Shown: positions 1 through 64,000 of the stretch, piece after piece
Layout of the letters: every line of letters starts with the position of its first letter
Position numbering within the stretch: position 1 is the stretch's first letter
Source of the DNA: Arthrobacter ruber
Lineage (GTDB): Bacteria; Actinomycetota; Actinomycetes; Actinomycetales; Micrococcaceae
Length of the DNA: 64,000 bases
Assembly (NCBI RefSeq): GCF_002954225.1
Contig: NZ_PPTH01000015.1
Coordinates: 248,001-312,000 of the forward strand
Direction of reading: 5' to 3'
Translations under genes and position numbers: made by a program
The notes under the pieces: generated by a model
What the model was told of the DNA's origin: nothing
Database searches by the model: none
What the model saw: the letters and a program-made list of their open reading frames with translations, nothing else

Positions 1-1110
1 CCCCACCTGGTCGCGGGCCAGCTGGTTGATGCCGGGGATCGGGGTCTGCCCCAGGACGCCTACCGGGATGACGGGCAGCGTGATGACGGCGCAGGCGACG
101 GCATTGACCGCCACCGTGGTCCGCGCCGCCCGGCGTCGCCCCGGGGAGTGCATGATGGCGGCGGCGGGTACGCATCCGACGGCGAAGAGCACGATGACGA
201 GTCCCGCCGGGTAGTAGATCTGCCCTCCGGCCGCGAAGGCGAGGACCAGGAGCACCACGAAGGCTGCGGCGATGCAGCGCGCAGGTCTCCAGTCGGTGCG
301 GCGCAGCAGGTGCCACCAGCCGAGGCACCAGACGAGGGCCAGCGGCGGGCCGACGGTCAGGAACAGGAACCACCACATGTCCACCCGGGTGTCCGCCGCG
401 TTGTTCTCGTTCAGGGCGGCCCCCATGGCCAGCTGCGGCCAGCCGTGCGCGGCCTGGTACACCAGGTTGGGCGCCGCCACGATCAGGGTGAGGGCACCGC
501 CGAGCCAGGGCCAGGGCGTGGACAGCACCCGGCGGGGGCCGGTGACGACCAGCCCGGCCAGCAGGGAGACCAGCAGCCCCGCGATCAGCAGCTTGTTGTA
601 GGTGGCGAGGCCGGCGATGGTCCCGGCGGCCAGCCACCATCCCGGCGCGTCCCTCAGCAGCGCCCGGACCACGCACAGGACGACGGCGGGCCAGAACACG
701 AGGTCCACCGACGCGGTCAGCATGACGTGGCCGAAGAGCAGGGGGACCACACCGAAGCCGAATCCCCACGCGCACAGGCCCTGCGCGTACGCTGCGCCGC
801 CGAACTCCCTGGTGATCAGGACCACCACCACGAGTGCCAGGACGGTCGAGAGGGTGGCGGGGATCCGGACGGCCCATACCTCGTCCGCGACGAGACCGAA
901 GGACCGCACCAGCCACGGGGTCAGGGGCGGCTGGTCGAGGTACCCCCAGGCGGGAGGGAGCATCCGGAAGTACAGCTCGTCTCGGTGGTAACCGTAGCTC
1001 CCCGACACGAGCGTGAGCAGCAGGCAGAGCACCACCGCGGGCACGGCCACCGTGCGGGTCGCGAAGGGCGGCAGGGGCCGCGGCGTCACCCGGGACGACG
1101 TTGTGCGCAT
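1..1110 (-). CDS. GT39/ArnT-like membrane glycosyltransferase (3' end beyond window)
   Basis: Reverse-strand reading frame, open from an ATG at 1110 to the window edge (about 370 residues seen, C-terminus missing). It is a multi-span membrane protein. After the first hydrophobic helix come YHRDELYF (about residues 41-48) and YLDQPPLTPW (about 56-65), the luminal-loop signature of ArnT/PMT-type glycosyltransferases that use polyprenyl-phosphate sugars. Long hydrophobic stretches with short polar loops follow. Sugar donor and acceptor cannot be read from the sequence. An in-frame ATG at 1128 is a second possible start; the AGGAGG directly touching the 1110 ATG is too close to serve it well, so the start is uncertain. 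Confidence 0.75.
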   Translation of the reverse strand, partial: MRTTSSRVTPRPLPPFATRTVAVPAVVLCLLLTLVSGSYGYHRDELYFRMLPPAWGYLDQPPLTPWLVRSFGLVADEVWAVRIPATLSTVLALVVVVLITREFGGAAYAQGLCAWGFGFGVVPLLFGHVMLTASVDLVFWPAVVLCVVRALLRDAPGWWLAAGTIAGLATYNKLLIAGLLVSLLAGLVVTGPRRVLSTPWPWLGGALTLIVAAPNLVYQAAHGWPQLAMGAALNENNAADTRVDMWWFLFLTVGPPLALVWCLGWWHLLRRTDWRPARCIAAAFVVLLVLAFAAGGQIYYPAGLVIVLFAVGCVPAAAIMHSPGRRRAARTTVAVNAVACAVITLPVIPVGVLGQTPIPGINQLARDQVG

Positions 1111-1128
1111 CCTCCTGTCACCGATCAT

Positions 1129-1514
1129 CGGTGCCGCTCACGTCCGGTCCGGCGGGTGAGTGGCACATGATCCCCTTCGTCGCGGTCCGGCCGGCGTCAC
1201 GGCCGGGTCGGTGCCGGGTCCCTCCCGCGGCATGGGTGCGCGGAGGAGGACCAGGGCGGGCTCGGCAGGGCCGCTTGCAGTGTTGCATCCCGGGCGGCAC
1301 GGCACCAGAGGCCGCGCACCGTGCTCGTGACCTGCCGCCTCCGGGGAAGGCCTGCCGCCCTGCGCCGATGCCGTACGCGGCCGAGGGAGCGGCCGAGGGA
1401 GCGGACGTGGGACCGCAGATCGCAGGGGGATGGCGGAGGCACCCTCCCCGCGCGAGAATCGTGGGAGCGGACGCCGACTCTCCGGCGCCGGCGGGCGGAG
1501 GTGGAGGAGGCACC
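1129..1514. other. Gene-free stretch between divergent genes
   Basis: About 386 bases with no convincing gene. Frames here are open only because the DNA is GC-rich, and their translations are Arg/Pro/Ala-rich. It should hold the promoters of the reverse glycosyltransferase and the forward small membrane protein. The only repeat seen is a 12-base tandem duplication (1377-1388 and 1389-1400). Confidence 0.5.
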
Positions 1515-1763
1515 GTGACGGCGGACAGGGATCGGGACACGGGCACCACGGGGCGCGGCCGGCTGCTTCCCCGGCCGGCGCGCCTGCTCGTGGGCGTCGC
1601 GGTCGCCGTCTTCGCCGCCTCGCTCGGCTTCGTCCTCCTCTATACGACGTCACTCCCACCGGCCCTGTGCATCCTGATCGCGTTCGTGCTCGGTGGAGCG
1701 CAGCTCTACGCCCTGCGCCGCAGCCTCTTCCGCGGCGGCCGGCGGGACCCCACCGGCCCGTGA
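1515..1763 (+). CDS. Small two-helix membrane protein, function unknown
   Basis: 82 codons from a GTG start with a good ribosome site (GGAGG at 1506-1510). The first 20 residues are polar and Asp/Arg/Thr-rich. Two hydrophobic segments follow (about 25-44 and 50-66), separated by a short TTSLPP turn, then a basic tail, so both ends are probably cytoplasmic. The layout resembles many small actinobacterial DUF-type hairpin membrane proteins, but I do not recognise a family. It lies 44 bases upstream of a GNAT gene that has its own promoter-like hexamer, so the two may not be co-transcribed. Confidence 0.55.
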   Translation: MTADRDRDTGTTGRGRLLPRPARLLVGVAVAVFAASLGFVLLYTTSLPPALCILIAFVLGGAQLYALRRSLFRGGRRDPTGP

Positions 1764-1795
1764 CCATCCCGTGACCGTGCCCGGCCGCTGCGTGA

Positions 1796-1801
1796 CAAGA
1801 T
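1796..1801 (+). promoter_or_regulatory. -10 box, leaderless start of GNAT gene
   Basis: CAAGAT ends 6 nt before the GTG at 1808, as in other leaderless starts in this window. No clear -35 and no Shine-Dalgarno sequence. Confidence 0.4.
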
Positions 1802-1807
1802 GGGCCG

Positions 1808-2329
1808 GTGACCACGAATGCCCTCTCCGACGCCCGCACCACCATCCGGCCCATCCAGCCGGGGGACTACGACGACGTCCGCCGCATCACGCGCGCGGCC
1901 TATCTGGAGGCCGGGTACTTCACCGACGAGGGGCACCCCTACATGGCGGTGCTGTCGGACATCGAGCACCGCGTCGAGCACGCCGAGGTCTGGGTGGCCG
2001 AGCGGAACGGCGCCGTGGTCGGGTCGGTCGCGCTGACCTTCGCCGGCCAGCGGTACACGGACATCGCCGTCGAGGGAGAGCTCGAGTTCCGGATGCTGGC
2101 GGTGGACCCGGCCGTGCAGCGCGGCGGGGTGGGCCGGGCCATGGTGGAGCGCATCGTCGAGCACGCCCGCACGCTCCCCGGCATCGAGGCGGTGAGCCTG
2201 ACCAGCGGCTCGGACATGGTCCGCGCGCACCGCCTCTACGAGTCGATGGGTTTCGTGCGCGTCCCCGAGCGCGACTGGGAGGTCCCGAACGAGGACATCC
2301 TGCTCTGGGTCTTCCGCCTGGAGCTCTGA
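1808..2329 (+). CDS. GNAT family N-acetyltransferase
   Basis: 173 residues, the usual size for a single-domain GNAT enzyme that moves an acetyl group from acetyl-CoA to an amine. The fold is visible in order: TIRPIQPGDYDDVRRI at the N-terminus, a central strand with VAERNGAVVGSVAL, then ELEFRMLAVDPAVQRGGVGR, the acetyl-CoA pyrophosphate-binding motif A (Q-R-G-G-V-G-R). The C-terminal part has HRLYESMGFVRVPER, typical of motif B. The substrate cannot be predicted. The GTG start is supported by a CAAGAT hexamer 6 nt upstream. It is followed by the separate gatCAB operon. Confidence 0.85.
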   Translation: MTTNALSDARTTIRPIQPGDYDDVRRITRAAYLEAGYFTDEGHPYMAVLSDIEHRVEHAEVWVAERNGAVVGSVALTFAGQRYTDIAVEGELEFRMLAVDPAVQRGGVGRAMVERIVEHARTLPGIEAVSLTSGSDMVRAHRLYESMGFVRVPERDWEVPNEDILLWVFRLEL

Positions 2330-2399
2330 CCGGCGGATCCGGCGGACGCGACCGCCGTCGTCGGGCCCGCCCGATGCCGGGCGCGCCCCTGGCCGCCAC

Positions 2400-2405
2400 T
2401 AGACT
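2400..2405 (+). promoter_or_regulatory. -10 box of the gatCAB operon
   Basis: TAGACT fits the actinobacterial -10 pattern TANNNT. Transcription would start near 2412, giving a short leader that ends in the Shine-Dalgarno AGGGGAG (2434-2440) before the gatC ATG. No strong -35 is evident. Confidence 0.5.
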
Positions 2406-2444
2406 GGAGGCCAGTTACCCACCTCCGACTTCCAGGGGAGATCC

Positions 2445-2741
2445 ATGGCTGAGATCAACCGGGACGACGTCGCGCACCTCGCGCGGCTCGCCCACATCGA
2501 CATGACCGACGAGGAGCTCGACCGCATGGCCGGGGAGCTCGCCGTGATCGTCGACTCCATCAAGAGCGTGAGCGAGGTGGCGGGCGACGACGTCCCCGCG
2601 ACCAGCCACCCCATCCCGCTGAGCAACGTGTTCCGCGAGGACGTGGTGGGGGAGACGCTCAGCAACGAGGAGGCGCTCCTCGGCGCACCCGACAACGCCG
2701 ACGGCCGCTTCAAGGTCCCTGCAATCCTGGACGGGGAGTAA
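2445..2741 (+). CDS. gatC: Aspartyl/glutamyl-tRNA amidotransferase subunit C
   Basis: 98 residues, normal for GatC, the small subunit that clamps GatA to GatB in the complex turning Glu-tRNA(Gln) or Asp-tRNA(Asn) into Gln-tRNA or Asn-tRNA. The family pattern is clear: INRDDVAHLARLAHIDMTDEE at the N-terminus and PIPLSNVFREDV near residue 60. It starts the gatC-gatA-gatB operon; its stop is 3 nt before the gatA ATG, with a purine-rich site (ACGGGGAG) overlapping the end of gatC. The order C-A-B is the common actinobacterial one. Confidence 0.97.
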   Translation: MAEINRDDVAHLARLAHIDMTDEELDRMAGELAVIVDSIKSVSEVAGDDVPATSHPIPLSNVFREDVVGETLSNEEALLGAPDNADGRFKVPAILDGE

Positions 2742-2744
2742 CCC

Positions 2745-4259
2745 ATGACAGACCTGATCCATCTCTCCGCCGACGCCCTGGCGCGGAAGCTCGCCTCGAG
2801 GGAGGTCTCCGCCGTCGAGGCCACGCAGGCCCACCTCGACCGCATCGACGCCGTCGACGGCGCCATCAACGCGTTCCTGCACGTCAATACCCGTGAGGCG
2901 CTGCTCGTCGCCGCCGGGGTCGACAAGGCCCGGGCCGACGGCGACACCCTCCACCCGCTGGCCGGCGTGCCCATCGCCGTCAAGGACCTCATCGTCACGA
3001 AGGGCCAGCCCACCACGGCCGGCTCGAAGATCCTCGAGGGCTGGCAGAGCCCGTACGACGCCACCGTGGTCCGCAGGCTCCGGGCCGCGCGGATGCCGAT
3101 CCTCGGCAAGACCAACCTCGACGAGTTCGCCATGGGCTCCTCGACCGAGCACTCGGCGTTCGGTCCCACCCGCAACCCGTGGGACCTGGACCGGATCCCC
3201 GGCGGCTCCGGTGGCGGTTCCGCCGCCGCCGTCGCCGCCTTCGAGGCGCCCCTGGCCCTCGGCACCGACACGGGCGGCTCCATCCGCCAGCCGGGCGCCG
3301 TCACCGGGACCGTCGGCGTCAAGCCCACCTACGGCGGTGTCTCGCGCTACGGCGCGATCGCGATGGCGTCCTCGCTGGACCAGATCGGCCCCGTCTCCCG
3401 GACCGTGCTGGACAGCGCGCTCCTGCACGAGGTCATCGGCGGCCACGACCTGCACGACTCGACGTCGCTCACCGATCCCGTAGGCGCGCTCGTCGAGGCC
3501 GCGCGCCTGGGCCAGGTCGAGGGCATGCGCATCGGCGTCATCAAGGAACTGCAGGGCGAGGGCTACCAGGCCGGCGTCCTGACCCGCTTCTCCGAGTCCC
3601 TCGAGCTCCTGCGCTCGGCGGGCGCGGAGATCGTGGAGGTCTCCTGCCCCAACTTCCGGTACGCCCTCGGTGCGTACTACCTGATCATGCCGTCGGAGGC
3701 CTCCAGCAACCTCGCCAAGTACGACGGCGTCCGGTTCGGCCTGCGCGTGGTGCCCGACGGCGCCCCGACGATCGAGCGCGTCATGGGTGCCACCCGCGCC
3801 GCCGGGTTCGGCGACGAGGTCAAGCGCCGCATCATCCTCGGCACCTACGCGCTGAGCGCCGGCTACTACGACGCCTACTACGGCTCCGCGCAGAAGGTCC
3901 GCACGCTCATCCAGCGCGACTTCGCCGCGGCGTTCGAGCAGGCTGACGTGCTCATCTCTCCCACCGCGCCGACCACGGCGTTCAAGCTCGGGGAGAAGCT
4001 CGATGACCCGCTGGCGATGTACCTGAACGACGTCGCCACCATCCCGGCGAACCTGGCCGGCGTCCCCGGCCTGTCGCTGCCGGGTGGCCTCGCGGACGAG
4101 GACGGGCTGCCGGTCGGCGTCCAGCTCCTCGCACCCGCCCGCCAGGACGCACGCCTCTACCGTGTCGGTGCCGTCCTCGAATCACTGCTCGAAGAGACGT
4201 GGGGCGGCCCTCTGCTGGCCAAGGCCCCGGAGATCACACAGATCGCAGGTGGGAAGTAA
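2745..4259 (+). CDS. gatA: Aspartyl/glutamyl-tRNA amidotransferase subunit A
   Basis: 504 residues; amidase-signature enzyme that releases ammonia from glutamine for tRNA transamidation. The catalytic triad is present: Lys80 in PIAVKDLI, cis-Ser155 in the glycine/serine-rich loop (GGSGGGS, 153-159), and nucleophile Ser179 in [12 protein letters not shown]. These are the canonical Ser-cisSer-Lys positions. The length matches the family. It is cotranscribed with gatC (3 nt gap) and gatB, whose ATG overlaps the gatA TAA by one base, indicating translational coupling and equal subunit supply. Confidence 0.98.
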
Positions 4260-5773
4260 TGACTGCTGTAACCGATGAGATCCTGACCTTCGACGAGGCC
4301 ATGGAGAAGTACGATCCCGTGCTCGGGTTCGAGGTCCACGTGGAGCTCAACACGAGGACCAAGATGTTCTCCTCCGCGCCCAACGCGTTCGGCGACGTGC
4401 CGAACACGAACGTCACGCCGGTGGACCTCGGGCTGCCCGGTGTGCTGCCCGTGGTCAACGGTGTGGCCGTGGAGTCCGCGATCAAGATCGGCCTCGCGCT
4501 GAACTGCAGGATCGCCGAGAAGTGCTACTTCGCCCGGAAGAACTACTTCTACCCGGACACCCCGAAGAACTTCCAGACGTCCCAGTTCGAGGACCCGATC
4601 GCGTACGACGGCTCCATCGACATCGAGCTCGCCGACGGTACGGTCTTCACCGTCGAGATCGAGCGCGCCCACATGGAGGAGGACGCCGGCAAGCTCACCC
4701 ACATGGGTGGGTCCACGGGCCGCATCCAGGGCGCCGAGTTCTCCCTCGTGGACTACAACCGCGCAGGCGTGCCCCTCATCGAGATCGTCACCAAGCCGAT
4801 CGTCGGCGCCGGATCGCGTGCCCCCGAGCTCGCGAAGGCGTACGTCGCGGCGATCCGCGAGATCGTGAAGAACCTCGGCGTGTCCGACGCCCGCATGGAG
4901 CGCGGCAATGTGCGCTGCGACGCCAACGTCTCCCTCAAGCCCAAGGGCCAGGAGAAGTTCGGTACCCGGACCGAGACCAAGAACGTGAACTCGCTGCGCG
5001 CCGTCGAGCACGCGGTCCGGTACGAGATCCAGCGCCACGCCGCCGTCCTCGACTCCGGGACGCCGATCCTGCAGGAGACGCGCCACTGGCACGAGGACAC
5101 GCGCTCGACGACGTCGGGGCGGCCCAAGTCCGACGCCGACGACTACCGCTACTTCCCGGAGCCGGACCTCGTGCCGGTCGTCACCAACGAGGCGTGGATC
5201 GAGAAGCTCCGCGCCGAGCTGCCCGAACCGCCCGCCGAGCGCCGCAAGCGCCTGCAGGCCGACTGGGGCTACTCCGACGCCGAGTTCCGCGACGTCGTCA
5301 ACGCCGGTGTCATGTCCTCGATCGAGGACACCGTCGCCGCGGGCGTGAGCGCCGCCGTCGCCCGCAAGTGGTGGATGGGCGAGATCTCGCGCCGCGCCAA
5401 GCTGGCCGACGTCGAGCCCGCCGAACTCGGTGTCACGCCCGAGCTGATCGTGGAGCTCAACGCGCTCATCGAGTCCGGCAAGATCAACGACAAGCTCTCC
5501 CGCGACGTGCTCGACGGCGTCCTCGCCGGGGAGGGCACACCGGCCGAGGTCGTGGAGAAGCGCGGCCTCGCGGTCGTGTCCGACGACGGACCCCTGCTCG
5601 AGGCGATCGACGGTGCCCTCGCGGCGCAGCCCGACGTCGCCGACAAGATCCGCGGCGGCAAGGTCCAGGCCGTCGGCGCCATCGTGGGCGGCGTCATGAA
5701 GGCCACGCGTGGACAGGCCGACGCCGGCCGCGTGCGCGAGCTGATCCTGCAGCGCCTGGGCGTCGAGGGGTAG
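4259..5773 (+). CDS. gatB: Aspartyl/glutamyl-tRNA amidotransferase subunit B
   Basis: 504 residues; the kinase/tRNA-binding subunit that phosphorylates the misacylated Glu or Asp on tRNA with ATP and receives ammonia from GatA. The start is the ATG overlapping the gatA stop (TAATG); a longer reading is open upstream but lies inside gatA. The cradle domain begins [10 protein letters not shown], followed by [17 protein letters not shown] and the [11 protein letters not shown] metal/ATP region. The C-terminal YqeY-like tail (about 400-504) ends with [17 protein letters not shown], normal for tRNA binding. It is the last gene of the operon. Confidence 0.98.
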
Positions 5774-5872
5774 CCGGCCGACATTCCGGTGTGTCGTCGG
5801 CGCCGGGGGAGCCGGTGGGGACATCCACCCCCCGTTCCCGCGGCGTCGGCGTCCGCAGTTCCAGGAGGTCCC

Positions 5873-6772
5873 ATGGCGGTGACGCCGCAGGCCGAGATCG
5901 ACATCACGCCGTCGCTGGTCCGGGCCCTGCTCATCGCCCAGGCACCGGACCTGGCGCATCTCCCGCTGCACCCCGCCGGCAGTGGATGGGACAACACCCT
6001 CTTCCGGCTGGGGGAGGAGCTCGTGGTGCGCCTGCCCCGGCGGGCGGTGGCCGACGAACTGATGGCGGCGGAGCAGCACTGGCTCCCGGGGCTCACCGCG
6101 TCCCTCGGAGTTCCCACGTCGGCGCCCGTGCGCGCCGGCACACCCGGCCCGGACTACCCATGGCACTGGTCCGTCTGCCGATGGATCGACGGGGTCGGCG
6201 GCATCACCGTCCCGCGGGCCGGGCGTTGCTCCGCGGCCGCCCCGCTGGCGCGGTTCCTCGTGGACTTCCAGCGCCCCGCTCCGCCCGACGCCCCGGTCAG
6301 TCCCGTGGGCCGCGGCGGTCCGCTGGCAGCGCGCGACGACGTCGTCCGGACGCGGCTCGCGTCGCTCCCGGCGATACCCGGTGTCCCTGCCCCGCTGCTG
6401 ACGGAGGTCTGGGAGACGGCCCTCGCGGCACCGGTCTGGTCGGGGGCGCCGCTCTGGCTGCACGGGGACCTGCACCCGGCCAACGTGGTCCTCGGGCCGG
6501 ACGGCGCGCTGGCCGGCGTCGTCGACTTCGGGGACCTGTGCTCCGGGGATCCTGCGACCGATCTCGCCGCGGCCTGGCTGCAGTTCGACGCCGCAGGCCG
6601 GTCCGTGTTCCGGGCCGGACTCAAGGCCCTCCGCGCCACCGACGCCGCGACGTGGGACCGGGCGCGCGGCTGGGCGCTGAGCATGGGCAGCGCCCTGGTG
6701 GCGGCGTCGGACGATTCCCCGGAGTTCCTCGCCCTCGGGGTTGAGATCCTGATCGAGGTCCTGACCGACTGA
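5873..6772 (+). CDS. Aminoglycoside-phosphotransferase-family kinase
   Basis: 299 residues with the protein-kinase-like APH fold. The start ATG has a perfect AGGAGG 5 nt upstream (5862-5867). Visible landmarks are AGSGWDNTLFRLGEELVVRLPRR (glycine loop and Lys/Arg strand), WLHGDLHPANVV (catalytic loop with Asp and Asn) and GVVDFGDLCSGDPATDLA (metal-binding DFG equivalent). The active site therefore looks intact. Such proteins phosphorylate many small molecules; drug resistance should not be assumed from the family name. It stands between gatB and tdh without tight coupling to either. Confidence 0.85.
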   Translation: MAVTPQAEIDITPSLVRALLIAQAPDLAHLPLHPAGSGWDNTLFRLGEELVVRLPRRAVADELMAAEQHWLPGLTASLGVPTSAPVRAGTPGPDYPWHWSVCRWIDGVGGITVPRAGRCSAAAPLARFLVDFQRPAPPDAPVSPVGRGGPLAARDDVVRTRLASLPAIPGVPAPLLTEVWETALAAPVWSGAPLWLHGDLHPANVVLGPDGALAGVVDFGDLCSGDPATDLAAAWLQFDAAGRSVFRAGLKALRATDAATWDRARGWALSMGSALVAASDDSPEFLALGVEILIEVLTD

Positions 6773-6805
6773 GGGGGAGGTCCGCCCGCGGGGCCGCTGG
6801 TAGTG

Positions 6806-6818
6806 TTGCCCCGGGCAA
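6806..6818. promoter_or_regulatory. 13-bp palindrome upstream of tdh-kbl
   Basis: TTGCCCCGGGCAA is a perfect 6+1+6 palindrome, 74 bases before the tdh start, in the only intergenic space that can drive tdh-kbl. It could be an operator for an unknown regulator. Short GC-rich palindromes are common by chance here. Confidence 0.3.
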
Positions 6819-6892
6819 TATCCCGCCCGGCACTCGTACCGCCCAGGCCCGGCCCATCCCGCCGGTGTCGGCGGCATGGAAGGAACTGTCCA

Positions 6893-7936
6893 GTGAAGGC
6901 GCTGTACAAATCCGGGGCTCGTCCCGGTTTCGAACTCGTGGACCGGCCCGAACCCGACGCAGGGTGGGGCGAGGTCAAGATCCGGGTCATGACCACCGGC
7001 ATCTGCGGCACGGACCTCCACATCGAGAGCTGGGACTCCTGGGCGCAGGGCATGATCAAGGCGCCCCTCATCCCCGGCCACGAGTTCTACGGCGAGGTCG
7101 TCGCCCTCGGGGACGGGGTCCGCGACGTGCGTGTCGGCGACCGCGTCTCCGGCGAGGGCCACATCGTCTGCGGTATCTGCCGCAACTGCCGCGCCGGCCG
7201 CCGCCAGATGTGCATCCACACCTCGAGCGTGGGAGTGCAGCGCGACGGGGCGTTCGCCGAGTTCGTCGTCGTCCCCGAGACCAACGTCTGGGTGCACGAC
7301 GCCACCATCACGCCCGAACTGGGCGCCGTCTTCGACCCGTTCGGCAACGCCGTGCACACCGCCCTGAGCTTCCCGCTCGTCGGTGAGGACGTGCTGATCA
7401 CGGGCGCGGGTCCCATCGGACTCATGGCCGTCGCGGTCGCCCGCCACGCCGGTGCCCGCAAGATCGCCATCACCGACGTCTCCGCGCCCCGCCTCGAGCT
7501 CGCCCGCGGCGTCGGCGCCGACATCGCCGTCGACGTCAGCCGCATGCGCATCGCCGACGCCCAGCACGAGCTCGGGATGAAGGAGGGCTTCGACATCGGC
7601 ATGGAGATGTCCGGCCACGCCACCGCCCTGCCCGAGATGATCGACAACATGAACCACGGCGGGAGGATCGCCCTGCTCGGCCTGCCCTCCGGCCCCATCT
7701 CCATCGACTGGGGCAAGGTGGTCACGCACATGCTGACGCTCAAGGGCATCTACGGTCGTGAGATGTTCGAGACCTGGTACGCCATGAGCGCCATGCTGCA
7801 GTCCAACAGGAGCCTGCGCGAGGCGGTCGCGTCCGTGGTCACCGACTGCCTGCCGGCGAGCCAGTGGCAGCAGGGCTTCACAACGGCGCGTGACGGCGCC
7901 AGCGGCAAAGTGGTCCTCGACTGGACCACCCTCTAG
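6893..7936 (+). CDS. tdh: L-threonine 3-dehydrogenase
   Basis: 347 residues, zinc-dependent medium-chain dehydrogenase oxidising L-threonine to 2-amino-3-ketobutyrate with NAD+. GTG start behind GGAAGGAA (6878-6885). Catalytic zinc ligands are Cys38, His63 and Glu64 ([16 protein letters not shown]). The structural zinc loop has four cysteines at 93, 96, 99 and 107. The Rossmann motif GAGPIG is near residue 170. It is followed 14 nt later by kbl, the next pathway enzyme; that neighbour separates it from other alcohol dehydrogenases. Confidence 0.96.
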
Positions 7937-7950
7937 GAAGCAGGAACCCC

Positions 7951-9216
<1,266 letters not shown>

Positions 9217-9247
9217 TCCGGTACCGCCTCGCGGTTTCCTGCAGGTC

Positions 9248-9631
9248 CTAGGGGCGCACGTCCCCGTCGACATACATCCAGCGCCCTTCCACCCGGACGA
9301 ATCGGCTGCGCTCCTGCAGCAGCCCCGAGCGCCCGGCTCTCCGGAACGACGCTCGGTACTCCACCACGCCGGCGTCGTCGGAGTCGCCGCCGAGGGCCGT
9401 GTCGACGATCTGCAGGCGCCGCCACTCGACGTCCCCGTCGAGATCGACGGTATCCGGACGTGTCGATGGGTCCCACGAGTCGAGCAGGTACCTCTCCAGC
9501 CCGAGAGCGAACGCTGAGAACCGTGAGCGCATCAGTGCCAGCGCCGTCGACGCTGCCCCTCCCCGGTGGAGCGGCCCGCAGCATTCCTCATACGGCAGGA
9601 CGGTGCCGCAGGGGCAGTTGTCGGGCGTCAT
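9248..9631 (-). CDS. YchJ family protein (UPF0225) with SEC-C motif
   Basis: 127 residues. The N-terminus has the zinc-binding SEC-C pattern CPCG...YEECCGPLH (residues 6-21), followed by the YchJ domain (ALMRSRFSAFALG, then LQIVDT and VEYRASFR), an NTF2-like fold. The molecular role of the family is not established. AGGAAAGG lies 6 nt upstream of the ATG. It converges with kbl and lies just downstream of the reverse-strand quinone-reductase-like gene. Confidence 0.85.
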   Translation of the reverse strand: MTPDNCPCGTVLPYEECCGPLHRGGAASTALALMRSRFSAFALGLERYLLDSWDPSTRPDTVDLDGDVEWRRLQIVDTALGGDSDDAGVVEYRASFRRAGRSGLLQERSRFVRVEGRWMYVDGDVRP

Positions 9632-9666
9632 GCAATCGCCTTTCCTGACCGGGCGGGGTCGATCGC

Positions 9667-10689
9667 TCAGGAGACCTCGTCGGAGACGCGGATGACGACC
9701 TTGCCGGTCGCACCGTTCTCGACGGCGTCGTGAGCGGCGCCGGTCTCCTCGAGCGGGAACCAGGAGAGGGGGAGTCCGGCAGCCTCCCCGACAGGCAATG
9801 CCCCGCTGCCCAGCGCCGCCGTGATGTCCTCCGCCGCAGCGACGAGCGCATCCCCACCCACCGTGTAGAGCAGCAGGCCCTGCCAGCGGACGTTCTTCGC
9901 GAAACTCGCGACCACGGGGGCGGTGAAGTCGTCACCATTGTTGTTCGCGTAGTAGGCGATGGAGCCATGGTTGGCGATCACCTCGACGTCGAGCGCCGCG
10001 TTCTGCCCGGGGGACACCTCCACGACATGGTCGACGCCGCCTGGAGCGACCTCGCGGATGTGCCGGGCGAGGGAATCGTCGGGGTAGCGGAGAACGTGGT
10101 GGGCCCCCGCGGCGAGACCGAGCTCGGCCTTCGCGTCGCTGCTGACCGTTGCGATGACGGTTGCGCCTGCCCAGGCGGCGAGTTGGATCGCCGCGTGGCC
10201 GACGGCTCCGGCGCCGCCCTGGACGAGAACGGTGCGTCCCTCGAGGGCGCCGGGAGCGAGTCGCGACGGCCCCTGCTCGTGGACGGTCAGGGCGCGGTGC
10301 GCCGTCATCGCCGGTACACCCAGGCTGGCTGCCACATCGAGATCGACGCCGTCCGGCAGGCGGACAGCCCGTCCGGCGGGAATCACGGTGAACTCCTGGG
10401 CGGTCCCCGTCGGGCGGCCGTGAGCAGCCAGGTAGATCCATACCCGGTCGCCCACCTGCGGCTCGGTGACGCCCTCGCCGACCGCGTCGACGACCCCGGC
10501 ACCGTCCTGGTTGGGGACTACCTCGGGGAACGGGAGATCGCCGTCAGCGCGGGCCTTCCAATCCGTGGGATTCACGCCGGAGGTGACGATGCGGACTCGC
10601 ACTTCGCCCGGACCGGGCGTCGCGACGTCGCGGTCGACGAGAGAGAGAACGGAGGAGGGACCGGTGGAGGAGTAGACGATTGCTTTCAC
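9667..10689 (-). CDS. NADPH:quinone reductase-like zinc-free alcohol dehydrogenase
   Basis: 340 residues from a GTG start (MKAIVYSSTG). It belongs to the medium-chain dehydrogenase group related to zeta-crystallin: an N-terminal GroES-like domain (VTSGVNPTDWKARADGDLPF; PNQDGAGVVDAVGEGV), then an NAD(P)H-binding domain with VLVQGGAGAVGHAAIQLAAWAGA. The zinc-ligand cysteines of true alcohol dehydrogenases are missing, so a quinone or enone reductase role is likely. The frame is open further upstream to 10764, but that part is Arg/Gly-rich and not family-like. No Shine-Dalgarno site is evident. Confidence 0.88.
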   Translation of the reverse strand: MKAIVYSSTGPSSVLSLVDRDVATPGPGEVRVRIVTSGVNPTDWKARADGDLPFPEVVPNQDGAGVVDAVGEGVTEPQVGDRVWIYLAAHGRPTGTAQEFTVIPAGRAVRLPDGVDLDVAASLGVPAMTAHRALTVHEQGPSRLAPGALEGRTVLVQGGAGAVGHAAIQLAAWAGATVIATVSSDAKAELGLAAGAHHVLRYPDDSLARHIREVAPGGVDHVVEVSPGQNAALDVEVIANHGSIAYYANNNGDDFTAPVVASFAKNVRWQGLLLYTVGGDALVAAAEDITAALGSGALPVGEAAGLPLSWFPLEETGAAHDAVENGATGKVVIRVSDEVS

Positions 10690-10795
10690 GACTAGCCGGA
10701 ACTGCCGATGCCCGGACGGTATTCCCCGGGCCCGGGATCCGCCCGATCGACGGGGAGAGCACACCGGACGCCCCCTGCATGGGGGAGGCCCACCC

Positions 10796-10801
10796 TAGGA
10801 T
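10796..10801 (+). promoter_or_regulatory. -10 box, leaderless start of FAD oxidoreductase
   Basis: TAGGAT ends 6 nt before the ATG at 10808; no Shine-Dalgarno between them. Confidence 0.45.
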
Positions 10802-10807
10802 GACGGG

Positions 10808-11905
10808 ATGAGCTCCCTCGAGTGCGACGTCCTGATCATCGGCGGCGGGATCGCCGGCCTCTCGCTGGCGTCCGCGCTGGCCCCGTTCTCGAGCGTGGTC
10901 CTGGTCGAGGCGGAGCCCACGCTCGGGTACCACACCTCGTCGCGCTCGGCCCGCCAGCTCATCCCGAGCTACGGGCCCGAGCCGGTCCTGGACCTGACCC
11001 GGCGCACCCTCGACCTGCTCTCCGGCGTGGAATCCTCCACCGGGCTGCCGCTCACCGTGCCGCGGTCCTTCCTGCTCATCGGGTCGGAGGCCGACGTCGC
11101 GGGCAACACCAGTCCGGCGATGCGTCCCGTGTCCCACGCCGAGGCCCTCGAGCTGTGCCCGCAGCTGCGGCCCGGCTCGTTCGAGGCGGCCGCCATCGAC
11201 ACGGCCTGCGTGGGCACCGACACCGACCTCCTCCTCGAGTACCACCGCAGGAGCGCGAGCGACGACGGCGTCATCATCCTCACGGGCGCGCCCGTGACGG
11301 CCGCACGCTACGACGGCGCCGGCTGGAGCGTCCGCGCCGGGTACCGCAGCATCAGCGCCGAGGTGGTGGTGGACGGGGCCGGCGCCTGGGCCGACAGCGT
11401 CGCGGACCTGTGCGGGGTCGCCCCCCAGGGTCTGGTCCCGCTGCGGCGGACGGCGGCGATCGTCGCCGCCGAGAACGCGCCCCCGGTCGGCACGCCCATG
11501 GTGGCCGCCGCGGACGAGTCGTTCTACTACCGGCCCGACGCCCGGGGCGTGCTCATCTCGCCGAGCGAGGCCGAGCCCGACGAACCGGGCGACGCCCAGC
11601 CGCACCCGGGCGACGTCGAGCGGCTCATCGACCACCTGGCCACCGTCACCACCCTGGGCATCACGACCGTCCACCGATCCTGGACGGGCCTGCGGACCCA
11701 GCGGGCCTCCGGGCTGCCGGTGGTCGGATTCGACCCCGGCCACCCCGGCTTCTTCTGGCTCGCCGGACAGGGGGGATACGGCTTCCAGTCGTCGTCGGGC
11801 ATCGCCGAACTGGCGACGGTCCTCCTGACCGGGGCCGACCCCGCCGATCTCGGCGCCGACCTCGAGAGCATCACCGCCGCCGCGACGGCGCTCCGGCCGG
11901 GCTGA
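10808..11905 (+). CDS. FAD-dependent D-amino-acid oxidase/glycine oxidase-like oxidoreductase
   Basis: 365 residues of the DAO superfamily. The N-terminal Rossmann motif CDVLIIGGGIAGLSLASAL binds FAD, followed by VLVEAEPTLGYHTSSRSARQL. The mid-part VVVDGAGAWADSVADLCG and the C-terminal GFFWLAGQGGYGFQSSSGIAELAT are the usual second FAD contacts. Probable reaction: oxidation of an amine or amino acid to an imino acid with peroxide formation; the substrate is unknown. Single gene with an apparently leaderless start, upstream of the antiporter pair. Confidence 0.87.
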   Translation: MSSLECDVLIIGGGIAGLSLASALAPFSSVVLVEAEPTLGYHTSSRSARQLIPSYGPEPVLDLTRRTLDLLSGVESSTGLPLTVPRSFLLIGSEADVAGNTSPAMRPVSHAEALELCPQLRPGSFEAAAIDTACVGTDTDLLLEYHRRSASDDGVIILTGAPVTAARYDGAGWSVRAGYRSISAEVVVDGAGAWADSVADLCGVAPQGLVPLRRTAAIVAAENAPPVGTPMVAAADESFYYRPDARGVLISPSEAEPDEPGDAQPHPGDVERLIDHLATVTTLGITTVHRSWTGLRTQRASGLPVVGFDPGHPGFFWLAGQGGYGFQSSSGIAELATVLLTGADPADLGADLESITAAATALRPG

Positions 11906-12098
11906 GACCTGCCCATCCGACCGGCCGGCCCGCGACCGGCGATCCCGGGGGGATACCGCCGTCCGCCCGGCACCCGGTCGTGGAGCAGCGCAGCCGTCGA
12001 GGAGCCCCACCCGCAACGTCGGGAAGCCCGCTTCGACGCCCTCAGCGAACGGAAGCCCCACCAGCGCCCTGCCCCGCGATCCGCCGCCGGAGCAGGTC

Positions 12099-12104
12099 TA
12101 GGAT
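12099..12104 (+). promoter_or_regulatory. -10 box, leaderless start of khtT-like gene
   Basis: TAGGAT ends 6 nt before the ATG at 12111, with no ribosome site between. Confidence 0.45.
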
Positions 12105-12110
12105 GGGCGC

Positions 12111-12593
12111 ATGAACGTCATCGAAACACGCCTTCCCGGCATCGGAGTGCGGCGCGAGATCGTCACCGGCTCCGGTCGCAGGGTAGGGATCGTCGCCCAG
12201 CGGGACGGCGATCTGGACCTCATCATCTCCAAGGCGACGGACCCGGACGCCTGCGTGGCCTCCATCCCGCTCACCCCCGACGAGGCGGCGACCATCGGCA
12301 ACCTGCTGGGCTCGCGGCAGCTCGTCGCCCAGCTGACGGAGGAGCACCGCGACCTCCCCGGGGTGTCCACGCGACAGTTCCTGATCGAGCCCGGCTCGCC
12401 CTTCGACGGCCATCCCCTCGCGGCCACCCGGATGCGCTCGCGCTCCGGCGCGTCGCTGGTCGCCGTCCTGCGCTCGGGCCAGGTGCAGGCCTCGCCCACG
12501 CCCGACTTCACGCTCGTTGCCGGTGACCTGCTGGTGGTGGTGGGCACGTCCGAAGGCCTCGACGCCGCGGCGGACATCCTGCGCAACGGCTGA
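12111..12593 (+). CDS. TrkA-C (RCK_C) domain protein, KhtT-like antiporter regulator
   Basis: 160 residues. The N-terminal half (MNVIETRLPGIGVRREIVT, then LDLIISKATDPDA) matches KhtT-like regulators. The second half (about 75-157) is a TrkA-C domain: FLIEPGSPFDGHPLAATRMRSRSGASLVAVLRSG, then FTLVAGDLLVVVGTSEGLDAA. In Bacillus, KhtT gates the KhtU K+/H+ antiporter, and the RCK_C domain can bind c-di-AMP; both are family knowledge, not shown here. It precedes the antiporter gene by 7 nt, which fits a two-gene regulator-transporter unit. Confidence 0.85.
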   Translation: MNVIETRLPGIGVRREIVTGSGRRVGIVAQRDGDLDLIISKATDPDACVASIPLTPDEAATIGNLLGSRQLVAQLTEEHRDLPGVSTRQFLIEPGSPFDGHPLAATRMRSRSGASLVAVLRSGQVQASPTPDFTLVAGDLLVVVGTSEGLDAAADILRNG

Positions 12594-12600
12594 GCGGCCT

Positions 12601-13794
12601 GTGCACACGACCGCTCTGACCCTGATCGAACTCGGCGCCATCCTCCTGTTCCTCGGCATCCTCGGGCGGCTCGCCGGCCGGATCGGACTCTCGCCGATCC
12701 CGCTCTACCTCATCGGAGGACTGTTCTTCGGGCAGGGCGGCATCATCGAACTCGAGGGCGTCATCGAGTTCAGCGAGGTGGCCAGCGAGATCGGCATCGT
12801 CCTGCTGCTGCTCATGCTCGGTCTCGAGTACACGGCGAAGGAACTCGTCACCGGTCTGCGCCAGTCGTGGTCGGCGGGGATCGTCGACTTCGTCCTCAAT
12901 TTCACACCCGGCGCGCTCGTCGCCGTCATCCTCGGCTGGGGTCCCGTCGCCGCGCTCGTCATGGGCGGGGTCACCTACATCTCCTCGTCGGGGATCGCCG
13001 CGAAGGTCATGGAGGACCTGGGGCGGCTCGGCAACCGCGAGACGCCCACGGTCCTCGCGATCCTCGTGTTCGAGGATCTCGCGATGGCCGTCTACCTGCC
13101 GGTGCTCACCGCGGTCCTGGCGGGGCTGAGCTTCGCCGGCGGGCTCGGCACCGTGGGGATCTCCCTGCTCGTGGTGACCCTCGTGCTGGTGGTCGCCCTG
13201 CGGTGGGGGAACGTCGTCTCCGCGGTGGTCGACAGCGCCGACCGCGAGGTCTTCCTCCTGACCCTCATCGGTGCGGCCCTCCTCGTCGCAGGACTCGCCT
13301 CGGCCCTGCAGGTCTCGGCGGCCGTGGGCGCGTTCCTGCTCGGGATCGCCATCTCGGGTGCTACGGCGGAGAACGCGGCGCGCGTCCTCGAACCCCTGCG
13401 GGACCTCTTCGCGGCCATCTTCTTCGTCGTCTTCGGGCTGAACACCGATCCGGCATCCATCCCTCCCGTGCTCGCTGTCGCCCTGCTCCTGGCGGTCGTC
13501 ACCTCGGCCACCAAGATCGCGACCGGCTGGTGGGCCGCCCGGCGGCAGGGGATCGGGCCGAAGGGCCGGGCACGTGCCGGCACCGCGCTCGTGGCGCGTG
13601 GCGAGTTCTCGATCGTCATCGCCGGGCTCGCGGTGACCTCCGGCGCCGTGATCCCGGATCTCGCCGCACTGGCCACCACGTACGTGCTGCTCATGGCCGT
13701 CCTCGGGCCCGTCCTCGCGCGTGTCGCCGAGCCGGGCATGGAGCTGCTGGAGCGACTGCCGCGACGGCGTCGCAGCACGGCGCCCGTGGCCTGA
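12601..13794 (+). CDS. CPA2-family K+(Na+)/H+ antiporter, KhtU-like
   Basis: 397 residues from a GTG start 7 nt after the regulator gene. Membrane protein with about 12 hydrophobic spans from LTLIELGAILLFLGILGRL onward. The conserved transport core is visible: VLAILVFEDLAMAVYLPVL (the ED pair in helix 5-6) and ISGATAENAARVLEPLRDLFAAIFFVVFGL. It ends without a cytoplasmic TrkA-N domain, so regulation must come from the separate TrkA-C protein. Likely role: potassium/pH homeostasis at the cytoplasmic membrane. It converges with the siderophore-interacting protein gene across a strong hairpin. Confidence 0.9.
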   Translation: MHTTALTLIELGAILLFLGILGRLAGRIGLSPIPLYLIGGLFFGQGGIIELEGVIEFSEVASEIGIVLLLLMLGLEYTAKELVTGLRQSWSAGIVDFVLNFTPGALVAVILGWGPVAALVMGGVTYISSSGIAAKVMEDLGRLGNRETPTVLAILVFEDLAMAVYLPVLTAVLAGLSFAGGLGTVGISLLVVTLVLVVALRWGNVVSAVVDSADREVFLLTLIGAALLVAGLASALQVSAAVGAFLLGIAISGATAENAARVLEPLRDLFAAIFFVVFGLNTDPASIPPVLAVALLLAVVTSATKIATGWWAARRQGIGPKGRARAGTALVARGEFSIVIAGLAVTSGAVIPDLAALATTYVLLMAVLGPVLARVAEPGMELLERLPRRRRSTAPVA

Positions 13795-13832
13795 CCGGCC
13801 GACGGCGGATCGGCGGGGCAGCGACCCCCTGG

Positions 13833-13857
13833 CACGCGCCCCGGTACGGGGCGCGTG
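13833..13857. terminator. Bidirectional hairpin terminator
   Basis: Perfect 11-bp arms (13833-13843 and 13847-13857) around the loop GTA, exactly between the convergent antiporter gene and the reverse gene ending at 13858. No T-tract, as often in high-GC actinobacteria. Confidence 0.65.
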
Positions 13858-14703
13858 TCAGTCGTCGAGGATCTTGCCGATCGGCTCCCGCTTCTCCGCC
13901 TGGAACGTGTCCTCCTCGCGCCCGTACGCCCAGTAGCCCGAGAGCGAGACCTGCGAACGGGCGAGGCCCTTGTCCGTGAACAGGACGTCGCGCAGTGCCT
14001 TCATGGCGCCCCGCTCGCCGTGCACGAACGCGTCCACCCGGCCCTCGGGCCAGGGGCCGGCGGCGACGGCGTCGGCGAGGAGCGTCGTGGTGCCGGCCGG
14101 CTGCCCGTCGCGGAGCAGCCAGTGCAGCTCCACGCCGGCGGGTGCTGCCAGGTCGATGATCTCCGCGGCGCTGTCCACCTCGAGGTAGGCGTGCCCGACG
14201 GCGGCGGGGTGCAGCGCCTCGAGGCCGGCGGCGATCGCGGGCAGCGCGGAGTCGTCGCCCACGAAGAGGTGCCAGTCGGCGTCCTGGTCGGGGGACCACT
14301 TGCCGGAGGGTCCCATCAGCACCAGGGGCTCGCCCGGCACCGCCGCCGCCGCCCACGGGCCGGCGATACCGGCGTCGCCGTGCACCACGAAGTCGATCGC
14401 GAGCCGTTGCGACGCCGCATCGAGCCAGCGGATGGTGTAGGTGCGCTTCACCGGCCGGTCGTCCGCGGGGAGCTCCTCCTTCAGGGCCGCGAGGTCGTAC
14501 GGCGGCACGAGCCCGAGTCCGGGCTTCGCGAACAGCAGCTTGGCGTACTTGTCCGTCGCGTCGCATTCCTGCAGGTCGGCGAACCCCGGTCCACCGGCGA
14601 CCACCCGGACCAGGTGGGGGCTCAGCCGGTGCGTCTCCAGCACGGTGAGGACCGCCTGCGGACGGGGCGGCTTGCGGGAGGGCGCGGACGCGGGCGAGGA
14701 CAT
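13858..14703 (-). CDS. Siderophore-interacting protein (FAD/NAD(P)H ferric-siderophore reductase)
   Basis: 281 residues. An N-terminal FAD-binding barrel (VLETHRLSPHLVRVVAGGPGF; KRTYTIRWLD is the R-x-Y-T/S flavin motif) is followed by a SIP C-terminal domain (WHLFVGDDSALPAIAAGLEAL; WAYGREEDTFQAEKREPIG). It should release iron from imported ferric siderophores by reduction. The start chosen is the ATG at 14703, preceded by GAAGGAAG at 7 nt; an in-frame codon at 14745 would add 14 residues. No siderophore transporter is next to it. Confidence 0.9.
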   Translation of the reverse strand: MSSPASAPSRKPPRPQAVLTVLETHRLSPHLVRVVAGGPGFADLQECDATDKYAKLLFAKPGLGLVPPYDLAALKEELPADDRPVKRTYTIRWLDAASQRLAIDFVVHGDAGIAGPWAAAAVPGEPLVLMGPSGKWSPDQDADWHLFVGDDSALPAIAAGLEALHPAAVGHAYLEVDSAAEIIDLAAPAGVELHWLLRDGQPAGTTTLLADAVAAGPWPEGRVDAFVHGERGAMKALRDVLFTDKGLARSQVSLSGYWAYGREEDTFQAEKREPIGKILDD

Positions 14704-14748
14704 GGAGGGTGCTTCCTTCTGCAGGGGATGAGGCAACCCTAACAAGCT

Positions 14749-16371
14749 TCACTGGAGGGGCGCTGGGAGCTCCCCATGCACCGCGGCGAGCAGGGAGCCG
14801 TCGTCGACCAGCAGTCGCGCGGCCTCGATCTCGGGCGCCAGGTAGCGGTCCGTCCCCGGGCCCTCGACGTCCTGCCGCAGGCGGCGCCGGACGGCGGTGA
14901 TCGGGGCGGCGCTGCGGTACCCGGGGGCACCGCCGTCGCGCATGTCCAGTGCCCTCGCCGCGGTCAGGATCTCGATGGCGAGCACGCGCGTAAGACCGTC
15001 GACGGCCCTGCGCAGCTTGAGCCCGGCGGCCCAGCCCATGGACACGTGGTCCTCCTGCATCGCGGAGGAGGGGATGGAGTCCACGGACGCAGGGTACGCG
15101 AGCCGCTTGAGCTCGGAGACGATGCCCGCCTGCGTGTACTGCGCGATCATGTGCCCGGAGTCGACGCCGGGGTCGTCCGCGAGGAAGGCGTTGAGCCCAT
15201 GGCTGCGGGCCTTGTCGAGGAAGCGGTCGGTCCGGCGCTCGCTCATGGAGGCGACGTCTGCGACGGCGATCGCGAGGAAGTCCAGGACGTAACCCACGGG
15301 GGCACCGTGGAAGTTGCCGTTGGACTCGATGCGGCCGTCGGGCGTGACCACCGGGTTGTCGATCGCGGACCCCAGTTCGACGGAGGCCACTGCGTCGGCA
15401 TGGGCGAGCGTGGCGCGCGCGGCCCCGTGGACCTGGGGTGCGCAGCGCAGCGAGTAGGCGTCCTGGACCCGCGTGAACCGGTGGCGTCCGGTCCCGGAGG
15501 TCAGCTGCTCGGCGATGAGCGGCGAGTCGGAGAGCAACGCCCGGATGTTCGCGGCCGACGCCACCTGCCCGGGGTGCGGCCGCAGGGCGTGGAGGTCCTC
15601 GGCGAACACGGCGTCGGTGCCGAGCAGCCCCTCGACGCTCATCGCGGCCGCCAGGTCCGCCGTCGCGAGCAACCGGTGCAGGTCCGCCGAGGCGAGGACC
15701 AGCATGCCGAGCATGCCGTCCGTCCCGTTGATGAGCGCCAGACCCTCCTTCTCGCGGAGCTCCACGGGGGTGATCCCGGCGGCGGCGAGGGCGACATCGG
15801 CGGGCACGAGCGCCCCAGCGCCGTCGCGGACCGTTCCCTCGCCCATGAGCGCCAGGGCCACGTGCGAGAGCGGTGCGAGATCACCCGAGCAGCCCAGCGA
15901 TCCGTACTCGCCGATCACCGGGGTGATGCCGGCGTCGAGCATCGCCGCGTAGGTGGTGGCGACGACGGGACGGACCCCGGTGCGGCCCGTGGCGAGGGTC
16001 GAGAGCCGACCGAGCATCAGGCCCCGCACCACCTCGCGGTCCACCTCGGCGCCGGAGGACGCCGCGTGGCTGCGGATCAGGCTGCGCTGGAGCTGCGTGC
16101 GCTGGTCGAGCGGGATGTGCCGGGTGGCGAGGGCCCCGAAACCCGTCGAGACGCCGTAGTGCGGGGTGCCGTCGTCGACCAGTGCTTCGATGACCCCGCG
16201 GGACGCCTCCATCGCGGCCAGCGCGTCCGGCGCCAGGGTGACCCGTGCGCCGTGACGGGCCACGGCGACGACGTCGGCGGGGGACAGGGGGCCGGTGCCG
16301 ACAGTGACGGGACCAGTGACGGGACCAGTGACGGGACCAGTGACGGGACCAGTGACGGGGGGCTGGGACAC
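14749..16371 (-). CDS. hutH: Histidine ammonia-lyase
   Basis: 540 residues; removes ammonia from L-histidine to give urocanate, the first step of the hut pathway. The MIO cofactor region is GSLGCSGDLAPLSH with Cys161-Ser162-Gly163, so the first residue is Cys rather than the commoner Ala. Other signatures are YGVSTGFGALATRHI (72-86), NGTDGMLGML and DPGVDSGHMIAQY. The GTG start places a four-fold VTGP repeat in the N-terminus, coded by a 12-bp tandem repeat. The valines there are GTC, so no internal start bypasses it. Divergent from iclR across 102 bases that contain a candidate operator. Confidence 0.96.
   Translation of the reverse strand: MSQPPVTGPVTGPVTGPVTGPVTVGTGPLSPADVVAVARHGARVTLAPDALAAMEASRGVIEALVDDGTPHYGVSTGFGALATRHIPLDQRTQLQRSLIRSHAASSGAEVDREVVRGLMLGRLSTLATGRTGVRPVVATTYAAMLDAGITPVIGEYGSLGCSGDLAPLSHVALALMGEGTVRDGAGALVPADVALAAAGITPVELREKEGLALINGTDGMLGMLVLASADLHRLLATADLAAAMSVEGLLGTDAVFAEDLHALRPHPGQVASAANIRALLSDSPLIAEQLTSGTGRHRFTRVQDAYSLRCAPQVHGAARATLAHADAVASVELGSAIDNPVVTPDGRIESNGNFHGAPVGYVLDFLAIAVADVASMSERRTDRFLDKARSHGLNAFLADDPGVDSGHMIAQYTQAGIVSELKRLAYPASVDSIPSSAMQEDHVSMGWAAGLKLRRAVDGLTRVLAIEILTAARALDMRDGGAPGYRSAAPITAVRRRLRQDVEGPGTDRYLAPEIEAARLLVDDGSLLAAVHGELPAPLQ
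16309..16356. repeat. 4 x 12-bp tandem repeat within hutH N-terminus
   Basis: Four perfect copies of GGGACCAGTGAC (as read on the + strand), followed on the hutH-proximal side by a partial copy (16301-16308). On the hutH strand each unit reads GTC ACT GGT CCC, giving the peptide VTGP; unit gain or loss keeps the frame. Confidence 0.95.
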
Positions 16372-16425
16372 GGTCTGCCTCGGTTCCTGCGGTGCTCACC
16401 GCTATTGCCATTGGGTGGAAAGGAC

Positions 16426-16443
16426 GTTTCAATAAGTGAAAAC
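16426..16443. promoter_or_regulatory. Candidate IclR/HutR operator between hutH and iclR-hutUFI
   Basis: Inverted repeat TTTCA-ATAAG-TGAAA (16427-16441), flanked by G and AC, in an AT-rich island of the 102-bp divergent spacer. IclR-family proteins bind short inverted repeats next to their own genes. The site could control hutH and the iclR-hut operon together. Confidence 0.5.
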
Positions 16444-16473
16444 TACGGTAGGTCCAAACGCAAGGAGGCGAGC

Positions 16474-17163
16474 ATGGCGGAATCCTCGACCCGCACCGTG
16501 GAGCGCGCCCTCGTGCTCCTCGGTGCCGTGTGCGACGCCGGGTCGCTCACCCTCGCCGACGCCGCGCGGGAGGCCGAGCTCTCGGCGTCGACGGCGCTCC
16601 GACTCCTGCGCACCCTCGAGGGCACGGGCTTCGTGCGGCGCGACGCGCTCGGCGCGTACCGGCCGGGCCTGCGCGTGGTGCAGCTCGGTGCGCAGGCGCT
16701 CGGTCACGAGTCGCTCGTCTCCCTCGCGGAACCCGCCCTCGACCGCCTCGTCGAGCAGACCGGCGAGTCGGCGTACCTGAGCGTGCCCTCGCACGACGGC
16801 GAGGGCGTGTACCTCGCGATGCGCGAGGGCACCCACTCGGTCCGGCATGCCAGCTGGGTGGGCCGCAGCATCCCGCTGGGCGGGACCGCCGTCGGCGCAG
16901 TCCTCACGGGGGGACCGCCGGCCGACGGCTTCGTCGTCGTGCGGGACGGCGTCGAGACCGACGTCACCGCGATCGCCGCACCCGTCTCACCCGGCGGCCG
17001 CGCCGTCGCGGCCCTCAGCGTGGTGGTCCCCAGCTACCGCATCACCGCGGCGGAGGCCCGGCGCTTCGGGATGCTCGTCGCGCACGAGGCGGCGTCCCTC
17101 CTCACCCCACCAGCCCCGGACGCGTGCGCCGTCGTCCTCGACCCCCAGGGAGAACCGGCATGA
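16474..17163 (+). CDS. IclR-family regulator of histidine utilisation (compact form)
   Basis: 229 residues, ATG behind AAGGAGG (16462-16468). The N-terminal winged HTH is clear ([48 protein letters not shown]). The C-terminal effector domain retains [34 protein letters not shown] and [26 protein letters not shown], but the helical segment normally between them (about 40 residues) is nearly absent. First gene of the operon: its TGA overlaps the hutU ATG by 4 nt. It probably senses a histidine breakdown product; that ligand is inferred from position only. Confidence 0.88.
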
Positions 17164-18836
17164 CGAACACTCCGAACCCCAGACACGATCCCTCCCGCTC
17201 CGTCCGGGCGGCCCGCGGCACGAAGTTGACCGCGAAGAGCTGGCAGACGGAGGCGCCACTGCGCATGCTCATGAACAACCTCGACCCCGAGGTGGCCGAG
17301 CGGCCCGAGGACCTGGTGGTCTATGGCGGCACGGGCCGCGCGGCGCGCAGCTGGGACGCGTACGACGCCATCGTGCGCACGCTGGAGACCCTCGAGGACG
17401 ACGAGACGCTCCTGGTGCAGTCGGGGAAACCCGTCGGCGTCTTCCGCACCAACCCGTGGTCGCCGCGCGTGTTGCTCGCCAACTCCAACCTCGTGGGCGA
17501 CTGGGCCACCTGGCCCGAGTTCCGCCGCCTCGAGGCCGAGGGCCTCATGATGTACGGGCAGATGACGGCGGGCTCCTGGATCTACATCGGCACGCAGGGC
17601 ATCCTCCAGGGCACCTTCGAGACCTTCGCGGCGATCGCCCGCAAGCGGTTCGGCGGCACCCTCGCCGGCACCCTGACCCTCACCGGGGGCTGCGGCGGCA
17701 TGGGCGGCGCCCAGCCGCTCGCCGTCACCCTCAACGGCGGCGCCGTCCTGATCGTCGACGTCAGCGAGGCCCGCCTGCGCCGCCGGGTCGCCAAGCGCTA
17801 CCTGGACACGGTCGCGGACACGCTCGACGACGCCGTCGCGCAGGTCCTCGCGGCGAAGCGCGACAGGCGCGCCCTGTCCGTGGGCGTCGTCGGCAACGCC
17901 GCGACCGTCTTCCCGGAGCTGCTGCGCCGGGGGCTGGACGTCGACATCGTCACCGACCAGACCTCGGCCCACGACCCGCTCAGCTACCTGCCCGAGGGCA
18001 TCGCCCCCGACGAGTGGGAGCGCGAGGCGGCGGCCGACCCCGAGGGCTTCACCAAGAAGGCGCAGTCCTCCATGGCCCTCCACGTCGAGGCGATGGTCGG
18101 CTTCCTCGACGCCGGGGCGGAGGTCTTCGACTACGGCAATTCCATCCGCGACGAGGCCCGCACGGGCGGGTACGGGCGCGCGTTCGACATCCCCGGCTTC
18201 GTCCCCGCCTACATCCGCCCGCTGTTCTGCGAGGGGCTGGGCCCGTTCCGCTGGGTGGCGCTCTCGGGGGACCCGGCGGACATCGCCGTGACGGACGCCG
18301 CCCTCAAGGAGCTGTTCCCTGACAACGGGCACCTGCACCGCTGGCTCGATGCCGCCGCCGAGCACGTGGAGTTCGAGGGCCTGCCCGCGCGGATCTGCTG
18401 GCTCGGGTACGGGGACCGCGCGAAGGCCGGGCTGCTCTTCAACCGGCTCGTGGCCGAGGGCAGGGTGTCCGCGCCCATCGTCATCGGCCGCGACCACCTC
18501 GACTCCGGCTCCGTCGCCTCGCCCTACCGCGAGACCGAGGCCATGGCGGACGGTTCGGACGCCGTCGCCGACTGGCCGCTCCTGAACGCCCTGCTCAACA
18601 CCTCCTCCGGGGCCACCTGGGTGTCCATCCACCACGGCGGCGGCGTGGGGATCGGCCGGTCCATCCACGCCGGGCAGGTCTCGGTGGCCGACGGGACCGA
18701 CCTCGCCGCGCAGAAGCTCGAACGCCTCCTGACCAACGATCCGGGCATGGGCGTGATCCGGCACGTCGACGCCGGCTACGGACGCGCCCGCGAGGTGGCC
18801 GCCGAGCGGGGCGTGCGCATCCCCATGGACTCCTGA
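17160..18836 (+). CDS. hutU: Urocanate hydratase
   Basis: 558 residues, the usual urocanase length; adds water to urocanate to give imidazolonepropionate, using tightly bound NAD+ as an electrophile. Diagnostic segments are [68 protein letters not shown] and [18 protein letters not shown]. All lie in the expected order with no gaps. The ATG overlaps the regulator stop as ATGA, so it is translationally coupled to iclR. Confidence 0.98.
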
Positions 18837-18863
18837 GCACCCGATCCGAAGGAAGATAGCACC

Positions 18864-20081
18864 ATGCAGACCGTCTCCTCAGTCCTCGACTCCATCAGCG
18901 GCGTGGGCCGCGACCCCGCCCGCGGCGGGTACTCGCGCGGCGTGTTCACCGGCCCCGAGCAGTCGCTGCGCGAATGGTTCTCCGCGGAGGCCGCTGGGCG
19001 CGGGCTGTCGGTGGAGACCGACCGGAACGGCATCCTCTGGGCGTGGTGGGACGCGACGGACAGCCGTGACGGCGCCCTCGTCACGGGCAGCCACCTCGAC
19101 TCCGTGCCCGGCGGCGGAGCGTTCGACGGTCCGCTCGGCGTCGCCTCCGCGCTCGTGGCCGTCGACCTGCTGCGGGAGCGCGGCGTGCAGCCCAACCGCT
19201 CGCTCGCCGTCACCGTCTTCCCCGAGGAGGAGGGCTCCCGCTTCGGCGTCTCGTGCCTCGGCTCCCGCCTGCTCACCGGAACCCTCGACCCCGACCACGT
19301 GCGGTCCCTGACCGATGCCGACGGCACCACCTTCGCCGAGGCGTCCCGCGCCGCAGGCCTCGACCCGGCGCACCTCGGCCGGGACGAGGAGGCGATCCGG
19401 CGCATCGGCGACTTCGTGGAACTGCACGTGGAGCAGGGCCGCGGGCTGATCGACCTGGACTCCGCCGTCGCCATCGGGTCCACCATGCTCGGCCATGGGC
19501 GCTGGCGCCTGTCCATCACCGGGCAGGGCAACCACGCCGGCACCACGCTCATGGCGGACCGCGAGGACCCGATGATCGCTGCCGCCCAGGTGGTCCTCGC
19601 GGTGCGGAGGATCGCCGCGGAGCAGGACGGCGCCCGCGCTACCGTCGGGCGCCTGCAGCCCGTGCCCGGCGGCACGAACGTCATCGCCTCGCGCGTGGAC
19701 CTCTGGCTCGACGTCCGCCACGAGGAGGATGCCGTCACGGCATCGCTCATCGAGAAGATCCACGGACAGGCCCAGAAGATCTGCGCCTTCGAGGGGTGCC
19801 GCGCCACCCTGACGGAGGAGTCACGCAGCGGCACCGTCCACTTCGACGGCGCACTGCAGCGCACGCTCGGCCTCGCGCTCGGCCGCTCCTTCCCCGGGGC
19901 GCCGACACTGCCCACCGGCGCCGGACACGACGCCGGCATCCTCGGCGCCGTCGCGCCGACCGCGATGCTGTTCGTGCGCAACCCGACGGGCGTCAGCCAC
20001 TCGCCCGAGGAGTTCGTGGAGCGCGAGGACGCCGACGCCGGTGCCGTCGCGCTCGCGGACGTCCTCGAAGACCTGCTGTGA
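18864..20081 (+). CDS. M20-family amidohydrolase (allantoate amidohydrolase-like); probable HutG substitute
   Basis: 405 residues of the AllC/hydantoinase-carbamoylase branch of M20 peptidases. Di-metal ligands are visible: His77 and Asp79 (GSHLDSV), Asp88 (GGGAFDGPLGV), Glu122/123 (FPEEEGSRFG), His188 (ELHVEQG) and the C-terminal GAGHDAG. It sits between hutU and hutF: 27 nt after hutU with AAGGAAG, and its stop overlaps the hutF start. No HutG gene is present. HutF yields N-formylglutamate, so this enzyme is the obvious candidate to hydrolyse it to glutamate and formate. Family assignment is firm; the substrate is inferred. Confidence 0.88.
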   Translation: MQTVSSVLDSISGVGRDPARGGYSRGVFTGPEQSLREWFSAEAAGRGLSVETDRNGILWAWWDATDSRDGALVTGSHLDSVPGGGAFDGPLGVASALVAVDLLRERGVQPNRSLAVTVFPEEEGSRFGVSCLGSRLLTGTLDPDHVRSLTDADGTTFAEASRAAGLDPAHLGRDEEAIRRIGDFVELHVEQGRGLIDLDSAVAIGSTMLGHGRWRLSITGQGNHAGTTLMADREDPMIAAAQVVLAVRRIAAEQDGARATVGRLQPVPGGTNVIASRVDLWLDVRHEEDAVTASLIEKIHGQAQKICAFEGCRATLTEESRSGTVHFDGALQRTLGLALGRSFPGAPTLPTGAGHDAGILGAVAPTAMLFVRNPTGVSHSPEEFVEREDADAGAVALADVLEDLL

Positions 20082-21589
20082 CGCGGGGACCCGGGGAGCA
20101 CGGCGCAGGACCGACGGCCGGCAGCACCGCGTCCGCGACGACCGGCCGGGCCGATGCGGGCCCGCTCCCCGGCGACGTGCCCGCGCAGCAGACCGGACCG
20201 GCCGTGCGCGCGGTCTGGTGCGAGTCCGCCTGGCTCGGAGCCGGGGACGTCGTGGAGGCCGCGCGGGTGGAGGTGGACGCCGGCGGCCTGGTGGTCGGTG
20301 TGCTCCCGGGGGTGCCGGCGCGCGAGGGCGACGCCGTCCTGCGCGGGGTCGTGTTCCCCGCGGCGGCGAACGCGCACTCCCACGCCTTCCACCGCGCTCT
20401 GCGCGGGCGGACCCACGGCGGCGGGGGGACGTTCTGGACGTGGCGGAAGGCGATGTACCGCGCGGCGGACGCCCTCACGCCGGAGCTGTACGAGGAGCTC
20501 GCGACGGCCGTCTACGCCGAGATGGTCGTGGCGGGCTGGACGAGCGTCGCGGAGTTCCACTACGTGCACCACCGACCGGACGGTACGCCGTACGGGCAGG
20601 ACGACGCCGGCGAGCCCCACGCCATGGAGCTCGCCCTCGCCCGGGCCGCCGTCCGGGCAGGGATCCGGCTCACCCTGCTGGACACCTGCTACCTCGCCGG
20701 CGGGTTCGGCGCGCCGCTGCAGGAGGGGCAGCGACGGTTCTCCGACGGCACCGCCGGGCGCTGGCTCGAGCGCCTGGCCCGGCTGCGGGAGGTGGTCTCC
20801 TCGGACCACCCCGCGCACCACGTCACCGTCGGTGCGGCCATCCACTCCGTCCGCGCGGTGCCCGAGGAGGACCTCGCGGTGATCGGGCGGCTCCTCCCGC
20901 CCGACCTGCCCCTGCACGTGCACCTGTCCGAGCAGCCGGCGGAAAACGAGGACTGCCTGCGGGCCACCGGCTGCACCCCCACGGCGCTGCTTCACCGGCA
21001 CGGCCTGGTATGTGACCGGCTGTCCGCCGTGCACGCGACCCACGTCACCGCCGGCGACATCGCCGTGCTCGCGGACGCCGGAGCCACCGTCGTCCTGTGC
21101 CCCACCACCGAGGCGGACCTCGCGGACGGCCTCGGGCCGGCCGGGGAGTTCCGCGACGCCGGGGTCCGCCTGGCGCTGGGCACCGACCAGCACGTCGTCG
21201 TCGACCCGTGGCGGGAGATGCGGGCACTCGAGGACGGGGAGCGCCTGCGCACCGGACGGCGGGGACACTTCGATTCCGGGACCCTCCACCGGATCGCGGC
21301 GCTGCACGGGACGGCATCGCAGGGACGGCACGCCGCCGGCTTCGGGCGGGGCCGGGTCGCGGACTTCATGGCGGTGGACCCCCGCACCACGCGCACGGCC
21401 GGCTCCTCCCGCGACCAGCTGGCGTACACGGCGACGGCGCAGGACGTGACGGGGGTCGTCGTCGGCGGCATCCTCACGGCGCAGGACGGGCTGCATGCCA
21501 CCCTCGGCGACCCGGCAGCCCTGCTCGTCGCCGCGATCGCGCGCCTGGACGCCGCGGCGGCTGCGGCGCAGGTCCGGGAGCAGCGCTGA
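20078..21589 (+). CDS. hutF: Formimidoylglutamate deiminase
   Basis: 503 residues if started at the GTG overlapping the previous stop (GTGA). Amidohydrolase-superfamily enzyme converting N-formimidoyl-glutamate to N-formyl-glutamate and ammonia. Metal ligands are His100 and His102 (NAHSHAFHRALRG), then HVHLSEQ, HATHV and LGTDQHVV. The segment GTFWTWRKAMY is typical of HutF. The first 45 residues are Gly/Ala/Thr-rich and precede the normal family start near VWCESAWL (47-54); a GTG near 20207 would remove this part, so the start is uncertain. The stop overlaps the hutI ATG. Confidence 0.95.
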   Translation: MTRGPGEHGAGPTAGSTASATTGRADAGPLPGDVPAQQTGPAVRAVWCESAWLGAGDVVEAARVEVDAGGLVVGVLPGVPAREGDAVLRGVVFPAAANAHSHAFHRALRGRTHGGGGTFWTWRKAMYRAADALTPELYEELATAVYAEMVVAGWTSVAEFHYVHHRPDGTPYGQDDAGEPHAMELALARAAVRAGIRLTLLDTCYLAGGFGAPLQEGQRRFSDGTAGRWLERLARLREVVSSDHPAHHVTVGAAIHSVRAVPEEDLAVIGRLLPPDLPLHVHLSEQPAENEDCLRATGCTPTALLHRHGLVCDRLSAVHATHVTAGDIAVLADAGATVVLCPTTEADLADGLGPAGEFRDAGVRLALGTDQHVVVDPWREMRALEDGERLRTGRRGHFDSGTLHRIAALHGTASQGRHAAGFGRGRVADFMAVDPRTTRTAGSSRDQLAYTATAQDVTGVVVGGILTAQDGLHATLGDPAALLVAAIARLDAAAAAAQVREQR

Positions 21590-22788
21590 TGTCCCTGCTC
21601 ATCACGAACATCGGCGAGCTCACCACGCAGGACGCCGACGGTACGGTGCTCCGCGACGCCGCGGTGGTCCTCGAGGGGGAGCGCGTCAGCTGGATCGGGG
21701 CGTCCGCGGACGCCCCGGCGGCGGACGAGGCCCACGACGCCGGCGGCCGCGCCGGCCTGCCCGGCTGGGTGGACAGCCACACGCACCTCGTCTTCGCCGG
21801 CGACCGCACCGCCGAGTTCGAGGCGCGCATGGCCGGGGAGCAGTACACCGCGGGCGGGATCGCGGTCACCGTCGGGGCCACCCGCGCCGCCGGGGACTAC
21901 GAGCTCACTCGGCTCCTGCTCGCGCGCGTCGCCGAGGCCGCCGCGGGCGGGACCACCTACCTCGAGACCAAGACCGGCTACGGGCTCGACGTCGCCCACG
22001 AGGCGCGCAGTGCCCGCATCGCGGCCGCCGTCGCGGACGAGGTCACCTTCCTCGGCGCGCACCTCGTCCCGGCGGGGGAGGACGCCGACGCCTACACGGA
22101 CCTCGTCGTCGGGCCCATGCTCGACGCCGTCCGCCCGTACGTGCGCTGGGCGGACGTCTTCTGCGAGCGCGGAGCGTTCACCACCGACCAGTCGCGCCGC
22201 GTGCTGGCCGCCTGCGCCGCCGCCGGGCTGGGCCTGCGCGTGCACGGGAACCAGCTGGGTCCGGGCGACGGCGTCGCGCTCGCGGTCGAGTTCGGCGCCG
22301 CCAGCGTGGACCACGTCAACCACCTGTCCGACGGCGACATCGAGGCGCTCGCCGGCACGTGGGCGGGCGCCGCGCAGGGCGTCCCCGGCACGGTCGCGAC
22401 CTGCCTGCCCGCCTGCGACCTCTCCACGCGCCAGCCCTTCCCGCCCGCACGGCGGCTGCTCGACGCCGGTGTGCCGATCGCCCTGGCCAGCAACTGCAAT
22501 CCCGGGACGTCCTTCACGAGTTCGATGGCCTTCTGCGTCGCGACCGCGGTGCTGCAGATGGGACTGGGCGTGCAGGAGGCGGTCCGGGCCGCGACGTACG
22601 GCGGAGCCCTTGCCCTGCGCCGCCACGAGGGCGACGACGCCGCGGGCCGCCGCGCGGTCGGCTCGCTCGCCGTCGGGCACCGGGCCGACCTGCAGCTGCT
22701 GGACGCGCCGTCGGTGACGCACCTGGCCTACCGGCCGGGCATGCCGCTCGTGCACGCCGTGTGGCGGGCCGGGGAGCGGGTGCGGTAG
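21589..22788 (+). CDS. hutI: Imidazolonepropionase
   Basis: 399 residues, family-typical; opens the ring of 4-imidazolone-5-propionate to N-formimidoyl-glutamate, the substrate of HutF. Zinc amidohydrolase with His64 and His66 in PGWVDSHTHLVFAGDR, then TKTGYGLD, LRVHGNQLG, VDHVNHLSDGDI and ALASNCNPGTSF. The ATG overlaps the hutF stop (TGATG). Last gene of the operon; the following CPBP gene has its own ribosome site after 109 bases. Confidence 0.98.
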   Translation: MSLLITNIGELTTQDADGTVLRDAAVVLEGERVSWIGASADAPAADEAHDAGGRAGLPGWVDSHTHLVFAGDRTAEFEARMAGEQYTAGGIAVTVGATRAAGDYELTRLLLARVAEAAAGGTTYLETKTGYGLDVAHEARSARIAAAVADEVTFLGAHLVPAGEDADAYTDLVVGPMLDAVRPYVRWADVFCERGAFTTDQSRRVLAACAAAGLGLRVHGNQLGPGDGVALAVEFGAASVDHVNHLSDGDIEALAGTWAGAAQGVPGTVATCLPACDLSTRQPFPPARRLLDAGVPIALASNCNPGTSFTSSMAFCVATAVLQMGLGVQEAVRAATYGGALALRRHEGDDAAGRRAVGSLAVGHRADLQLLDAPSVTHLAYRPGMPLVHAVWRAGERVR

Positions 22789-22897
22789 CGGTCGGGCCCG
22801 ACGACGCATTTGGCCTTCCGGGATGCCTGGGCGCCCGGTCGGAGCGGGCGGCCGCGTCCGGCTGGGAATCCCCGGCGGGCGCTGGGAGGATAGCGCC

Positions 22898-23725
22898 ATG
22901 CCTGCCGAGCCCGCCTCCTCCGCCGTCCCTGCCGAGCGCGGGCCCGCACCGTCGTCCGCCGGCCCCGTACCGGCCGACGCCCCCTCGAGGCGCCGCATCA
23001 CCACGGAGCTGCTCATCGTCTTCGGGCTCTCGCTCGGCCAGTCCGGCGTGTACTCGATCGTGAGCCTCACCGAGAAGCTCACGCGCGGGCCGCTCGGGGC
23101 GCAGACCACCACGCTGAACCCCGTGCTCGACGAGCGGGAGTACTTCGACCTCACCTACCAGCTGCTGGACATCCTCTTCGCCCTGGTGCCGGTGGCACTC
23201 GTCCTGTTCCTGCTCAGCGGCCACGGCGTGTCCGCGTTCCGCCGCCTCGGGTTCACCTTCGACAGGCCACTGCGCACCGTGGGCTTCGGCGTGGGCCTCG
23301 CCGCGGTCATCGGCGTGGGCACCCTGGGCGTGTACGCCGCCGGGCGTGCGCTGGGGATCACGACGGCGCTGGTGCCCGCCGCGCTGGAGTCCTACTGGTG
23401 GACCGTCCCCGTGCTCGTCCTCTCGGCGGTGCGGCATGCGGTGCTGGAGGAGGTGATCGTGGTGGGCTACCTGTTCCTCCGCCTGCGCCAGTTGGGCTGG
23501 TCCACCCCGGCCATCATCCTCACGAGCGCACTGGTGCGGGGCAGCTACCACCTCTACCAGGGCTTCGGTCCGTTCATCGGGAACGTGCTGATGGGTCTGC
23601 TGTTCGCATGGTTCTACACACGCACCCGCCGGGTCATGCCGCTCGTGATCGCCCACGCGCTGATCGACACCGCGGGGTTCGTGGGCTTCGCGCTCCTCGG
23701 GCCGGCCATCGGGATCGGCACCTGA
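22898..23725 (+). CDS. CPBP-family intramembrane protein (CAAX protease/bacteriocin-processing type)
   Basis: 275 residues with about eight hydrophobic spans after a 30-residue Ala/Pro-rich N-terminus. The family's conserved glutamate pair is in HAVLEEVIVVGYLFLRL, the second motif in RGSYHLYQGFGPF, and the last in IAHALIDT. In the classical motif EExxxR the arginine is replaced by Val (EEVIVV); the two Glu and both His are kept. Whether such variants are proteases is unknown. The ATG follows GGGAGGA. Confidence 0.8.
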   Translation: MPAEPASSAVPAERGPAPSSAGPVPADAPSRRRITTELLIVFGLSLGQSGVYSIVSLTEKLTRGPLGAQTTTLNPVLDEREYFDLTYQLLDILFALVPVALVLFLLSGHGVSAFRRLGFTFDRPLRTVGFGVGLAAVIGVGTLGVYAAGRALGITTALVPAALESYWWTVPVLVLSAVRHAVLEEVIVVGYLFLRLRQLGWSTPAIILTSALVRGSYHLYQGFGPFIGNVLMGLLFAWFYTRTRRVMPLVIAHALIDTAGFVGFALLGPAIGIGT

Positions 23726-23867
23726 ACAGCCGGGACGAGCTTCGCTCTCCTTCTTTGCGCACGGAAATCATGACTAAATTCCCCGCCATGCACGGTGTTA
23801 CGGTGGGGGCGTTCAGCGGGAAGCGGCGGCTCCATCCGGGCCGCTACGGGACCAGCCAGGAGGAATC

Positions 23868-24155
23868 ATGAGCGTCGTCACGAGTGTCTCGGAGTGCAGC
23901 GTCCACAACTGCTCGTTCAACCACGACGGCTGTACCGCCGTCGCCATCACGGTGTCCGGGTCCGAGGAACATGCGTCCTGCGCCACCTTCATCGATACGT
24001 CCATCAGCGGCGGCCTGCCCAAGGTGCTCGCCCACGTGGGGGCGTGCCAGCGCTCGGAATGCAGCTTCAACCACGACCTGCTGTGCAGTGCACCGGCGGT
24101 CAAGGTGGGCCCGGGCGCCGAGGCCGCCGACTGCCTCACCTACACCCACGCCTGA
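23868..24155 (+). CDS. DUF1540 protein with two cysteine-rich repeats
   Basis: 95 residues after a strong AGGAGG. Two copies of the DUF1540 unit are seen, each with four cysteines: Cys10, 15, 22, 38 and Cys60, 65, 73, 89. Both contain the tetrapeptide NCSF/ECSF followed by NHD. Cys and His in such spacing suggest metal binding (zinc or iron); no function is established. Upstream DNA is relatively AT-rich (around 23755-23790), which should hold its promoter. A near-perfect terminator follows, so it is monocistronic. Confidence 0.85.
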   Translation: MSVVTSVSECSVHNCSFNHDGCTAVAITVSGSEEHASCATFIDTSISGGLPKVLAHVGACQRSECSFNHDLLCSAPAVKVGPGAEAADCLTYTHA

Positions 24156-24176
24156 TCCCCCTCGTGGACCGGGGAG

Positions 24177-24208
24177 ACGGGAGGGACCCGTTCCCGGGTC
24201 CCTCCCGT
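24177..24208. terminator. Bidirectional hairpin terminator
   Basis: Perfect 14-bp arms (24177-24190 and 24195-24208) with loop TTCC, between the DUF1540 gene and the convergent VOC gene ending at 24225. Confidence 0.8.
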
Positions 24209-24224
24209 CGTGCGGAGCGGGGCG

Positions 24225-24866
24225 TCAGATCTCGATGGGCCCGTCGGAGGTCTCGAAGGTCACCGACATGATGCCCGGCGTGCCGTTCGGGGCGATCCAC
24301 TGGACCCGGACGCCGTCGAGGGTCTCCTCGACCTCGGTGCCCAGCCACTCGGTCACCCGCTCGGAGGAACCGGCGATCGTGAGGCAGTCCAGCTTGACGG
24401 ACGCCGGACGGGCCTTCGAGGGGTGCAGTTCCTCGGTGCCCTCGTCCCAGCGCAGCAGGTAGGGGACCTGCGGGTCGGCGATGAGCCCCTTGATGCCGAT
24501 CTGCTGCCAGGTCAGCTCCTGGCCGTCGGGGAACTTGCGGTTGCCGGGGACCGCGCTGCGGCCGAGACGTTCCTCGAAGGGCGCGAGGTCGTCGACGGCG
24601 ACGCACCATCCCATCCAGCCTCCGCCGGCTTCGGAGCGGGCGCGTACGGCCTGGCCGAACGGCGCCTTGTCCGACGCGGGGTGGTTGAGGACCTCGACGA
24701 CCTCGAGGTACTGGCCATTGGCCAGCGGGAAGATCATGTTCCGGGTGCCGAAGCGGGGGTGCACACCGCCCTTCACAGGCTCCATGCCGAGCCGGCCGGA
24801 GATGCGGTCGGCGGTCGCGGCAAGTCCATCGGGTTCACAGGCGTACGAGACGTGATCCAGGCGCAT
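24225..24866 (-). CDS. VOC/glyoxalase-like domain protein
   Basis: 213 residues. It begins MRLDHVSYACEPDGLAATADRI, the first beta-alpha unit of a vicinal-oxygen-chelate fold with a possible metal His at position 5, followed by VHPRFGTRNMIFPLANGQYLEVVEVL. It resembles the glyoxalase_3 (PF13468) group, often annotated only as glyoxalase-like. The C-terminal half (LTIAGSSERVTEWLG...VQWIAPNGTPGIMSVTFET) looks like a second, degenerate unit. Substrate unknown. It is divergent from metY. Confidence 0.78.
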   Translation of the reverse strand: MRLDHVSYACEPDGLAATADRISGRLGMEPVKGGVHPRFGTRNMIFPLANGQYLEVVEVLNHPASDKAPFGQAVRARSEAGGGWMGWCVAVDDLAPFEERLGRSAVPGNRKFPDGQELTWQQIGIKGLIADPQVPYLLRWDEGTEELHPSKARPASVKLDCLTIAGSSERVTEWLGTEVEETLDGVRVQWIAPNGTPGIMSVTFETSDGPIEI

Positions 24867-24902
24867 GCCGACAGTGTTGCACTAAGTGATGGGGGTCTCA
24901 GC

Positions 24903-24916
24903 TAAGGCTTGCCTTA
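24903..24916. promoter_or_regulatory. 14-bp palindrome resembling a DtxR/IdeR half-box
   Basis: TAAGGC-TT-GCCTTA is a perfect palindrome between the VOC gene and the metY riboswitch. It resembles the core of iron boxes but is shorter than the usual 19-bp site and belongs to no clear iron gene. Confidence 0.25.
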
Positions 24917-25045
24917 CTCCTGATGCTGCGCCTCGTGCGGTCACCGACGGTCCCCTCGGTGTCCCGTTCCCGACCGCCCGAGCTGCCGCTTCACGCATCG
25001 TCACACGTATTGCCGGATCAGCTCCGATGGGCTTTCATGAATGCA

Positions 25046-25157
25046 GGTCATGAGTGCCAGCACGAAGCCCCGGCTTGCTGGCCGGCAACCCTCCAACCGC
25101 GGTGGGGTGCCCCGGGTGAAGACCAGGTTCGGCGCCAGACCGGCGCCGCGCAAGCGC
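25046..25157 (+). promoter_or_regulatory. SAM-IV riboswitch aptamer
   Basis: The segment starting GGTCATGAGTGCCAGC, with the conserved core CCGGCAACCCTCC (about 25082-25094) and GGTGGGGTGCCCCGGGTGA (about 25101-25119), matches the SAM-IV class of Actinomycetales. GGTC (25046-25049) pairs with GACC (25121-25124) to close the aptamer. A 3' stem GGCGCC/GGCGCC (25131-25136, 25142-25147) follows. It should bind S-adenosylmethionine and lower metY-metX expression when SAM is plentiful. Class recognised from memory of the consensus. Confidence 0.88.
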
Positions 25158-25221
25158 GGGCTCCTGCGGGGCCGATGCCCGGGACGGCTTCGTCGGCAGG
25201 GCATCGGACGAGGAGGAGCCC
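25158..25221 (+). promoter_or_regulatory. Expression-platform hairpin of the SAM-IV riboswitch
   Basis: Long compound hairpin: GGGCTCCT (25158-25165) pairs with AGGAGCCC (25214-25221), CCGATGCCC (25172-25180) with GGGCATCGG (25199-25207), and an inner GACG/CGTC stem caps it. It ends 17 nt before the metY ATG. A smaller stem (CCCT/AGGG, 25221-25232) could mask the ribosome site AGGGAG. No T-tract, so control could be terminator-like or translational. Confidence 0.6.
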
Positions 25222-25238
25222 CTTGACCAGGGAGCACC

Positions 25239-26555
25239 ATGTCCAACGATTGGTCCTTTGAGACACGCCAGATCCACGCCGGCCAGGTGCCGGATGCTGC
25301 CACGGGGGCGCGTGCGCTTCCCATCTACCAGACGACGTCCTTCGTCTTCCCGAGCGCGGAGAGCGCGGCCAACCGGTTCGCCCTGACGGAGCTCGCCCCC
25401 ATCTACACGCGCATCGGGAACCCGACGCAGGAGGCGGTGGAGACGCGGATCGCGAGCCTCGAGGGCGGTGTCGGCGCCCTGCTGCTCGCCTCCGGGCAGG
25501 CCGCCGAGACCTTCGCGGTCCTGAACATCGCCGAGGCCGGGGACCACATCGTGGCCAGCCCCAGCCTCTACGGCGGCACCTACAACCTCTTCAAGCACAC
25601 GCTGAAGAAGTTCGGCATCGAGACCACGTTCGTGGAGGACCCGGACGACCTCGAGCAGTGGCGCGCCGCCGTCCGGCCGAACACCAAGCTGTTCTTCGGC
25701 GAAGTGGTGTCCAACCCCCGGCAGGACGTGCTGGACCTCGAGGGCGTCAGCGCCGTCGCGCACGAGCACGGGGTGCCCCTGATCGTGGACAACACCCTGT
25801 CCACGCCGTACCTGATCCGGCCCATCGAGTGGGGAGCCGACATCGTGGTGCATTCCGCCACGAAGTACCTCGGCGGGCACGGCAATGCCATCGCAGGCGT
25901 CATCGTCGACTCCGGGAACTTCGACTTCGCGCAGTACCCCGAGCGGTTCCCGGGCCTCAACACCCCCGACGAGAGCTACCACGGGCTGGTCTACGCGCGG
26001 GACCTCGGCGTGGACGGCGCGCTCGGCGCCAACCTCGCGTACATCCTGAAGGCGCGGGTCCAGCTGCTGCGGGACCTCGGCTCCGCCGTGTCGCCCTTCA
26101 ACGCCTTCCTCATCGCGCAGGGCCTGGAGACGCTCAGCCTGCGCCTGGAGCGCCATGTCCAGAACGCGCAGGCCGTCGCCGAGTGGCTCGAGGGGCACGA
26201 CGACGTCGAGGGTGTCGCCTACGCCGGGCTCGCCTCGAGTCCCTGGTACGAGCGCGGGAGGAAGTACGGGCCCGGCGGTACGGGGGCGATCGTCAGCTTC
26301 GACATCGCCGGCGGACTGGAGGCGGGCAAGCGCTTCGTGGACGCCCTCGAGCTGCACTCCCACGTGGCGAACGTGGGCGACGTCCGCTCGCTCGTCATCC
26401 ACCCGGCATCGACCACGCACAGCCAGCTGGGGGCGGAGGCGCAGCTCACCGCGGGAGTGCGGCCCGGCCTGGTCCGGCTGGCCGTGGGCCTGGAGAACAT
26501 CAACGACATCCTCGCCGACCTCGACGCGGGGTTGCGCGCCGCCAAAGGAGCCTAG
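25239..26555 (+). CDS. metY: O-acetylhomoserine aminocarboxypropyltransferase (sulfhydrylase)
   Basis: 438 residues; PLP enzyme that joins O-acetylhomoserine and sulfide to make homocysteine. The pyridoxal lysine is Lys209 in VVHSATKYLGGHG; SGQAAETFAVLNIAEAGD and PSLYGGTYNLFKHT mark the sulfhydrylase branch, and the length exceeds cystathionine synthases (about 390). ATG with AGGGAG at 7 nt. It lies directly under the SAM-IV riboswitch and 6 nt before metX, which makes its substrate. Confidence 0.96.
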   Translation: MSNDWSFETRQIHAGQVPDAATGARALPIYQTTSFVFPSAESAANRFALTELAPIYTRIGNPTQEAVETRIASLEGGVGALLLASGQAAETFAVLNIAEAGDHIVASPSLYGGTYNLFKHTLKKFGIETTFVEDPDDLEQWRAAVRPNTKLFFGEVVSNPRQDVLDLEGVSAVAHEHGVPLIVDNTLSTPYLIRPIEWGADIVVHSATKYLGGHGNAIAGVIVDSGNFDFAQYPERFPGLNTPDESYHGLVYARDLGVDGALGANLAYILKARVQLLRDLGSAVSPFNAFLIAQGLETLSLRLERHVQNAQAVAEWLEGHDDVEGVAYAGLASSPWYERGRKYGPGGTGAIVSFDIAGGLEAGKRFVDALELHSHVANVGDVRSLVIHPASTTHSQLGAEAQLTAGVRPGLVRLAVGLENINDILADLDAGLRAAKGA

Positions 26556-26561
26556 CCCTTC

Positions 26562-27737
26562 GTGACCACCTACCCTGCTGCACCGCTGCACCCCGGGGTC
26601 GACGGCCCCCCGTCGGGAGACGGACTCCTGCGCATCGCCTCCATCGGGCCCCTGGCCCTGGAGACCGGGGGCGAGCTGCCCGACGTCCAGCTCGCCTTCG
26701 AGACCTGGGGCAGGCTCGACGCGGACCGTTCCAACGCGGTGCTCGTGCAGCATGCCCTGACAGGCAGCTCCCATGTGGCACGCGGTGCCTCGGAGGAGGA
26801 GGGCTGGTGGGACTCGCTCGTGGGCCCCGGCCGCACGGTGGACACCGACCGCTACTTCGTGGTGTCCGTCAACATGCTGGGAGGCTGCTACGGCTCGACG
26901 GGGCCGGCCAGCCTCGCACCTGACGGCACACCCTGGGGGTCGAGGTTCCCGTTCGTCACCATCCGCGACTCCGTGCGGGCCGAGGGCCTGCTCGCCGACC
27001 ACCTCGGCATCGACCGGTGGCATTCGGTGCTCGGCGGGTCGATGGGCGGGGCGCGCGCCCTCGAATGGGCACTGATGTATCCGCAGCGCGTGGAGCGGTG
27101 CGCTGTCATCGCCTGCACCGCCGCCAGCTCGGCCGAACAGATAGCGTTCGCCCAGGCGCAGGTGCAGGCCATCCGGCTCGATCCGGCGTACCGCGGCGGC
27201 GACTACTACGACGGCCCGCATCCGAGTGCGGGCCTCGGCATCGCCCGCCGCATCGCGCACATCACCTACCGTTCCGAGCGCGAGCTCCAGGCGCGCTTCG
27301 GTCGTGCGGAGCAGGACGCCGAGCAGCCGTTCGGGTCCGTCCTGCCCGCCGACCGGGGCCGCTACCAGGTGGAGAGCTACCTCGACCACCAGGCGGACAA
27401 GCTCGTGGACAGGTTCGACGCCAACAGCTACGTCATCCTGACCGAGGCCCTCATGAGCCATGACGCGGCGAGGGACCGCGGCAGCCTGGAGGACGCGCTG
27501 GCCACGGCGGCGTCGGAGTTCTTCATCGCGGCCGTCGACACCGACCGGCTCTACCTCCCGGAGCAGTCCGTGCGGCTCGCCTCCGGCCTGCCCGGGGAGG
27601 TCCCGGTGCACCGGATCTCCTCGCCGGTGGGCCACGACGCCTTCCTCACCCAAATCCACCAGCTCGACGACCAGCTCCGGGGAGCCTTCTATCCCACGGC
27701 GCAGGTACCGGTTGGGTTTCCTCCCGCGGACACCTAG
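26562..27737 (+). CDS. metX: Homoserine O-acetyltransferase
   Basis: 391 residues, alpha/beta-hydrolase fold; acetylates L-homoserine with acetyl-CoA. Nucleophile Ser160 lies in LGGSMGGARALEWA, the catalytic His in SSPVGHDAFLTQIHQLD, and the substrate-loop signatures HALTGSSHVA and NMLGGCYGSTGP are intact. GTG start 6 nt after metY, so the two form the methionine operon controlled by SAM. An O-succinyl preference cannot be fully excluded by eye, but the pairing with metY favours acetyl. Confidence 0.95.
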   Translation: MTTYPAAPLHPGVDGPPSGDGLLRIASIGPLALETGGELPDVQLAFETWGRLDADRSNAVLVQHALTGSSHVARGASEEEGWWDSLVGPGRTVDTDRYFVVSVNMLGGCYGSTGPASLAPDGTPWGSRFPFVTIRDSVRAEGLLADHLGIDRWHSVLGGSMGGARALEWALMYPQRVERCAVIACTAASSAEQIAFAQAQVQAIRLDPAYRGGDYYDGPHPSAGLGIARRIAHITYRSERELQARFGRAEQDAEQPFGSVLPADRGRYQVESYLDHQADKLVDRFDANSYVILTEALMSHDAARDRGSLEDALATAASEFFIAAVDTDRLYLPEQSVRLASGLPGEVPVHRISSPVGHDAFLTQIHQLDDQLRGAFYPTAQVPVGFPPADT

Positions 27738-27753
27738 GCTTGGAGCTAAGCCT
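27736..27753 (+). terminator. Possible weak terminator after metX
   Basis: AGGCTT and AAGCCT form 6-bp arms around GGAGCT, starting at the metX stop codon. Weak; it may instead be part of the promoter of the next small gene. Confidence 0.3.
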
Positions 27754-27825
27754 GCTTATTACTCGGCGGCAGGCCCGTCCGAGGTACACGGCCCCGGATC
27801 CATCGAGGGCGAAGAGGAGCTGTTC

Positions 27826-28068
27826 ATGGAACTGAGCACCATCGGCTGGAACCAGGAAGCACGCGACAAGATCCTGCTGGACTCCGACCGCGCGCTGCAG
27901 GGCGCGGTCCGCGAGGCCGTGGAGACGATGGACGGCAAGTCCCGCGACGAGGTGTACGAGTTCCTCTTCCAAAAACTGCAGCCGCAGTTCGTGGACTTCA
28001 AGCCAGGGCCCGATCTCAGTGCCTGCGCGGACGCGGTGGCCAACGGGGACGTCCAGCTCGACGCCTGA
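27826..28068 (+). CDS. Small acidic protein, function unknown
   Basis: 80 residues, ATG after GAAGAGGAG. The sequence looks real: normal amino-acid balance, helix-rich (RALQGAVREAVETMDGKSRDEVYEFLFQKL) and acidic, with two charged helices and a C-terminal DFKPGPDLSACADAVANGD. I recognise no family. No signal peptide or membrane segment. It lies 88 bases after metX and before a strong terminator, so it could be either the tail of the methionine operon or an independent gene. Confidence 0.65.
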   Translation: MELSTIGWNQEARDKILLDSDRALQGAVREAVETMDGKSRDEVYEFLFQKLQPQFVDFKPGPDLSACADAVANGDVQLDA

Positions 28069-28096
28069 GCGTCCTGCGGCACCGACGTCGCCGCCG

Positions 28097-28151
28097 GAAA
28101 GGACAGGACTGACCGCCCGGATGTCCTCGGGTCGGCCGTTCCTGTCCTTTC
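28097..28151. terminator. Bidirectional terminator with 12-bp perfect outer arms
   Basis: GAAAGGACAGGA (28097-28108) and its exact complement (28140-28151) enclose partly pairing CTGACCGCCCG/CGGGTCGGCCG. The right arm ends in CCTTTC, giving a short T-run. Lies between convergent genes. Confidence 0.75.
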
Positions 28152-28200
28152 GTCGTCCCGCCAGGGACCCGGTCCGGCGAGGACGGTGGCGATCGAGGAC

Positions 28201-29082
28201 CTAGTCGGCGGCGCCCGGCGGCATGCCCGGTCCGAAGATCGGCACCGGCTCGGGACGCTTGGCGATGATGCCGTCGCCCGAGGACTGGTGCCGCAGGCGG
28301 CGCAGCACCCAGGGCACGAAGTACTCCCGGGCCCAGACGAGATCCTCCGCACGGGCGGCACGCCAGGTCCGTGTCGGGAGTTCCTTGGGCCGCAGGGGTT
28401 CCAGGGTGTGCCGCACCGCGAGGGTGTCGAGGACCATCGCAGCGATGGTGTGATGGCCCAGGGGTGAGAAATGCAGCCGGTCGGAGGCCCACATCTGCGG
28501 GTCCGTGAGCTGGCGCAGCGCCCACATGTCGGCGATCAGCGCCTCGTGGCGTGCCGCGACGACGCGGAGGTTCTCGTTGTAGATGGCGGTCTTCGAGCGG
28601 ATGCTGCCGAGGACGGTCTCGCGGACGTCAGGGCCCGTGAACAGGATCACGGTGGCACCGGAGGTCGCCAGGGTCCCCACGACGCCGTCGAGCTTCTCGG
28701 CGAGCACGTCCGGGTCCCCGCCGGGCCGGAGCAGGTCGTTGCCGCCGGCCGAGATGCTCACCAGGTCGGGGCGCAGGGCCAGGGCGGCGTCCACCTGCTG
28801 GTCGATGATCTGCTGCAGCAGGCGTCCCCGGACCGCCAGGTTCGCGTACGCGAAGTCGCTCTGCCCGCGCGAGAGTTCCTCCGCGACCCGGTCCGCCCAG
28901 CCGCGGTTGCCGCCGATGCTCTCGGGGTTCGGGTCACCGATGCCCTCCGTGAAGGAGTCGCCCAGGGCGGCGTAGCGGTGCCACGGATGCGGCTCGGAGA
29001 CCAGGCTCGGGTCGATCATCGGCCCGTTCGGGATCGGGTCGCTCGCAGTCGGCAGGGGAGTCTCGGCGCTCGGTGGGGTCAC
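28201..29082 (-). CDS. SGNH/GDSL-family hydrolase
   Basis: 293 residues. Block I with nucleophile Ser43 is ALGDSFTEGIGD; block III is SISAGGNDLLRPGG; block V is DRLHFSPLGHHTIA with the Asp and His of the triad. It is thus an intact lipase/esterase-type hydrolase. No signal peptide is seen, so probably cytoplasmic; the substrate is unknown. The GTG start at 29082 has GACAAT 6 nt upstream, the same leaderless arrangement as its divergent neighbour. Confidence 0.87.
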   Translation of the reverse strand: MTPPSAETPLPTASDPIPNGPMIDPSLVSEPHPWHRYAALGDSFTEGIGDPNPESIGGNRGWADRVAEELSRGQSDFAYANLAVRGRLLQQIIDQQVDAALALRPDLVSISAGGNDLLRPGGDPDVLAEKLDGVVGTLATSGATVILFTGPDVRETVLGSIRSKTAIYNENLRVVAARHEALIADMWALRQLTDPQMWASDRLHFSPLGHHTIAAMVLDTLAVRHTLEPLRPKELPTRTWRAARAEDLVWAREYFVPWVLRRLRHQSSGDGIIAKRPEPVPIFGPGMPPGAAD

Positions 29083-29088
29083 CGGGTC

Positions 29089-29094
29089 ATTGTC
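29089..29094 (-). promoter_or_regulatory. -10 box, leaderless start of SGNH gene
   Basis: GACAAT on the reverse strand, 6 nt before the GTG at 29082. Confidence 0.4.
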
Positions 29095-29167
29095 GCAACT
29101 GCCGCCCCGCGTCCGCCACCGACCCCGGGACGCCCCCACCGCCGGTTCGGCGCCGAACGGGCCGTGC

Positions 29168-29173
29168 CAGAAT
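29168..29173 (+). promoter_or_regulatory. -10 box, leaderless start of esterase gene
   Basis: CAGAAT ends 6 nt before the ATG at 29180. Confidence 0.4.
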
Positions 29174-29179
29174 GGGGAC

Positions 29180-29860
29180 ATGACTGATTCTGCCGCCGGC
29201 ACCGCTGCGCCCTCCGTCGGTTCCTGGGATCCGGTGGTCCTGTGGTCGAAGCCCGAGGCCGAGCGCGCGGGCACACCCCTGCTCGTCCTGTTCCACGGGT
29301 ACATGGCCGACGAGGCGGACCTGATGGGTCTCACCGACCACCTGCCGCAGGAGTTCACGGTGGCGTCGGTCCGGGCACCCGCGCCGGCCGATTCCGGGTT
29401 CTCGTGGTTCCCGCTGGCACGCGAGGACGGTTACGCCGTGGAGCGTGTGGTGGAGACCGTCACCGCCGTCGGCGCGTGGCTCGATACCGTCCGCGGCGTC
29501 CACTCCAGCGTCAGCCTCCTCGGCTTCTCGCAGGGGATGGGGGTGGCGACGTCGCTCCTGCGCCACCGGCCCGCCGACTTCGCGTGCGTCGTCGGGCTGT
29601 CGGGGTTCACCGTCCCGTCCGAGGGCCACGCCTTCTTCCGCGACGACGAGGCCGCCGCCTCACCGGCGCCGTTCTTCTGGGGCCGGGACCAGGAGGATCA
29701 GGTCATCACGCCGGAGATGGTGGAGCTCACCCACGCCTGGCTGGTGAAGCACACCGCGCTGACCAAGATCCTCTACTCCAACATGTTCCACAGCATCAGC
29801 GAGCGCGAACTCGGGCATGTCCGGGAGTTCCTGAGCATGACGGTCCTCGGGCGCCGCTGA
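29180..29860 (+). CDS. Alpha/beta hydrolase (phospholipase/carboxylesterase type)
   Basis: 226 residues. Oxyanion region LLVLFHGYMADEADLMGLTDHL, nucleophile elbow with Ser117 in LLGFSQGMGVATSLL, and a C-terminal region with NMFHSISERELGHVREFL that supplies the catalytic His. It belongs to the small carboxylesterase/phospholipase (PF02230-like) group. No export signal. Single gene, divergent from the SGNH hydrolase and convergent with the S4 protein. Confidence 0.87.
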   Translation: MTDSAAGTAAPSVGSWDPVVLWSKPEAERAGTPLLVLFHGYMADEADLMGLTDHLPQEFTVASVRAPAPADSGFSWFPLAREDGYAVERVVETVTAVGAWLDTVRGVHSSVSLLGFSQGMGVATSLLRHRPADFACVVGLSGFTVPSEGHAFFRDDEAAASPAPFFWGRDQEDQVITPEMVELTHAWLVKHTALTKILYSNMFHSISERELGHVREFLSMTVLGRR

Positions 29861-29869
29861 CGGAAGGGC

Positions 29870-30112
29870 TCAGCCGCGCGTGACGCGGACCGCGGCGCCG
29901 TTGACGCTCACGGTGTCGCCGGGATGCAGCTGGCGTCCGCGGCGTTCCTCGATCTCGCCGTTGACCTGCACCAGCCCGTTGTCGATCAGCGCCTTCGCCT
30001 CAACGCCGTCCTCGGCGAGGGACGCCAGCTTGAGGAGCTGCCCGAGGCGGATCATGTCGTCCCGGATCGGGAGTTCTGCGGTGGTTGCGTCGTCGGTCAT
30101 GCTGTCCATCAT
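29870..30112 (-). CDS. RNA-binding S4 domain protein
   Basis: 80 residues. The S4 fold is easily seen: IRLGQLLKLASLAEDGVEAKALIDNGLVQVNGEIEERRG followed by LHPGDTVSVNG. This is the small YaaA/YbcJ-like type, thought to bind structured RNA. Two Met codons open the frame and another lies at residue 5 (30100); the true start could be any of these. Divergent from the DUF606 gene with only 29 bases between. Confidence 0.87.
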   Translation of the reverse strand: MMDSMTDDATTAELPIRDDMIRLGQLLKLASLAEDGVEAKALIDNGLVQVNGEIEERRGRQLHPGDTVSVNGAAVRVTRG

Positions 30113-30129
30113 GCCGGATGCCGCAGGTC

Positions 30130-30135
30130 TAGGCT
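30130..30135 (+). promoter_or_regulatory. -10 box, leaderless start of DUF606 gene
   Basis: TAGGCT ends 6 nt before the GTG at 30142. Confidence 0.45.
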
Positions 30136-30141
30136 GGACGG

Positions 30142-31113
30142 GTGTCTGATGCGCCTGCCCTTCCTCCCGCTGTCGGTTTTCCCCTCGCCCTCGCGGCAGG
30201 GCTCGCCATCCCTCTGCAGGGGAGGATCAACGGGGCACTCGGCACGGTGCTCGACGACGGCATCGCTGCGGCGCTCATCAGTTTCGGCACCGGCCTGGTC
30301 GTGATGGTCGCGCTCACACTGGTGCTGCCGAGCGCGCGTGCCGGTGCCCGCCAGATCGTCCCGTCGGTGCGCGAGCGCCGCTTCCCGCCCTACTACGTGG
30401 CGGCCGGTGCCATCGGGGCCTTCTTCGTGTTCTCGCAGTCGCTGACCATCGGCATCCTCGGCGTCGCGCTGTTCACGGTGGCGGCCGTCATGGGCCAGTC
30501 GCTCAGCGGCCTCCTCGTCGATAAGGCGGGCATCGGCCCCGGCGGGAAGCGGGCCGCGACGCCCATGCGCGTGATCGGCGTCGTCCTGACCGTCCTATCC
30601 GTGATCTGGGCCGTGTCGCCGCGCTTCGGGGCGGCGGGGGAGGTCTCGGGCTGGCTGGTCCCGGTCCTGCTGCCCGTCGCCGCCGGCGTGCTGATGAGCT
30701 TCCAGCAGGCCATGAACGGCACGGCGGCCCTGCACTACGGCACGCCGCTCGCGGCGACCCTCATGAACTTCATCGCCGGCACCGCGGTGCTGCTCACGGC
30801 GTGGCTGGTCAAGCTCGCGGTGGCGGGTCCGGGCAACCCGCTGCCGTCCGAATGGTGGTACTACCTCGGCGGACCGATGGGGTGCATCTTCATCGCCCTC
30901 GGCGCTCTCCTGGTCCGCAGCCTCGGGGTCCTGCTGACGGGCCTGTGCATGATCGGCGGGCAGCTCGTCGGCTCGCTCGCCCTCGACCTCGTGTTCCCCG
31001 CTCCCGGGACGATCGTGGTGTTCGCGACGGTCGCCGGGACCCTGCTGACGCTCGGCGCGATCATCCTCACCACCCTGCCCTGGCCCCGTCGCACACCGCG
31101 GACCGGTTCCTGA
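30142..31113 (+). CDS. DMT-family transporter, DUF606/YdcZ fused form
   Basis: 323 residues with about ten hydrophobic helices. Two homologous halves are visible: GFPLALAAGLAIPLQGRINGALGTVL at the start and LLPVAAGVLMSFQQAMNGTAALHYGTPLAATLMNFIAGT in the second half, the DUF606 signature with the conserved NG. Many bacteria carry two separate half-size YdcZ genes; here they are one polypeptide. Substrate unknown. A strong hairpin follows. Confidence 0.85.
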   Translation: MSDAPALPPAVGFPLALAAGLAIPLQGRINGALGTVLDDGIAAALISFGTGLVVMVALTLVLPSARAGARQIVPSVRERRFPPYYVAAGAIGAFFVFSQSLTIGILGVALFTVAAVMGQSLSGLLVDKAGIGPGGKRAATPMRVIGVVLTVLSVIWAVSPRFGAAGEVSGWLVPVLLPVAAGVLMSFQQAMNGTAALHYGTPLAATLMNFIAGTAVLLTAWLVKLAVAGPGNPLPSEWWYYLGGPMGCIFIALGALLVRSLGVLLTGLCMIGGQLVGSLALDLVFPAPGTIVVFATVAGTLLTLGAIILTTLPWPRRTPRTGS

Positions 31114-31175
31114 CGACACCGCACGGCCCCCGAGCGTCCCGAGCCGGACGCGGGCGTCCGCTGCGGGTCGGACAC

Positions 31176-31215
31176 GGGCAGGGGCTGCCCCCGGCACCGG
31201 GAGCAGCCCCTGCCC
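31176..31215. terminator. Bidirectional hairpin terminator
   Basis: Arms GGGCAGGGGCTGC...CCGG and CCGG...GCAGCCCCTGCCC form a near-perfect 19-bp stem with a tiny loop, between the convergent DUF606 and M28 peptidase genes. Confidence 0.75.
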
Positions 31216-31231
31216 GGACGGGACCCGGGAC

Positions 31232-32851
31232 CTAGCGGTCCGCGGCCTCGTGGTCGTGCTCCGGATGGAGCCCGCCGCCGCTCTCCGTGCCGCCCCCGAG
31301 GGGGTTGCCCTCGAAGCGGTCCTTCTTGCCCTTGCCCTTCACGGGAGCACCCGCGCCGTTGACGCCGAACGTGCTCTCCGCGTAGGTCACGGTCAGGTGG
31401 GCGACGGCGTCGCTCATCTGGTCGAGCGCCTCGAGGCTGAGGTTGTTCGTGTCGTCGCAGGCCGCGTGGTAGCACGCGTCGTAGGGAGCGCCCGCGACCC
31501 CGCCGAACAGGGTGGCCTGCTCCGCGGTCTTGATGCCCTCGGCGCCGGTGAAGAGGCCGCCCGCGGGGATGCCCTGCGCGATGAAGGGTCCGTAGTCGCT
31601 CCTGCCACTGAACGCGGTCTCGCCGGAGGCGAGACCCTGGGACGCGAAGTAGTCATGGAAGTCCTGCTCGATCTGCCCGGAGCCCTCGGGTCCGGCAGCG
31701 GCATCGGGGCCCACCGGGAAGGCGGAGTTGTCGCCGTCGTACACGAAGCGGCCGAAGTTCGGCGACCCGATCATGTCGAAGTTCAGGTACAGACCGACGG
31801 CGTCGAGCCCGCCCTTCTCCGCGAGGTCCGCGACGTAGAACTCGGACCCGAGCAGGCCCTCCTCCTCGGCGCCCCACCAGGCGAAGCGCACCTTGTTCGC
31901 GGTCTTGACCTTGCTCATACCCTCGGCCACCGCGAGGATCCCCGCGCTGCCCGTCCCGTTGTCGTTGATGCCCGGACCGGCGAGGACGCTGTCGAGGTGG
32001 GCGCCGACCATGACGACGTTGTCAGGATTCCCCGTGGAGGTCTCGGCGACGACGTTGTAGGTCTCGCGGTTCTCGGAGACGGTATCCGCGGCCACCCTGC
32101 CGGCGACGTCCTCGCCGATCAGGTCGACGCCCGCCGCGAAGCTCGCTCCGACCACGGGGATGTCGACGATGCCGGGTTCTCCGAGGGTGCCGGCGACGGC
32201 GCCCGTGTTGGCTCCGACGCCGGTGTTGAAGACGACGACGGCCGCTGCGCCTGCCGCCGCGGCATGGGTGGCCTTGACCGCGAAGGTGCAGCTGCCGCGC
32301 TGCACCAGGGCGATGGATCCGGGTGTGAAGCCGGCGAAGTCGGAGGCCTCGCAGCCGCTGGTGCCGGTGGCGCTCGCCGTGCCGTTCGTGTCCACGGCCT
32401 CGATGGCTCCCAAGACGTCTCCGGCGCCGGAGAACGTCATGGTGGCGACGTCGTCGGCGCCGTAGGTCGTGCCCAGGGGCTCGGTCCGCTCCAGGACGGC
32501 GGGGCTCAGTTCCGCGAAGTAGGGGAAGAGGAAGGGCTGGACGGTGGGCGAGTAGCCCGCCGCGCGCAGCTTCGCGACGATGTAGTCGACCGAGTCCGCG
32601 TAGCCCTCGGTGCCCGAGGCGCGGGTGTTGCCGTTGGCCTCCGCGATCGCGTCGAGCGCGGTGAGGTGGCCGACGACCTTGTCGACCGTCACCGCGGCCC
32701 GCAGCTTCTTGGAGGAGTTGTTGTTGCTGGTGTCGAAGGTGGGAGCGGCGTTGGCCGCGAAACCTGTGCCCGCCACGAGGGCGAGACCGCTGGCGAGTGC
32801 CAGCGCCGAGCGCCCGAAACGGGCGCGCGGACGACTGAAGGGACGAGTCAT
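31232..32851 (-). CDS. Secreted M28-family aminopeptidase with PA domain
   Basis: 539 residues. A Sec signal peptide (basic start, hydrophobic core about 14-30, Ala-x-Ala cleavage near 35) shows export. A PA domain (about 140-240; FAGFTPGSIALVQRGSCTFAVKATHAAAAGAAAVVVFN) is inserted before the metallopeptidase core. Di-zinc ligands are visible: GAHLDSV, GINDNGTGSAG, AEEEGLLGSEF, NFDMIG, and a His in CYHAACDDTNN. The C-terminus is Gly/Lys/Glu-rich with no anchor. The start chosen begins the signal peptide; the frame is open upstream to 33103 but lacks a signal sequence. Likely degrades peptides outside the cell. Confidence 0.92.
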   Translation of the reverse strand: MTRPFSRPRARFGRSALALASGLALVAGTGFAANAAPTFDTSNNNSSKKLRAAVTVDKVVGHLTALDAIAEANGNTRASGTEGYADSVDYIVAKLRAAGYSPTVQPFLFPYFAELSPAVLERTEPLGTTYGADDVATMTFSGAGDVLGAIEAVDTNGTASATGTSGCEASDFAGFTPGSIALVQRGSCTFAVKATHAAAAGAAAVVVFNTGVGANTGAVAGTLGEPGIVDIPVVGASFAAGVDLIGEDVAGRVAADTVSENRETYNVVAETSTGNPDNVVMVGAHLDSVLAGPGINDNGTGSAGILAVAEGMSKVKTANKVRFAWWGAEEEGLLGSEFYVADLAEKGGLDAVGLYLNFDMIGSPNFGRFVYDGDNSAFPVGPDAAAGPEGSGQIEQDFHDYFASQGLASGETAFSGRSDYGPFIAQGIPAGGLFTGAEGIKTAEQATLFGGVAGAPYDACYHAACDDTNNLSLEALDQMSDAVAHLTVTYAESTFGVNGAGAPVKGKGKKDRFEGNPLGGGTESGGGLHPEHDHEAADR

Positions 32852-33020
32852 GGGAGTCCTTCGGATGCAGGCGGGCCGGACGATCCGGACCGCGGAAGTG
32901 ACGTGGGTCACACGTCGGGGTGACCTCAACCTAGGGAGCATCCGACGCGCCGTCAAGGGTGCGGCCCGCCGCAGTCCGGACCCCGACGGGCGCGGCCCCT
33001 GGCGTGAGGAGGCGACCCGG

Positions 33021-33026
33021 TAGGCT
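33021..33026 (+). promoter_or_regulatory. -10 box upstream of glyS
   Basis: TAGGCT, giving a leader of about 105 nt before the glyS ATG. Confidence 0.4.
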
Positions 33027-33136
33027 TGATCCGGGAGCTTTCCGCGCCCCGCACGGCGGGGCGGACAGCCCTGCGACACGCGCCCCCCACCTGCGGACCG
33101 CACCCAGCGGCCTGCACAGAACTGGAGAAGAATCCC

Positions 33137-34525
33137 ATGGCAGCAGCCAAGTCAGCACTCGACCCCATCATCTCGCTCGCCAAGCGGCGCGGCTTCGTGT
33201 TCCAGTCGGGGGAGATCTACGGCGGCTCCCGCTCCGCCTGGGACTACGGACCCCTGGGCGCCGAGCTCAAGGAGAACATCAAGCGGCAGTGGTGGCAGAC
33301 CATGGTGCGCGGGCGCGAGGACGTCGTCGGGCTCGATTCCGCCGTCATCCTGCCCCGCCAGGTCTGGGAGGCCTCGGGCCATGTCGAGGTGTTCAGCGAC
33401 CCGCTGGTGGAGTGCCTCTCCTGCCACAAGCGGTACCGCGCGGACCACCTCGAGGAGGAGTTCGAGGAGAAGAAGGGCCGCGCACCCGAGAACGGGCTGC
33501 AGGACATCACCTGCGCCAACTGCGGCACCAAGGGCCAGTGGACCGAGCCGCAGGAGTTCTCCGGGCTCCTCAAGACCTTCCTCGGCCCCGTGGCCTCGGA
33601 GGAGGGCATGCACTACCTGCGCCCCGAGACCGCGCAGGGCATCTTCGTGAACTTCAACAACGTGCTCACCACCGCCCGCAAGAAGCCGCCGTTCGGTATC
33701 GGCCAGATCGGCAAGAGCTTCCGCAACGAGATCACGCCGGGCAACTTCATCTTCCGCACGCGCGAGTTCGAGCAGATGGAGATGGAGTTCTTCGTCGAGC
33801 CCGGCACGGACGAGGAGTGGCACCGGTACTGGATCGACCAGCGCTTCGCCTGGTACACCGACCTCGGTATCGACCCGGACAACCTGCGCCTCTTCGAGCA
33901 CCCGCTCGAGAAGCTGAGCCACTACTCCAAGGGCACCACGGACATCGAGTACCGCTTCGGCTTCACCGGCTCCGAGTGGGGGGAGCTCGAGGGCATCGCG
34001 AACCGCACGGACTTCGACCTCTCCACGCACTCGAAGCACTCCGGCACCGACCTCGGCTACTTCAACCAGGCCACCAACGAGCGCTTCACGCCGTACGTGA
34101 TCGAACCCGCGGCCGGCCTCACGCGCTCCTTCATGGCGTTCCTGGTGGACTCCTACACGGAGGACGAGGCGCCGAACGCCAAGGGCGGGGTGGACAAGCG
34201 CACCGTGCTCAGGCTCGATCCGCGCCTCGCCCCGGTCAAGGCCGCCGTGCTGCCGCTCAGCCGCAACGAGGACCTCTCCCCGAAGGCGAAGGACCTCGCG
34301 GCGCAGCTGCGCCGGGGCTGGAACATCGACTTCGACGACGCCGGCGCCATCGGCCGCCGCTACCGCCGCCAGGACGAGATCGGTACGCCGTTCTGCATCA
34401 CCGTGGACTTCGACACGCTCGAAGACCAGGCCGTGACCATCCGTGAACGCGACACCATGGCGCAGGAGCGGGTCTCCCTCGACCAGGTCCAGGGCTACCT
34501 CGCCGCACGCCTGGTCGGGGCCTGA
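33137..34525 (+). CDS. glyS: Glycyl-tRNA synthetase (dimeric, class II)
   Basis: 462 residues; charges tRNA-Gly with glycine. It is the single-chain alpha2 type of actinobacteria, not the alpha2beta2 GlyQS. Features: [26 protein letters not shown] at the N-terminus, zinc-type cysteine pairs CLSCHKRY and [10 protein letters not shown] in the insertion, motif 2 [25 protein letters not shown], and a C-terminal anticodon-binding domain. ATG with TGGAGAAG upstream. The stop overlaps the ATG of the next GNAT gene by one base. Confidence 0.97.
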
Positions 34526-35436
34526 TGGCCCTCGAGTACCGCGCCTGGCAGGAGGGGGACGACCTCCAGCTGCTCCAGCTGTGGGGCGGCCCCGAATCGG
34601 CGGCGGTCGAGCAGTTCCGTGGCTCGTTCCGTCCGCCGTCGGACAGCCCCTGGAACCGCTGCATCACCGCGGTGGACCAGGGGATCCCCGTCGCCGCCGG
34701 CTGTGTCTACGGTGCGGCCCTCCACCCGGACCGGCTCTGGTGCTACATCGAGGTCGCCGAGGACCACCGGCGCGCGGGCGTCGGCTCGACGCTGCTCACG
34801 ATGCTCCAGCACGAGGCCGCCGCCTCACCGTCCGGCATCACGGCCCTGCGGTCCAAGGTGACGCCTGGGACCACCGGTGCCGCGTTCGCCGATGCCACCG
34901 GCTTCGCGACCCTGCAGCGCTCGCGGCTCGTCGTCGTCGGACCCGGTGCCCTCGCGGCGCCCGCGTTCGACGACGCCGCCGGGCCGCAGCTCGAGGAAGC
35001 GGCCACCGGCTCGGTGGAGCTCACCCGCGCGCTGGCGTCCTTCTACGAGTCGGTGCACGCCTGGGACCGGGCGGAGCTCGGCCTCGGGCGCGCCCAGCAG
35101 CTGTTCCTCGGGGACGCGAGCGGCGCCGGCGGGGCGATCGTGCTGCGGGACCGGCCGAAGGCCGACGGCGGGGCGATCGCCGCGTTCGCGGTCAGCTACA
35201 CCCAGGCCCGCACCGACGACCCCGCGGACGTGCTGCTCGGGTACGACACCACGCTCGCACCGGCGGAGCAGCAGGCCGCCGTCGCCACGATGATCGCGAT
35301 GCTCGTGCACCAGTACCCCATCCAGCTCGAGGTGGACGACGCGATGGAAGCCCTCGTCGCCGTCGTCGAGCCCCTGCTCGCCACCGGCGCGGCACGGCTC
35401 GGGGGACCGGAGACCCTGGTGGTCGCGACGTCCTGA
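34525..35436 (+). CDS. GNAT-family acetyltransferase coupled to glyS
   Basis: 303 residues. The N-terminal half is a GNAT domain: [42 protein letters not shown] (acetyl-CoA motif with R-R-A-G-V-G) and ADATGFATLQRSRLVVV. The second half (about 150-303) has a weaker repeat of the same topology without the CoA motif. Translationally coupled to glyS (TGATG), an arrangement that suggests constant co-expression, but no functional link is known to me. Confidence 0.82.
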   Translation: MALEYRAWQEGDDLQLLQLWGGPESAAVEQFRGSFRPPSDSPWNRCITAVDQGIPVAAGCVYGAALHPDRLWCYIEVAEDHRRAGVGSTLLTMLQHEAAASPSGITALRSKVTPGTTGAAFADATGFATLQRSRLVVVGPGALAAPAFDDAAGPQLEEAATGSVELTRALASFYESVHAWDRAELGLGRAQQLFLGDASGAGGAIVLRDRPKADGGAIAAFAVSYTQARTDDPADVLLGYDTTLAPAEQQAAVATMIAMLVHQYPIQLEVDDAMEALVAVVEPLLATGAARLGGPETLVVATS

Positions 35437-35565
35437 GACGCCGCACCTGCGCGGCCTCGTGCCCGTGGTTCCGCCGGGATCCCGCCGATCGGCGTGTCGC
35501 GGCCCGACACGCACTCCGGACCAGGGAACGCGTGCACGACACCGCGAGGGACGCCGCCCGCACCG

Positions 35566-36381
35566 TCAGCCGCGGCTGTGCCGCCCGGCCTTTTTGTCCG
35601 CGACGTCCGCCGCCTCGCGTTCCGCGTCCGTCATGGCCCCGCCGCCGAGGTGGGCCGGCATCCACCAGGCGCCCGGCTCCGGGGTCACGGGGAAGTCGGC
35701 GATGCACGTCTCGATGCCGTCCTGCAGCTCCCGGCGCAGCCGCTCCGTCTCCTCGGCGACGTCGAGTCCGGGTTCGTGGCGGATGGCAGGGCTGATGTGC
35801 ACGCGGACGGGCGACTTCCAGGCCCGCCGGAGGGAGAACCCGTGCCCGCGGGTCAGCAGCCGGTGCGCGCCCCACACGGAGACGGGGATGACGGGTACCC
35901 CGGCCTCGGCGGCGAGCCGCACGGCCCCGGTCTTGAGGTTCCGCACCGTGTAGCTGCGGGACACCCCGGCCTCGGGGAGGATCGCCACGTACTCACCGGC
36001 GCGCAGCTTGGCGAGGGCGTCGTCGTAGGCCTCGGCGCCGGCCATGCGGTCCGTGATCACGTGGCCCAGCCCGAACACGAAGGGGCTGACGAACCAGTGC
36101 TCGGCGGCCCGCTTCGAGATCATGTAGCGCGCCTGGATGCGGGCATGGTTCCACAGCACCAGTTCGGCGAAGGCGAAGTCGAGATAGCCGAAGTGGGTGA
36201 TGGCGACGACGGCGCCGTGGCCCGGCACGGCACGGCGCGACCGGCCGCGCAGCGGGTCCGAGGCCGGCAGGTTCTCCGTCCCGCTGACCGTGATCGGCAG
36301 GCGCAGGGCCCCGAAGACGGCCTTGCCCGCGTACACCACCCCCCGGTACATGCGGTCGCTCTGCCGCGGCTTCCATCCCAT
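35566..36381 (-). CDS. 1-acyl-sn-glycerol-3-phosphate acyltransferase-like (PlsC family)
   Basis: 271 residues. The acyltransferase catalytic motif HxxxxD is His63-Asp68 in AITHFGYLDFAF. The later motif, usually FPEGTRS, reads LPEAGVSRSYTV, and a proline-bearing segment GVPVIPVSVWG follows. Likely adds an acyl chain to lysophosphatidate or a related lipid. ATG behind GAAGAAGGAT. No membrane anchor is obvious beyond a weak N-terminal hydrophobic patch. The variant third motif means the acceptor may differ from the textbook one. Confidence 0.85.
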   Translation of the reverse strand: MGWKPRQSDRMYRGVVYAGKAVFGALRLPITVSGTENLPASDPLRGRSRRAVPGHGAVVAITHFGYLDFAFAELVLWNHARIQARYMISKRAAEHWFVSPFVFGLGHVITDRMAGAEAYDDALAKLRAGEYVAILPEAGVSRSYTVRNLKTGAVRLAAEAGVPVIPVSVWGAHRLLTRGHGFSLRRAWKSPVRVHISPAIRHEPGLDVAEETERLRRELQDGIETCIADFPVTPEPGAWWMPAHLGGGAMTDAEREAADVADKKAGRHSRG

Positions 36382-36540
36382 GCTCAGATCCTTCTTCCGG
36401 CCCTCGGCGGCAGCGGGAGGTACCCGCTCGTGCCCTCTACGTACTCTTTGTACCCCGGTCGGCCGGACATACGCTGCTGGGTCGGAGGGTTTTCCGGTCG
36501 TGGCCGCCGCCGAGCCGGGCTGGAAGGCGGGGCAGGACGG

Positions 36541-37272
36541 TCAGGCGGTGATGCCCAGCGGGTCCGGGGCACGGTAGAGCGGGGCGGAGGGCTCGAGGAC
36601 CCGGGCGTCGAGGGCTGCGTCCGTGTCCTCCGCGAAGTGGCGGAGGAGGAAGGAGGTGCTCATGCCGTGCCAGACGGGCAGGGTGCGGACCATAAAGTGG
36701 CCGGCTCCGAGCATGCGCACGTAGTGGACGTCCCGAGCCACGCCCTGGGCGCGGCGGGCGAAGGAGAGCGACGCCGTCGGGCTCGTCCAGCGGTCCACAT
36801 CACCGTGCATCACCAGGACGCTGCGGCCCCGGACGGGCTCCACCGGGCTGGAGGACTCGAGCCACGGAGCGAGCGCGGCCACGGCGCGGACCTGCGGGTG
36901 GCCTGCGGCATACAGCGCCGTCAGCCCGCCCATGGAGTGGCCCAGGAGGTAGACGGGCACCGCGGGATGCGCGGCGGCGATCCGGCCCAGGGCCCAGCGG
37001 GCGTCCTGCAGCGCCGACTGCTCGGCGCCGTTCCACCCGCGGACCCGGTTGCGCAGCGCCCAGACGGCGAGGCCGTGCTGCGCGCCCTGCCCCGCGAGGC
37101 GCGCGGCGAAGGGGCGCATGCGGAGCGGACTGAGGTGCCGGCGCCGGACGGCGTCGACGCTCTGCGCCCGCCCGCCATGCAGTACGAGCGCAACGCCGCG
37201 CACTCCTGCACGCGCACCGCCGACGCGGACCACGGGCTCCCCGTCCCGAGGCGGACCTGCGATTCCTGCCAT
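36541..37272 (-). CDS. Alpha/beta hydrolase
   Basis: 243 residues from an ATG preceded by AAAGGA. Signature parts: RGVALVLHGGRAQS (oxyanion loop), VYLLGHSMGGLTALYAAGHP with nucleophile Ser113, VLVMHGDVDRWTSP with a likely catalytic Asp, and GAGHFMVRTLP with the His. The triad is complete. Related to monoglyceride-lipase/serine aminopeptidase-like hydrolases; substrate unknown. Upstream sequence in frame is Arg-rich and was not included. Confidence 0.82.
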   Translation of the reverse strand: MAGIAGPPRDGEPVVRVGGARAGVRGVALVLHGGRAQSVDAVRRRHLSPLRMRPFAARLAGQGAQHGLAVWALRNRVRGWNGAEQSALQDARWALGRIAAAHPAVPVYLLGHSMGGLTALYAAGHPQVRAVAALAPWLESSSPVEPVRGRSVLVMHGDVDRWTSPTASLSFARRAQGVARDVHYVRMLGAGHFMVRTLPVWHGMSTSFLLRHFAEDTDAALDARVLEPSAPLYRAPDPLGITA

Positions 37273-37360
37273 GGATCGTCCTTTCCCGCCCCGGAGGGCT
37301 CCCGTCGTCCTGGTCCTGCCGTGCACCGCGGCCGGAGCGTGCCCGCGGGCCACTCCTGCG

Positions 37361-37366
37361 TAGAAT
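37361..37366 (+). promoter_or_regulatory. -10 box of yibE/F-like gene
   Basis: TAGAAT, 25 nt before the GTG at 37392. Confidence 0.4.
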
Positions 37367-37391
37367 CGCAAGCGGTGCCCGGTGCCCGCCG

Positions 37392-38837
37392 GTGTCCGAC
37401 CCGGCGGCGCCGACAGCACCCACCAGCATTGTCCAGCACTCATCCGACCATGTAGGGACGTCCGTGGGCTCCAGCCACCTCCACGCCGCTCGCACCGACA
37501 CGAGCCCGGAGCCGTCGGCCTCCGTGCTGGCCGCCCGTAGGAGGGCCATGCTCCTGCTCTCGGTGCTCCTCGTCCCGCTCGGGGTCCTCACCCTCATCGC
37601 GATGGTGCTGCTCTGGCCGACCGGCGACCGCGGATCGCTGACCGTCGCCAGCCCCTACGCGACGGCCGACGGCGTCAGCTTCGACGTCGGGACCGTCCGC
37701 GAGGTCGCCCAGGGCGACTGCCCCTCCTCCCAGCCGACCGTCGACGCCGGGGGCACGGCCCAGACCTGCACGCTGGCCTACACGCAGCCCGCGCTCGGGG
37801 GAGAGGTCATCGCCGTCGAGGTGACGCCGGAGCTCGCCAGGACCAACGCCGTCGAGCCCGGCGACCAGATCCGCTACCTCAACCTCGCGAACGTGCTCCA
37901 GGGCGGCGCGGCTCCCTACGTCTTCGTGGACTTCGTCCGGTCCGTGCCCATCGTCGGCCTCGCGATCGGCTACGCCGTCGTCGTCATCGCGGTCGCACGC
38001 TGGCGCGGACTGCGCGCCATCATCGGCCTCGTGGGCGCACTCGTGATCCTGGCGCAGTTCGTCCTGCCGGGGCTCGTGGAGGGCAGGCCGCCCCTGCTGC
38101 TCGGCCTCGTGGGCTCCGTGGTGATCATGTACGGGGTCCTCTACTTCGCGCACGGCGTCTCCGCGCGGACCTCCACGGCGCTGCTCGGGACGGTGTTCGG
38201 CCTCGGCGTCACCGCCCTCCTGGCCGCCTGGGCCACGGACGCCGCGCACCTGACCGGCGTCGGGGACGAGAACGCGTACACGCTGGTGAACGCGTCGGAC
38301 GGGCTCTCGATCTCCTCGATCATCCTGTGCGGGCTCATCATCTCAGGGCTCGGCGTCCTCAACGACGTGACCATCACGCAGTCCTCCTCCGTCTGGGAGC
38401 TGTACGAGCTGGCGCCGGCCACGTCCGGCCGCCGGCTCTTCACGTCCGCCATGAGGATCGGCCGCGACCACATCGCGTCCACCGTCTACACCATCGCCTT
38501 CGCCTACGCGGGGGCGGCGCTGCCCGTGCTGATCCTCGTCTCCCTCTACGACCGCGCCCTGCTCGACACCCTCACCAGCGGCGAACTCGCCGAGGAGGTG
38601 GTGCGGACCCTGGTGGGTTCCATCGGCCTGGTCCTGGCGATCCCGCTCACCACGCTCATCGCGGTCCTCGTGGTGAAGACCGTCGGACCAGGGGCCCCGG
38701 GCGGCGGGCACGACGACGGCCGGGACGACGGTGCGACGCCGGAGGTCCCCGCGGGTCCGCGAACCCTCGCCCCCGGCCAGCGCCTCCTGGCGGTCGGGGA
38801 GCGGCGCGCACGGCGTCCGGCCGAGGGGGACGCATGA
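37392..38837 (+). CDS. YibE/F-family membrane protein
   Basis: 481 residues. A cytoplasmic N-terminus is followed by one helix (about 52-72), an extracytoplasmic beta-type domain (about 80-180; contains Cys pairs at PSSQPTVDAGGTAQTC), then about seven helices starting IVGLAIGYAVVVIAVARW. The core YibE/F signatures are present: IVGLVGALVILAQFVLPGL-like helix and LIISGLGVLNDVTITQSSSVWEL. Function of the family is unknown; it is often proposed to be a transporter or permease. GTG start is uncertain because a second GTG lies 60 nt downstream. Confidence 0.83.
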   Translation: MSDPAAPTAPTSIVQHSSDHVGTSVGSSHLHAARTDTSPEPSASVLAARRRAMLLLSVLLVPLGVLTLIAMVLLWPTGDRGSLTVASPYATADGVSFDVGTVREVAQGDCPSSQPTVDAGGTAQTCTLAYTQPALGGEVIAVEVTPELARTNAVEPGDQIRYLNLANVLQGGAAPYVFVDFVRSVPIVGLAIGYAVVVIAVARWRGLRAIIGLVGALVILAQFVLPGLVEGRPPLLLGLVGSVVIMYGVLYFAHGVSARTSTALLGTVFGLGVTALLAAWATDAAHLTGVGDENAYTLVNASDGLSISSIILCGLIISGLGVLNDVTITQSSSVWELYELAPATSGRRLFTSAMRIGRDHIASTVYTIAFAYAGAALPVLILVSLYDRALLDTLTSGELAEEVVRTLVGSIGLVLAIPLTTLIAVLVVKTVGPGAPGGGHDDGRDDGATPEVPAGPRTLAPGQRLLAVGERRARRPAEGDA

Positions 38838-38920
38838 CGAACGCCTGGCGGAAGGCGGGCAGGGCGGAGCGTGCGCGCAGGCGCACAGCGAACAGCGTCC
38901 CCGGATTTGCGGCCCCTTGC

Positions 38921-38926
38921 GACAAT
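38921..38926 (+). promoter_or_regulatory. -10 box, leaderless start of dusB
   Basis: GACAAT ends 6 nt before the GTG at 38933; supports that start over the in-frame ATG at 38834. Confidence 0.4.
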
Positions 38927-38932
38927 GGAGGG

Positions 38933-40162
38933 GTGACCGCAGTATCGACCCTCCCCGCTCCGCCGAGCGATCCCGCCGCCCCCGAAGCCCCCGGTGCGGC
39001 CGACGCCGCCCTCCGGCTCGACCTCCCGCCGCTCACCCTCGGGAACATCACCGTGGACACCCCGGTGATCCTCGCGCCCATGGCCGGGATCACCAACAAG
39101 GCGTTCCGCCGGCTGTGCCGCGAGTACGGCGGTGGCCTCTACGTCTCCGAGATGGTGACCTCCCGTGCGCTCGTGGAACGCAGCCCTGAGTCGATGCGCA
39201 TCATCTCGCACGACGACGACGAGAAGGTGCGCTCCGTGCAGCTGTACGGTGTGGACCCGAAGACGGTGGGCGCCGCCGTGCGCCTGCTCGTCGAGGAGGA
39301 CCGCGCGGACCACATCGACCTCAACTTCGGCTGCCCCGTGCCGAAGGTCACCCGCAAGGGCGGGGGAGCGGCCCTGCCGTGGAAGCTCGACCTGTTCACG
39401 GGCATCGTGCAGACCGCCGTGCGTGAGGCGTCGAAGGGCGACGTCCCGCTGACCATCAAGATGCGCAAGGGCATCGACGAGGACCACCTGACCTTCCGCG
39501 AGGCGGGGAAGATCGCCCGTGACAGCGGTGTCGCCGCCGTCGCCCTCCATGGACGCACCGCCTCCCAGTTCTATTCGGGCAAGGCCGACTGGAACGCCAT
39601 CGCCGAGCTGCGCGAGGCCCTGCCGGACATCCCCGTGCTCGGCAACGGCGACATCTGGAGCGCCGAGGACGCCGTGCGCATGGTGCGGCAGACCGGCGTC
39701 GACGGAGTGGTCATCGGCCGCGGCTGCCAGGGAAGGCCCTGGCTCTTCGGGGACCTCATGAACGCCTTCGAGGGCAGCGCCTCCCGGCACCGTCCCGGTT
39801 TGGGGCAGGTAGCCGACACCGTCTACCGGCACGCCGAGCTGCTCGTCGAGACGTTCGGCAGCGAGATGATGGGCCTGCGCGACATCCGCAAGCACATGGC
39901 CTGGTACTTCAAGGGCTACGTCGTCGGCGGTGACCTGAGGGCGAAGCTCGCCACCGTGCCCACCCTCGAGGTACTGCGCGGGCTGCTGGAGGAGCTCGAC
40001 AAGGACTCGCCCTACCCCGGCTCCGACGCCGAGGGCCCGCGCGGCCGCGCAGGGTCCCCGAAGAGGACGGCCCTGCCCGAGCACTGGCTCGACGGCCGCG
40101 TCCTCAACGACGCGCAGCAGGCGGACATCGCCGCTGCCGAGGTGGACGTATCCGGGGGCTGA
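38933..40162 (+). CDS. dusB: tRNA-dihydrouridine synthase
   Basis: 409 residues; flavoenzyme reducing uridines in the tRNA D-loop. FMN barrel begins VDTPVILAPMAGITNKAFRRLCREYGGG; catalytic Cys134 lies in HIDLNFGCPVPKVTRKGGG; later signatures are ALHGRTASQFYSG, PVLGNGDIWS and VVIGRGCQGRPWLF. The C-terminal helical tRNA-binding domain is present (LRDIRKHMAWYFKGY). The start is either this GTG, which has a -10-like hexamer at the leaderless distance, or the in-frame ATG at 38834 that overlaps the previous stop; the extra 33 residues are Arg-rich and not family-like. Confidence 0.93.
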   Translation: MTAVSTLPAPPSDPAAPEAPGAADAALRLDLPPLTLGNITVDTPVILAPMAGITNKAFRRLCREYGGGLYVSEMVTSRALVERSPESMRIISHDDDEKVRSVQLYGVDPKTVGAAVRLLVEEDRADHIDLNFGCPVPKVTRKGGGAALPWKLDLFTGIVQTAVREASKGDVPLTIKMRKGIDEDHLTFREAGKIARDSGVAAVALHGRTASQFYSGKADWNAIAELREALPDIPVLGNGDIWSAEDAVRMVRQTGVDGVVIGRGCQGRPWLFGDLMNAFEGSASRHRPGLGQVADTVYRHAELLVETFGSEMMGLRDIRKHMAWYFKGYVVGGDLRAKLATVPTLEVLRGLLEELDKDSPYPGSDAEGPRGRAGSPKRTALPEHWLDGRVLNDAQQADIAAAEVDVSGG

Positions 40163-40251
40163 TGCCGGCCTCCCCCGGCGCCGGTGACCCGTCGGCCCAC
40201 ATCGGCGGGTACCGGCGGGCAGCCCCGCGATCCTTGCGCTAGAAAGGCACC

Positions 40252-41535
40252 ATGAGCTTCCCCGAACCGTCCGCCGCTTCCGGCTACAGCGCCTCGGACA
40301 CCGCGCGCTGGGTGGAGGAACCGCCCAAGAGCTCGCACCGCACCGACTTCGAACGCGACCGCGCCCGCGTGCTGCACTCCTCCGCGCTGCGCCGCCTCGG
40401 CGCCAAGACGCAGGTCGTCGCGCCGGACACCGACGACTTCGTGCGCACACGCCTCACGCACTCGCTGGAGGTGGCGCAGGTGGGACGCGAGCTGGGGCGG
40501 ACGCTCGGCTGCGACCCGGACATCGTGGACACCGCCTGCCTCGCGCACGACCTCGGGCACCCGCCCTTCGGCCACAACGGCGAATCCGCGCTCAACGACA
40601 TCGCCCACGGCATCGGCGGCTTCGAGGGCAACGCCCAGACCCTGCGCCTGCTCACCCGGCTCGAACCCAAGGTCCTCGCGCCCGACGGCGGCCCCGCCGG
40701 GCTGAACCTCACCCGCGCGAGCCTCGACGCCTCCTGCAAGTACCCGTGGACGGCGGCGTCCGCCCCCGTGATCAGCGGCCAGCGCACCACGAAGTTCGGC
40801 GCGTACGACGACGACCTCCCCGTGTTCGACTGGCTCCGCCAGGGCGCCCCGGAGGGCCGGTCCTGCCTCGAGGCGCAGGTCATGGACCTCGCCGACGACA
40901 TCTCCTACTCCGTGCACGACGTCGAGGACGCGATCGTCGCCGGTCACCTGCAGCTGAAGTGGATGGACAATGCCGACGCCCGCGCGCGCGTGGTCGGCTA
41001 CACCCAGCAGTGGTACCTCCCCGGCAGCGATCCCGCCGCCGTCGACGCCGCGCTGGCCCGTCTGGAGCGGACGCCGGTCTGGGTCCGCGAGGCGGACGGC
41101 ACGCGCCGGTCCATGGCGGCGCTGAAGAACATGACGAGCCAGCTGATCGGCCGCTTCTGCCTCAGCGCCATGCAGTCGACGCGCTCCATCTACGGTCCCG
41201 ACTCCCTGACGCGCTACAACGCCGAGATGGTGGTGCCCGAGGAGACCATCCTGGAGATCGCCGTGATGAAGGGCCTCCCCACCACCTACGTCATGACCAC
41301 CGATCACCGCCAGCCGCTCTACGAGCGGCAGCGGGAGATCCTCGCGGCCCTCGTCGCGCAGGTGCACGCCGACGGCGACCGCTACCTCGAGCCGATGTTC
41401 GCCGCCGACTGGCGCGAGGCACCGGACGACGACGCCCGCCTGCGCGTGGTCATCGACCAGGTGGCGTCCCTGACCGATGCCTCGGCGCTCGGCCTCCACG
41501 AGCGGATCGTCGGTCCCGTCCCGGCGCTCTGGTAG
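40252..41535 (+). CDS. dgt: Deoxyguanosinetriphosphate triphosphohydrolase-like protein
   Basis: 427 residues; HD-domain enzyme that cuts dNTPs into deoxynucleoside and triphosphate. Metal ligands: His70 in RTRLTHSLEVAQ, His99-Asp100 in CLAHDLGHPPFGHNGE, and the distal Asp in MDLADDISYSVHDVEDA. N-terminal FERDRARVLHSSALRRLGAKTQV is typical of the family. ATG after AGAAAGG. It lies between dusB and dnaG, an order common in actinobacteria, and ends in a hairpin. Confidence 0.94.
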   Translation: MSFPEPSAASGYSASDTARWVEEPPKSSHRTDFERDRARVLHSSALRRLGAKTQVVAPDTDDFVRTRLTHSLEVAQVGRELGRTLGCDPDIVDTACLAHDLGHPPFGHNGESALNDIAHGIGGFEGNAQTLRLLTRLEPKVLAPDGGPAGLNLTRASLDASCKYPWTAASAPVISGQRTTKFGAYDDDLPVFDWLRQGAPEGRSCLEAQVMDLADDISYSVHDVEDAIVAGHLQLKWMDNADARARVVGYTQQWYLPGSDPAAVDAALARLERTPVWVREADGTRRSMAALKNMTSQLIGRFCLSAMQSTRSIYGPDSLTRYNAEMVVPEETILEIAVMKGLPTTYVMTTDHRQPLYERQREILAALVAQVHADGDRYLEPMFAADWREAPDDDARLRVVIDQVASLTDASALGLHERIVGPVPALW

Positions 41536-41539
41536 GCCG

Positions 41540-41565
41540 GGGCCCTCCCCTCCGGGCGAGGGCCC
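41540..41565 (+). terminator. Hairpin terminator after dgt
   Basis: GGGCCCTC (41540-41547) and GAGGGCCC (41558-41565) form an 8-bp GC stem just after the dgt stop. Confidence 0.55.
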
Positions 41566-41632
41566 GTCCGCCGTCGTCCCGGCGAGGCCCTGCACACACG
41601 ACGTCCGGGTCGGGGTGTCGGTGGGGCGGGCC

Positions 41633-41638
41633 TAAACT
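41633..41638 (+). promoter_or_regulatory. -10 box of dnaG
   Basis: TAAACT, 7 nt before the dnaG ATG; suggests a leaderless or near-leaderless mRNA. Confidence 0.45.
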
Positions 41639-41645
41639 GGGACCC

Positions 41646-43601
41646 ATGGCCGGACTCATCAAGCGTGAAGACATCGATGAGGTACGCCAGCGCACCGACA
41701 TCAAGGAGGTCGTCGAGGCGTACGTGACCCTGAAGTCGGCCGGTATCGGCTCGTGGAAGGGCCTGTGCCCCTTCCACGACGAGCGCTCGCCGTCGTTCCA
41801 CGTCCGCCCGCAGATGGGCTCGTACCACTGCTTCGGGTGCGGCGAGGGAGGCGATGTCATCTCCTTCGTGCAGAAACTGGACCACACCTCCTTCAGCGAG
41901 ACCGTGGAGAAGCTCGCCGCACGCATCGGCTTCGAACTGCACTACGAGGACGGCGGCACCGGACCGCGCCGCGAGGACGTGGGCAAGCGGCAGCGGCTGC
42001 TCGACGCCCACAAGATCGCGGCCGAGTTCTTCCGCGACCAGCTGCTCACCCAGGGCGCGGCCACCGCCCGCCAGTTCCTGCAGGAGCGCGGCTTCGACCG
42101 CGAGGCAGCGGAGCAGTTCGGCGTCGGGTATGCGCCGCAGGGCTGGGACACGCTGCTGAACCATCTCACCGGCCGCGGGTTCACGCTCGACGAGCTGAAG
42201 CTCACGGGCATGTTCAGTGCGTCGTCCAGCAACGCCGGCCGGTTCTACGACCGCTTCCGCGGACGCCTCATCTGGCCCATCCGCGACATCACCGGAGACA
42301 CCGTGGGCTTCGGTGCCCGCAAGCTCTACGAGGACGACCAGGGGCCGAAGTACCTGAACACCCCCGAGACCTCCCTCTACCGGAAGTCGCAGGTGCTCTA
42401 CGGGATCGACCTCGCGAAGCGCGAGATCGCCAGGAACCGTCAGCTCGTGGTGGTCGAGGGGTACACCGACGTCATGGCCTGCCACCTGGCAGGCGTGGGC
42501 ACCGCCGTCGCGACCTGCGGGACCGCGTTCGGTACCGACCACATCAAGATCGCGCGCCGCCTCCTGTCCGACGACGGCACCGGGGGCGAGGTGATCTTCA
42601 CGTTCGACGGCGACGCCGCGGGCCAGAAGGCCGCCCTGCGGGCCTTCGAGGAGGACCAGCGCTTCAACTCGCAGACCTACGTGGCCGTCGAGGCGTCAGG
42701 TGCCGACCCGTGCGAGCTGCGGCAGACGCGGGGCGACGACGCCGTCCGGGAGCTGATCGCCGACCGCCGCCCGCTCTTCGAGTTCGCGATCAAGGCGTCC
42801 TTCGCGAACTTCGACCTGTCCTCCGGTGAGGGTCAGGTCAAGGCGCTCCGGCACGCAGCGCCCATCGTGGCGCAGATCCGCGACGTGTCGCTGCGTTCCA
42901 CCTACACGCGGGAGCTCTCGCGCTGGCTGGGCATGCAGTACGTGGGGGAGGACCAGGTGGCGCGCGCGGTCACGGCGGCAGCGCGTCGGGACGCGGGCGC
43001 GTCGTCGCCCGGCGGCCGGCAGCGGGGCCAGCAGGGGTCGCAGGGCCGCCAGGACCAGGCAGGCCAGGCGGCGGGTGCACCCACCGGCCAGGGGGAGGCC
43101 GCGGAGGGCTCCTCCGGCGAGCCGTTCTTCGAGCGGCCGGACGCCCGCGATCCGATCGCCCGGATGGAACGCGAGGCCCTCGAGGTGGTGCTGCAGCAGC
43201 CCACGCTCCTCACCGCCCCGCAGTGGAGGAGCTTCTCCACGTCCCGCTTCACCGTCCCGGTGTACGAGGCGCTGCACAACGCCGTCCTCGCGGCGGGAGC
43301 GGCGGGCACCGAGTTGTCACGGTGGGTGGAATCGGTGCGCGAGGGCGTCCCCGACGTCCTGCGACCCCTCGTCAGCGAGCTGGCGGTCCGGCCCCTGCCG
43401 GCGAAGGACGCCGACGCCATGGTGCTGTACTGCCGTGACATCCTCAACCGGCTGACCGAGCTCCGGATCACCCAGCAGAAGGCCGAGAAGCTCGGGCAGC
43501 TCCAACGCATGGACCCGGCCGCCGACCCGGTGCTCTACAACCAGCTGCAGCGCGACCTGATGGAGCTCGAGATGCAGCGGCGGCAGCTCCGCGAGGACTG
43601 A
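41646..43601 (+). CDS. dnaG: DNA primase
   Basis: 651 residues; makes RNA primers at the replication fork. N-terminal CHC2 zinc finger Cys41, His44, Cys62, Cys65 (CPFHDERSPSFH...YHCFGCGEGGD). Toprim catalytic core includes VVVEGYTDVMACHLAG and the acidic FTFDGDAAGQKAA. A Gln/Gly-rich linker (about 455-490) leads to the C-terminal DnaB-binding domain (about 495-651; ARMEREALEVVLQQP, ITQQKAEKLGQLQRMDP). All parts are intact. Confidence 0.98.
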   Translation: MAGLIKREDIDEVRQRTDIKEVVEAYVTLKSAGIGSWKGLCPFHDERSPSFHVRPQMGSYHCFGCGEGGDVISFVQKLDHTSFSETVEKLAARIGFELHYEDGGTGPRREDVGKRQRLLDAHKIAAEFFRDQLLTQGAATARQFLQERGFDREAAEQFGVGYAPQGWDTLLNHLTGRGFTLDELKLTGMFSASSSNAGRFYDRFRGRLIWPIRDITGDTVGFGARKLYEDDQGPKYLNTPETSLYRKSQVLYGIDLAKREIARNRQLVVVEGYTDVMACHLAGVGTAVATCGTAFGTDHIKIARRLLSDDGTGGEVIFTFDGDAAGQKAALRAFEEDQRFNSQTYVAVEASGADPCELRQTRGDDAVRELIADRRPLFEFAIKASFANFDLSSGEGQVKALRHAAPIVAQIRDVSLRSTYTRELSRWLGMQYVGEDQVARAVTAAARRDAGASSPGGRQRGQQGSQGRQDQAGQAAGAPTGQGEAAEGSSGEPFFERPDARDPIARMEREALEVVLQQPTLLTAPQWRSFSTSRFTVPVYEALHNAVLAAGAAGTELSRWVESVREGVPDVLRPLVSELAVRPLPAKDADAMVLYCRDILNRLTELRITQQKAEKLGQLQRMDPAADPVLYNQLQRDLMELEMQRRQLRED

Positions 43602-43655
43602 GCCGGAGGCGATTTCGCATAGCCCCGCGAGGTATGTAGAGTAGGACGTGCGCTT

Positions 43656-43728
43656 TCCTCCGTAGCTCAATTGGCAGAGCATTCGACTGTTAATCGAAGG
43701 GTTACTGGTTCAAGTCCAGTCGGAGGAG
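43656..43728 (+). tRNA. tRNA-Asn(GTT)
   Basis: 73-nt cloverleaf: acceptor TCCTCCG/CGGAGGA, D-arm GCTC...GAGC, anticodon loop CTGTTAA with GTT at 43689-43691, T-arm CTGG-TTCAAGT-CCAG, discriminator G. The 3' CCA is not encoded. A terminator starts 5 nt later. Confidence 0.97.
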
Positions 43729-43733
43729 CAAAC

Positions 43734-43773
43734 AGGCCCCTGACCAGTGGAAACACCGGTCAGGGGCCTTTCC
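43734..43773 (+). terminator. Terminator of tRNA-Asn
   Basis: AGGCCCCTGACC (43734-43745) pairs exactly with GGTCAGGGGCCT (43758-43769), loop of 12, followed by TTCC; a classical intrinsic terminator. Confidence 0.85.
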
Positions 43774-44126
43774 TTCGTGCCGGGCGGCCGCGGCCGCCCG
43801 CCGCTGGTCCGCCGCAGGGTCACCGGGTGCGGGGTCCTGCCTCCGCAGGTCGCCGGTGTCCGTGATGTCCACGCGCATGGACGGCGGCACCGCGTCCTCG
43901 GCCTGCCCTGGCACGTCGGCCTTCGCCTCGCGATACGAGGCCCTGATGCTGTGCCATATCCCCGTGCCGCGACTGCAGCGGGTGCACTGTCCACGCGAGG
44001 CCGGGGTCCGGATCCCCGGGAGTCTTACGCTTGCCGGGCCCGGGCCCGGTCGGAGGAGTACGAGGGCCCGTGGCAGCGGGCCCTCCTACCGCAGGGAGGA
44101 ACCGGAACCGTGTCAGGGGCCCGGCG
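43774..44126. other. Gene-free stretch after tRNA-Asn
   Basis: About 350 bases without a credible gene in any frame; open frames are shadows of GC bias. A 9-bp hairpin with loop TGGCAG lies at 44062-44085. The right end holds the promoter of the next gene. Confidence 0.5.
44062..44085. terminator. Hairpin in the tRNA-Asn/NAD-epimerase spacer
   Basis: GAGGGCCCG (44062-44070) and CGGGCCCTC (44077-44085), loop TGGCAG. Could end a transcript or shape the upstream region; no neighbouring gene ends here. Confidence 0.35.
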
Positions 44127-44132
44127 TAGGCT
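44127..44132 (+). promoter_or_regulatory. -10 box, leaderless start
   Basis: TAGGCT ends 6 nt before the ATG at 44139. Confidence 0.45.
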
Positions 44133-44138
44133 GTGCCC

Positions 44139-45644
44139 ATGGACACTGGCAGCACTGAGGGAAAGCTCATCCTGGTCACCGGCGCCACGGGGTACATCGG
44201 CGGCCGGCTCGTCACGAAGCTCGTCGCCGAGGGCCGCAGGGTCCGCGTCGTCGTCCGCTCGCCGCAGAAGCTGAAGGACGTGCCCTGGGCCTCGTCGGTG
44301 GAGATCGTGCCGGGAGACCTGCAGGACGCCGACACCATGCGCGAGGTGAGCCGGGGCGTCGACACCCTCTACTACCTCGTCCACTCGATGGGCTCCGGCA
44401 GGAACTTCGACACCCGCGAGGCCGAGATCGCCGCGACGGTCTCCGACGCGGCCACCCGCGCCGGCGTGCGCCGCATCGTCTACCTCGGGGGTCTGCATCC
44501 CGAGGGCGTGGAGCTGTCCACCCACATGCGCTCGCGTACCCAGGTGGGCAGGATTCTCCTCGACTCCGGCACACCGACGATCGCCTTCCAGGCCGGCGTC
44601 GTCATCGGATCGGGGTCCGCATCGTTCGAGATGATCCGGCACCTCTCCGACGTCCTCCCCGTGATGCCCGCGCCCAAGTGGGTCCTGAACCACATCGAGC
44701 CCATCGCCGTCCGCGATGTCATCCACTACCTCGTCGGCGCGCTCGACCTCCCGGAGGACCTGAACCGGACATTCGACATCGGCTCGCGGGAGGTGCTGAC
44801 GTACGCCGAGATGATGAACCAGTACGCCGAGACCGCGGGCCTCCCGCGCCGGCGGATCCTCGCGCTGCCGGTCCTCACGCCGCGCCTCGCCGGCCACTGG
44901 GTCAACCTGGTGACGCCCATCCCGCGGGCCATGGCGATGCCCCTCATCGAGTCCCTGCAGCACGACGCCGTGACGTCCGAGCACGACATCGACCACCACA
45001 TCCCCGTGCCCGAGGGCGGGCTGACGGGGTACCGCAGGTCCGTCGACCTCGCGCTGGGCAAGATGCGCGGGGGAGAGGTGGAGACGAGCTGGGCCGGAGC
45101 ATCCCAGGTCGACGCCGAGGCCGACCCGCTGCCCTCGGACCCCCAGTGGGCAGGACACACCGTCTACACCGACGTCCAGACCTACAGCTCGACGGCGTCC
45201 CCGCAGAAGCTGTGGAGCGTGGTCGAGGGGATCGGCGGCGAGAACGGCTGGTACTCCTGGCCCGTGGGATGGGCCGCCCGCGGCTGGATGGACAAGCTGG
45301 CCGGAGGCGTGGGGCTGCGCCGCGGACGGCGGGATGCGAAGGAGCTCCTGACGGGGGAGGCACTCGATTTCTGGCGCGTCGAGGAACTCGTGCGCGGTGA
45401 ACGGCTGCGGCTCCGCGCGGAGATGAAGGTGCCCGGTCGTGCCTGGCTGGAGTTCAGGGTGGAACCCGACGGCTCGGGCAGCTCCTTCTACCAGCGGGCC
45501 GTCTTCTTCCCGCACGGGCTGTCAGGGCGGCTGTACTGGCTCGCGGTCCTGCCCTTCCACGGCTTCATCTTCTCGGCCATGGCGCGGAACATCGCGAAGA
45601 CGGCGGAGTCGCTGCCGGCGGAGCCCGAGACAGCTCCGGCCTGA
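44139..45644 (+). CDS. NAD(P)-binding (SDR/NmrA-like) protein fused to DUF2867
   Basis: 501 residues in two parts. The N-terminal half is an atypical short-chain dehydrogenase: ILVTGATGYIGGRLVTKL binds NAD(P), followed by DTLYYLVHSMGSG and RIVYLGGLHPEG. It lacks the usual YxxxK catalytic pair. The C-terminal part (about 345-495; VYTDVQTYSSTASPQKLWSVVEGIGGENGWYSWP, then GEALDFWRVEELVRGERLRLRAEMKVPG) matches the DUF2867 domain, related to lipid/polyketide-binding folds. This fusion is known in actinobacteria and cyanobacteria but has no proven activity. Confidence 0.85.
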   Translation: MDTGSTEGKLILVTGATGYIGGRLVTKLVAEGRRVRVVVRSPQKLKDVPWASSVEIVPGDLQDADTMREVSRGVDTLYYLVHSMGSGRNFDTREAEIAATVSDAATRAGVRRIVYLGGLHPEGVELSTHMRSRTQVGRILLDSGTPTIAFQAGVVIGSGSASFEMIRHLSDVLPVMPAPKWVLNHIEPIAVRDVIHYLVGALDLPEDLNRTFDIGSREVLTYAEMMNQYAETAGLPRRRILALPVLTPRLAGHWVNLVTPIPRAMAMPLIESLQHDAVTSEHDIDHHIPVPEGGLTGYRRSVDLALGKMRGGEVETSWAGASQVDAEADPLPSDPQWAGHTVYTDVQTYSSTASPQKLWSVVEGIGGENGWYSWPVGWAARGWMDKLAGGVGLRRGRRDAKELLTGEALDFWRVEELVRGERLRLRAEMKVPGRAWLEFRVEPDGSGSSFYQRAVFFPHGLSGRLYWLAVLPFHGFIFSAMARNIAKTAESLPAEPETAPA

Positions 45645-45717
45645 CGGCGCCGCGCTCCCGGAATCCCTCCGGCACACCAGCCGACCCCGACCCGGGCAGG
45701 GTTCCGTCAGGGCCCCG

Positions 45718-46947
45718 CTATTGCAGGGCCGGCACGGTCCGGGGCCGGACCACCGTCCACAGGAACACCACGCCCAGGGCGATGCAGCCGGCCATCACCA
45801 GCGCCATGGGTGTCGCCGACTCGATCCCGTCGCCCAGGAGGCCGACGAGCGGGGAGACGAGCCCTGCCGTCCCGAAGGTCACAGCGCCGAGCAGCGACGC
45901 GGCGGTGCCGGCCTGCGCCCCGTTGTTGATGAGCGCCAGCACCTGCACGCACGGGAAGATGAAGCCCGTCGCCATGATGTAGAACCAGAGCGGGACCGCG
46001 GTGCCCCAGACGCCGAGCCCCAACTGGTCGAACGCGATGATGAGCATCGCCATGACGAGCTGCACGAGCGTCGCGACCGCGATGACCCACTGCGGGCCCA
46101 CACGCCGCAGGACCCGCGAACTGATCTGCACGCCCGCGACCACGCCGAGGGAGTTGATGGCGAACAGCAGCCCGTACTGCTGCTCGTTCAGTCCGTACGG
46201 CCCCTGGAAGAGGAACGGTGACGCGGAGAGGTAGGAGAAGATCCCGGAGAAGTTCATGCCGCCCACGAGCAGGATGCCGATGAAGATGCGGTCGCTGAGC
46301 ACCGCCCGGTAGCGCTGGGCGACGGTGAGCCCGGACCGGCGGCGGTTCTCCCGGGGCAGGGTCTCGATGATGAACAGCGACACGGCGAGGATCACCAGCA
46401 CGCCGTAGCAGGCGAGGAACCAGAAGATGCCGGGCCAGGGGAAGAGCAGCAGCAGTTGCGAGCCGATCACGGGCGCGAAGATGGGCGCCATGCCGTTGAC
46501 GAGCGCCATGTAGGACAGCATCCGCACGAGCGTGTAGCCACCGAACAGATCGCGCACCATGGCCATCGCCACCACGCCGCCGCCGGCCGCGCCGACGCCC
46601 TGCAGGACGCGGAAGACCAGCAGCGCATTGATGTCCTCCGACGACGCAGCGCCGATGGAGGCGCCGACGTGCAGTGTGGTCGCCAGGATGAGCGGCAGCC
46701 GACGGCCGATCTTGTCGCTCAGGGGGCCAACGAGCAGCTGTCCGCACGCGAAACCGATGATCGTCCCGGTGAGCGTCAGCTGCACCGCGGCCTCGGAGAC
46801 GGCGAGGTCGTCCTGCAGGGCAGGGAAGGCCGGGAGGTAGAGGTCGATCGTGAACGGCCCGAGGGCCGTGAGGGTGCCGAGGATGAAGACGTAGATGATC
46901 TTCTCGCGGCGGGAGAGGGTGTCACCGGGGTGGGAGAGGGTGCTCAC
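45718..46947 (-). CDS. MFS drug-efflux transporter, Bcr/CflA type
   Basis: 409 residues, 12 predicted helices. The N-terminal ALGPFTIDLYLPAFPALQDDLAVSEAAVQLTLT is diagnostic of the Bcr/CflA drug:H+ antiporter group, and the loop-2 MFS motif GPLSDKIGRRLPL is intact. Substrate cannot be predicted. Divergent from the sugar porter with a 285-base spacer in which I found no clear operator; convergent with the previous gene. Confidence 0.92.
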   Translation of the reverse strand: MSTLSHPGDTLSRREKIIYVFILGTLTALGPFTIDLYLPAFPALQDDLAVSEAAVQLTLTGTIIGFACGQLLVGPLSDKIGRRLPLILATTLHVGASIGAASSEDINALLVFRVLQGVGAAGGGVVAMAMVRDLFGGYTLVRMLSYMALVNGMAPIFAPVIGSQLLLLFPWPGIFWFLACYGVLVILAVSLFIIETLPRENRRRSGLTVAQRYRAVLSDRIFIGILLVGGMNFSGIFSYLSASPFLFQGPYGLNEQQYGLLFAINSLGVVAGVQISSRVLRRVGPQWVIAVATLVQLVMAMLIIAFDQLGLGVWGTAVPLWFYIMATGFIFPCVQVLALINNGAQAGTAASLLGAVTFGTAGLVSPLVGLLGDGIESATPMALVMAGCIALGVVFLWTVVRPRTVPALQ

Positions 46948-47232
46948 AATGCTGCCTTACGGAACGGTACTGCTGCCGATGGAGGAGGAGGTACGGGGAG
47001 GCATCGATCGCGGCAGCCCGGCGACGACGGCGGAGCGGCTGGGGTTGCACAACCGGCCGTCCCCACGGGAGCGATTTGGTTGCTGGGGCGAATCAACGTC
47101 CCTCCCATCCTAGGGCCGTCGTCAACCGTGCGACACATCTGACGCAGGGGAGCATGCCGTGGAATCCACTGCTAAGCACGCTTGGGGTTGACGTAGGGTG
47201 ATGAGAGACGGAACGAGCAGGGAGAGCGGCAT

Positions 47233-48666
47233 ATGAGCGGGAACGGCACCGAGGTCGAGGCCGAGCAGTCACCGAAGCACTTCGCGAGGGTGATCGCCAT
47301 CACGGTCGCAGCCGCCGTCGGAGGCCTCCTGTTCGGTTTCGACACCGCCGTCATCAACGGAGCCGTGGATTCCATCCAGGCCGATTTCGACCTGAGTCCG
47401 AGCGTCCTCGGCTTCACCGTCGCCATCACCCTGCTGGGCTGTGCAGCGGGCGCCTGGTTCGCCGGCGGCCTCGCCGACCGGTGGGGTCGCAAGAAGGTCA
47501 TGGTCGCGGCGGCCATGCTGTTCGCCGTGAACTCCGCCGGATCGGCGTATGCCTTCTCCGAGTGGGACCTCATGGCCTGGCGGCTCGTCGGCGGTCTCGC
47601 CATCGGCATCGCGTCCGTGATCGTCCCCGGCTACATCGCCGAGATCGCACCGTCCAAGTGGCGCGGGGGGCTGGCGTCCGTCCAGCAGCTCGCCATCACG
47701 GTCGGCATCTTCGCCGCCCTGCTCTCGGACGCCTCGCTCGCGAACGCTGCGGGCGGCGCGGGCAACGAGTTCTGGTGGGGCCTGTCCGCGTGGCGCTGGA
47801 TGCTCCTCGTCGGCGTGGTTCCCGCCGTCGTCTACGGAGTCCTGGCGCTCATCATCCCGGAGTCCCCGCAGTTCCTCATCCGGGCGGGCCGCGACAAGGA
47901 GGCCGCCCACGTGCTCTCGCGTGTCTCGGGCGTGACCGACACCTCGGGCAAGATCAGCCAGATCCGCGAGAGCTTCGCACGGGAGGACCGGGCGAGCTAC
48001 CGCGACCTGCGCGGCCCCGCGCTCGGGCTGCAGCCCATCCTGTGGGTCGGCATGGCCATCGCCGCACTGCAGCAGCTGGTGGGCATCAACGCGATCTTCT
48101 ACTACTCCACCACGCTCTGGAAGTCCGTCGGCTTCAGCGAGAGCGATTCGTTCACGACGTCGGTGATCACCTCAATCATCAACGTGGGCATGACCTTCGT
48201 CGCCATCTTCTTCGTGGACCGCGTGGGACGCCGCCGGCTGCTCCTCATCGGCTCCGTCGGCATGACCGTCGGTCTCCTGGCCGCGACGCTCGCCTTTCTG
48301 CAGGCCGAGGGGACGGGCGAGGACCTCACGCTGCCCGGCGCGTGGGGGCCGATCGCCCTCGTCGGCGCGAACCTCTTCGTCGTCTTCTTCGCCGCGACCT
48401 GGGGGCCCGTCATGTGGGTGACCCTCGGCGAGATGTTCCCCAACCGCATCCGCTCGATCGCCCTCGGCGTGGCGACGATGGTGAACTGGGTGTTCAACTT
48501 CATCGTCACCCTGACCTTCCCGTGGGTCAGCGAGAACCTTGGCCTCTGGATCATGTACGCGGCGTTCACCGTCTTCGCCGTCCTGTCCTTCATCTTCGTC
48601 CGGACCCGACTTCCCGAGTTCACCGGCAAGGACCTCGAGGACAACGCGGAACTCACCACCGCGTGA
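47233..48666 (+). CDS. Sugar porter family MFS transporter
   Basis: 477 residues, 12 helices. Sugar-porter signatures: GGLLFGFDTAVINGAV in helix 1, LADRWGRKKVM in loop 2-3, PESPQFLI before the central loop, QQLVGINAIFYYSTTLW in helix 7, DRVGRRRLLLIGS in loop 8-9 and GPVMWVTLGEMFPNRIRS in helix 10. This places it with proton-coupled hexose/pentose/inositol symporters. Start ATG after AGGGAGAG; a TTGACG lies about 45 bases upstream. No sugar-catabolic gene adjoins it. Confidence 0.94.
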   Translation: MSGNGTEVEAEQSPKHFARVIAITVAAAVGGLLFGFDTAVINGAVDSIQADFDLSPSVLGFTVAITLLGCAAGAWFAGGLADRWGRKKVMVAAAMLFAVNSAGSAYAFSEWDLMAWRLVGGLAIGIASVIVPGYIAEIAPSKWRGGLASVQQLAITVGIFAALLSDASLANAAGGAGNEFWWGLSAWRWMLLVGVVPAVVYGVLALIIPESPQFLIRAGRDKEAAHVLSRVSGVTDTSGKISQIRESFAREDRASYRDLRGPALGLQPILWVGMAIAALQQLVGINAIFYYSTTLWKSVGFSESDSFTTSVITSIINVGMTFVAIFFVDRVGRRRLLLIGSVGMTVGLLAATLAFLQAEGTGEDLTLPGAWGPIALVGANLFVVFFAATWGPVMWVTLGEMFPNRIRSIALGVATMVNWVFNFIVTLTFPWVSENLGLWIMYAAFTVFAVLSFIFVRTRLPEFTGKDLEDNAELTTA

Positions 48667-48813
48667 GGACGGACCGCCGCGTGACCTGCGCCGTCGCGGG
48701 TCCGCGCAGCCCGTACCGGCGTCCCGCGTGCCCGGCGAAAACCCGCCGCCCCGCCGGTGGTAATTTTGGTTCAGGATTGTCCAGCAACACACTTACGAAT
48801 GGAGGCAGGGCCT

Positions 48814-49635
48814 ATGAACAGCTCGGCTAGTACGCGCGGCAAGCGGTCCACGGGCTCGCTCTCGCTGTTTGGACTCATCAGGCTCCTCGCGCGCCTGACG
48901 CCGCGCCAGGTCAGCGACGAGTTCTCGATCGCCGTCCAGCAGATGAAGCAGAAGGGGATCAAGGCCGGGATCGCCGCCGCCTTCCTCGTCGTCGCGCTCG
49001 TCTTCGTGCTGTTCTTCGCCGTGGCCCTCATCGTCGCGGCCATCATGGGCCTGGCCGAGATCATGGCACCGTGGCTGGCAGCGCTGCTGGTCGCCCTGCT
49101 CTTCCTCGTGATCGCCGGTGTCCTCGCGCTCATCGGCGTCACGCGTCTCAAGAAGCAGCTTCCGCTGGTACCCGAGGACGCGATCCGCGGCATCCGCTAC
49201 GACCTCGGTGTGCTGAAGGAGGGCCGCAGCTTCGATCCAGCGACGCTCGACGTGAAGAAGCCGAAGCAGGACAAGGATGCCAAGGACGACGACGTCAAGG
49301 ACTCCAAGCCCAAGGAGTCCACGCCGTCGTACGAGGAACTGCGGGGACGTTCCGGGGAGCGCCGGACGCACATCGCCGAGGCGAGGGACTCGCTCGGCGC
49401 CCGCGCGGACGTCAAGGCGCGCCTCGACAAGGCCCGGCACCGCTCCGGCAAGGGCGGATCGCAGGGGAGCTCGCAGAGCGGGTCGACGTCCGACGGCCAG
49501 CGGGTCGCCGCCGTCGCGGTCCGGCGCGAGGTCCCGCACAACACCACGCTCGCCGACCGGTGGAAGCCCCTGAGCGTGCTGGCCGCCTCCGTCGCCGCGA
49601 TGCTCGTGATGCTGCGCAGGCTGCTCAGCAAGTAG
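48814..49635 (+). CDS. Phage-holin-like membrane protein (DUF1469/holin superfamily 6)
   Basis: 273 residues. LFGLIRLLARLTPRQVSDEFSIAVQQMKQKGIKAGIA precedes two close hydrophobic helices (about 50-75 and 80-105), followed by VTRLKKQLPLVPEDAIRGIRYDLGVLKEG. This is the actinobacterial holin_3_6 type, which is chromosomal and not evidence of a prophage. The long charged tail (about 150-235) is Lys/Asp/Ser-rich and probably disordered, and a third helix sits at the C-terminus (LSVLAASVAAMLVMLRRLL). ATG after GGAGG. Confidence 0.82.
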   Translation: MNSSASTRGKRSTGSLSLFGLIRLLARLTPRQVSDEFSIAVQQMKQKGIKAGIAAAFLVVALVFVLFFAVALIVAAIMGLAEIMAPWLAALLVALLFLVIAGVLALIGVTRLKKQLPLVPEDAIRGIRYDLGVLKEGRSFDPATLDVKKPKQDKDAKDDDVKDSKPKESTPSYEELRGRSGERRTHIAEARDSLGARADVKARLDKARHRSGKGGSQGSSQSGSTSDGQRVAAVAVRREVPHNTTLADRWKPLSVLAASVAAMLVMLRRLLSK

Positions 49636-49649
49636 GACTCGGCAGGGCC

Positions 49650-49716
49650 CCGGCGGCCGCTCGCCCGATCCCTCCGTCGCTGCCGCGACGGGGAGGCACG
49701 GGGGAGCGGCCGCCGG
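49650..49716. terminator. Large nested hairpin between holin-like gene and pgsA-like gene
   Basis: Outer 13-bp arms (49650-49662 and 49704-49716) are perfect; an inner stem CCTCCGTCGC/GCGACGGGGAGG (about 49671-49696) caps it. Likely terminator of the holin-like gene. Confidence 0.65.
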
Positions 49717-49743
49717 CCTGCATAATGGGGTGGGGAGGCGCGG

Positions 49744-50370
49744 GTGATGAGACTGATCGGGGCGGGAGCACGGGCCGGCAGTGAGGGCGTGGAACTCGCG
49801 ACGCCATGGACCCTGCCGAACCTCATCACGATCATCCGGTTCCTCGGCGTCCCCCTCTTCGTCTGGTTCATCGCCCAGCAGCGGTACGGCGCGGCGGTGC
49901 TCACCCTCGTGGTGGTCGGGTCCACCGACTGGGTGGACGGCTACGTGGCACGGCGACTCCAGCAGGTGTCCGCCGTCGGGAAGTGGCTCGATCCCGTCGC
50001 GGACCGCACGGCGCTGATCGTCATCGCCATCACCTTCGTGGTGGACGGGATCGCCCCCGCCTGGCTCCTCTGGGCCATCGTCATCCCGGACATCATCCTC
50101 ATCGTGAATGCGCTCGTCCTGTTCCGCGGGCCCCTCCACCTGCCCGTCATCACCGTCGGCAAGGTGCGCACCGCGCTGCTGCTCGTGGGAGCGCCACTGC
50201 TCCTGCTGAACCGCGTGGAGGGTTTCGGCCAGGACTGGATCCTCGTCGTCGCACAGGGACTGCTCGCCGCCGGTTGCGTGCTGCACCTCGTCGCGTTCGT
50301 CGCCTACTTCAGGGCCGCGCACCGCAAGTACCGGCTGGAGCGGGTCGAGCAGCAGTCGTGCCCCTCCTAG
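49744..50370 (+). CDS. CDP-alcohol phosphatidyltransferase (PgsA-like)
   Basis: 208 residues, about five helices. The family motif D-x2-D-G-x2-A-R-x8-G-x3-D-x3-D is complete in STDWVDGYVARRLQQVSAVGKWLDPVADR (split here at its conserved acids: two Asp before AR, two after GKWL). N-terminal TPWTLPNLITIIRFLGVPLF is typical of phosphatidylglycerophosphate or related synthases. The exact acceptor is not certain. GTG and ATG lie side by side as starts. CATAAT at 49719-49724 may be the -10. It overlaps the next gene by 13 nt. Confidence 0.9.
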   Translation: MMRLIGAGARAGSEGVELATPWTLPNLITIIRFLGVPLFVWFIAQQRYGAAVLTLVVVGSTDWVDGYVARRLQQVSAVGKWLDPVADRTALIVIAITFVVDGIAPAWLLWAIVIPDIILIVNALVLFRGPLHLPVITVGKVRTALLLVGAPLLLLNRVEGFGQDWILVVAQGLLAAGCVLHLVAFVAYFRAAHRKYRLERVEQQSCPS

Positions 50371-51233
50371 CGATTGCGCTGGCGCTGCTGGGCGCAGTCT
50401 TCCTCGCGTTCGGAGCGCAGCGCCAGGGCAGCGCCGTCCGGGCGAACACGGGCGGGCTGTCCCTCTCGTCGTCCGGGTTCTCGCGCCTCCTCACGAATCC
50501 GCGCTGGCTGTTCGGGCTGTTCCTCCTCGGGACGGGGATGGCCCTGAACGTGGTGGCGCTGTCGCTGGCGAGCCTGACGGTGGTCCAGCCCATCGGTGCG
50601 ATCGCGCTGGTGATCACCACGGTCGTCAACTCCCGGGACCAGGGCATCCGGATCAACCGCCCCACCGTCGCCGCGATCACCGCCTGCGTGACCGGCAGCG
50701 CCCTCTTCGTGCTGCTCGCCGTGAACGTCACGCGGGAGAACCACGCGGTCGACCCCGCACAGGAGCTCTCCGTGGTGCTCCTCCTCGGCGCCGCCGTCGT
50801 GCTCTTCGGGTCCATGGCGGTAATGGGCCGGCACCGCCTGAACGCCTTCGCCTACATCCTGGGAGCGGGGGTCCTCTTCGGGTTCGTGGCCGTCCTGACG
50901 AAAGTCGTCGCGGGCCACCTGCTGGACCCGAACGGGCGCTTCCTGCTCAATGTCCCGGTCCTGACCCTCGTGGCCCTCGCCGCGGCCGCCGCCCTCGGAT
51001 CCTGGTTCGTCCAGAGCGCCTACGCCACCGGTCCGCCCGACCTCGTCATCGCCGGACTGACGGTGATCGACCCGATCGTCGGCATCGCGGTGGGCATCGT
51101 CATCCTCGACGAACTGCAGCCCGATGTGCGGACCGTGACGGCGCTGGGGATGGGCGCGGCGGCGCTCGTTGCTATTGTGGGGGTCGTAGCCCTGTCGCGC
51201 CATCACCCTGATGTCGTGAAGCGGCAGCGCTGA
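50358..51233 (+). CDS. DMT-superfamily transporter (EamA-like)
   Basis: 291 residues, nine to ten helices, GTG start 13 nt inside the previous gene. LLAIALALLGAVFLAFGAQRQG opens the protein; SLASLTVVQPIGAIALVITTVVNSR and GPPDLVIAGLTVIDPIVGIAVGIVILDE are the two paired drug/metabolite-transporter half motifs with conserved Pro. This is the actinobacterial DMT type seen beside GT4 mannosyltransferase-like genes. Substrate unknown; coupling to the lipid gene upstream and the glycosyltransferase downstream hints at envelope metabolism. Confidence 0.82.
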   Translation: MPLLAIALALLGAVFLAFGAQRQGSAVRANTGGLSLSSSGFSRLLTNPRWLFGLFLLGTGMALNVVALSLASLTVVQPIGAIALVITTVVNSRDQGIRINRPTVAAITACVTGSALFVLLAVNVTRENHAVDPAQELSVVLLLGAAVVLFGSMAVMGRHRLNAFAYILGAGVLFGFVAVLTKVVAGHLLDPNGRFLLNVPVLTLVALAAAAALGSWFVQSAYATGPPDLVIAGLTVIDPIVGIAVGIVILDELQPDVRTVTALGMGAAALVAIVGVVALSRHHPDVVKRQR

Positions 51234-51282
51234 AGCGACCCACCGCCGTTCCGTCCAGCACACCTACGTAGGGGATCCACGC

Positions 51283-52536
51283 GTGAGTTACCCGGCTGCT
51301 TTCAAGCCCCTGACCATCCTGATCGCCGCGGACACCTATCCGCCCAACGTGAACGGAGCGGCCCAGTTCGGGTACCGGCTGGCGAAGGGCATGAGCGGAC
51401 GCGGCCACGACGTGCACGTCCTCGCTCCGCGCTCCTCCAACGGACGGAGCTTCACGGAAGAGGGCGGCGACTGGACGGTCCACCGACTCCGCTCCCACAG
51501 CGTCCCGACGCACGACTACTGGCGTATCTGCTACCCGTGGGAGATACGCCGCGACATCAGCATGCTCTTCGACCGGGTCCAGCCCGACGTCGTACACATC
51601 CAGTGCCATTACATGGTGGGGGAGTACGCGCTGTACGAAGCCCTCCGCCGCGGCATCCGCGTGGTGGCCACCAATCACTTCATGCCCGAGAACATCAACC
51701 CGTTCCTGCCCTTCCCCGAATGGTTCAAGCGCATCGTCGCCAGGAATTCGTGGAAGGACATGGGCAAGGTGATGGGCAAGGCCGCCGCCGTCACCACCCC
51801 CACGCCGCTCGCGGCGAAGGCCATGCACGACCACGCCTTCCTCACTGATGTGCTTCCCGTGTCGAACGGGATCGACTCGGCGGCCTACGAGGTGCAGCCG
51901 GGCGAGGACATCGAGCCCCATGAGCACCCCACGGTCCTGTTCGTGGGTCGCCTGGCCGAGGAGAAGCACGTCGACGTGCTCATCGACGCCGTGGCGAAGA
52001 CGCCCGAACACCTGCGCGTCCACCTCGAGATCGTCGGAGGCGGGGAGGTCAAGCCTGCGCTGCAGGCGCAGGCGGCGCGGCTCGGCATCAGCGACCGTGT
52101 CACCTTCCGTGGGCTGATCGACGACGACGAGCTGCGCAGGAGCTACATCCGCGCCTCCGTGTTCTGCCAGCCCGGAACGGCCGAGCTGCAGTCGCTCGTC
52201 ACCCTCGAAGCGATGTCCGCCTCGACACCGGTGCTGCTGGCCGACGCCATGGCGCTTCCGCACCTCGTGTCCCACGGCGAGAACGGCTACCTGTTCACGC
52301 CGGGCGACTCCGACGAACTCGGCACCCGCATCACCGAGATTCTCGAGCTGTCGCCGGAGGACCGGCGGGCGATGGGTGCTGCCAGCCGGGAGATGGTCGG
52401 CAGGCACGACATCGGCGCGACCCTGGAGACCTTCGAGGGTCTCTACTACGGGACACTGTCCACCGCTGCCCTCATCGCAGAAGCCGACGCCGCCGCGCTC
52501 CACCCCGCGGGCGCCCCGGCCGTCCGCATACACTAG
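51283..52536 (+). CDS. GT4-family glycosyltransferase
   Basis: 417 residues; GT-B retaining glycosyltransferase using a nucleotide sugar. N-terminal TILIAADTYPPNVNGAAQFGYRLAKGMSGRGHDVHVLAP, then VVHIQCHYMVGEYAL; in the second domain TVLFVGRLAEEKHVDVLIDAV (donor phosphate loop) and the E-x7-E motif region FCQPGTAELQSLVTLEAMSASTPVLLADA. It resembles phosphatidylinositol mannoside or glycolipid mannosyltransferases, and lies 49 bases after the DMT and PgsA-like genes. Donor and acceptor are inferred only. GTG start behind AGGGGAT. Confidence 0.88.
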   Translation: MSYPAAFKPLTILIAADTYPPNVNGAAQFGYRLAKGMSGRGHDVHVLAPRSSNGRSFTEEGGDWTVHRLRSHSVPTHDYWRICYPWEIRRDISMLFDRVQPDVVHIQCHYMVGEYALYEALRRGIRVVATNHFMPENINPFLPFPEWFKRIVARNSWKDMGKVMGKAAAVTTPTPLAAKAMHDHAFLTDVLPVSNGIDSAAYEVQPGEDIEPHEHPTVLFVGRLAEEKHVDVLIDAVAKTPEHLRVHLEIVGGGEVKPALQAQAARLGISDRVTFRGLIDDDELRRSYIRASVFCQPGTAELQSLVTLEAMSASTPVLLADAMALPHLVSHGENGYLFTPGDSDELGTRITEILELSPEDRRAMGAASREMVGRHDIGATLETFEGLYYGTLSTAALIAEADAAALHPAGAPAVRIH

Positions 52537-52602
52537 GACTCGCGCCTCGTGGCCCGGCGGAACCGTCCGGGCCCGGCGCGTGGGGGGGCTTCTCCGCTCC
52601 TC

Positions 52603-52676
52603 GGGGCTGTAGCTCAGCTGGTTAGAGCAGCGGACTCATAATCCGTTTGTCCTGGGTTCAAGCCCCAGCAGCCCTA
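52603..52676 (+). tRNA. tRNA with CAT anticodon (Met or, more likely, Ile2)
   Basis: 74-nt cloverleaf: acceptor GGGGCTG/CAGCCCT (one G-T pair), D-arm GCTC...GAGC, anticodon stem GGA-CTCATAA-TCC with CAT at 52637-52639, T-stem CTGGG/CCCAG, discriminator A, no encoded CCA. A CAT anticodon can be elongator Met or Ile2, read as CAU only after lysidine modification. The anticodon stem and discriminator A look closer to Ile2; initiator Met is unlikely because the anticodon stem lacks three G-C pairs. Confidence 0.9.
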
Positions 52677-52719
52677 CTCCCGGTCGATCGTCCTGGCGAC
52701 ACCGCCATGACGACCGACC

Positions 52720-52761
52720 GCAGCACCGCGCCACCCGCGTACGGGTGGCGCGGTGCTGCTT
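52720..52761 (+). terminator. Strong terminator after the CAT tRNA
   Basis: Perfect 18-bp arms (52720-52737 and 52742-52759) with loop CGTA, followed by TT. Confidence 0.8.
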
Positions 52762-52810
52762 GATGCCCGTCGCCTTCCCGCCGCTGACGGATGCGCGCTA
52801 CTGGCGCCCT

Positions 52811-52830
52811 ATGTTACCCACGGGTAACAT
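52811..52830. promoter_or_regulatory. Palindromic operator upstream of acyl-CoA dehydrogenase
   Basis: ATGTTACCC-AC-GGGTAACAT is a perfect 9+2+9 palindrome in the promoter region, 86 bases before the ATG. The TTACCC/GGGTAA half-sites resemble those of TetR-type fatty-acid and acyl-CoA regulators of actinobacteria. No regulator gene is adjacent. Confidence 0.65.
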
Positions 52831-52916
52831 GTTCTTGAGCGCAGCGCGCGCCCGCCGTACAGCCCACCTGTTCGCGTGGGATTCCGGTCGCCGAGGACCT
52901 GAGCGAGGGACATCCG

Positions 52917-54107
52917 ATGAGCAAGACGCCGATCGATCTGAACAACCTGCCCTACGCGGACGGTGACTTCTTCGCGTTCGAGGAGCTGATGTCCGACAAG
53001 GAACGCTCCCGGCTCGAGGAGATCCGCGCGTGGCTCGCCCGCGAGGTCCGTCCCAACGCCGTGGACTGGTGGAACCGGGGCGCCTTCCCCCAGGACCTGA
53101 TCCCCAAGCTCGCCGATCTGGATCCGGTGAGTCCCGTCCACCGGCAGGGCTATTCCAACCTCTTCGCGGGGATCACGCATGCCGAGTTCACGCGGGCGGA
53201 CACGTCGATCGCCACGTTCATGGGCGTCCACGACGGGCTCTTCACCGGCTCCATCGAGGCGCTCGCCTCGAAGGAGCAGCAGGAGGAGTGGCTGCCGGAC
53301 ATCTACGCGATGAGGAAGATCGGTGCGTTCGGCCTCACCGAGCCCCTCGGGGGTTCCGACGTGGCCGGCGGCACCCGGACCACCGCCCGCCGCGACGGTA
53401 ACACCTGGATCCTGAACGGTGCCAAGCGCTGGATCGGCAACGCGACCTTCTCAGACTGGGTGGTCGTCTATGCGCGGGACCTCGAGGACAACCAGGTCAA
53501 GGGTTTCCTCGTGGACACCGCGACGCCCGGCTTCTCCTCCACGAAGATCGAGAACAAGATCGCCCTGCGTACCGTGGAGAACGCCGACATCGTCCTCGAC
53601 AACGTCGTCGTCTCCGACGACTTCCACCTCAAGGGTGCCAACAGCTTCAAGGACACCAACAAGGTCCTCAAGGTCACCCGCCTCTCCGTGGGCTGGCAGG
53701 CCGTCGGCCAGCAGCTCGCCGCGTTCGACGTCGCGCGCCGCTACGCGGTGGAGCGCGAGCAGTTCGGCCGGCCCATCGCCAGCTTCCAGCTCGTCCAGCA
53801 GCAGCTGGTCCAGATCCTCGGTAATGCGATGAGCTCGATGGGCATGATGGTCCGCCTCTCCCAGCTCGAGGACGCGGGCAGGGCCAAGGACGAGCAGTCC
53901 GCCCTGGCCAAGGCCTTCACGACGGCGCGCATGCGCGAGAGCGTCGCGGCCGGACGCAACATCCTCGGCGGCAACGGGATCGTCGTCGACTACGAGATGG
54001 CGAAGATCTTCTCCGACGCCGAGGCCGTTTACTCCTACGAGGGCACGCAGGAGATCAACACGCTCGTGGCGGGTCGCTCGATCACGGGTATCGCCGCGTT
54101 CGTCTAG
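52917..54107 (+). CDS. Acyl-CoA dehydrogenase (glutaryl-CoA dehydrogenase-like)
   Basis: 396 residues; FAD enzyme oxidising an acyl-CoA to enoyl-CoA. FAD-contact segment GAFGLTEPLGGSDVAGGTRTTARRDG is followed by WILNGAKRWIGNATFSDW. Catalytic Glu375 lies in VYSYEGTQEINTLVAGR, and RRYAVEREQFGRPIASFQLVQQQL is present. The N-terminus PYADGDFFAFEELMSDKER and overall pattern are closest to glutaryl-CoA dehydrogenases, which also decarboxylate; substrate assignment is tentative. Single gene, probably repressed through the palindrome upstream. Confidence 0.92.
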   Translation: MSKTPIDLNNLPYADGDFFAFEELMSDKERSRLEEIRAWLAREVRPNAVDWWNRGAFPQDLIPKLADLDPVSPVHRQGYSNLFAGITHAEFTRADTSIATFMGVHDGLFTGSIEALASKEQQEEWLPDIYAMRKIGAFGLTEPLGGSDVAGGTRTTARRDGNTWILNGAKRWIGNATFSDWVVVYARDLEDNQVKGFLVDTATPGFSSTKIENKIALRTVENADIVLDNVVVSDDFHLKGANSFKDTNKVLKVTRLSVGWQAVGQQLAAFDVARRYAVEREQFGRPIASFQLVQQQLVQILGNAMSSMGMMVRLSQLEDAGRAKDEQSALAKAFTTARMRESVAAGRNILGGNGIVVDYEMAKIFSDAEAVYSYEGTQEINTLVAGRSITGIAAFV

Positions 54108-54207
54108 CTTCCCCGACGTGGACGACGTCCCTCATCCGCAGGGGTGGCGGATCGACGGCATTCACGCCCGCCACAGGTGCGCAGGGCGCGGGACGGAACG
54201 CGGCCGG

Positions 54208-54927
54208 TCATCCATCGAGCGGCAGCAGGACCGACGGGCGGCGATCCGTCACGAAGGCCAGCGGGTCCACGTACTCGCCGTCCTGCCGCACGCCCCAGTG
54301 CAGGCACGACACCCCGCAGTGACCGGGCGGGGAGCCATCAGCACCCGGTGGTTCGAGGGTCGCCACCACCTCACCCCTGGTCACCCGCCGACCCTCGACC
54401 AGATCGGTGGTCACCGGCTCGAAGCTGCTGATCCGGCCCTGGCCATGGTCGATCGACAGCACCCCGCGGTCCACGACGGTGCCGGCGAAGGACACCACGC
54501 CGTCGGCGGGGCTGGCCACGATGGTCGAGGCCCCGCGGCGGGCTGCCAGGTCGACCCCGCGGTGACCCCGCTCCCACTTCCGCGGTGGTTTCTCGAACGA
54601 GCGCAGGACCGTCGGATCCGGCGTCAGCGGCCACGACCATTCCGGGACGAAGGCCGCCGGGGGTCGCGGGAGGAAGCGATCGACGACGACGGGCCGATCC
54701 TCGGCAGCGCGGTGCCCGGCGCCGGTGGCGGACGCCGGACCTCCTGCTCCCACCGGCACCAGCAGCATGCCCACGAGAACGCCCGCCAGGCCGAGACGAG
54801 GAGCGCGAGCACGGCGCCGTCCGCCCGGGACGCCGCCTGCACGGCCGGCGGGTCGGGCGGGACGCACCGACCCTCCGTGCCGGGTGGACACCGGGAACCA
54901 GGAAGCGGGCGGATCGGGGAGGTCCAT
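54208..54927 (-). CDS. M23-family (LytM-type) peptidase
   Basis: 239 residues. A long basic N-terminus, then one hydrophobic segment (about 45-68, LGLAGVLVGMLLVPVGAG) that could be a signal-anchor or signal peptide ending near ASA. The LytM zinc fold follows: RGHRGVDLAARRG with His122 and Asp126, DHGQGRISSFEPV, and HCGVSCLHWGVR with the distal His. One more in-frame GTG (54948) lies upstream; the ATG at 54927 was taken. It likely cuts peptidoglycan cross-bridges or acts as a regulator of such enzymes. Divergent from rpsB, convergent with the acyl-CoA dehydrogenase. Confidence 0.85.
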   Translation of the reverse strand: MDLPDPPASWFPVSTRHGGSVRPARPAGRAGGVPGGRRRARAPRLGLAGVLVGMLLVPVGAGGPASATGAGHRAAEDRPVVVDRFLPRPPAAFVPEWSWPLTPDPTVLRSFEKPPRKWERGHRGVDLAARRGASTIVASPADGVVSFAGTVVDRGVLSIDHGQGRISSFEPVTTDLVEGRRVTRGEVVATLEPPGADGSPPGHCGVSCLHWGVRQDGEYVDPLAFVTDRRPSVLLPLDG

Positions 54928-55034
54928 GCGGACATCCTGCCCCTGCACCGGGATGCAGGGAGAGGGCTGCCGACGCCATGTGGACAGGTGCGGGCCAGGA
55001 GGGCCGCGGCGCCGGCGGACCCCCGTCGTGCGCC

Positions 55035-55062
55035 CTGACCGGCAGTGCCGCTGTAGTACACT
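55035..55062 (+). promoter_or_regulatory. rpsB promoter
   Basis: CTGACC (55035-55040), 16-nt spacer, TACACT (55057-55062). Predicted transcription start near 55069, which gives a leader of about 265 nt before rpsB. Confidence 0.55.
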
Positions 55063-55175
55063 TGTTCAAGCAGTCTGCTGCTCCCTCCTCCTCATGCCCA
55101 GGGCATCATCGCGGGGCGGGATCATCGGGCTGACTACGCGTGCCTGCGATTCAGCGCCTCATTCCACTGCTGAAG

Positions 55176-55217
55176 CGCCCTCCCCACGGTCCGGCGGAAG
55201 CCGGTGAGGGAGGGGGC
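55176..55217 (+). promoter_or_regulatory. Structured element in the rpsB leader
   Basis: Outer imperfect stem of CGCCCTCCCC with GGGAGGGGGCG, inner perfect stem CCGGC/GCCGG (55191-55195, 55200-55204) closed by a GGAA (GNRA) tetraloop. Located in the long leader about 120 nt before the rpsB ATG. Confidence 0.45.
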
Positions 55218-55334
55218 GTCCCGACGACAACCAGGTGCCAGGACGTAGCGGCCACCCCGGCCGGTACTGAGACAACCGTCAACAAGCTTCAGGCAGCGCG
55301 CTGCGCCAGAGCCGGAGCTGAAGAAAGGCAGAAC

Positions 55335-56270
55335 ATGCCAGTCGTAACCATGCGCCAGCTGCTCGACAGCGGCGTCCACTTCGGTCACCAGACCCGCCGT
55401 TGGAACCCGAAGATGAAGCGCTTCATCTTCACCGAGCGCAACGGCATCTACATCATCGACCTCCAGCAGTCGCTGTCCTACATCGACCGCGCCTACGAGT
55501 TCGTCAAGGCCACCGTCGCCCACGGCGGGACCGTCCTCTTCGTCGGCACCAAGAAGCAGGCCCAGGAAGCGATCGCCGACCAGGCGACGCGCGTCGGCCA
55601 GCCCTACGTCAACCAGCGCTGGCTCGGTGGCATGCTCACCAACTTCCAGACCGTCTCCAAGCGCATCCAGCGCATGAAGGAACTCGAAGAGATCGACTTC
55701 GACGACGTCGCCGGTTCGGGCCACACGAAGAAGGAGCTCCTGCTCCTCAAGCGTGAGCTGACCAAGCTGCAGAGCAACCTCGGTGGTATCCGCAACCTGA
55801 CCAAGGCTCCCTCGGTCGTGTGGGTCGTCGACACCAAGAAGGAACACCTCGCGATCGACGAGGCCAAGAAGCTCGGCATCCCCGTCGTCGCGATCCTCGA
55901 CACCAACTGCGATCCCGACGAGGTCGACTTCCCGATCCCGGGTAACGACGACGCGATCCGCGCCGTCAACCTCCTCACCCGCGTGGTCGCCGACGCCGTG
56001 GCCGAGGGCCTGATCGCCCGCCACAACCGTTCGGGCAACAACGACGCGGCCGCCGCCGACGAGCCCATGGCCGAGTGGGAGCGCGAACTGCTCGAGGGCA
56101 ACACCGCCGAGGCAGCCGCACCGGCAGCCGAGGCAGCCCCCGCCGAGACCGCCCCCGCCGAGGCGCCCGCCGCCGACGAGGCTCCTGCAGGCCTGCAGGC
56201 CCCCATCGCCGAGGAAGTCCCCGAAGCAGTGGCTCCCGTCACGGAAGCCGCAGCAGACGACACCAAGTAG
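55335..56270 (+). CDS. rpsB: 30S ribosomal protein S2
   Basis: 311 residues. The conserved core (1-245) starts [27 protein letters not shown] and includes [26 protein letters not shown] and [31 protein letters not shown]. After residue 250 comes a C-terminal tail rich in Ala, Pro and Glu, common in actinobacterial S2 and absent from E. coli S2. ATG after AAGAAAGG. The frame is open far upstream, but the S2 N-terminus fixes this start. First gene of rpsB-tsf. Confidence 0.98.
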
Positions 56271-56278
56271 TTCCCGTT

Positions 56279-56314
56279 GCGTAAGGGGTGTGGGTCAAAC
56301 CACGCCCCTTACGC
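56279..56314 (+). terminator. Hairpin between rpsB and tsf (terminator or attenuator)
   Basis: GCGTAAGGGG-TGTGG pairs with CCACG-CCCCTTACGC, loop GTCAAA; 15-bp stem with one mismatch. Lies 9 nt after the rpsB stop and may lower tsf expression relative to rpsB. Confidence 0.65.
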
Positions 56315-56404
56315 ATGTTCCGCGGATGTTCACCGCGGGATGCTCGTCCGCGGGCAGGAGCCCGCGCAAGCTTGTCGTAGATCCACATCAACTTAGGAGT
56401 TCGT

Positions 56405-57241
56405 ATGGCAAATTTCACTGCCGCTGACATCAAGGCCCTGCGCGAGCGCACGGGCGCCGGCATGATGGACGTCAAGAAGGCCCTCGACGAAGCCAATGGC
56501 GACGCCGACAAGGCCCTCGAACTGATCCGCATCAAGGGACTCAAGGGTGCGACGAAGCGCGAAGGCCGTTCGACCGCCGAGGGCCTCGTGGCCGCTCGCG
56601 TCGAGGGCAACGTCGGCGTCATGGTCGAGGTCAACTGCGAGACCGACTTCGTCGCCAAGGCCGGCCCCTTCATCGAGTTCTCGAACAAGGTGCTCGGAGC
56701 AGCCATCGAGTCCGGTGCCACCGACGTCGAGACGCTCCTCGCGTTCGAGCTCGACGGCAAGCTCGTCTCCGAACACGTCATCGAGGCCGGTGCCCTGCTC
56801 GGCGAGAAGGTCGACGTCCGCCGCATCGCCCGCGTCGAGGGTCAGATCGTCGACGCCTACCTGCACAAGACGTCGAAGGACCTCCCCGCCCAGGTCGGCG
56901 TGCTCTTCGCCGTCGAGGGATCCGGTGACGCCGCCGTCGAGGCCATCCACGATGTCGCCGTCCACATCGCCGCGTACTCGCCCACCTACCTGACCCGCGA
57001 GGACGTCCCCGCCGAGCTCGTCGAGTCGGAGCGCCGCATCGCCGACGAGACCGCACGCGCCGAGGGCAAGCCGGAGCAGGCACTGGCGAAGATCGTCGAG
57101 GGACGTCTCACGGGCTTCTTCAAGGAGGGTGTCCTGGTGGACCAGGCCTTCGCCAAGGACGCCAAGAAGTCGGTCGCCACGGTCCTCGCCGACGCCGACG
57201 CCAAGGCCACGGCCTTCGCACGGTTCCGCGTCGGAGCCTAG
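56405..57241 (+). CDS. tsf: Translation elongation factor Ts
   Basis: 278 residues; nucleotide exchange factor for EF-Tu. N-terminal UBA-like domain FTAADIKALRERTGAGMMDVKKALDEANGD and the TDFVAKAGPF core segment (about residues 80-90, the EF-Tu-contacting TDFV motif) are intact. ATG after TTAGGAG. Located 134 bases after rpsB, the near-universal order. Confidence 0.98.
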   Translation: MANFTAADIKALRERTGAGMMDVKKALDEANGDADKALELIRIKGLKGATKREGRSTAEGLVAARVEGNVGVMVEVNCETDFVAKAGPFIEFSNKVLGAAIESGATDVETLLAFELDGKLVSEHVIEAGALLGEKVDVRRIARVEGQIVDAYLHKTSKDLPAQVGVLFAVEGSGDAAVEAIHDVAVHIAAYSPTYLTREDVPAELVESERRIADETARAEGKPEQALAKIVEGRLTGFFKEGVLVDQAFAKDAKKSVATVLADADAKATAFARFRVGA

Positions 57242-57264
57242 GCCGCAGGCACGGTCCGTAGCAC

Positions 57265-57297
57265 AAGGGGCGGCCGCCCCGGAGGTGGCCGCCCTTT
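57265..57297 (+). terminator. Terminator after tsf
   Basis: AGGGGCGGCCGCC and GGTGGCCGCCCTTT form a stem with a short CCGGA loop, ending in CTTTCC. Confidence 0.65.
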
Positions 57298-57412
57298 CCT
57301 GCGCCCGGGAGGCGCGCCGTATCCTGTAACGGATCCGGCAACATCCCGACAACCCGCACCACAGGCCGTCCATCCAGGAACGGCCCACAGTTCTACGCCC
57401 GGGAGGCATCTC

Positions 57413-58153
57413 ATGGACACCGAATCGAACGCTGCGACGGCTGGTACCGGGCGCCGGCGCCGGGTGCTCCTCAAGCTCTCCGGTGAGGTGTTCGGTGGCG
57501 GCAAGCTCGGCGTCGATCCCGAGACCGTCCGGTCCGTGTCGAAGCAGATCGCGGCGACCGTCGGTGACGTGGAGGTGGCGATCGTCGTCGGTGGCGGCAA
57601 CTTCTTCCGGGGCGCAGAGCTGTCCCAGAGCGGCATGGACCGTTCCCGGGCCGACTACATGGGCATGCTGGGCACCGTGATGAACTGCCTGGCCCTGCAG
57701 GACTTCCTCGAGCAGGCCGGCGTGGAGACCCGCGTGCAGAGCGCCATCACCATGGGCCAGGTCGCCGAGGCGTACATCCCGCGGCGCGCCATCCGCCACC
57801 TGGAGAAGGGGCGCGTGGTCATCTTCGGCGCCGGAGCGGGCCTGCCGTACTTCTCGACCGACACCGTCGCGGCCCAGCGGGCCCTCGAGGTGCACGCCGA
57901 CGAGGTCCTCATGGCGAAGAGCGGGGTGGACGGCGTCTACACCGCCGACCCCCACAAGGACCCGACCGCGGAGAAGCTGGACACGCTCTCCTATGACGAG
58001 GCCCTGCGCCGCGACATCCGGGTGATGGACCAGACCGCCATGACCATGTGCAAGGACAACAACCTGACCATGGTGGTGTTCGGCATGGAGGGGGAGGGCA
58101 ACGTCACCCGCGCCATCCGCGGCGAGAAGCTCGGCACCGTCGTCACGGCCTGA
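57413..58153 (+). CDS. pyrH: Uridylate kinase
   Basis: 246 residues; phosphorylates UMP to UDP. Amino-acid-kinase fold with [60 protein letters not shown] and the C-terminal [20 protein letters not shown]. Ala/Thr/Gly-rich N-terminal 15 residues precede the core. ATG after CGGGAGG. Follows tsf, precedes frr, as in most bacteria. Confidence 0.98.
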
Positions 58154-58219
58154 CCCTGCCCGACCGGCCGGGACGGTGCACCGCCGCCCTGCCCGGCCGG
58201 GACGTGGCACACCCTGAAC

Positions 58220-58225
58220 TAGGAT
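58220..58225 (+). promoter_or_regulatory. -10 box of frr-cdsA
   Basis: TAGGAT, about 45 nt upstream of the predicted ribosome site; frr may be transcribed from here as well as from pyrH. Confidence 0.4.
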
Positions 58226-58277
58226 TGAACACTGGAACGGCTGCCGGGCAGCCGACTGCGGAGCGAAGGAGCACACT

Positions 58278-58835
58278 GTGATCGAAGAGACATTGCTGGA
58301 AGCCACCGACAAGATGGACAAGGCCGTGGAGGTCGCGAAGGACGATTTCGCGACCGTCCGCACGGGCCGGGCCAACGCGGCCATGTTCTCGAAGATCACG
58401 GTGCTGTACTACGGCGCACCCACCCCGCTGCAGCAGCTGGCGTCCTTCCAGAACCCCGAGGCACGCACGCTCCTGATCACCCCGTTCGACCGCAGCGCAC
58501 TGAACGACATCGAGAAGGCGCTGCGCGATTCCGATCTCGGCGCCAACCCGTCCAACGACGGCAACGTGATCCGTGTGGTCCTGCCCGAGCTGACGCAGGA
58601 GCGCCGCAAGGAGTACGTGAAGCTCGTGAAGACCAAGGCGGAGGACGCCAAGGTCTCCGTCCGCAACATCCGCCGCAAGGCCAAGGACGGCATCGACCGG
58701 GCCGTCAAGGACGGCGACGCCGGCGAGGACGAGGGCTCGCGCGCGGAGAAGGAGCTCGACGCCCTGACGAAGTCCCGCGTGGACCTCATCGACGAGCTGC
58801 TGAAGCGCAAGGAATCCGAGCTGCTCGAGGTCTGA
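58278..58835 (+). CDS. frr: Ribosome recycling factor
   Basis: 185 residues, exactly the family length; splits post-termination ribosomes with EF-G. Core motifs: [52 protein letters not shown] and [36 protein letters not shown] start after GAAGGAG. The TGA overlaps the cdsA ATG by one base. Confidence 0.98.
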
Positions 58836-59869
58836 TGGCAGACCTCGATCCTCCCGGTGCGGACCGCGGCCGGGCGGCCGGAGCCGATGCCGGGCCCGAT
58901 GCCGGGACAGACGACGCCTCCGGCGTCGCCGCCGCCGGGACGACGGCGGCTCCGGGCGCCGACCCGGCTCCCGGCTCCCGCCGATCGCGCCGGAGAACGC
59001 GCGTGTCCGCTCATCGGCTGTTCCGGCGGCGCGGGCCCAGGGACGCCGGTACGCCGTCGCGTGCGGGCCGCAACCTTCCCGCCGCGATCGGCGTCGGCGC
59101 GGCGCTGCTGATCCCCACGCTGGTGGGACTGCTGTTCTTCCCCGTGGTCTTCGTCGGCATCGTGACCCTGCTCGCGGCCGTCGGTGTGTGGGAGACCTGC
59201 CGCGCACTCGAGGTGCGGCGCATCCACGTGCCGCTCGTGCCCACCCTGGCCGGGACACTGGTGCTCCCGTTCTCCGCCTACTTCGGCGGCGCCGAGGGGC
59301 TGGCAGCCGCCACCGTCCTCGCCGTCCTCGCGCTGTTCCTCTGGCGCTCGGTCGATCCCGCACCGGACGCCGCCAAGAGCCTGATGGCCGGGACCTTCAC
59401 GGTGCTCTGGGTGCCGTTCATGCTGAGCTTCGCGATGATCCTGATGCGCGCGGAGGGCGGGTTCCTCGTCATCGCCACCGTGCTGCTGCTCGCCGTCGCC
59501 AACGACACCTTCGGATACCTGGTCGGGGTCTTCTTCGGCAAGCACGCCATGGCGCCGAAGATCAGTCCGAAGAAGTCCTGGGAGGGTTTCGGCGGGTCGA
59601 TCGGCGGGGCCCTGGTGATCGGCGGACTCTGCGCGGTGTTCCTGCTGGGGCAGCCGCTGTGGGTCGGGCTGGTGCTCGCCGTCGTCATCGTGGCGTCCGC
59701 GACCGCCGGCGACCTCGCCGAGTCGATGATCAAGCGCGAGCTCGGCGTCAAGGACATGGGCAGCATCCTGCCCGGTCACGGCGGGGTGATGGACCGCCTC
59801 GACTCGATCGTCTTCGCCTCCCCGATGGCGTACCTGCTGTCCGCTACATTGGTTCCGGGGTTGCTGTAA
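58835..59869 (+). CDS. cdsA: Phosphatidate cytidylyltransferase
   Basis: 344 residues; makes CDP-diacylglycerol, the precursor used by PgsA-type enzymes such as the one at 49.7 kb. The first 85 residues are a Gly/Ala/Asp then Arg-rich cytosolic extension; about eight helices follow. The CDP-alcohol signature appears at the end as KRELGVKDMGSILPGHGGVMDRLDS (conserved S-x8-K-R-x4-K-D-x5-PGHGG-x-D-R-x-D). ATG overlaps the frr stop, so coupled. Confidence 0.96.
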   Translation: MADLDPPGADRGRAAGADAGPDAGTDDASGVAAAGTTAAPGADPAPGSRRSRRRTRVSAHRLFRRRGPRDAGTPSRAGRNLPAAIGVGAALLIPTLVGLLFFPVVFVGIVTLLAAVGVWETCRALEVRRIHVPLVPTLAGTLVLPFSAYFGGAEGLAAATVLAVLALFLWRSVDPAPDAAKSLMAGTFTVLWVPFMLSFAMILMRAEGGFLVIATVLLLAVANDTFGYLVGVFFGKHAMAPKISPKKSWEGFGGSIGGALVIGGLCAVFLLGQPLWVGLVLAVVIVASATAGDLAESMIKRELGVKDMGSILPGHGGVMDRLDSIVFASPMAYLLSATLVPGLL

Positions 59870-59944
59870 CCGCAGGTCGGCGAGTGCCCCGGAGCGTATG
59901 GCTCCCGCAGGTCTCACCAGGTTTCAGCAGAAGGACACAAGACG

Positions 59945-60520
59945 ATGGACGTGCCTCGCCCGGGCAGTTCTCCGTTCGCGCGCGTCAGCCGCACGGAGTT
60001 CGGCTACAACATGCGCCAGGTGGACCGCTTCCTGAAGAAGGCGCGCGGGCACTACAACGCGGACAGGCCGGACAGCTCCATCACCAGCAGGGACGTCCGT
60101 GCCATGGCGTTCGACCCCGTCAAGGGCGGTTACGATCCGCAGGCCGTGGACGCCGCGCTCGACCGCCTCGAGGACGTCTTCGCCCTGCGGGAACGCGACC
60201 ACCTGATCCGCACCCAGGGCGAGGACGCGTGGCTGCGGCAGATCGGCCGTTCGGCGGCGGTCCTCCGGAACCGGCTCAACCGCCCGCCGGGGGAGCGCTT
60301 CCGGCGCCCGGCGAAGAAGACCGTCCCGAGCTACGACGTCGACGACGTGGACCGGCTGTGCGACGAGCTCCTGCAGTACCTCGAGCACGAGGTCCCCATG
60401 AGCGTCGACGTCGTCCGCCGAGCGGTGTTCCGCGAGGCACGCGGAGCCGATGGCTACGAGGAGAACCAGGTGGACGTGTTCCTGGATCGCGTCGTCGAAC
60501 TCATGGCCGGCATCGACTGA
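59945..60520 (+). CDS. Small DivIVA-domain protein with three GY-VD motifs
   Basis: 191 residues. The DivIVA N-terminal motif (GY, four residues, VD, then Leu) occurs three times: FGYNMRQVDRFLKKA (about 18-32), GGYDPQAVDAALDRL (about 61-75) and DGYEENQVDVFLDRV (about 167-181). The long coiled coil of true DivIVA/Wag31 is missing; between motifs are charged helices. Such domains bind curved membranes at poles and septa. ATG after AGAAGGA, 75 bases after cdsA. Role unknown; link to cell-envelope growth is inferred from domain and position. Confidence 0.8.
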   Translation: MDVPRPGSSPFARVSRTEFGYNMRQVDRFLKKARGHYNADRPDSSITSRDVRAMAFDPVKGGYDPQAVDAALDRLEDVFALRERDHLIRTQGEDAWLRQIGRSAAVLRNRLNRPPGERFRRPAKKTVPSYDVDDVDRLCDELLQYLEHEVPMSVDVVRRAVFREARGADGYEENQVDVFLDRVVELMAGID

Positions 60521-60554
60521 ACGCCGGGCCCCGGACCGGACGCCGCGCCCGACG

Positions 60555-62054
60555 CTAGCGCGGCTCGGGCGTGTGCAGCCGCGCCAGCACGCGTGAGGCC
60601 GACGCGGGCCGCCGTCCCGCCGTCGCGCGGGACACGAGCACCATGGTGAGGAACGCCGCCGGCACCGTCCACAGGGCCGGCTGACCCAGCCAGACCCACC
60701 GCTCGCCCGCCCCCGGTCCCAGCAGCGCCGTCGCGGTGATCGCCCCGCCGCACAGGACGGCGCCCGTGAGCATGCCCGCGATGGCACCGGCGTCCGTCAG
60801 CCCCCGCCACCAGATGCCGAGCAGCAGCAGCGGGCAGATCGTGGACGCCGTGAAGGCGAACACGGACCCCACGCTGCCGGCGAGGGCGAGGCTGTCGGTC
60901 ATCAGCGCGACTCCGAGGGGCACCACCGCCGAGAGCAGGGCCGCGCTCCGGAAGCCCCTGACGCTGCCGTGGAAGAACTCCTGGCTGACCACCCCGGCGA
61001 GCGACACCACGAGGCCGCTCGTCGTCGAGAGGAACGCGGCGAAGGCCCCGGCCGTCACGAGGGCGGAGAGGAGATCGCCCGTGGCGCCGTCGAAGATGCG
61101 CCCCGGGAGCAGCAGGACGGTCGCGTCGGCTGCTCCGGCCGCGGCGAGTTCGGGCGTGTGGATGCGGCCGAGGATCCCGTACACCGTGGGGAACAGGTAG
61201 AACACCGAGAGCAGGCCGAGCACGATCAGGGTGGTCCTCCGCGCCGACGCGCCGTCCGGGTTCGTGTAGAAGCGGACCAGTACGTGGGGCAGGCCGAGCG
61301 TCCCGAACAGCAGTGCGATGACGAGCGAGATGGTGCCGTACAGCGAGGCGTCCGCCGCGGTGTCGAGGTCCGCGGTGAACGCGCTGCCACCGGCCGTGAC
61401 GGCCCCGCCGTCGGTGCCGAGGCGGAACAGGATGAAGGCCACGGGGACCGCGAGGGCCGTCAGCTTCAGCCAGTACTGGAAGGCCTGCACGAAGGTGATG
61501 GAGCGCATCCCGCCGGTCACCACGCTCAGGCACACCACCACGACGACGGCCAGCGGCCCCGCCCAGGCGGGCAGGCCCGTGGTGATGCGCACCGTCAGGG
61601 CCGCCCCGTGCAGCTGCGGCACGATGTACAGCCAGCCGACGACGACGACGAGCAGGCTCGTCACGCGGCGCACCAGCAGGGAGTCAAGCCTGGCCTGGGC
61701 GAAATCGGGGATGGTGTAGGCGCCCGAACGGCGCAGGGGAGCGGCGACGAACAGCAGCAGCATGAGGTAGCCGGCGGTGTAGCCGATCGGGAACCACAGG
61801 GCGTCCACCCCGGAGACGAGGATGAGCCCGGCGATGCCGAGGAAGCTGGCCGCCGAGAGGTACTCGCCGCCGATCGCCGAGGCGTTCCACCACGGGCGCA
61901 CGGTGCGGGACGCCACGTAGAAGTCCCCGGTGGTCCGCGAGATGCGCAGCCCGTAGATACCGATGAGCACGGTGCTGAGCGACACGAGGACGAGGGCCGT
62001 GTAGCCCACGGCCGGGCTCAGCTGCAGCAGGCCGTCGTCGAGCGCGTCAGTCAT
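60555..62054 (-). CDS. Sodium:solute symporter, cation/acetate (ActP/MctC-like) type
   Basis: 499 residues, about 13 helices. SSS-family landmarks: DFYVASRTVRPWWNASAIGGEYLSAASFLGIAGL, GYTAGYLMLLLFVAAPLRRSGAYTIPDFAQARL, VTGGMRSITFVQAFQYWLKL and LGLPHVLVRFYTNPDGASARR. This is the monocarboxylate (acetate/pyruvate/propionate) branch. The ATG lies 8 nt inside the small-subunit gene. It is the fourth gene of a LytS-LytTR-small subunit-symporter set, so its expression is probably set by that sensor pair. Confidence 0.9.
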   Translation of the reverse strand: MTDALDDGLLQLSPAVGYTALVLVSLSTVLIGIYGLRISRTTGDFYVASRTVRPWWNASAIGGEYLSAASFLGIAGLILVSGVDALWFPIGYTAGYLMLLLFVAAPLRRSGAYTIPDFAQARLDSLLVRRVTSLLVVVVGWLYIVPQLHGAALTVRITTGLPAWAGPLAVVVVVCLSVVTGGMRSITFVQAFQYWLKLTALAVPVAFILFRLGTDGGAVTAGGSAFTADLDTAADASLYGTISLVIALLFGTLGLPHVLVRFYTNPDGASARRTTLIVLGLLSVFYLFPTVYGILGRIHTPELAAAGAADATVLLLPGRIFDGATGDLLSALVTAGAFAAFLSTTSGLVVSLAGVVSQEFFHGSVRGFRSAALLSAVVPLGVALMTDSLALAGSVGSVFAFTASTICPLLLLGIWWRGLTDAGAIAGMLTGAVLCGGAITATALLGPGAGERWVWLGQPALWTVPAAFLTMVLVSRATAGRRPASASRVLARLHTPEPR

Positions 62055-62430
62055 CGTCGACGAGGTCCTGGAAGCGCCGCTCGTTGCGGGCCGCGCTGCG
62101 CACGTAGAGGACGGCGCACCCGATGACGAGGGGGTAGACCCCGAGGCCGAGGAGCAGCCAGGGGACGGGGACGGTCAGGACGGTGACGCCGTCGATGTCG
62201 GGGAAGACCGTGAGCAGTACCGGGATCCCGATGAGGATGACCAGGAAGCCGCCCGCGACCACGAGCGCCAGGCGCAGCTGCGACCGGATGAGGGACTCGA
62301 CGAACAGCTGGCCCACCTCGGACTGCTCGGCCATCTCGCGGGCCACGGGGAAGGACGCCCCGGTGGCCCGGGCCGCCGTCCTCGGCGCCGTGACCCGCAC
62401 GCGGCGCGGGACGTCGGACTGCTCCTCCAT
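62047..62430 (-). CDS. Small membrane subunit of the SSS symporter (DUF485-like)
   Basis: 127 residues; ATG at 62430 (an in-frame GTG lies just upstream). Two helices (about 60-80 and 90-112) joined by a loop with PDIDGV, then the basic-acidic end RSAARNERRFQDLVDDD. This layout matches DUF485-type proteins encoded directly before acetate/monocarboxylate symporters. The N-terminal 50 residues are Arg/Ala/Glu-rich. Overlap of 8 nt with the symporter gene indicates translational coupling and probably a complex. Confidence 0.78.
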   Translation of the reverse strand: MEEQSDVPRRVRVTAPRTAARATGASFPVAREMAEQSEVGQLFVESLIRSQLRLALVVAGGFLVILIGIPVLLTVFPDIDGVTVLTVPVPWLLLGLGVYPLVIGCAVLYVRSAARNERRFQDLVDDD

Positions 62431-62485
62431 CACGGGCGCCCGGAAGGGGCCGACCGCCGGCCTGCGCGCTGCATCCTGCCCGCCG

Positions 62486-63205
62486 TCAGGAGCTCGGGCG
62501 GAGGCGCGTGGCCTCGAGCTTCTCGCGGACGTCGGGCAGGTGCCGCCGGCTGACCGGCAGCTCGGCGTCCCCGACGAACAGGCTCGCACGGCCCGCGCCC
62601 ATCCGGACCTTCCGCACCTGGTCCATGGCGACGAGGTAGGAGCGGTGCGTGCGGAGGAACCCGGCCTCGGCCCACTGGCGCTCGAGGTCGCTGAGCGGGA
62701 TGCGGATGAGGTAGCTGGCCTCGGCGGTGTGCAGGCGCGCGTAGTCGCCCTGAGCCTGGACGTAGCGGACGTCGTCGCGCCGGATCATCCGGCTGACGCC
62801 GCCCTGGTCCACGGTGATGACCTCCGGCGCCGGCGTCGAGCCCTCCATGAGCTCGCAGACGCGCCGCACTGATTCCGCGAGGCGTTCGGTCCGCACGGGC
62901 TTCAGGAGGTAGTCGACGGCGCGCAGCTCGAAAGCCTCGAGGGCGCGGTCCTCGTCGGCGGTGACGAACACGACGGCGGGTGGACGCGCGAAGCGGGAGA
63001 TGACCCGGGCGATGTCGAGCCCGGACAGGGACGGCATGTGGATGTCGAGGAACAGGGCGTCGACGCTGTGCTGCTCGAGGGCCCGCAGGGCCTGCGCCCC
63101 GCTGGAGGCGCGGTGGATGGTGCCGATCCGGGCGTCCTTGCCGAGCAGAAAGGCCAGTTCCTCGACGGCGGGGAGCTCATCGTCGGCGATGACAACATTG
63201 ACCAT
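62486..63205 (-). CDS. LytTR-type response regulator
   Basis: 239 residues. Receiver domain: acidic pair Asp8/Asp9 in VVIADDELP, phospho-acceptor Asp54 in LFLDIHMPSLSG, conserved Lys in DYLLKPV. The C-terminal LytTR DNA-binding domain (about 135-235) contains RRDDVRYVQAQGDYARLHT, TLxDLE-like PLSDLERQW and FLRTHRSYLVAMDQV. ATG 19 nt after the kinase stop. It should bind direct repeats near its target promoter, plausibly in front of this operon or the symporter. Confidence 0.93.
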   Translation of the reverse strand: MVNVVIADDELPAVEELAFLLGKDARIGTIHRASSGAQALRALEQHSVDALFLDIHMPSLSGLDIARVISRFARPPAVVFVTADEDRALEAFELRAVDYLLKPVRTERLAESVRRVCELMEGSTPAPEVITVDQGGVSRMIRRDDVRYVQAQGDYARLHTAEASYLIRIPLSDLERQWAEAGFLRTHRSYLVAMDQVRKVRMGAGRASLFVGDAELPVSRRHLPDVREKLEATRLRPSS

Positions 63206-63224
63206 GCGTCCTAGGTTACGCGGT

Positions 63225-64000
63225 TCATGCCCGGTGATCGGGCTGCGACTTGGGCACGCGCATGGTGATGAGCGTCCCGGCGCCGGGGGCGGTGTCGATG
63301 ATGAGTCCGTGGTCGTCGCCGTACACCTGGCGCAGGCGCGAGTCGACGTTCCGCAGGCCAACGTGCACGTCCTCGGTGTGTCCGGCGAGGACCGAGCGCA
63401 GGTGGTCGGGGTCGATCCCCACGCCGTCGTCCTCGATGGTCACCTCGGCGAACGCGCCGACATCGTGCGCGGTGATGGTGATGTTCCCGACGCCGTCCTT
63501 CGAGTCCAGGCCGTGGCGCACCGCGTTCTCGACGAGGGGCTGGAGGCTGAGGAAGGGGATGACCGTGCTGAGGACCTCGGGACCGATCTCGAGGCTGACC
63601 CGGAGGCGGTCCCCGAACCGCGCGCGTTCGAGCAGCAGGTAGCGGTCGATGCTGCGCAGTTCCTCGGCCACCGTGGTGAAGTCGCCGTGGCGGCGGAACG
63701 AGTAGCGGGTGAAGTCGGCGAACTCCACCACCAGCTCGCGCGCCCGCTGCGGATCGGTGTTGATGAAGGACGCGATGGCGTTGAGCGAGTTGTAGATGAA
63801 GTGCGGGCTGATCTGCGCGCGCAGGGCCCGGACCTCCGCCTCCGCGAGCAGCCGGCGGGAGGAGTCCAGTTCCGCCAGTTCCACCTGCGTGGACACCCAC
63901 CCGGCGAGTTCGTTGGTGGCGCGGACGAGCCCGGCGTTGACGTCGCCGGCGAAGGCGCCGACCGTACCCACCACGCGGTCGTCCACGCGGACGGGGGAGA
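63225..64000 (-). CDS. LytS-type sensor histidine kinase (5' part beyond window)
   Basis: C-terminal 258 residues seen; the N-terminal sensor part lies beyond base 64000. His_kinase domain: LRAQISPHFIYNSLNAIASFINTDP with the phospho-accepting His, followed by ERARFGDRLRVSLEIGP and the ATPase N-box LQPLVENAVRHGL, G-box DDGVGIDP and GLRNVDSRLRQVYG. This is the LytS/YpdA branch, paired with the LytTR regulator. Residues before the kinase (VGTVGAFAGDVNAGLVRATNELAGWVS) resemble the end of a GAF-type or similar sensor region. Confidence 0.92.
   Translation of the reverse strand, partial: SPVRVDDRVVGTVGAFAGDVNAGLVRATNELAGWVSTQVELAELDSSRRLLAEAEVRALRAQISPHFIYNSLNAIASFINTDPQRARELVVEFADFTRYSFRRHGDFTTVAEELRSIDRYLLLERARFGDRLRVSLEIGPEVLSTVIPFLSLQPLVENAVRHGLDSKDGVGNITITAHDVGAFAEVTIEDDGVGIDPDHLRSVLAGHTEDVHVGLRNVDSRLRQVYGDDHGLIIDTAPGAGTLITMRVPKSQPDHRA

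Follow-up and report, generated by a model that had tools for sequence, protein, structure and literature searches.

Organization of the sensor operon and its divergent neighbor

At one end of the window, the 64,000-nucleotide stretch of Arthrobacter ruber DNA analyzed here, the ORF listing and Pfam place four consecutive genes on the minus strand. They encode a histidine kinase (63225..64000, continuing to the equivalent of 64412), a response regulator with receiver and LytTR domains (62486..63205), a small DUF485-like membrane protein, D1 (62047..62430), and a sodium:solute symporter family protein, S1 (60555..62054; Pfam SSF). Positions past the window edge are given in the coordinates of locus L002, in which 7412 corresponds to 64412. 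The kinase gene, with its stop at 63225, is separated from the regulator gene by 19 nt and the regulator gene from D1 by 55 nt, while D1 and S1 overlap by 8 nt; the tight packing noted in the preliminary description is thus borne out by the ORF coordinates. The conservation of the four-gene order, which that description had proposed as a check, was confirmed in 76 of 80 named loci, so the arrangement is not due to chance. Among the four exceptions, L066 and L114 end at a contig edge after the regulator, and L122 and L127 are rearranged. The S1–D1 pair also stands alongside the kinase and regulator in all 13 phylum-sample genomes whose kinase is at least 50% identical, and no S1-like symporter gene is seen at eight of 15 more distant kinase loci inspected, two of which (L198 and L207) are short contig ends. 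A simple scan of L002 3400-9800 for terminator-like and sigma-70-like sites yielded no matches.

The operon is not the self-contained unit originally described. A second DUF485–symporter pair lies just outside the window, divergent from the kinase gene on the plus strand: D2 (L002 7634-8017; Pfam DUF485, 123.5 bits) and S2 (L002 8014-9651), a predicted MctC that passes the NCBIfam equivalog cut-off (914.7 bits against 670). The intervening 221-nt region contains a putative LytTR-type operator found by matrix match (L002 7451-7504, equivalent to 64451-64504) and a CRP/GlxR-like palindrome found by sequence scan (L002 7549-7564).

Domain composition of the sensor proteins

Recovery of the full kinase ORF beyond the window edge, suggested in the preliminary description, gave a 395-aa protein (L002 6225-7412) that starts 412 nt outside the window. 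It has the kinase core (His_kinase, 83.8 bits; HATPase_c, 46.8 bits), and its phospho-acceptor His204 is invariant. A single transmembrane helix is predicted, and 33 of the 37 close relatives that were scored likewise have one. No Pfam match to 5TMR_LYT (PF07694) was obtained up to an E-value of 10, and none to SSF; the kinase and S1 are separate ORFs. The 5TMR_LYT membrane domain is said to occur in all LytS-like kinases (PMC10653868). Given the one predicted helix and the missing 5TMR_LYT, the defining domain of LytS, the kinase, called LytS in the preliminary description, is not a textbook LytS. The regulator contains both expected domains (Response_reg, 75.9 bits; LytTR, 72.8 bits), has an invariant Asp54, and is the sole LytTR match in the genome.

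The kinase may instead use a GAF-like domain to monitor a metabolite or the redox state of the cytoplasm, with S1 being just another transporter in the operon. Its AlphaFold model shows a confident alpha/beta domain ahead of the kinase core, and residues 35-184 align to the Nostoc regulator chain 3p01_C (Z 14.5, rmsd 3.9, 148 aligned residues), which we take to be a GAF domain. This was the single GAF-like row in a structure comparison that otherwise returned mostly kinase domains. Many relatives also carry a C-x4-CP-like motif within this domain; however, the motif is absent from this genus and from other operon carriers (for example, L033, L107 and L149-L151), and no GAF match is found by Pfam even at an E-value of 10. 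Moreover, two reports describe BtsS and Bacillus subtilis LytS as responding to external pyruvate (PMC10653868, PMC5626966). We consider cytoplasmic sensing plausible, at somewhat below even odds.

The assignment of S1 as an acetate-type SSS symporter is supported for the family (SSF, 153.3 bits) and not supported for the subtype. S1 reaches no NCBIfam cut-off, scoring 172.6 against 670 for MctC, 175 against 750 for the ActP subfamily, and 212.8 against 320.75 for its closest match, the VC_2705 family; a PDB sequence search returned only weak SGLT1 matches. D1 matches DUF485 (PF04341) at 22.8 bits (E-value 9.1e-5), below the curated cut-off of 28. The Na2-site hydroxyls are kept in S1 (Ser in 102/104, Thr in 104/104) and are missing from S2/MctC in 97/98. 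A degenerate S1 with a lost ion site was ruled out because these hydroxyls are retained.

A putative direct-repeat operator before mctC

The putative operator is a LytTR-type direct repeat, two copies of nCCGTTCrnCGCa spaced 20–21 bp apart, upstream of the DUF485–mctC pair. The preliminary description had recommended searching upstream for LytTR direct repeats; a repeat was indeed found, and it was assigned to D2–mctC rather than to the sensor operon. Repeat periods were examined in 101 loci, nine of which gave no region: D2 was lacking in L035, L036, L120-L123, L127 and L132, and the gap exceeded 900 nt in L126. All nine were scanned separately, leaving 92 regions that are related and not independent. 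Direct repeats with a 21-bp period occurred in 54 of 80 divergent regions versus 9.6 expected, and in 7 of 12 co-oriented regions versus 1.3 expected, from shuffles that kept single-base content only. Other periods were also somewhat enriched (15, 20 and 33 bp in 25-26 of 80 regions versus 9-10 expected).

A matrix trained on 23 loci was then applied to held-out regions, with shuffles for the matrix and the palindrome moving two-base blocks. All held-out regions (57/57 and 12/12) scored above the 99.9% shuffle level, compared with 0/57 and 1/12 on the reverse strand; these counts are preferred to the in-sample count of 81/81. Matrix scores fell below 18 bits in 6/92 regions, and 1.62 Mb of flanking sequence contained one further site of at least 18 bits. 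In genomes with a rearranged or extended kinase locus, the operator accompanies mctC in 5/5 loci (25-33 bits), also where this gene is found apart from the sensor operon. The control consisted of 18 kinase-less mctC loci from 17 genomes, 16 of them only 47-57% identical in S2; within this set, the sequence preceding D2 is only 73 nt long in L276, and L275 has no D2 match.

The position of the operator bears on the originally proposed model, in which the co-transcribed S1 is the regulated uptake system of one autoregulated operon. Tight spacing and conserved gene order agree with that model, and at divergent loci an operator between the two transcription units could serve both. However, the operator is oriented toward D2 in all 92 regions scored, and in the 12 co-oriented regions, where mctC lies downstream on the same strand, it sits between S1 and D2, with no other site of at least 18 bits upstream of the kinase or elsewhere in the whole locus. 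These observations make S1 unlike the switched target, and we regard the autoregulated model as improbable.

Genes next to candidate operators elsewhere in the genome and in other genomes

The mctC site is the only zero-mismatch match in the A. ruber genome to a fixed 20-bp pattern, which gave 54 matches at up to three mismatches versus 15 for control patterns. Additional targets suggested by this pattern were dropped, the three two-mismatch sites scoring 13.8, 10.4 and below 8 bits by the matrix. A weak site (14.2 bits; L197 2946-2979) precedes an OFA/L-lactate-type MFS gene distant from the sensor operon; the encoded protein scores 305.7, below the cut-off of 320. Of 27 genus genomes, 17 have an OFA-type MFS gene downstream of a site of at least 10 bits, and seven lack a site there. 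Across eight genus genomes, all seven zero-mismatch sites precede the OFA gene (six) or mctC (one), and one of ten one-mismatch sites is at mctC. Four of the other nine one-mismatch sites are one sequence that, judged by eye, resembles coding DNA.

In two MAGs without detected mctC, the operator precedes a SatP-type acetate permease, which in one of them is followed by an acetate-CoA ligase. Both loci (L120 and L123) are MAG contigs, and the absence of mctC may therefore reflect incompleteness. Among the large f21 genomes, the only zero-mismatch site precedes an OFA-type gene in 4/6, and none of the mctC copies inspected has a site, though the regulator is present. The strong site of G161 adjoins an ECF sigma gene; at locus L148 the strong site beside an ECF sigma gene scores 32 bits. 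No site accompanies the OFA gene in G161, G129 or G150, no strong site was found in G247, and the scan of L035 revealed none. G035 carries the operon, but has no mctC match at an E-value of 1e-60 or below and no site of at least 16 bits within its 16-kb locus.

Proposed mechanism

What the sequence shows directly is the order of the genes, the presence and conservation of the repeat, and which genes lie downstream of it. Because the repeat precedes mctC, the acetate permease and the OFA gene, this LytTR two-component system of the Actinomycetota most likely, with a probability of roughly 80%, switches on C2–C3 monocarboxylate uptake. The short kinase would phosphorylate the LytTR regulator, which would bind the repeat, with its 20–21 bp period, upstream of the divergent DUF485–mctC pair and the weaker copy before the OFA gene, presumably activating both. 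Findings at odds with this reading are the f21 mctC copies that lack a site, the weak OFA site of this genome together with its absence in seven genus genomes, and the situation in G247, G161 and G035. The ligand may be acetate, pyruvate, lactate or propionate, and the kinase–regulator–DUF485–symporter operon would be the constant signaling unit. The previously suggested link between a LytTR system and small-acid uptake is supported, together with conserved gene order and a LytTR-like direct repeat. A LytTR site confined to unrelated genes had been named as evidence against the original model; the sites do lie at other genes, yet those genes encode monocarboxylate transporters. As the likely operator stands before other small-acid transporters, S1 is probably not the switched one.

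S1 is the constant partner of the kinase, possibly a co-sensor. In such a split symporter–sensor, which is compatible with the preferred reading of operator-driven uptake, S1 and D1 would detect the acid at the membrane and gate the kinase, and S1 would not serve mainly for uptake. S1–D1 is constant beside the kinase and regulator, whereas the genes downstream of the operator vary among MctC, SatP and OFA, and the kinase, without 5TMR_LYT, is itself nearly devoid of a sensor. In CrbS and RpuS, a symporter domain is fused to a kinase that controls actP, acs or mctP (PMC5715377, PMC9100948). On the other hand, the Na2 hydroxyls of S1 are as in a working symporter, gene neighborhood by itself is no proof of an S1–D1–kinase complex, and the symporter is missing from eight of the 15 more distant kinase loci. 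We regard the split sensor as possible but less likely than not. A two-part arrangement, in which S1–DUF485 is a free-standing detector gating a nearly sensorless kinase with a LytTR partner, as a split counterpart of the SLC5–kinase fusions, and the regulated transporter is swapped among three unrelated families, MctC (SSS), SatP and OFA-type MFS, behind one conserved operator, is likewise possible but rather doubtful.

Comparison with known systems and significance

Our literature search found no description of this two-component system. Like BtsS/BtsR-BtsT and YpdA/YpdB-YhjX of Escherichia coli, it combines a LytTR regulator with a His_kinase-family kinase and monocarboxylate transporter targets. 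YhjX is described as an MFS transporter (PMC5431176), resembling the likely OFA-type MFS target here. In contrast to these systems, 5TMR_LYT is absent, the regulator scores 138.5 bits against the BtsR NCBIfam equivalog cut-off of 246, the main target appears to be an SSS symporter with DUF485, and a symporter–DUF485 pair lies within the sensor operon. LytST-PftAB of B. subtilis shares an adjacent transporter target and an identical operator geometry: the LytT site, mutated and gel-shifted, has two 13-nt boxes 8 nt apart, according to the relevant passages of PMC5626966. PftAB, however, belongs to another transporter class, and those passages describe no symporter in its sensor operon. In the SLC5/STAC kinase systems CrbS/R and RpuS/R, a symporter is also linked to the kinase, but by fusion; in the present system the two are distinct polypeptides and the regulator belongs to the LytTR type. 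The CrbS/R and RpuS/R regulons include ActP, a DUF485 protein, and acs or MctP, and the mctP promoter likewise carries a direct repeat (PMC5715377, PMC9100948). MctC of Corynebacterium glutamicum, whose equivalog cut-off S2 passes and S1 fails, is required for growth on pyruvate (PMC5626966).

A candidate operator and regulon are now available for a two-component system of many actinobacteria. One operator with varying transporters separates a constant sensing part from an exchangeable output. Should S1 act as a co-sensor, this would suggest how symporter–kinase fusions such as CrbS may have originated from separate proteins, and how a LytTR-partner kinase may operate without a 5TMR_LYT receptor.

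Gene organization and conservation

The preliminary description had read four minus-strand genes, encoding a LytS-type kinase, a LytTR regulator, a DUF485-like small protein (D1) and an acetate-type symporter (S1), as an organic-acid sensing and uptake unit. In the window, which covers positions 248001-312000 of its contig, re-reading the sequence upheld the four open reading frames and their spacing (gaps of 19 and 55 nt and one 8-nt overlap). The kinase start lies beyond the window, and the full protein has 395 residues in L002, the own-genome locus that includes the region past the edge (window position = L002 position + 57000). The genome holds one LytTR match, D1 falls below the Pfam cut-off for DUF485, and S1 reaches none of the NCBIfam cut-offs. 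D2 (L002 7634-8017; DUF485, 123.5 bits) lies 221 nt from the kinase gene and points away from it, as does S2 (L002 8014-9651), which passes the MctC equivalog cut-off (914.7 versus 670). With D1-S1 on one side and D2-S2 on the other, the two-component pair is thus flanked by two different DUF485-symporter pairs. Past mctC, L002 9730-12630 encodes an Lrp/AsnC-type regulator together with an E1-beta dehydrogenase subunit, both named by reading the sequence rather than by family search; their order recurs in most Arthrobacter-type loci among the 80 named ones described below.

A full-length regulator at 81% identity or more was found in 33 of 35 genus genomes; the incomplete genome G026 gave no match, and G028 has the regulator in two pieces. 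The G028 match (L041 7064-7896) contains a gap, yet this genome has strong putative operators at both mctC and the OFA gene; the split is either an assembly error or a broken gene. Of 22 order genomes beyond the genus, 9 gave a match of 48-67%, which in one genome is split in two. Scanning named genomes yielded at least 579 relatives, from which 80 loci were retained; among those listed, the ones nearest to the window's genome are Arthrobacter. The four-gene order proved conserved in 76, and D2-S2 was present in 74 (66 divergent, 8 downstream on the same strand). Within a phylum sample, 54 of 198 genomes held a kinase match at E≤1e-30, and all 13 kinases at least 50% identical had the regulator, D1 and S1 close by. 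In six large genomes of family f21, the order is regulator-D1-S1-kinase. Two contigs labelled Vibrio cholerae 35D (L056, WNZI01000023.1) and Sporosarcina beigongshangi (L100, NZ_JADHDY010000005.1) carry an Arthrobacter-type cluster whose neighbors (cdsA, DivIVA-like, AsnC and E1-beta genes) are also those of the Arthrobacter loci; the genomes are probably mislabelled.

Kinase and symporter features

One transmembrane helix is predicted in the kinase, and a Pfam domain search found no 5TMR_LYT in it, whereas excerpts of a paper on BtsS describe this domain in all LytS-like kinases (PMC10653868). All 15 more distant kinases considered have two predicted helices, and 7 of their loci contain an SSS gene. 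AlphaFold modelling used the L053 kinase (Arthrobacter sp. Leaf234), which shares 95% identity with the window kinase; the model has a mean pLDDT of 82.7 and a pTM of 0.49 and places an alpha/beta domain ahead of the kinase core. In the kinase's GAF-like region (alignment A1), many relatives that fall outside the Arthrobacter clade share a C-x4-CP-like motif, possibly serving in redox chemistry or metal binding, which is absent inside the clade.

At the positions that align, with 5nv9 as reference, to the Na2-site residues of sodium symporters, S1 keeps both hydroxyls (Ser in 102/104, Thr in 104/104), while S2 has Ala and Val in 97/98. From this difference, S1 is plausibly Na+-linked, and S2 is probably coupled otherwise.

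The putative operator and the genes it precedes

A search for LytTR-type direct repeats showed those with a 21-bp period to be in excess ahead of D2: 54 of 80 divergent regions have them where 9.6 would be expected, as do 7 of 12 co-oriented regions against an expectation of 1.3. With 23 genus loci as its training set and its threshold at the 99.9% level of shuffles, a matrix scored above threshold in all 57 divergent and all 12 co-oriented regions outside training, against 0/57 and 1/12 on the reverse strand; 1.62 Mb of flanks contained one other site of at least 18 bits. Across 92 regions, the period is 21 in 68, 20 in 22 and 22 in 2, and the median distance to the D2 match is 183 nt. In the own genome, the putative operator lies at L002 7451-7483, with a third half-site extending to 7504. 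This geometry is that of the tested Bacillus subtilis LytT site, described in excerpts of PMC5626966 as two 13-nt boxes with 8 nt between. Between operator and D2 stands a CRP/GlxR-like palindrome, AGTGATGGGAGTCACA (L002 7549-7564, window-equivalent 64549-64564); such palindromes, with at least 9/10 matches, occur ahead of D2 in 61 of 80 divergent regions (0.2 expected), which suggests cAMP-type co-control of mctC.

Judged by its position, the putative operator marks target genes rather than the sensor operon. In loci with D2-S2 downstream of S1 in the same orientation, it falls between S1 and D2, and in five loci beyond the training set (four Nonomuraea genomes, one Aeromicrobium MAG) it stays at D2-mctC with 25-33 bits. 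The genomes of MAG loci L120 and L123 gave no mctC match when searched; there, the operator, with modest scores (17.9 and 24.0 bits), follows S1 and precedes a gene for an acetate permease of SatP type, with Pfam scores of 170 and 177.6 bits, itself followed in L120 by an acetate-CoA ligase (972.4 versus 724.95 bits). Three operon-bearing genomes of family f22 have it ahead of D2 (29.5-35.1 bits); G150, an f22 genome with mctC and no kinase match, has no site. Among 18 control mctC loci from 17 kinase-less genomes, scores reached at most 10.1 bits, save one of 17.1 bits about 400 nt before D2 (L271).

An OFA-type MFS gene appears to be a further target. In 4 of the 6 f21 genomes, the sole zero-mismatch site lies upstream of one such gene, whose product scores 305.7 against a cut-off of 320 for L-lactate MFS transporter. 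The genus OFA gene carries a site of at least 10 bits 150-169 nt upstream in 17 of 27 genomes (five at 30-35 bits; 14.2 bits in the own genome); three others reach 5-8 bits near that position, the remaining seven lack a site, and the best reverse-strand score in these regions is 4.1. Against this reading, the f21 mctC copies examined (eight loci, six operon-bearing genomes) lack any site reaching 16 bits despite the presence of the regulator, and genomes G161, G247 and G035 are misfits. In G161, an operator-like site of 32 bits (L148 6318-6350), at a distance of 1.5 kb from the kinase, adjoins an ECF sigma-factor gene.

Proposed mechanism

Searches of the openly licensed PubMed Central literature listed no account of mctC, satP or an OFA gene being under the control of a LytTR system in actinobacteria; a review devoted to the two-component systems of Streptomyces coelicolor names LytTR among the regulator types (PMC9739842). 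We propose that a signal would reach the kinase, that the regulator would then be phosphorylated and bind the direct repeat, and that the bound regulator would activate mctC and the OFA gene. All three gene types that the putative operator precedes have family names denoting carriers of small monocarboxylates, which suggests acetate, pyruvate, lactate or propionate as the signal. Because S1-D1 is constant with the kinase while the targets vary, this pair may be part of sensing, a role paralleled by CrbS and RpuS, kinases that, according to PMC5715377 and PMC9100948, include a fused symporter domain and have acs, actP and mctP as targets.
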